Source of the DNA: Myxococcales bacterium
GTDB taxonomy: Bacteria > Myxococcota_A > UBA9160 > JALSIO01
Assembly (NCBI GenBank): GCA_026989995.1
Contig: JALSIO010000468.1
Coordinates: forward strand, 1 to 16,694
Length of the DNA stretch: 16,694 bases
Direction: 5' to 3'
Below, in pieces: positions 1 through 16,694 of the stretch; the stretch's first letter is position 1; the number at the start of each line of letters is the position of its first letter. The position numbers and the translations under genes were made by a program. The notes below the pieces were generated by a model, which worked only from the letters and a program-made list of their open reading frames with translations, searched no databases and was not told where the DNA came from.

Positions 1-1981
<1,981 letters not shown>

Positions 1982-2025
1982 GGTGGCGCGTATGTACGGC
2001 ATCCCGCCGCGGGGCGCCAGCGTGG

Positions 2026-2343
2026 CTACGGGCCGCGGGGCGCATCCGCGGCGCCGCGCGCGGCCCCGCCGCCCCGCGCGCCGGCCGCCTCCGGGGGAAT
2101 CCGCAGCCGCTGCCCCGGAAAGATCACCGCCGGATCCGCGATCTGGTCCCGGTTGGCGCGGTAGAGCTCGGGCCAGCGATGCGGATCCCCGAGCGCATCC
2201 GCGGCGATGCGCCACAGCGTGTCACCCGGTCGCACCACGTGGACCCGCTCCGCCTCGGCACCGGTGCCCGAAGCCGGGCCGGCGAACGCGGCGATCCCGA
2301 GCGCCAGGGCGGCCACCACGCGAACGAGCCCCCTCCCCCTCAC
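2026..2343 (-). CDS. Small secreted LysM-domain protein
   Basis: A 105-residue protein with an N-terminal signal peptide (basic MRGRGLVR, hydrophobic core [14 protein letters not shown]) and one LysM domain at about residues 33-83. The domain begins [14 protein letters not shown] and ends with the [14 protein letters not shown] motif. The tail after residue 84 is Gly/Ala/Arg-rich and probably disordered. LysM domains bind N-acetylglucosamine in peptidoglycan, so a periplasmic cell-wall-associated role is likely, but no catalytic domain is present. The [12 protein letters not shown] stretch resembles LysM domains of YgaU/Kbp type. The GTG start at 2343 overlaps the aspS stop as GTGA, which suggests translational coupling. 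A later GTG at 2319 lies behind an AGGGGGAGGGGG tract but would remove the basic part of the signal peptide. The gene sits between two housekeeping genes with no obvious functional link. Confidence 0.82.
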
Positions 2344-4148
2344 GGGCGTTCCCGCCGGGGCGCCAGGGCGAGGCCGAGCTCCTCGAGCTGCGCCGGCTCC
2401 ACCGGGGAGGGGGCCCGCAGCAGGAGGTCCTGCCCGCGACTCGTCTTGGGGAAGGCGATCACGTCCCGCAGGCTGGTCGCGCCGGCGAGCACCATCACGA
2501 AGCGATCGTAGCCGAAGGCGAAGCCGCCGTGCGGCGGGGCGCCGGCATCGAGGGCCTCGAGGAGGAAGCCGAAGCGCTCGTCCATCTCCTCGGGCCGGTA
2601 GCCCATGATCTCGAGGATCTTCCGCTGGAGGTCGCTGCGGTGGTTGCGGAGGCTCCCGGAGCCGAGCTCGAGGCCGTCCATCACCACGTCGTAGTGGGTG
2701 GAGCGGACCCGCTCCGGGTCGACGTCGAGCAGATCGAGGTCTTCCTCCACCGGTGCCACGAAGGGCATGTGCATGTAGGTCAGCCGGCCTTCGTCGTCGC
2801 GCTCGAAGAGCGGGAAGTCCACCACGAAGAAGACGTCGTGCTCCCGGCCGTCGGTGCGCCCGAGGCGCTCGCCGAGGTCGCTGCGCAGCCGGGCCAGGAT
2901 GGCGTTGGCGCGTGCCGCCTGGTCCGCCTGGAAGAAGACCACCATGCCGGGCCGCGCCCCCACGGCGGCGGCCACCGCGGCGCGCTCCTCCTCCGAGAAG
3001 AACTTCACGATGGGCGACTGCCAGCTCCCGTCGGCCATCACGCGGATCCAGGCCAGGCCCCGTCCGCCGAGCTCCTTGCGCACGAAGCGCTCGAGGCGGT
3101 CGATCTCGCCCCGGGAGAGCTCCTCCGCGTCCGGGATGGGGAGGCACTTGACGATCCCGCCGCTCTCCACCACCTGTCGGAAGGCGCGGAAGCCGCTCTC
3201 GCGAAAGATCTCCGTCAGGTCGCGGAGCTCGAGGGCGATGCGCCGGTCTGGCTTGTCGGTGCCGTAGCGGGCCATCACGTCCGGGTAGGAGAGCCGCGGG
3301 AAGGGCCGGGGCAGCTCGATCCCGGCCGCCTCGAGGCAGCCCCGGGCGGTCACCTCCTCGAGCACCTCGAGCACGTCGTCCACCCCGGCGAAGGACATCT
3401 CGAGGTCGACCTGGGTGAACTCCGGCTGCCGGTCCGCCCGCAGGTCCTCGTCGCGAAAGCAACGGACGATCTGGAAGTAGCGCTCGAAACCCGCGGCCAT
3501 GAGCAGCTGTTTCATGAGCTGCGGCGACTGCGGAAGCGCGTAGAAGCTCCCGGGCTGCAGCCGGCTCGGCACCAGGAAGTCGCGGGCGCCCTCCGGCGTC
3601 GAGCGCGCGAGGTACGGGGTCTCGATCTCGATGAAGCCGAGCTCGGAGAGGGTGCTTCGGACGGACTGGACGAGGCGGTGGCGGATCGTGAGCGCCCGCT
3701 GCAGCGGAGGCCGGCGCAGGTCGTGGACCCGGTGCCGGAGCCGCACGCTCTCGTCCACGCCCGTTTCCTCCTCGATGGGGAAGGGCGGCGGGGTGGCGGT
3801 ATTCAGGATCCGGAGCTCGTGGACGAAGACCTCGAGCTCCCCGGTGGCGAGCGCGGGGTTGACGGTGTCCTCGGAGCGGCGCCGCACCTCCCCCCGCACC
3901 GCGATCACGTACTCGCTCCGGAGGTGGTGGGCGCGCTCGTGGCAGGCACCGGAGGTGTCGGGCTCGAAGACGATCTGGACCAGGCCGGTCCGGTCGCGCA
4001 GGTCGACGAAGATGACGCCGCCGTGGTCGCGACGGCGGTGGACCCAACCGGCCAGCGTCACCTCCCGGCCGAGGAGTCCGGGCTCCACCTCGCCGCATCC
4101 GTGGCTGCGCCGGAGCGATCCGAGCGAGTCGAGGGTCAGCGCCTGCAT
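2340..4148 (-). CDS. aspS: Aspartyl-tRNA synthetase (bacterial type, possibly non-discriminating)
   Basis: Charges tRNA-Asp with aspartate in the cytoplasm. The 602 residues show the bacterial class IIb layout: an N-terminal OB-fold anticodon-binding domain (about 1-120), the catalytic core, a GAD insertion (about 300-430) and the core C-terminus. Motif 2 is FRDEDLRADRQPEFTQVD (231-248). Motif 3 is GGFAFGYDRFVMVL (541-554) with its Arg549, followed by RDVIAFPKT. The adenylate-site element ALPQSPQLMKQLLM is intact. In the anticodon domain the motif reads RRRDHGG, with His42 where E. coli has Leu30. His here is typical of non-discriminating enzymes that also load tRNA-Asn, as in Pseudomonas aeruginosa. 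The ATG has a strong GGAGGCGGAGGG leader. The stop overlaps the LysM gene start. A candidate promoter lies about 120 bases upstream. Confidence 0.97.
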   Translation of the reverse strand: MQALTLDSLGSLRRSHGCGEVEPGLLGREVTLAGWVHRRRDHGGVIFVDLRDRTGLVQIVFEPDTSGACHERAHHLRSEYVIAVRGEVRRRSEDTVNPALATGELEVFVHELRILNTATPPPFPIEEETGVDESVRLRHRVHDLRRPPLQRALTIRHRLVQSVRSTLSELGFIEIETPYLARSTPEGARDFLVPSRLQPGSFYALPQSPQLMKQLLMAAGFERYFQIVRCFRDEDLRADRQPEFTQVDLEMSFAGVDDVLEVLEEVTARGCLEAAGIELPRPFPRLSYPDVMARYGTDKPDRRIALELRDLTEIFRESGFRAFRQVVESGGIVKCLPIPDAEELSRGEIDRLERFVRKELGGRGLAWIRVMADGSWQSPIVKFFSEEERAAVAAAVGARPGMVVFFQADQAARANAILARLRSDLGERLGRTDGREHDVFFVVDFPLFERDDEGRLTYMHMPFVAPVEEDLDLLDVDPERVRSTHYDVVMDGLELGSGSLRNHRSDLQRKILEIMGYRPEEMDERFGFLLEALDAGAPPHGGFAFGYDRFVMVLAGATSLRDVIAFPKTSRGQDLLLRAPSPVEPAQLEELGLALAPRRERP

Positions 4149-4261
4149 CCCTCCGCCTCCGCGGGATGGGGGATCCCCCCGCGGGCCACCGGTGGCGGAC
4201 CACCACCCGGCCCGGGCCTCCCGAGGAACCGCGAGCTCCCGGCGCCCCCGAGGGAGGCGAT

Positions 4262-4290
4262 GGTTACCCCACCTCGCCGCGCGCTGTCAA
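4262..4290 (-). promoter_or_regulatory. Candidate sigma70-type promoter upstream of aspS
   Basis: A perfect TTGACA hexamer (plus-strand tgtcaa, 4285-4290) stands out in GC-rich surroundings. Sixteen bases later is GGTAAC (4263-4268), or at 17 bases GTAACC, a weak match to a -10 box. The -35 shares bases with the TGA stop of the upstream cyclase gene, and the element lies about 115-140 bases before the aspS ATG in an otherwise gene-free spacer. The -10 match is poor (three of six), so the hexamer could be chance. Confidence 0.35.
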
Positions 4291-5699
4291 ACGGACTCCC
4301 CGGCGGCGCCGCGAAGCTCCGCCGCGGTGGAGACCCGGTTCCGGCCGAGGGACTTCGACCGGTACATGGCCTTGTCCGCGAGGTCGAGCAGGGCCTCGGC
4401 GTCGTCCCCGTGCTCGGGGTAGCAGGCCACCCCCACGCTCACCGTGAGCCGCAGCGGGGTGCCCCGCTCGCCCTCGAAGGTGTGCTCCTCCACCGCCCGG
4501 CGGATGCGCTCGGCCACCGTCCGACCGGCCTCGAGATCGGTGTCCACGAGCAGCACGGTGAACTCGTCCCCGCCGTAGCGGGCCACCGTGTCCACCTGCC
4601 GCACGCAGCGCTGGAGCACCTGGCCGAGCTGCCGGAGGGCGCGGGATCCGACCAGGTGTCCGTGCCGGTCGTTCACGAGCTTGAAGCGGTCGAGATCGAG
4701 AAAGACCACGGCGAGGTGCCCCCCGTAGCGCTCGGCGCGCTGCACCTCGCGGACCACGGCGTCGAGCAGGTAGCGGGCATTGAACAGCTCCGTGACGTCG
4801 TCGATGTAGGCCCGTTCCTGCGCCCGGGCGTACCGCTCCGCGTTCTCGAGGGAGAGGCCGGCGTGTCCGGCGACGATGCGCGCCCGTTCGAGCTCGAGCT
4901 CGCCGAAGGGGCGTCCGTCCTCGAAGACGAAGAGGACGCCGCGCTCCTGCTCGCGTCCGCGCAGGGGCACGGCCAGCAGGCGCACCCCCTCGATGCCCAC
5001 CTCGGCGAGGAGCTCGTGGAGGGGGCCGCAGGAGACGACCTCGAGCTCCTGCCACGTCTCGAGGTCGAGGGGCTTGCCGTGCAGCCACCGCTCGTGGAGC
5101 GGCCGGCACTCGCCCTCCTGGAGCCCCCGGAAGACCACGCCCTCGCCGTGCAGGGCCTCATCCCGGTGGAAGCAGGCGATGCCGCGTCGCCGGCCGAGCG
5201 TCTGCAGGAGCAGGTCGAGGGCCACCGCGAAGACCTCTCCCGGCTCGAGGCACGGGGTCAGCGCCCGGCACGCCTCCACGGTCTCGAGCGCCTCGCGCAG
5301 GCGGAGGTTGTCGGCGAGGAGGTCGCGGCGGGCCAGGGTGCGCTCCACCACGAGGGCGAGCTCCTCCGGCCGCACCGGCTTGCAGAGGTAGTCCGAGGCC
5401 CCCATCCGGAGTGCCTCCACGGCGCTGTCGATGGAGGCGTGGGCGGTGACGAGCACGAACTCGGCATGCGGATGCTCCCGGCGCATCCGGACGAGCAGGT
5501 CGAGGCCCGAGAGGCCGGGCATGGTCAGGTCGGAGAGGACGAGGTCGGCCGGCTCCCGCGAGAGGGCCGCCAGCGCCTGCTCGCCGTCCGCGCAGCACTC
5601 GACCCGCGCGAGGTCGGCCAGCGCCTCACGGGCCAGCTCCCGATCCAGGCGGTTGTCATCCACCACCAGGACCCGGGGCTTCCTCGATCCGTGGACCAT
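4287..5699 (-). CDS. Response regulator diguanylate cyclase (REC-GAF-GGDEF)
   Basis: Predicted to make cyclic di-GMP from two GTP under control of a phosphorelay. Of 470 residues, about 8-125 form a receiver domain with the acidic pair Asp14-Asp15, phospho-acceptor Asp57 (LVLSDLTMPG), Thr85 and Lys107 (CKPV). About 150-300 form a degenerate GAF-like sensor region, and about 305-460 a GGDEF domain. The signature RYGGDEF (GGDEF at 376-380) is intact, so activity is expected. An RQVD motif at 367-370, five residues before GGDEF, matches the RxxD inhibitory site for product feedback. The C-terminal DKAMYRSKSLGRNRV is typical. No partner histidine kinase is encoded in the window. It lies 129 bases after the YCF48-like gene and could share its transcript. 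The ATG at 5699 has only a modest GGGGGAAG leader. Confidence 0.93.
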   Translation of the reverse strand: MVHGSRKPRVLVVDDNRLDRELAREALADLARVECCADGEQALAALSREPADLVLSDLTMPGLSGLDLLVRMRREHPHAEFVLVTAHASIDSAVEALRMGASDYLCKPVRPEELALVVERTLARRDLLADNLRLREALETVEACRALTPCLEPGEVFAVALDLLLQTLGRRRGIACFHRDEALHGEGVVFRGLQEGECRPLHERWLHGKPLDLETWQELEVVSCGPLHELLAEVGIEGVRLLAVPLRGREQERGVLFVFEDGRPFGELELERARIVAGHAGLSLENAERYARAQERAYIDDVTELFNARYLLDAVVREVQRAERYGGHLAVVFLDLDRFKLVNDRHGHLVGSRALRQLGQVLQRCVRQVDTVARYGGDEFTVLLVDTDLEAGRTVAERIRRAVEEHTFEGERGTPLRLTVSVGVACYPEHGDDAEALLDLADKAMYRSKSLGRNRVSTAAELRGAAGESV

Positions 5700-5776
5700 G
5701 GGACTCGGTCTTCCCCCTCGAGCAGGTGATCGGTGGGGTCTTCGGCCCGGGAAAGCCCGCCCTTGAGCCCGCCCAC

Positions 5777-5821
5777 CGGGAGAAGCGGGAGAAGCGGGAC
5801 AACCGGGAGAAGGGGGAGAAG
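5777..5821. repeat. Five-unit tandem repeat of 9 bp
   Basis: Five consecutive 9-bp units with plus-strand consensus CGGGAGAAG: two exact copies, CGGGACAAC, an exact copy, then GGGGAGAAG. They start eight bases past the stop codon of the YCF48-like gene, in the 129-base spacer before the cyclase gene. In the minus-strand transcript the array is a pyrimidine-rich CTTCTCCCG tract. Slipped-strand expansion is the likely origin. I see no known family. Confidence 0.85.
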
Positions 5822-5828
5822 CCCGGAG

Positions 5829-7319
5829 TCAGAACGAGGCGAGCGCCTCGCCCTCCCGACGGGGCGGGAGCACGCGCTCCCAGTGCACGCCCCGGTCGTC
5901 GGTCCGCAGGACCATCCCGCGCTGCCCCACGATGACCCCGCGCTCGTCCCCGGGGGAAAATCCGATGTCGCGCATGAAGGTGAAGATCGGAGGGAAGCCC
6001 CCGCCGGGGCCCTGCCAGCTCTGCCCGCGGTCCGTGCTGACCTGGACATAGCCCTTCTCGCCGACCCCGATGATGCGGTCCCCGGCGCGCTCGATGGCGA
6101 AGAGCGCCTGCTTGCGCCCGGTGTTGCGGTACTCCCAGGTGCGGCCGCCGTCGGCGCTGTACAGCACCACCCCGCCGAGGCCGGCGATGAAGCCCTCGTC
6201 GTCGTTCTCGAAGCGGACGGTGAAGAGGTACGGGTTCTGGGACACCCGCACCAGGACTCCGGGAAACTCCGCGGTGCGGCCGCGCAGGTACCGCTCGAGG
6301 AAGTCCGGGTCGTCCTCGATGAAGTCCTCCCAGTCCCAGGGAGGCGAGCCGCGCATGCGCAGCCGGTCGGAAAGGATGCCGGCCTCCTCGAGGGCGGCCC
6401 GGACCTCCTGCGCCCGGGCCTCGAGGATCTCGAAGAGCTCGCTCGGATCCTCGCGGTTCCGCCCGAACTGCTGCACCTCCCGGGCGCTCGCCACCGGCTC
6501 GATCTCGACGTTCAGGTGCTCCTGGGGCGCGATCGCCGCGGCGAAACCACGCAGGCGTTCCCGGTCCTCGTCGGAGATCGAGAGCACGTTGTAGGGCATG
6601 CGGATGGGGTCGAATTTCTCGCCGCCGGTGATCTCGGCGCGCTGCCAGGTATGCCCGCGGTTCTCGGAGAAGAAGATGTAGCCGAACTCGCCGATGATCC
6701 AGCACCGCGTGCCCGGCGCGCGGGCGCAGTCCACATCGTTGAGCGTCACGTCCTCGAAGACCGGCTCCCCACGCCGCACCCGGTCCTGGTCCACCGGAGC
6801 GAGCCACACGAACTGCGGGTGGGTCTCGTCGATGGTGAGCGAGCGGTCCTGCCAGGAGATGCCGCCGTTGTCGGTGAAGATCCGCGTCCCCCACTCTCCC
6901 ACGACCCAGGCCGTGTTGGCATCGATGGCCTGCACCGCGAAGAGATTCACGCCCTCGGCGATCTTGGGGTTGTCCTGGGCCTTCCAGGTCGCGCCCCCGT
7001 CCTCCGTGCGGAGGATGGTGCCCATCTGGCCCACGGCCCAGCCGCGCTGCGCATCGGCCATGGAGACGCCGTAGATCAGCCGCTTGGTCCCCGTGTCCCC
7101 CTGCCGCCAGGTCGTCCCGCCGTCGTGGCTGTAGTAGATCGCCCCCCAGTACCCCCCCGCGACGATGTGGTCCGGGTCCGGCATGGAGACCGTGTAGAGA
7201 TCGTCGTAGAGCAGGATCTCGCCTTCGCCGCCGCGGGGGCTGAAGTGGATGTCGTGGCACGCCAGGCTCGGGGCGACGACGAGCGCGAGGAGCGCCAGGA
7301 GACGGCACCAGGGGGACAT
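5829..7319 (-). CDS. Secreted YCF48-like beta-propeller with seven Asp-box motifs
   Basis: A 496-residue exported protein. The signal peptide (MSPWCRLLALLALVVAPSLA) ends in SLAC, so Cys21 could be lipidated, although Ser at -3 makes the lipobox imperfect. The rest carries seven Asp-box motifs of the S/T-x-D/N-x-G-x-x-W kind at about residues 64-71, 105-112, 149-156, 218-225, 388-395, 428-435 and 473-480, the number expected for a seven-bladed propeller. Between motifs four and five is an insertion of about 140 residues with a charged, probably helical stretch. YCF48 (HCF136) helps assemble photosystem II in phototrophs; relatives in non-phototrophs have no settled function and are often encoded beside DUF1329 and RND exporter genes. 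The DUF1329 gene is the upstream neighbour here. The ATG follows AGGAG (7327-7331) at seven bases. Confidence 0.85.
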   Translation of the reverse strand: MSPWCRLLALLALVVAPSLACHDIHFSPRGGEGEILLYDDLYTVSMPDPDHIVAGGYWGAIYYSHDGGTTWRQGDTGTKRLIYGVSMADAQRGWAVGQMGTILRTEDGGATWKAQDNPKIAEGVNLFAVQAIDANTAWVVGEWGTRIFTDNGGISWQDRSLTIDETHPQFVWLAPVDQDRVRRGEPVFEDVTLNDVDCARAPGTRCWIIGEFGYIFFSENRGHTWQRAEITGGEKFDPIRMPYNVLSISDEDRERLRGFAAAIAPQEHLNVEIEPVASAREVQQFGRNREDPSELFEILEARAQEVRAALEEAGILSDRLRMRGSPPWDWEDFIEDDPDFLERYLRGRTAEFPGVLVRVSQNPYLFTVRFENDDEGFIAGLGGVVLYSADGGRTWEYRNTGRKQALFAIERAGDRIIGVGEKGYVQVSTDRGQSWQGPGGGFPPIFTFMRDIGFSPGDERGVIVGQRGMVLRTDDRGVHWERVLPPRREGEALASF

Positions 7320-7649
7320 CGAATCACTCCTATCCGGGGCGCGAGGCGCAGAGCGCGCCGGATACTACCACCTTTGCACCAGCTTTCCGCAGCCCGCGCG
7401 GGCCGCCCGGCCCGGCTGCGCGGGCGGCGATCGGCGCCCGGGCGCCCTCCGCCGGACACCCGAGCGGAGGAGCCCTGGGCGGCCGAGCTCCCGAAAACCC
7501 TCGGGCCGGGGCCCGGCCACGCTCCCGAAGGCCCCGGAACCGGGTCGGGCCGCCCCCAAGGAGCGTCCGCCCCGCCCGCGCCGGGCCGGGGTCCGGGGGC
7601 GCCCCGGCGGGGCGCCCCCTTCTTCGGGGGGTGGTCGGCGGGCGGGCGG
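7320..7649. other. Spacer between the DUF1329 and YCF48-like genes
   Basis: This 330-base stretch has no convincing gene on either strand. It is extremely GC-rich at its upper end, where a perfect 11-bp hairpin lies (listed separately). Around 7510-7526 is the palindromic GGCCGGGGCCCGGCC. Near the YCF48-like gene the minus strand reads GGTGGTAGTATCC, where TAGTAT could be a -10 box, but no acceptable -35 element lies 16-18 bases before it. The good ribosome site AGGAG is at 7327-7331. The spacing and hairpin suggest that the YCF48-like gene may be transcribed separately from DUF1329. Confidence 0.6.
7595..7619. terminator. Perfect 11-bp GC hairpin after the DUF1329 gene
   Basis: The arms GGGGGCGCCCC (7595-7605) and GGGGCGCCCCC (7609-7619) are exact reverse complements around a three-base loop. 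The hairpin begins 30 bases past the DUF1329 stop. In the minus-strand transcript it is not followed by a U-run, so it may be a non-canonical terminator, a 3'-end stabiliser or an attenuator. On the plus strand it is followed by TTCTTC, but no plus-strand gene needs it. Confidence 0.5.
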
Positions 7650-8969
7650 CTAGCGGCCCTTGGTGAGGCGGCCGATGTCGATGTATCGCCGCACCCGGCC
7701 CTTGCTCTTGAACGGCACCCCGGAGTTGTCCCAGAACTCGATCCGGTTGCCCGTCCCCGTCTGCACGTTCACGATCGTGTCCGAGACGATCTTGTTGTCC
7801 CGCGGCTCCGGAACCCCCTCCCACCCGGGGTAGTAGTCCGGCTCGTTCGACGCATCCTCGCTCCACCGCTTGTTGTGCCAGATGATCTTCCACAGCTCCT
7901 CCTTCTGGTCGTAGGCGAAGCTGTAAAGCGCGTTCAGCGTCTGCTTGTCGATGTAGATGTCCTTGTGGTGGTACGGGTGGTCCGCGTTCTTCGGCGTCAT
8001 CCGAACCTTCCACACCTTCCGGAGCTCCCACCGGTCGTCCGCGTACGAAAGCCCGTACGGACCGAAGTTGTGATCTCGGGTGTAGGGGTAGGCCCGCACC
8101 TTCGTGTTCATCGGCGCCAGCATCTCGTACTCCCCCAGGCACTCCCACTCGTACTGCGGAGGAATCCCCGCAAAACTCCGCAGGTCGTCGAAGGTGAAGT
8201 CCGTCCCCGAAACCGAGTCCGTCCGCTGCGCCGTCGAAATCCGGCGCACCCGGCGGAGCGTCGGAACGTACACCCACGTGTCGTCGTTCTTCGCCTCCGA
8301 CGGCGGACGGTCCGCGCTCTTGTACCGGTAGGTCATCAGCATGATGCCCCGTGCGTCGAACGGCGCATCCACCTCCACCCCGAAGGCGAACTTCCGCTTC
8401 TCCCCGCGGAACATGTCCCCACCCTGCTTCTCCAGGTACTTCGGCTCCACCCGCTTCGAAAGCCAGATCGTCTTCGACGTCCCCTCGTAGTACAGCGGAA
8501 GCTCCTCACCCCGGTCCCAGTAGCTGTAGTAGTAGTGCGTCTTCGAACCGTCCCCCTCCCACTGGTAGTCGAAGTCCCAGATGATCTTCGCACCCGCCTG
8601 CGGATCCCCGAGACAGTCGATCTCCTCCGGAGGGAAGGGATAGCCCGCCGTGTGACCCTCGAGACTGTTCTCCGGACCGATCTTCGACTGCCCCCGGAAC
8701 TTCTCCGTCGCCGCCAAAAACGGCTTCGCCGGCGAGTAGTCGTAGTACGCCGGACCGATCTCGAGCTGCATCCCCTCGTAGAAGAAGAAGTCCCGGTTCG
8801 CCCAGAACTCCGGCGGGAGATACGGCTTGAGCGACTCGATCTCGTCGTACGTGATGATGTCCCCCTCCTTGAAGGGCGGTCCCACCGCCCCCGTGTCCTC
8901 CTGCGACCACGCGGAAAACGACACGAAGACGAACGAAAGGGCCAGCAGAACGGGCGCGACTCGGTGCAT
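7650..8969 (-). CDS. DUF1329 family secreted protein
   Basis: A 439-residue exported protein matching the DUF1329 family, whose members have a LolA/LolB-like fold and unknown function, possibly lipid or lipoprotein handling in the cell envelope. The signal peptide is MHRVAPVLLALSFVFVSFSAWSQ. The mature protein is rich in Tyr and Trp, with family-like stretches DEIESLKPYLPPEFW, WDFDYQWEGDGS, DTWVYVPTLRRVRR, DDLRSFAGIPPQYEW, and HHKDIYIDKQTL followed by a C-terminal tail rich in aromatic and charged residues. I chose the ATG at 8969 because the signal peptide begins there; the frame is open 19 codons further to 9026, but that part is proline-rich and would spoil the signal. GGAG lies 11 bases before the ATG, rather far. 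The YCF48-like gene follows after 330 bases, a pairing seen in other proteobacteria. Confidence 0.85.
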   Translation of the reverse strand: MHRVAPVLLALSFVFVSFSAWSQEDTGAVGPPFKEGDIITYDEIESLKPYLPPEFWANRDFFFYEGMQLEIGPAYYDYSPAKPFLAATEKFRGQSKIGPENSLEGHTAGYPFPPEEIDCLGDPQAGAKIIWDFDYQWEGDGSKTHYYYSYWDRGEELPLYYEGTSKTIWLSKRVEPKYLEKQGGDMFRGEKRKFAFGVEVDAPFDARGIMLMTYRYKSADRPPSEAKNDDTWVYVPTLRRVRRISTAQRTDSVSGTDFTFDDLRSFAGIPPQYEWECLGEYEMLAPMNTKVRAYPYTRDHNFGPYGLSYADDRWELRKVWKVRMTPKNADHPYHHKDIYIDKQTLNALYSFAYDQKEELWKIIWHNKRWSEDASNEPDYYPGWEGVPEPRDNKIVSDTIVNVQTGTGNRIEFWDNSGVPFKSKGRVRRYIDIGRLTKGR

Positions 8970-9223
8970 GGCGTGAAGATCTCCGGGCTCCGGCGGAGCC
9001 GAGGGGTTCGGGTTTGCAGGAACCAAACATAGCGCGGGTGCCGGATTCGCGACCCCGGAGGGCCGTCGGATCCGCGTGCCCCCGGAGCGCGGCGCCCGGC
9101 GGGCGCACGGCGCGGTGGCCTTCGGAGTCTCCCGAAGAGGCCTGACGGGGCATCAGGCCGGCATGGGAGCGACTCCCCGCCAGCGCACCCGACCGGTGCT
9201 CCGGTGCCGGGTCCGAGCGCGGC
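8970..9223. other. Spacer upstream of the DUF1329 gene with inverted repeats
   Basis: There is no gene here. In the minus-strand sense the part nearest the DUF1329 start holds TATGTT (plus 9026-9031), a fair -10 candidate without a good -35. Overlapping it is GTTTG-7-CAAAC (9012-9028), an operator-like inverted repeat. Further away, just past the VOC gene, lie two overlapping hairpins (listed separately). Confidence 0.4.
9117..9159. promoter_or_regulatory. Two overlapping, mutually exclusive hairpins
   Basis: Hairpin A pairs GGCCTTCGG (9117-9125) with CCGAA and GGCC (9132-9142, two-base bulge). Hairpin B pairs GGCCTGA (9139-9145) with TCAGGCC (9153-9159) around a seven-base loop. Both need GGCC at 9139-9142, so only one can form at a time. 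They lie 65-107 bases past the VOC stop and about 150 bases before the DUF1329 gene. No U-run follows, so a simple intrinsic terminator is unlikely; an attenuator or a chance feature of GC-rich DNA is possible. Confidence 0.35.
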
Positions 9224-9694
9224 TCAGCCCCGCCGCGCGGCCTCGATCACCTCGGGCGGCGCCTGCACGAGCTCGATCAGCACGCCCTCGCCGCCCACGG
9301 GCTGCTCGTCGCTGCCCCGGGGATGGATGAAACAGACATCGTGGCCGGAGGCACCCGTTCGGATCCCCCCTGGGGTGAAACGCACCCCCTTCTCCTCCAG
9401 CCACCGGACGGCCGCAGCGAGGTCGTCCACCCACAGTCCGATGTGGTTCAGCGGCGGTTCGTGGACCCGCGGGCGCGCCTCGGGATCGATCGGCTGCATG
9501 AGATCGATCTCCACCGCGAAGGGCCCGCCGCCGATCCGGGCGATGTCCTCGTCCACGTTCTCGGATTCGCTCCGGAAGTTGCCGTGGAGCTCGAGGCCGA
9601 ACAGGTCGACCCAGAGGCGGCGGAGCCGCTCCTTGTCACGGGCACCGATGGCGATCTGCTGGACACCGAGGATGCGGAAGGGGCGGTCGGACAC
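9224..9694 (-). CDS. VOC superfamily metalloenzyme (glyoxalase / methylmalonyl-CoA epimerase-like)
   Basis: A 156-residue, single-chain two-module VOC protein. The four expected metal ligands are all present: Gln13 (in VQQIAIG), Glu62 (in [10 protein letters not shown]), His84 (in LNHIGLWV) and Glu141 (in VLIELVQAP). Gln-Glu-His-Glu is the ligand set of human glyoxalase I, while many bacterial relatives have His at the first position. The C-terminal part (HPRG and [10 protein letters not shown]) looks like methylmalonyl-CoA epimerase and related VOC enzymes. The substrate cannot be fixed from sequence. It begins with GTG; the choice is supported by GGAGG six bases upstream and by the homology starting at once. 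It lies between the small HlyD adaptor gene (93 bases before it) and DUF1329, with no obvious pathway link. Confidence 0.8.
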
Positions 9695-9700
9695 GGGGAG

Positions 9701-9705
9701 CCTCC
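9701..9705 (-). promoter_or_regulatory. Ribosome binding site fixing the GTG start of the VOC gene
   Basis: GGAGG on the minus strand stands six bases before the GTG at 9694. No ATG lies nearby in frame, so this site decides the start. Confidence 0.75.
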
Positions 9706-9787
9706 GGATCGGTCGCGGCCCGTCCCGCGCGGCGGCGGCGGCCGAGCGGACGGAAGTCTCGCGGATCGGGACCCGAGCCGCACGAGC

Positions 9788-10555
9788 TCAGCCCGTGCCG
9801 TCGCCCTCCGCGCCGGAGCGGCCCACCGGGGACGCGTTCGGGAGATCGAAGGACACCCGGCAACGCACCCCGGAAGGCAGGGCGCCCCCCGGGTTCGGAA
9901 GCTCGAGCCGGACCCGGATCGTGCCGCTCGCCGCGTCCACCACCGGATCCACCCGGACCACCTCGGCCTCGACCTCCCGTTCCGGGGCGAGCTCGGGTCG
10001 CACCCGGCCGCGCATGCCCTCGCGGATCCGGCCGAACCAGGCGACGGGCACGATCACCTCCACATCGAGGGGATCGATCTGCGCGATCTCCACGATGGGC
10101 TCGTCCCGCACGAACTCGCCCTCGGAGGCGTGGCGTTCCACCACGATCCCGTCGAGCGGGCTGCGGACGGTCCGGAGGGCGAGCTGCTCCCGGGCCTCCC
10201 GCTCCTCGAAGCGTGCGAGCAACGCCTCGGTCTCGATCTCGTCCTTCTCGTGGATGGAGATGAGCTTCTTCGCGTAGAGCTCCTCGTTGCGCTTCACCTT
10301 GCGCTCGGCGAACTCGCGCCGGGCCCGGGCGAGCTCCCACGCAGCGCGTTCCCGCCCCGAGACGAGCCGGGCCACCACCTGCCCCCTGCGCACCGGATCC
10401 CCGCGCTCCACCGAAACCGACTCGAGCAGCCCGGGCACGGCGCTGCTGAGCCCCACCCTTTTGTGGGGCTCGAGGAGGCACTCGAAGATCTCCTCGGCGC
10501 CTGCCGACGCCGCGAGCAGGAGAGCCACCATCCCCGCGACCACCGCGTGCCGCAT
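9788..10555 (-). CDS. Small periplasmic adaptor (HlyD/RND membrane-fusion family)
   Basis: A 255-residue protein with signal peptide MRHAVVAGMVALLLAASAGA, cleaved probably after AGA. The mature part follows the membrane-fusion layout: the first biotinyl-lipoyl half (SSAVPGLLESVSVERGDPVRRGQVVARL, about 37-65), a short charged coiled-coil hairpin (about 66-125), the second lipoyl half (LRTVRSPLDGIVVERHASEGEFV, about 126-150), and a beta-barrel domain to about 235. It is shorter than typical AcrA/HlyD adaptors because the hairpin is short and the membrane-proximal domain is minimal. It should work in the periplasm as a link between an inner-membrane transporter and an outer-membrane channel, but neither is encoded next to it. 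The ATG has a GGAGGGGAGGC leader. An imperfect hairpin (10569-10594) lies just upstream. It probably belongs functionally with the M50/HlyD cluster across the 740-base gap. Confidence 0.87.
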   Translation of the reverse strand: MRHAVVAGMVALLLAASAGAEEIFECLLEPHKRVGLSSAVPGLLESVSVERGDPVRRGQVVARLVSGRERAAWELARARREFAERKVKRNEELYAKKLISIHEKDEIETEALLARFEEREAREQLALRTVRSPLDGIVVERHASEGEFVRDEPIVEIAQIDPLDVEVIVPVAWFGRIREGMRGRVRPELAPEREVEAEVVRVDPVVDAASGTIRVRLELPNPGGALPSGVRCRVSFDLPNASPVGRSGAEGDGTG

Positions 10556-11295
10556 GCCTCCCCTCCGCGCCGGGCGCCCCGTCCGGGCACCGGCAGCACG
10601 AGCTCCGGGGATCCCGAAAGGCCCTATCGGCCGAGCCGGAGGCGTCCTTCAGCCACACCCTCTTCGCTCCCTCGAAGGCGGATGCGACCCCCGAGCAGGT
10701 CGCGGGCCCGGCCGGACGGAACGGCCCGAAGGCGATCTCCGGCCATGCCCACCCGTCCCGTGGCCCCGGGAGCCGGCGCGTGGCCTCGGCATCGGGTTGG
10801 CCCTCGAAGGGCGCGTGCGAAGATCCGCACGAGGGCTTCGCCGACCTGCGTGGGAGCACGCAGGGCACAGCCGAACGGGCCCGTTCCTGCGGCCCCCACG
10901 AGCAGGGGGCCCGCACCCGCCCGCCGCCGGGCGGTCCGGAAGAAGACCTCCGGCAGCGAAGCCCGGCCCCGGGGAGCCAGGGTCGGCAGGCGGGCGGCGA
11001 AGCGGGCCATGAAGGCGGCGCGCCGAAGGTCGCTTCGCAACCGGTCGGCGGGCGAAAACGATCGGCTCCCTGCGAGATCCCCCGGCACCCCGTGACACTA
11101 CCGGAACACGCCGGCGATGGCGGCCGCGCGGACGGCACCGGGCCCCTCGGCGCTCCCTCGGTAAGCGAACCCCGACGGATCGGCTCAGGGAAGCGCGTCG
11201 ACGAGCTGTGCAGATCCCACAGCCAGCGGCCGGAGCCGACCCGCCGGCGGGCCACGAGCTCCGCAGCGCTTCGATCCGAAGCGCTGCGCCTCCCC
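10556..11295. other. 740-base gap with clustered inverted repeats, possibly a decayed gene
   Basis: No confident gene on either strand. On the minus strand an open frame at 10624-11088 would give 154 residues with no recognisable domain. Its middle (about 10840-11040) has GC-rich third positions as real genes here do, then the bias seems to pass to another minus-strand frame towards 10640, which would fit a frameshifted remnant, though chance is equally possible. Several inverted repeats cluster at 10818-10931: CGTGCG/CGCACG, CCTGCGTG/CACGCAGG (10845-10864), palindrome GAACGGGCCCGTTC (10873-10886), GGCCCCC/GGGGGCC (10891-10911) and CCGCCC/GGGCGG (10917-10931). The part from 11100 to 11295 holds nothing I can identify. 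Confidence 0.45.
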
Positions 11296-12705
11296 TCATG
11301 GCGGGGGACCGGCGAATGCGAGGCTTCGCGCCAGGCGGGCTTCGGCCCGGGCCGCGGCGCGCCGGCGCGCCGCCTCGAGCCGCGCGGAGCGGGCCAGGCT
11401 CCGCCGCAGGAGCGCGCCCGCGACGTGACGGCCGGCGGAGGAAGCGTGCCACCGGCCGAGCCGGGCGAGCAGCGCGCCGGGCAGCACGGGGGAGGCCGTC
11501 CCGCAGAGCTCGGAGAGCCTCGCGAGGCGGGTCAGCGATCCGGCGCCTGCGAGTGCTCCGCGGACCCGCGAGTCGAGATGGGGGGGGCCTCCCGCGCCGA
11601 CCACGAGCGCCCGGGGCGCCGCCCCCCGCGCCCGGAGCCGCCGGAGCACACCCGGAAGCTCGGGGGCCGGCACGACGAGGGGGCCCCGGGCGCGGAGCTC
11701 CTCGAGCCCGCCCAAGGGGTCCGCGAGGGCCGGCGCCACGGCGATCACCGCCGGGCCTGCACCGCCCTCCGCACACCACCGATCCACCCACGACGGCGCG
11801 GCATCGTCGGCCACCACTTCGAGGTGCCACGGGGCACCGGGAGGCGCAGCGGGCGCGATCCGCGTGGGGAGCCCGAGCTCCTGAAGAAGCTCCCCCCGGA
11901 CGGCGCGGGGCGCGTCCGTAAAGCCCGCGAGGCCCGCCCGGGCCGCGAGGAGGGCGCCGAGGCGCTCCCGCCCCTGCACGCCGAGCGCCCCGTCCGCGCG
12001 CCGGGTCGGCAGGACCACCCGGCTGCAGGCCTCGTCGAGCAGGGCGCGGTCGGCGTCGAGGAGAAGGGTCCGGGACGGGGCGGCGGGAACCCTTCGCCCG
12101 GGCTCCCGGAAACGGAGCGCCTCGCGCCCGAGCCGGCCCCGGTGGGAGGCGCGATCCGCACGCTCCTCGAGGTCGCGGAGGGCGGCCTCCCGGAGCGTCG
12201 TGACCCGCACCCGGAGCCCCTCCGCGCCGAGCGCGGCCATGGCACCCCCCACCACCTCCTCCGCGGCCGTCGCCTCCTCCTCGTCGGCCGCGAGCACGTC
12301 GACGGCCTCCCCGGCCAGCGCCGCGGCACAGGCCGCTAGGGTGGAAGCGACGAGGCGCTCGTGGTGGCCCGCCGGCCCGACGAGCCCACCAGCGAGGAGA
12401 TCGGCGGCGAGCACCAGGGCGCGGGAGGCCTCGAGCCCCGGCCGGTCGGGGGCCACGAGCCGCGCGAGGGCGGCCAGCGCGGGTTCCCACACCGGCTCCG
12501 GCCCCACGCGGAGCGAGCGCGCGAGGGCCGGCACGGCCGGCTCGGCGGGAACTTCGCTGAGGAGCGCCTCCCACCGGCCGAGGGCCGCAGCGGAGGTCCG
12601 CGGCGCCGGTGCCCGCGAGCGGACCCACCGCGCGAGCCGGGCGAGGTTCCCCGCTTCGCCCGGACGCCGCCCGGCCGGAGCTCCCTCGGCCCGCCACGGT
12701 TCCAT
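11296..12705 (-). CDS. Diverged SecA-like protein lacking nucleotide-binding motifs
   Basis: A 469-residue Ala/Arg-rich protein with no signal peptide. I find a collinear, faint match to the SecA motor. ASRALVLAADLLAGGLV (93-109) lines up with SecA DVQLIGGLVL; GHHERLVASTLAACAAALAG (113-132) with GEGKTLVATLPAYLNALTG; VDVLAADEEEATAAEE (135-150) with VHVVTVNDYLAKRDAE; RLGREALRFR (191-200) with NEFGFDYLRD; LLLDADRALLDEACSRVVL (214-232) with the IVDEVDSILIDEARTPLII region; and LAGFTDAPRA with LSGMTGTA. Walker A GxGKT is replaced and the Walker B acidic pair is disturbed, so ATP hydrolysis is not expected. The C-terminal basic helix resembles the end of SecA-like proteins found beside M50/HlyD genes. 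It begins six bases after the M50 gene. The fold assignment is inference from motif order. Confidence 0.6.
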   Translation of the reverse strand: MEPWRAEGAPAGRRPGEAGNLARLARWVRSRAPAPRTSAAALGRWEALLSEVPAEPAVPALARSLRVGPEPVWEPALAALARLVAPDRPGLEASRALVLAADLLAGGLVGPAGHHERLVASTLAACAAALAGEAVDVLAADEEEATAAEEVVGGAMAALGAEGLRVRVTTLREAALRDLEERADRASHRGRLGREALRFREPGRRVPAAPSRTLLLDADRALLDEACSRVVLPTRRADGALGVQGRERLGALLAARAGLAGFTDAPRAVRGELLQELGLPTRIAPAAPPGAPWHLEVVADDAAPSWVDRWCAEGGAGPAVIAVAPALADPLGGLEELRARGPLVVPAPELPGVLRRLRARGAAPRALVVGAGGPPHLDSRVRGALAGAGSLTRLARLSELCGTASPVLPGALLARLGRWHASSAGRHVAGALLRRSLARSARLEAARRRAAARAEARLARSLAFAGPPP

Positions 12706-12711
12706 CGCGCC

Positions 12712-14886
12712 TCAGATCCGGAGTCGCCGCAGGAAGGTGCGGCGCACCCCGTCCCGGAGGCGTTCCAAGAGCGGCCCCGCGCCGTGGTCGAAGCGCACGA
12801 AGACGCGCATCCCGATCCGGGGCACCTCACCGGCCTGCCCGCCCCGGTTCTCCCCGGCGGCCTCCGGCAGCACCTCGAACTCGAAGAGCCGGCGGAAGCT
12901 CCGGGCCCCGCCGCGCGCCCGCGGGTCCGGCGAGAAGGATCCGCCCCCCTCGGTCCCGAGCACCGGACTCGGGAGCTCGAAGCCCGCCTTGGGGACCTCG
13001 CGCAGGAGCCGGCCCGGGCGGGGAGCCGTGAGATGATCGGCAAAGAGCACCCACACGGCGCGCGTCTCGCCCCGGACCCGGTCGGCGACGTCCTGGCCCA
13101 CCACCACGCGGACCCGCGCCTCGTCGGCTTCCACCACGAAGCCCACCGCCTCTCCCCGAGGCAGGAAGCGGCCGGGAAGGTCCGCGTGCCCGGGCAGGAG
13201 CAGGACGCCGTCGCGCGGACTCCGGACCTCGAGCGCCTCGAGCCGTGCCCGGGCCCGGTCGAGGGACGCACGCGCACGTGCGAGCTCCTCCTCGGCGATT
13301 CGGAAGGCGGCCCGGTCCGAGGCGAGGCGCTCCATCCGCCGCGCCTCGAACTCCGCCACGCGCGCGGCGAGCCGACGCACCTCGAAGGCGAGCTCGGGGT
13401 TGGCCAGGCGGAGCACGACCTCACCCCGGAGCACCCGACTTCCCGGCTCCCCCAACACTGCCTCGACGATGCCCTCGGCGCCGGTGACCACCCGCGCGCC
13501 CTCCGGAGCGAGGACGACCCCCTCGGCCACGGTGGAGCGCGGGAGGGGCACCACGAGGAGCATCGCACCCGCCGCGAGCCCGAGCCCCGTCACCGCGAAG
13601 GCGCGCCGGCGCCGGCCCGAGAGCGCGGGATCGACCGCGAGGGTGCGAAGCCCCCGGAGCACGGGAAGAAGCGCGAAGTTCGCGACCACGAACGCCGCCA
13701 GGAGCACGCCGACCGCGAAGAAGCGACCCGCGACGAAAAGGGCGATCACGAGCACCACCGCGAAGCGGTAGAGGTACGAGGCCACGGCAAAGCCGAAGAG
13801 CCAGGGCTCCTCGCCCGGCGCGGAGGCGGGACTCTCCTCGCCGGGAACGCCCAGGATGTGCCGGCGCACCAGGTGGAGCACGTATCGGTTGGCCCGCGCG
13901 CGGAGGTTCGGGATCTCGAGGAGATCCGAGAGCAGGTAGTAGCCGTCGTAGCGCAGGAGCGGATTGGCGTTGAAGAGCACCGTGGAGACGCCGGCGATGA
14001 GCATCGCGTTCCAGAGGACCGCCCGGAGCGGGCTCGGCCGCATCTCCACCCACGCGAAGAGGCAGAAGGCGGCCACCAGCAGCTCCGTCAACACGCCGGC
14101 TGCGGCCACCAGGGCGCGGCGGCGGCGCTCCGGAAACGCGGAGGTGCCGCTCACGTCCACGTAGGGAACCGGCGTGAACACGAGGAGCATGATCCCGAGC
14201 TCGTGCACCTCGGCCCCCCACACCTTGGCCGCGACCCCGTGACCGAGCTCGTGAAGGGCCTTCACCACCGGAAAGGTGAGCCAGAGCAACAACAGGTTCT
14301 CCGCCGAGAGCACGCGGTCGGCGAGGTTCCCCGTGAGCGCCTCGAAGTGGAGGGCGACCTGTGCCGCAGCGCCGGCCATCACCGCGATCCACAGCGCCGC
14401 GCCGAGGGGCGAGAAGAGCGGGCGCGCGAAGCGGGCGATCCCTTCGAGCATCCGGTCGGGATCGAGGAGCGGAATGCGGATGGCCAGGGGGCTCCCGATC
14501 CGCTCGAAGAGTCGCCGGCGCCGCAGCGCCGCGGCGCGGGCGGCGAGCTCGTGCGGGTCCGGCTCCGCGTCCGCGACGAGGAGGTCGGCCTGGTGGAGCT
14601 GGCCGAGGAGCGCGAGGATCTCGCCCTCGGTCGGCGCATCGTCACCGAGCCGCTCGGCCGCCGCGGCGCGCAGCTCCTCCACGGTCCTCTGCCCGTCGAG
14701 GAGGGCGAGCACCAGCCGCGCCGCCGGCGACAGCCGGTGGTAGCGGCCGGTGACCGGATCCTCGAGCACATAGCTGAGCTCTCCCCGGTAGCGGTGGCGC
14801 CGGATGCGGGCGTGGGAGCGCAGGCGCGGGCGCAGGCCCGCCACCCGGTACCACGCGGGGCTCGCGGTGCCGTCTACGGAAGCCAC
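12712..14886 (-). CDS. PqqD-like / M50 zinc protease / HlyD-adaptor fusion membrane protein
   Basis: A 724-residue multi-domain protein. About 35-105 form a PqqD-like winged-helix region (YVLEDPVTGRYHRLSPAA to LHQADLLV), the fold used for leader-peptide recognition in several peptide pathways. About 160-410 form a polytopic M50 (site-2 type) protease core with HELGH at 212-216 and the third zinc ligand Asp314 in NPLLRYDG, so it looks catalytically intact. A last membrane segment (about 430-447) leads to an HlyD-like periplasmic half with two lipoyl motifs (about 455-495 and 548-585) around a coiled coil, then a beta-barrel part. Such proteins are annotated as putative peptide zinc metalloproteases. 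I chose GTG at 14886, 13 bases inside the end of the preceding gene, because homology begins soon after; no ATG is available. The much longer open frame upstream is a shadow of the GAF-HlyD gene. Confidence 0.88.
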   Translation of the reverse strand: MASVDGTASPAWYRVAGLRPRLRSHARIRRHRYRGELSYVLEDPVTGRYHRLSPAARLVLALLDGQRTVEELRAAAAERLGDDAPTEGEILALLGQLHQADLLVADAEPDPHELAARAAALRRRRLFERIGSPLAIRIPLLDPDRMLEGIARFARPLFSPLGAALWIAVMAGAAAQVALHFEALTGNLADRVLSAENLLLLWLTFPVVKALHELGHGVAAKVWGAEVHELGIMLLVFTPVPYVDVSGTSAFPERRRRALVAAAGVLTELLVAAFCLFAWVEMRPSPLRAVLWNAMLIAGVSTVLFNANPLLRYDGYYLLSDLLEIPNLRARANRYVLHLVRRHILGVPGEESPASAPGEEPWLFGFAVASYLYRFAVVLVIALFVAGRFFAVGVLLAAFVVANFALLPVLRGLRTLAVDPALSGRRRRAFAVTGLGLAAGAMLLVVPLPRSTVAEGVVLAPEGARVVTGAEGIVEAVLGEPGSRVLRGEVVLRLANPELAFEVRRLAARVAEFEARRMERLASDRAAFRIAEEELARARASLDRARARLEALEVRSPRDGVLLLPGHADLPGRFLPRGEAVGFVVEADEARVRVVVGQDVADRVRGETRAVWVLFADHLTAPRPGRLLREVPKAGFELPSPVLGTEGGGSFSPDPRARGGARSFRRLFEFEVLPEAAGENRGGQAGEVPRIGMRVFVRFDHGAGPLLERLRDGVRRTFLRRLRI

Positions 14887-16694
14887 CGGAAGGCCTGGAT
14901 GCGGAGCCACTGTCGCGGTCCGCGGGTGAGCAGATCGAGGAGGCTCCGACGGCCGGCGCCGATGCGGCCGAGCCCCTCCATCCCGGGGCGCAGCCGCGGG
15001 TGGAGCCGAAGCAGCTCCGCCTCCACCCGGAAGGTGTTCCGGCCCTCCGCCGCCCTCGAAACCGCACTCACCCGCGTGACCCGGAAGGGAAGAGGCTCCG
15101 CCGGAAGGGCCTCGAGAACCACCTCGCCCTCCTGCCCCACCGCCACCTCGGCGACATCCCGCTCGTCCACCTGCAGGGCGAGTCGGAACCGGCCCGCCGG
15201 GGCGAGCTCGAAGAGGGTCTCGCCCCGACGGACCGCGGCCCCGAGGGATTGGGAGAGATCGCCCTCCACGATGAGTCCGGCCAGGGGCGCGCGGATGCGC
15301 GTACGCTCGAGCTGCTGCTGTACCAGGGCGAGCTGCGCCTCGGTCTGGTCGACACGCGCCCGCAGGATCTGGACCTCGGCGCGGTCCCCCGTCGCCATGG
15401 CGTGGTCGAGCTCCCGGAGCTGCTGGAGGCGCTGGCTCTCCCACTTGATGCGCTCGAGCTCGAGATCGCGGGCGTCGAGCTCGAGGAGCACCTCCCCCTC
15501 TTCCACCACGTCGCCGGCGCGGTGCGGGGCACTCGCGATGTAGGCGTCGAAGGGGGCGACCAGGCTGCGCCGGATGGCGCCCTCGAGGGTCGCGTCCGCG
15601 GCGAGGCGGAGCTCTGCCGGGAGCAGGGCGAGAGCGGCCAGCAGAAGCGCGGTGCCGCCGAGGCCGACCTTCCACCCCAGATGGCCCGGACCGAGCACGC
15701 GCGCGAAGCCGGCGCGGGCCGCGTCGAGGGCAGCCCGGTGGACTGCGCGCTCCGCCTGCTGCAGGAGCGCGAGGATCGGGCCCAGGAAGGCCGCCGCCGA
15801 CTCGAGGAGGGCGACCTCCTCCGCCTCGAAGCGGCGGTCGGGCGGTGCCTCTGCGGTCAGAGCCCCCACGGCGCGCCCGCCGTGCCGCAGGGGCACCGTC
15901 AGGACCCCGCCGCCGGCGAGCCGCGCGAGAGCACGGTGGGCGTCGAGGACGGCGGGCGGTAACGCGCGGCCTTCGGGCTCGGGCACCGCGAGGCAGAGAT
16001 CCTGATCGAGCGCCTCCTCCATCGCCGCCGCCACGGCGCGGAGGCGCTGCATGGCGGCCCCGGGCGCCGCGGTGTGGGAGAGGGCGGCGATGTCGACCCG
16101 GCCGCGCCGGAGAACACCCACCGAAGCACGCTCGGCGCCGAGCGCCCGCTCGATCCGACCGGCCACCGCCCGGCAGGCCGCCTCGAATCCCCCGGCATCG
16201 AGGGCCTCCGCGACGAGATCGAGGGCGAAGGCGAGGCGTCCTTCCGCACCGCCGGCTGCGGCGTCGGGGGCCAGCCAGGCGGCCCCCCACTGCAGGCCGC
16301 GCAGGACCTCTTCAAGGGCGTCACCCTCCACCGCCACGGCGACGGCACCCACCTGCCGACCCCGCGGAGCGAGGGGCAGGGCCACGGTCGCGCGCGCGGA
16401 CCCGGCCCCGGGGCGGGCGAGCGGAGCGCCGGCGGCGAGGCATGCCCGGGCCGCGGCTTCGAGCGCCGCGAGCTCCGCAGCCTCCCCCCCGTCGGGGAAG
16501 CGCGCGACCACCTCGGGGTCGCCCCCGGCTCCATCCCGGAAGGCCACCAGCCCGGAGACCGCGCCCGACAGCTGTGCGAGCTGGAGCGGAAGCCAGGCGC
16601 GGGCACGCTCGGCGGGAGTCCTGGCCTCCCGGAGTGCACGCCACCGGTCGGGATCGAGGAGCGCCGGTGCCGGCGCCTCAGTTCCTCGGGGTCG
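14874..16694 (-). CDS. GAF-domain HlyD-type membrane-fusion protein (5' end outside window)
   Basis: 606 residues are visible; no ATG, GTG or TTG occurs in frame before a GTG at 16547, and clearly family-like sequence (ARAWLPLQLAQLSGAVSGLV) precedes that GTG, so the true start lies beyond base 16694. In visible numbering, about 35-145 form a diverged sensor-like domain and about 153-310 a GAF domain. About 341-360 is a single membrane helix (LGGTALLLAALALLP), and from about 362 an HlyD adaptor follows, with lipoyl halves (SLVAPFDAYIASAPHRAGDVVEEGE and RTRIRAPLAGLIVEGDLSQS), a coiled coil between them and a C-terminal barrel. The topology is a cytoplasmic sensor fused to a periplasmic adaptor. 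It overlaps the M50 gene by 13 bases, so the two are translated from one message. GAF ligand pockets are too diverged to name a ligand. Confidence 0.87.
   Translation of the reverse strand, partial: RPRGTEAPAPALLDPDRWRALREARTPAERARAWLPLQLAQLSGAVSGLVAFRDGAGGDPEVVARFPDGGEAAELAALEAAARACLAAGAPLARPGAGSARATVALPLAPRGRQVGAVAVAVEGDALEEVLRGLQWGAAWLAPDAAAGGAEGRLAFALDLVAEALDAGGFEAACRAVAGRIERALGAERASVGVLRRGRVDIAALSHTAAPGAAMQRLRAVAAAMEEALDQDLCLAVPEPEGRALPPAVLDAHRALARLAGGGVLTVPLRHGGRAVGALTAEAPPDRRFEAEEVALLESAAAFLGPILALLQQAERAVHRAALDAARAGFARVLGPGHLGWKVGLGGTALLLAALALLPAELRLAADATLEGAIRRSLVAPFDAYIASAPHRAGDVVEEGEVLLELDARDLELERIKWESQRLQQLRELDHAMATGDRAEVQILRARVDQTEAQLALVQQQLERTRIRAPLAGLIVEGDLSQSLGAAVRRGETLFELAPAGRFRLALQVDERDVAEVAVGQEGEVVLEALPAEPLPFRVTRVSAVSRAAEGRNTFRVEAELLRLHPRLRPGMEGLGRIGAGRRSLLDLLTRGPRQWLRIQAFRWLP

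Follow-up and report, generated by a model that had tools for sequence, protein, structure and literature searches.

The gene block described here is probably one copy of a dedicated machine that would export giant LEPR-XLL proteins. Several lines of evidence point in this direction: the block is conserved, LEPR-XLL giants lie upstream of it, three functionally distinct folds are predicted within a single chain, TolC accompanies two of the clusters, and ATPase motifs are kept in most copies of its SecA-like gene and lost in the copy studied here. The system is apparently undescribed, as no description was found in the open full-text literature searched, and it ties the putative route of LEPR-XLL giants out of the cell to one conserved gene set.

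Architecture of the block

The analyzed window (16,694 nt) comprises the entire contig JALSIO010000468.1. Its coordinates verified the arrangement proposed in a first-pass annotation, i.e., three overlapping or nearly touching genes followed by a fourth encoding an adaptor (Table 1). The order on the minus strand is GAF-HlyD, PqqD/RRE-M50-HlyD, a 469-codon ORF and HlyD. The GAF-HlyD gene, whose 5' end is severed by the contig end, overlaps the M50 fusion gene by 13 nt; the 469-codon ORF begins 6 nt past the M50 stop, and the last HlyD gene lies 740 nt beyond this ORF. Pfam, NCBIfam and a structure match all place a periplasmic adaptor of the HlyD/RND type in the block. The annotation was also right that a membrane protease and adaptors occur together with no ABC pump: neither an ABC nor an RND transporter was found among the 10 window proteins scanned.

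Table 1. Features of the gene block, in window positions.
Feature	Position	Strand	Evidence
GAF-HlyD adaptor, 5' end cut	14874..16694	-	Pfam GAF 2.6e-8, HlyD_3 2.7e-16, HlyD_D23 1.5e-11; family HMM 609 bits
GAF-HlyD parts: GAF; hydrophobic segment; HlyD	~16184-15780; ~15680-15624; ~15548-14946	-	Pfam, hydropathy
PqqD/RRE-M50 site-2 protease-HlyD fusion, 724 aa	12712..14886	-	PqqD, M50 and daptide metalloprotease models; 724-aa database entry
RRE-type winged-helix fold, M50 fusion residues 20-105	14572..14829	-	
Site-2 protease core, M50 fusion residues 193-324, HELGH + NANPLLRYDG	13915..14310	-	
HlyD/MacA-type adaptor part, M50 fusion residues 448-711	12754..13545	-	
Probably decayed SecA-like gene, 469 codons, without Walker A/DEAD box	11296..12705	-	Slot in relatives, motif absence, 4.2 bits, ARGP 0.552
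Second HlyD/RND-type adaptor, N-terminal hydrophobic segment	9788..10555	-	RND_mfp 131 bits (cut-off 94.9); family HMM 326 bits

The fusion protein, for which the GTG at 14886 was taken as the start because it fits the length of the database entry, carries a PqqD/RRE domain linked to an M50 protease that has both the HExxH and the DG motif. Its PqqD match lies above the Pfam cut-off (7.5e-9, 36.2 bits, cut-off 23.4) and its M50 match slightly below (4.5e-6, 26.6 bits, cut-off 27.2); both catalytic motifs were found, in line with the zinc protease being intact as annotated. In the predicted structure (mean pLDDT 82), the N-terminal domain matches the RRE of TbiB1, tied with other winged-helix domains, the protease core matches RseP and the adaptor part matches MacA. 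The alignment with VIA-align covered Foldseek's best chains for this model, and the adaptor part occupies most of its rows. Leader-binding, site-2-protease and adaptor folds hence appear to be joined in one chain in the model, with an RRE match that is not unique. The possible peptide-recognition domain noted earlier was supported as far as the PqqD region matches the RRE fold, on a par with other winged helices; its probable leader-binding nature as an RRE had been missed.

LEPR-XLL giants accompany the block

The first-pass annotation had noted that such neighborhoods often lie near very large surface proteins, which was borne out by 14 of 14 plasmid clusters and 19 of 33 phylum clusters; the LEPR-XLL signal itself had escaped it. 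On 13 alphaproteobacterial plasmids, every one of the 14 opened clusters has a LEPR-XLL ORF upstream on the same strand (a count that excludes a second M50 place in NZ_CP049813.1), and LEPR-XLL scores above cut-off in all 13 plasmid records with a cluster. The frames on the opened plasmids span 4,000 to 13,000 codons, the longest reaching 12,957; some giants carry RTX repeats, others are of LamG/PKD type.

Within the phylum, LEPR-XLL is present in 12 of 282 genomes, and 11 of these 12 fall among the 18 with an M50 match of E<=1e-60 (Fisher test, 2e-14; 1.2e-6 within the own, order and class sets; of 22 M50 genomes, the four with weaker matches, G069, G113, G201 and G109, E 1e-41 to 1e-22, did not enter the test). 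The association is incomplete in both directions: G215 has LEPR-XLL and no M50 of this kind, and no match to LEPR-XLL was obtained in 7 of the 18 M50 genomes. At the cluster level, 17 of the 19 clusters with a giant were flagged by a filter for giant ORFs and two were added by inspection, namely L056, where a LEPR-XLL frame of 824 codons runs to the contig end, and L060, with an RTX end, both of which the filter had missed. No giant was found in the available DNA of the other 14 phylum clusters, including four with flanks on both sides (L046, L047, L048 and L123, the last from a 68% complete genome that holds M50 and GAF-HlyD only in part) and four with a long flank on one side (L041, L043, L125, L126).

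Next to the window block itself no giant is visible, the contig stopping inside GAF-HlyD; the one LEPR-XLL start of this genome sits at the end of another contig (C28), and its second cluster, a paralogue, starts with an RTX repeat end. In the closest relative, L009, a LEPR-XLL/RTX ORF with a frame of 7967 aa directly precedes GAF-HlyD. Judged from sequence, the constant partner of the block is thus a putative LEPR-XLL substrate.

A shortened SecA in most relatives

In relatives, the slot of the 469-codon ORF is occupied by a shortened SecA that has both Walker A and DEAD box, as seen in 24 of 25 HMM-detected phylum copies and all 13 plasmid copies, one of the latter being split over two frames. 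These proteins carry SecA_DEAD, preprotein cross-linking and P-loop domains, and their chain stops at the end of NBD2, beyond which 23 of 31 housekeeping SecA frames extend by at least 199-240 residues. Because most relatives keep both motifs, the SecA-like protein is, in most of them, more plausibly a motor than just a chaperone, which speaks against the chaperone or docking role originally proposed; in the window the motifs are gone. In the public record, the gene is variously named prepilin peptidase, DEAD/DEAH box helicase, hypothetical protein, translocase or SecA, and this inconsistent naming may have hidden the system.

Homologous clusters lacking the SecA-like and M50 genes together had been named as an observation that would overturn the first model. 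According to six-frame HMM searches, the two genes share a cluster in 25 of 33 cases in the phylum and in 13 of 14 on plasmids, which does not overturn the model, and the expected conservation across genomes was seen at the level of the block, with the SecA-like gene absent from some clusters. Since it is missing from the second cluster of the window genome and from the Thalassospira cluster, the motor appears to be optional.

Such SecA-less clusters would also suit a maturation or anchoring complex, in which ordinary Sec takes the giant across the inner membrane, and the M50 protein and adaptors trim or tether its N-terminus and guide it to the outer membrane. The sole SecA_DEAD match in the window genome (90% complete) is the housekeeping gene, which fits a general Sec path as well. 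However, a dedicated SecA in which Walker A and DEAD box are intact is retained in most clusters, and the 18 of 30 LEPR-XLL N-termini that a script could read contain basic residues but lack any extended hydrophobic stretch (maximum 15-residue hydropathy 1.52, with guessed start codons). We regard this explanation as unlikely.

The SecA slot of the window

The annotation of the window ORF as SecA-like is probably right by descent, not by motifs or domain models: Pfam and NCBIfam gave no match, and a motif scan found neither Walker A nor DEAD box in this ORF or in its counterpart in L009, the single loose motif VI match (residue 187) being out of place. A functional SecA is improbable here, and further comparisons with SecA gave weak hints. 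The SecA-like family HMM scored 4.2 bits, which 2 of 1000 whole and 1 of 1000 local shuffles reached; with L009 added it gave 3.8 bits, and the reversed L009 sequence itself 3.6 bits. Identity to the L009 counterpart (31.8%) does not exceed that of 20 shuffles (31.0%, maximum 33.3%), and the global alignment score of 116 lies above the shuffle means of 74-76 and below the best of 300 shuffles (126 and 135). The sole PDB sequence match was SecA2 (E 0.069). An AlphaFold model reached a pLDDT of 41, with true SecA rows in the input alignment, and its first four Foldseek rows were SecA or SecA2 at non-significant E-values of 0.095-0.53, which we do not take as proof. Based on its position, three weak colinear segments and the SecA2 match, the ORF is probably a decayed SecA by descent, not by function, and may represent a pseudogene or non-motor remnant. 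Its share of A, R, G and P is 0.552 vs. 0.345-0.452 in 14 intact SecA-like proteins, and at this composition a stop-free frame has a chance of about 0.10, so that the open frame is not evidence of coding.

This composition, together with the identity to L009 not rising above that of shuffled sequence, could also indicate that the whole system is dead or dying in the window, the other genes being relics or serving another pump. This is rather improbable, as the M50 catalytic motifs are kept, the M50, GAF-HlyD and HlyD proteins score well with their family HMMs, SecA-less clusters recur, and L009 shows the same motif loss, yet its other genes and its giant are open.

TolC and ABC transporters near the clusters

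A TolC-like channel had been expected, and of the 10 plasmid clusters with annotation, 2 list one: in Methylosinus it lies within the block (OEP 1.4e-54), and in Thalassospira, whose HlyD has no GAF match, it is known by annotation. The window genome has two OEP genes elsewhere and none within the window. Among 79 phylum neighbors (best 25 of 121 families), neither TolC nor ABC genes were recurrent, the latter judged by families with at least two members. These neighbors comprise 76 of 92 picks of a simple ORF picker plus three of L060, and some may be spurious, as the picker returned antisense frames in several loci of high-GC DNA, including at the window's M50 gene; the cluster calls rest on six-frame HMM searches.

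Given this missing recurrence of ABC genes, the second observation named as fatal to the first model, a complete ABC or RND transporter just outside the window, does not refute it either. The same result speaks against ordinary type I secretion, where the adaptors would work with an ABC exporter from another locus. Such a system would be in keeping with the HlyD-type adaptors, the TolC partners and the RTX repeats of some giants, but the ABC genes close to L129, L133 and L136 carry annotations of uptake systems for peptides or sugars. TIGR01842 and TIGR03375, two models of type I ABC proteins, stayed below their curated cut-offs in the window genome, a weak argument given that all 14 controls did so too and that the genome is 90% complete. 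Taken together, we consider ordinary type I secretion very improbable.

A possible mechanism

Returning to a dedicated exporter, we see about an even chance that the block represents a secretion system of its own kind, in which an RRE-guided intramembrane protease-adaptor picks giants by their N-terminal LEPR-XLL tag and hands them on to a trunk of adaptors and TolC. Most lineages would drive this transport with a truncated SecA, and lineages in which the motor died, as here, with another source of power. In the cytosol, the RRE domain would bind the giant at its basic N-terminus, LEPRxLLSAD, and the M50 domain would cut the giant at the membrane. The periplasmic trunk, which the GAF domain could gate, would consist of the three adaptor modules and of TolC, whose gene would lie elsewhere in the window genome, while the SecA-like ATPase would feed the chain where present. 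Both clusters of the window genome would then have to run without it, e.g., via housekeeping SecA or another energy source. This proposal makes testable claims, namely that the RRE reads LEPR-XLL, that an exporter includes a site-2 protease, and that a SecA joined the system, became shorter and then disappeared again.

Comparison with known systems

The linked giants match the 24-position N-terminal model of LEPR-XLL domain proteins (NCBIfam NF012209, LEPR-8K), which is a domain model; no export partner of this family is described in the open full-text literature searched. The block resembles type I secretion (HlyB-HlyD-TolC) in its HlyD adaptors, in TolC in two clusters and in giant RTX or LamG/PKD-type substrates, and C39-ABC exporters in joining a leader-cutting peptidase to a transport apparatus, as outlined in PMC8277102. 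Unlike both, it has no ABC component, and its peptidase is an M50 intramembrane protease with PqqD/RRE, fused to an adaptor; most copies further differ from type I systems in their SecA-derived ATPase. With SecA and SecA2, the block's relatives share the three domains named above, whereas their chain is shorter and the window and L009 lack the ATPase motifs.

As a precedent among M50 proteases, PMC10885120 states that EpeP is proposed to cleave and export, and that its deletion did not abolish production. A parallel in domain order is found in daptides, for which PMC10036551 describes a site-2 protease that carries a fused RRE and neighboring peptides whose N-terminal motif is conserved. Both there and here, RRE/PqqD is N-terminally fused to M50, and the substrates, or putative substrates, share such a motif. 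In contrast to the daptide protease, whose model (NF041824) the window protein matches at 1.2e-49 and 169.5 bits, below the cut-off of 300, the block's fusion adds an adaptor domain, and the proteins linked to it reach thousands of residues in length.

Conservation and gene order of the block

The window corresponds to a whole contig of 16,694 bases from a genome of 3.83 Mb in 824 contigs (90% complete). GAF-HlyD and the PqqD-M50-HlyD fusion ("M50") overlap by 13 nt, and a 469-codon ORF, occupying the SecA slot, begins 6 nt past the fusion. Pfam M50 scored the fusion at 26.6 bits, slightly below the cut-off of 27.2.

Genes of the block in the window
Feature	Position	Strand	Remark
GAF-HlyD	16694-14874	minus	5' end cut by contig
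PqqD-M50-HlyD	14886-12712	minus	HELGH and NANPLLRYDG present
469-codon ORF (SecA slot)	12705-11296	minus	
HlyD adaptor	10555-9788	minus	

M50 relatives were found in 22 (E<=1e-20) and 18 (E<=1e-60) of 282 phylum genomes, and in 20/79 within the order (E<=1e-60). The four-gene order described in the first-pass annotation recurs outside the window: the closest relative, L009 of a Myxococcota MAG, carries all four genes in order (identity 53% for M50 and 46% for GAF-HlyD). In a six-frame HMM search across 33 clusters, the SecA slot was occupied by a detectable SecA in 25; of the others, the window slot went undetected, L060, L062 and L123 lacked SecA despite downstream DNA, and four (L049, L063, L068, L126) stop after M50.

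The commonest neighbours of the block in relatives are two-component and GGDEF genes. A response regulator-GAF-GGDEF gene lies at 4287-5699 of the window, and a DUF1329 gene adjoins a Ycf48/BNR gene at 5829-9026. Such pairs often accompany RND-type exporters; no RND gene was seen beside this one in the window. Further observations concern a tryptophan-halogenase-like gene downstream of the block in L009 (14677-16185), a SapC-family gene between M50 and SecA-like in Pseudosulfitobacter (L141, 16923-17744) and a similar-sized unannotated gap at this place in two Ensifer/Sinorhizobium records (L134 and L135).

Association with giant LEPR-XLL proteins

In L009, a giant ORF with RTX repeats immediately precedes GAF-HlyD, its frame of 7967 aa featuring an N-terminal LEPR-XLL domain (NF012209). 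LEPR-XLL was present in 12 of the 282 phylum genomes, 11 of which belong to the 18 M50 genomes, G215 being the one without an M50 match (Fisher 2e-14; 1.2e-6 for the 59 genomes comprising only the own genome, order and class). Ten of 15 LEPR-XLL matches share a contig with M50, one (G143:C50) adjoins HlyD and a SecA C-terminus, and four (G215:C230, G050:C56, G181:C625, G000:C28) are found apart from M50.

Alphaproteobacterial plasmids provided an independent test of this link. All 13 records with an M50 fusion match covering at least 80% of the query were inspected, giving 14 clusters, as one record has a second cluster; a further M50 site in NZ_CP049813.1 lies outside this set. LEPR-XLL scored above cut-off in 13/13 records, and its ORF lay upstream on the same strand in 14/14 clusters. 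The frame ended 1.6-3.1 kb before M50 in 11 clusters, crossed the record start in two and stopped 9 kb short in NZ_CP140808.1, possibly owing to a frame break. TolC was annotated in two of ten annotated clusters (Methylosinus and Thalassospira), each time after the last adaptor; the Thalassospira block lacks the SecA-like gene.

The genome of the window holds a second cluster (L060, G000:C773, 1-8967), in which the end of an RTX-repeat ORF is followed by a PilZ gene, GAF-HlyD, M50 and HlyD, with no SecA. A LEPR-XLL N-terminus at 6538-6618 of G000:C28 (L114) is cut short where this 6.6-kb contig ends, and may represent the beginning of the giant that one of the two clusters lacks. No giant is seen in the window itself; given this start and the RTX end on C773, a putative giant gene directly beyond base 16694 would fit.

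The SecA slot

The SecA-like proteins of three scanned relatives matched SecA_DEAD, SecA_PP_bind and P-loop_SecA. Walker A (TGEGKT) and DEAD box were found in 24 of 25 phylum copies, the exception being L009, and in 13/13 plasmid copies, one split across two frames; the strict motif VI pattern occurred in some copies only. The chain stops where NBD2 ends, and alignment to the solved B. subtilis SecA halts at residue 605; housekeeping SecA continued for at least 199-240 residues beyond the HMM match in 23/31 frames, a lower bound as the loci are cut there. Phylogenetically, the block proteins split from housekeeping SecA (support 0.97), with four database proteins (P0003-P0006) nested inside their clade. 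The L009 protein adjoins these four on a branch of 2.85 versus a median of 0.40; at 576 aa it still scored 127 bits with the family HMM, Walker A and DEAD box being lost.

The label "SecA-like" given earlier to the window ORF probably applies to its ancestry only. Homology to SecA is probable rather than proven. The sole PDB match is a colinear one to SecA2 (E 0.069), the family HMM gave 4.2 bits (equalled by 2/1000 whole and 1/1000 local shuffles) and identity to the L009 protein (31.8%) is at shuffle level (31.0%). Its A+R+G+P content is 0.552, compared to 0.345-0.452 in 14 intact copies, and the only SecA_DEAD match in the genome is the housekeeping gene. Taken together, these sequence features suggest that the ORF is likely a decayed SecA without a working motor. 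The genes of the window and L009 (12160-13890) apparently decay stepwise, with the window copy more degraded than that of L009, offering a chance to follow a translocase ATPase losing function.

Comparison with known systems

By score, the block does not classify as a daptide system. No ABC partner was found, in a test that is weak because two type I models stayed below cut-off in all control genomes. Searches of the open full-text literature yielded no description of the block; two papers refer to LEPR-XLL in passing. The block is similar to type I secretion, and we rate it as a new form of tripartite export.
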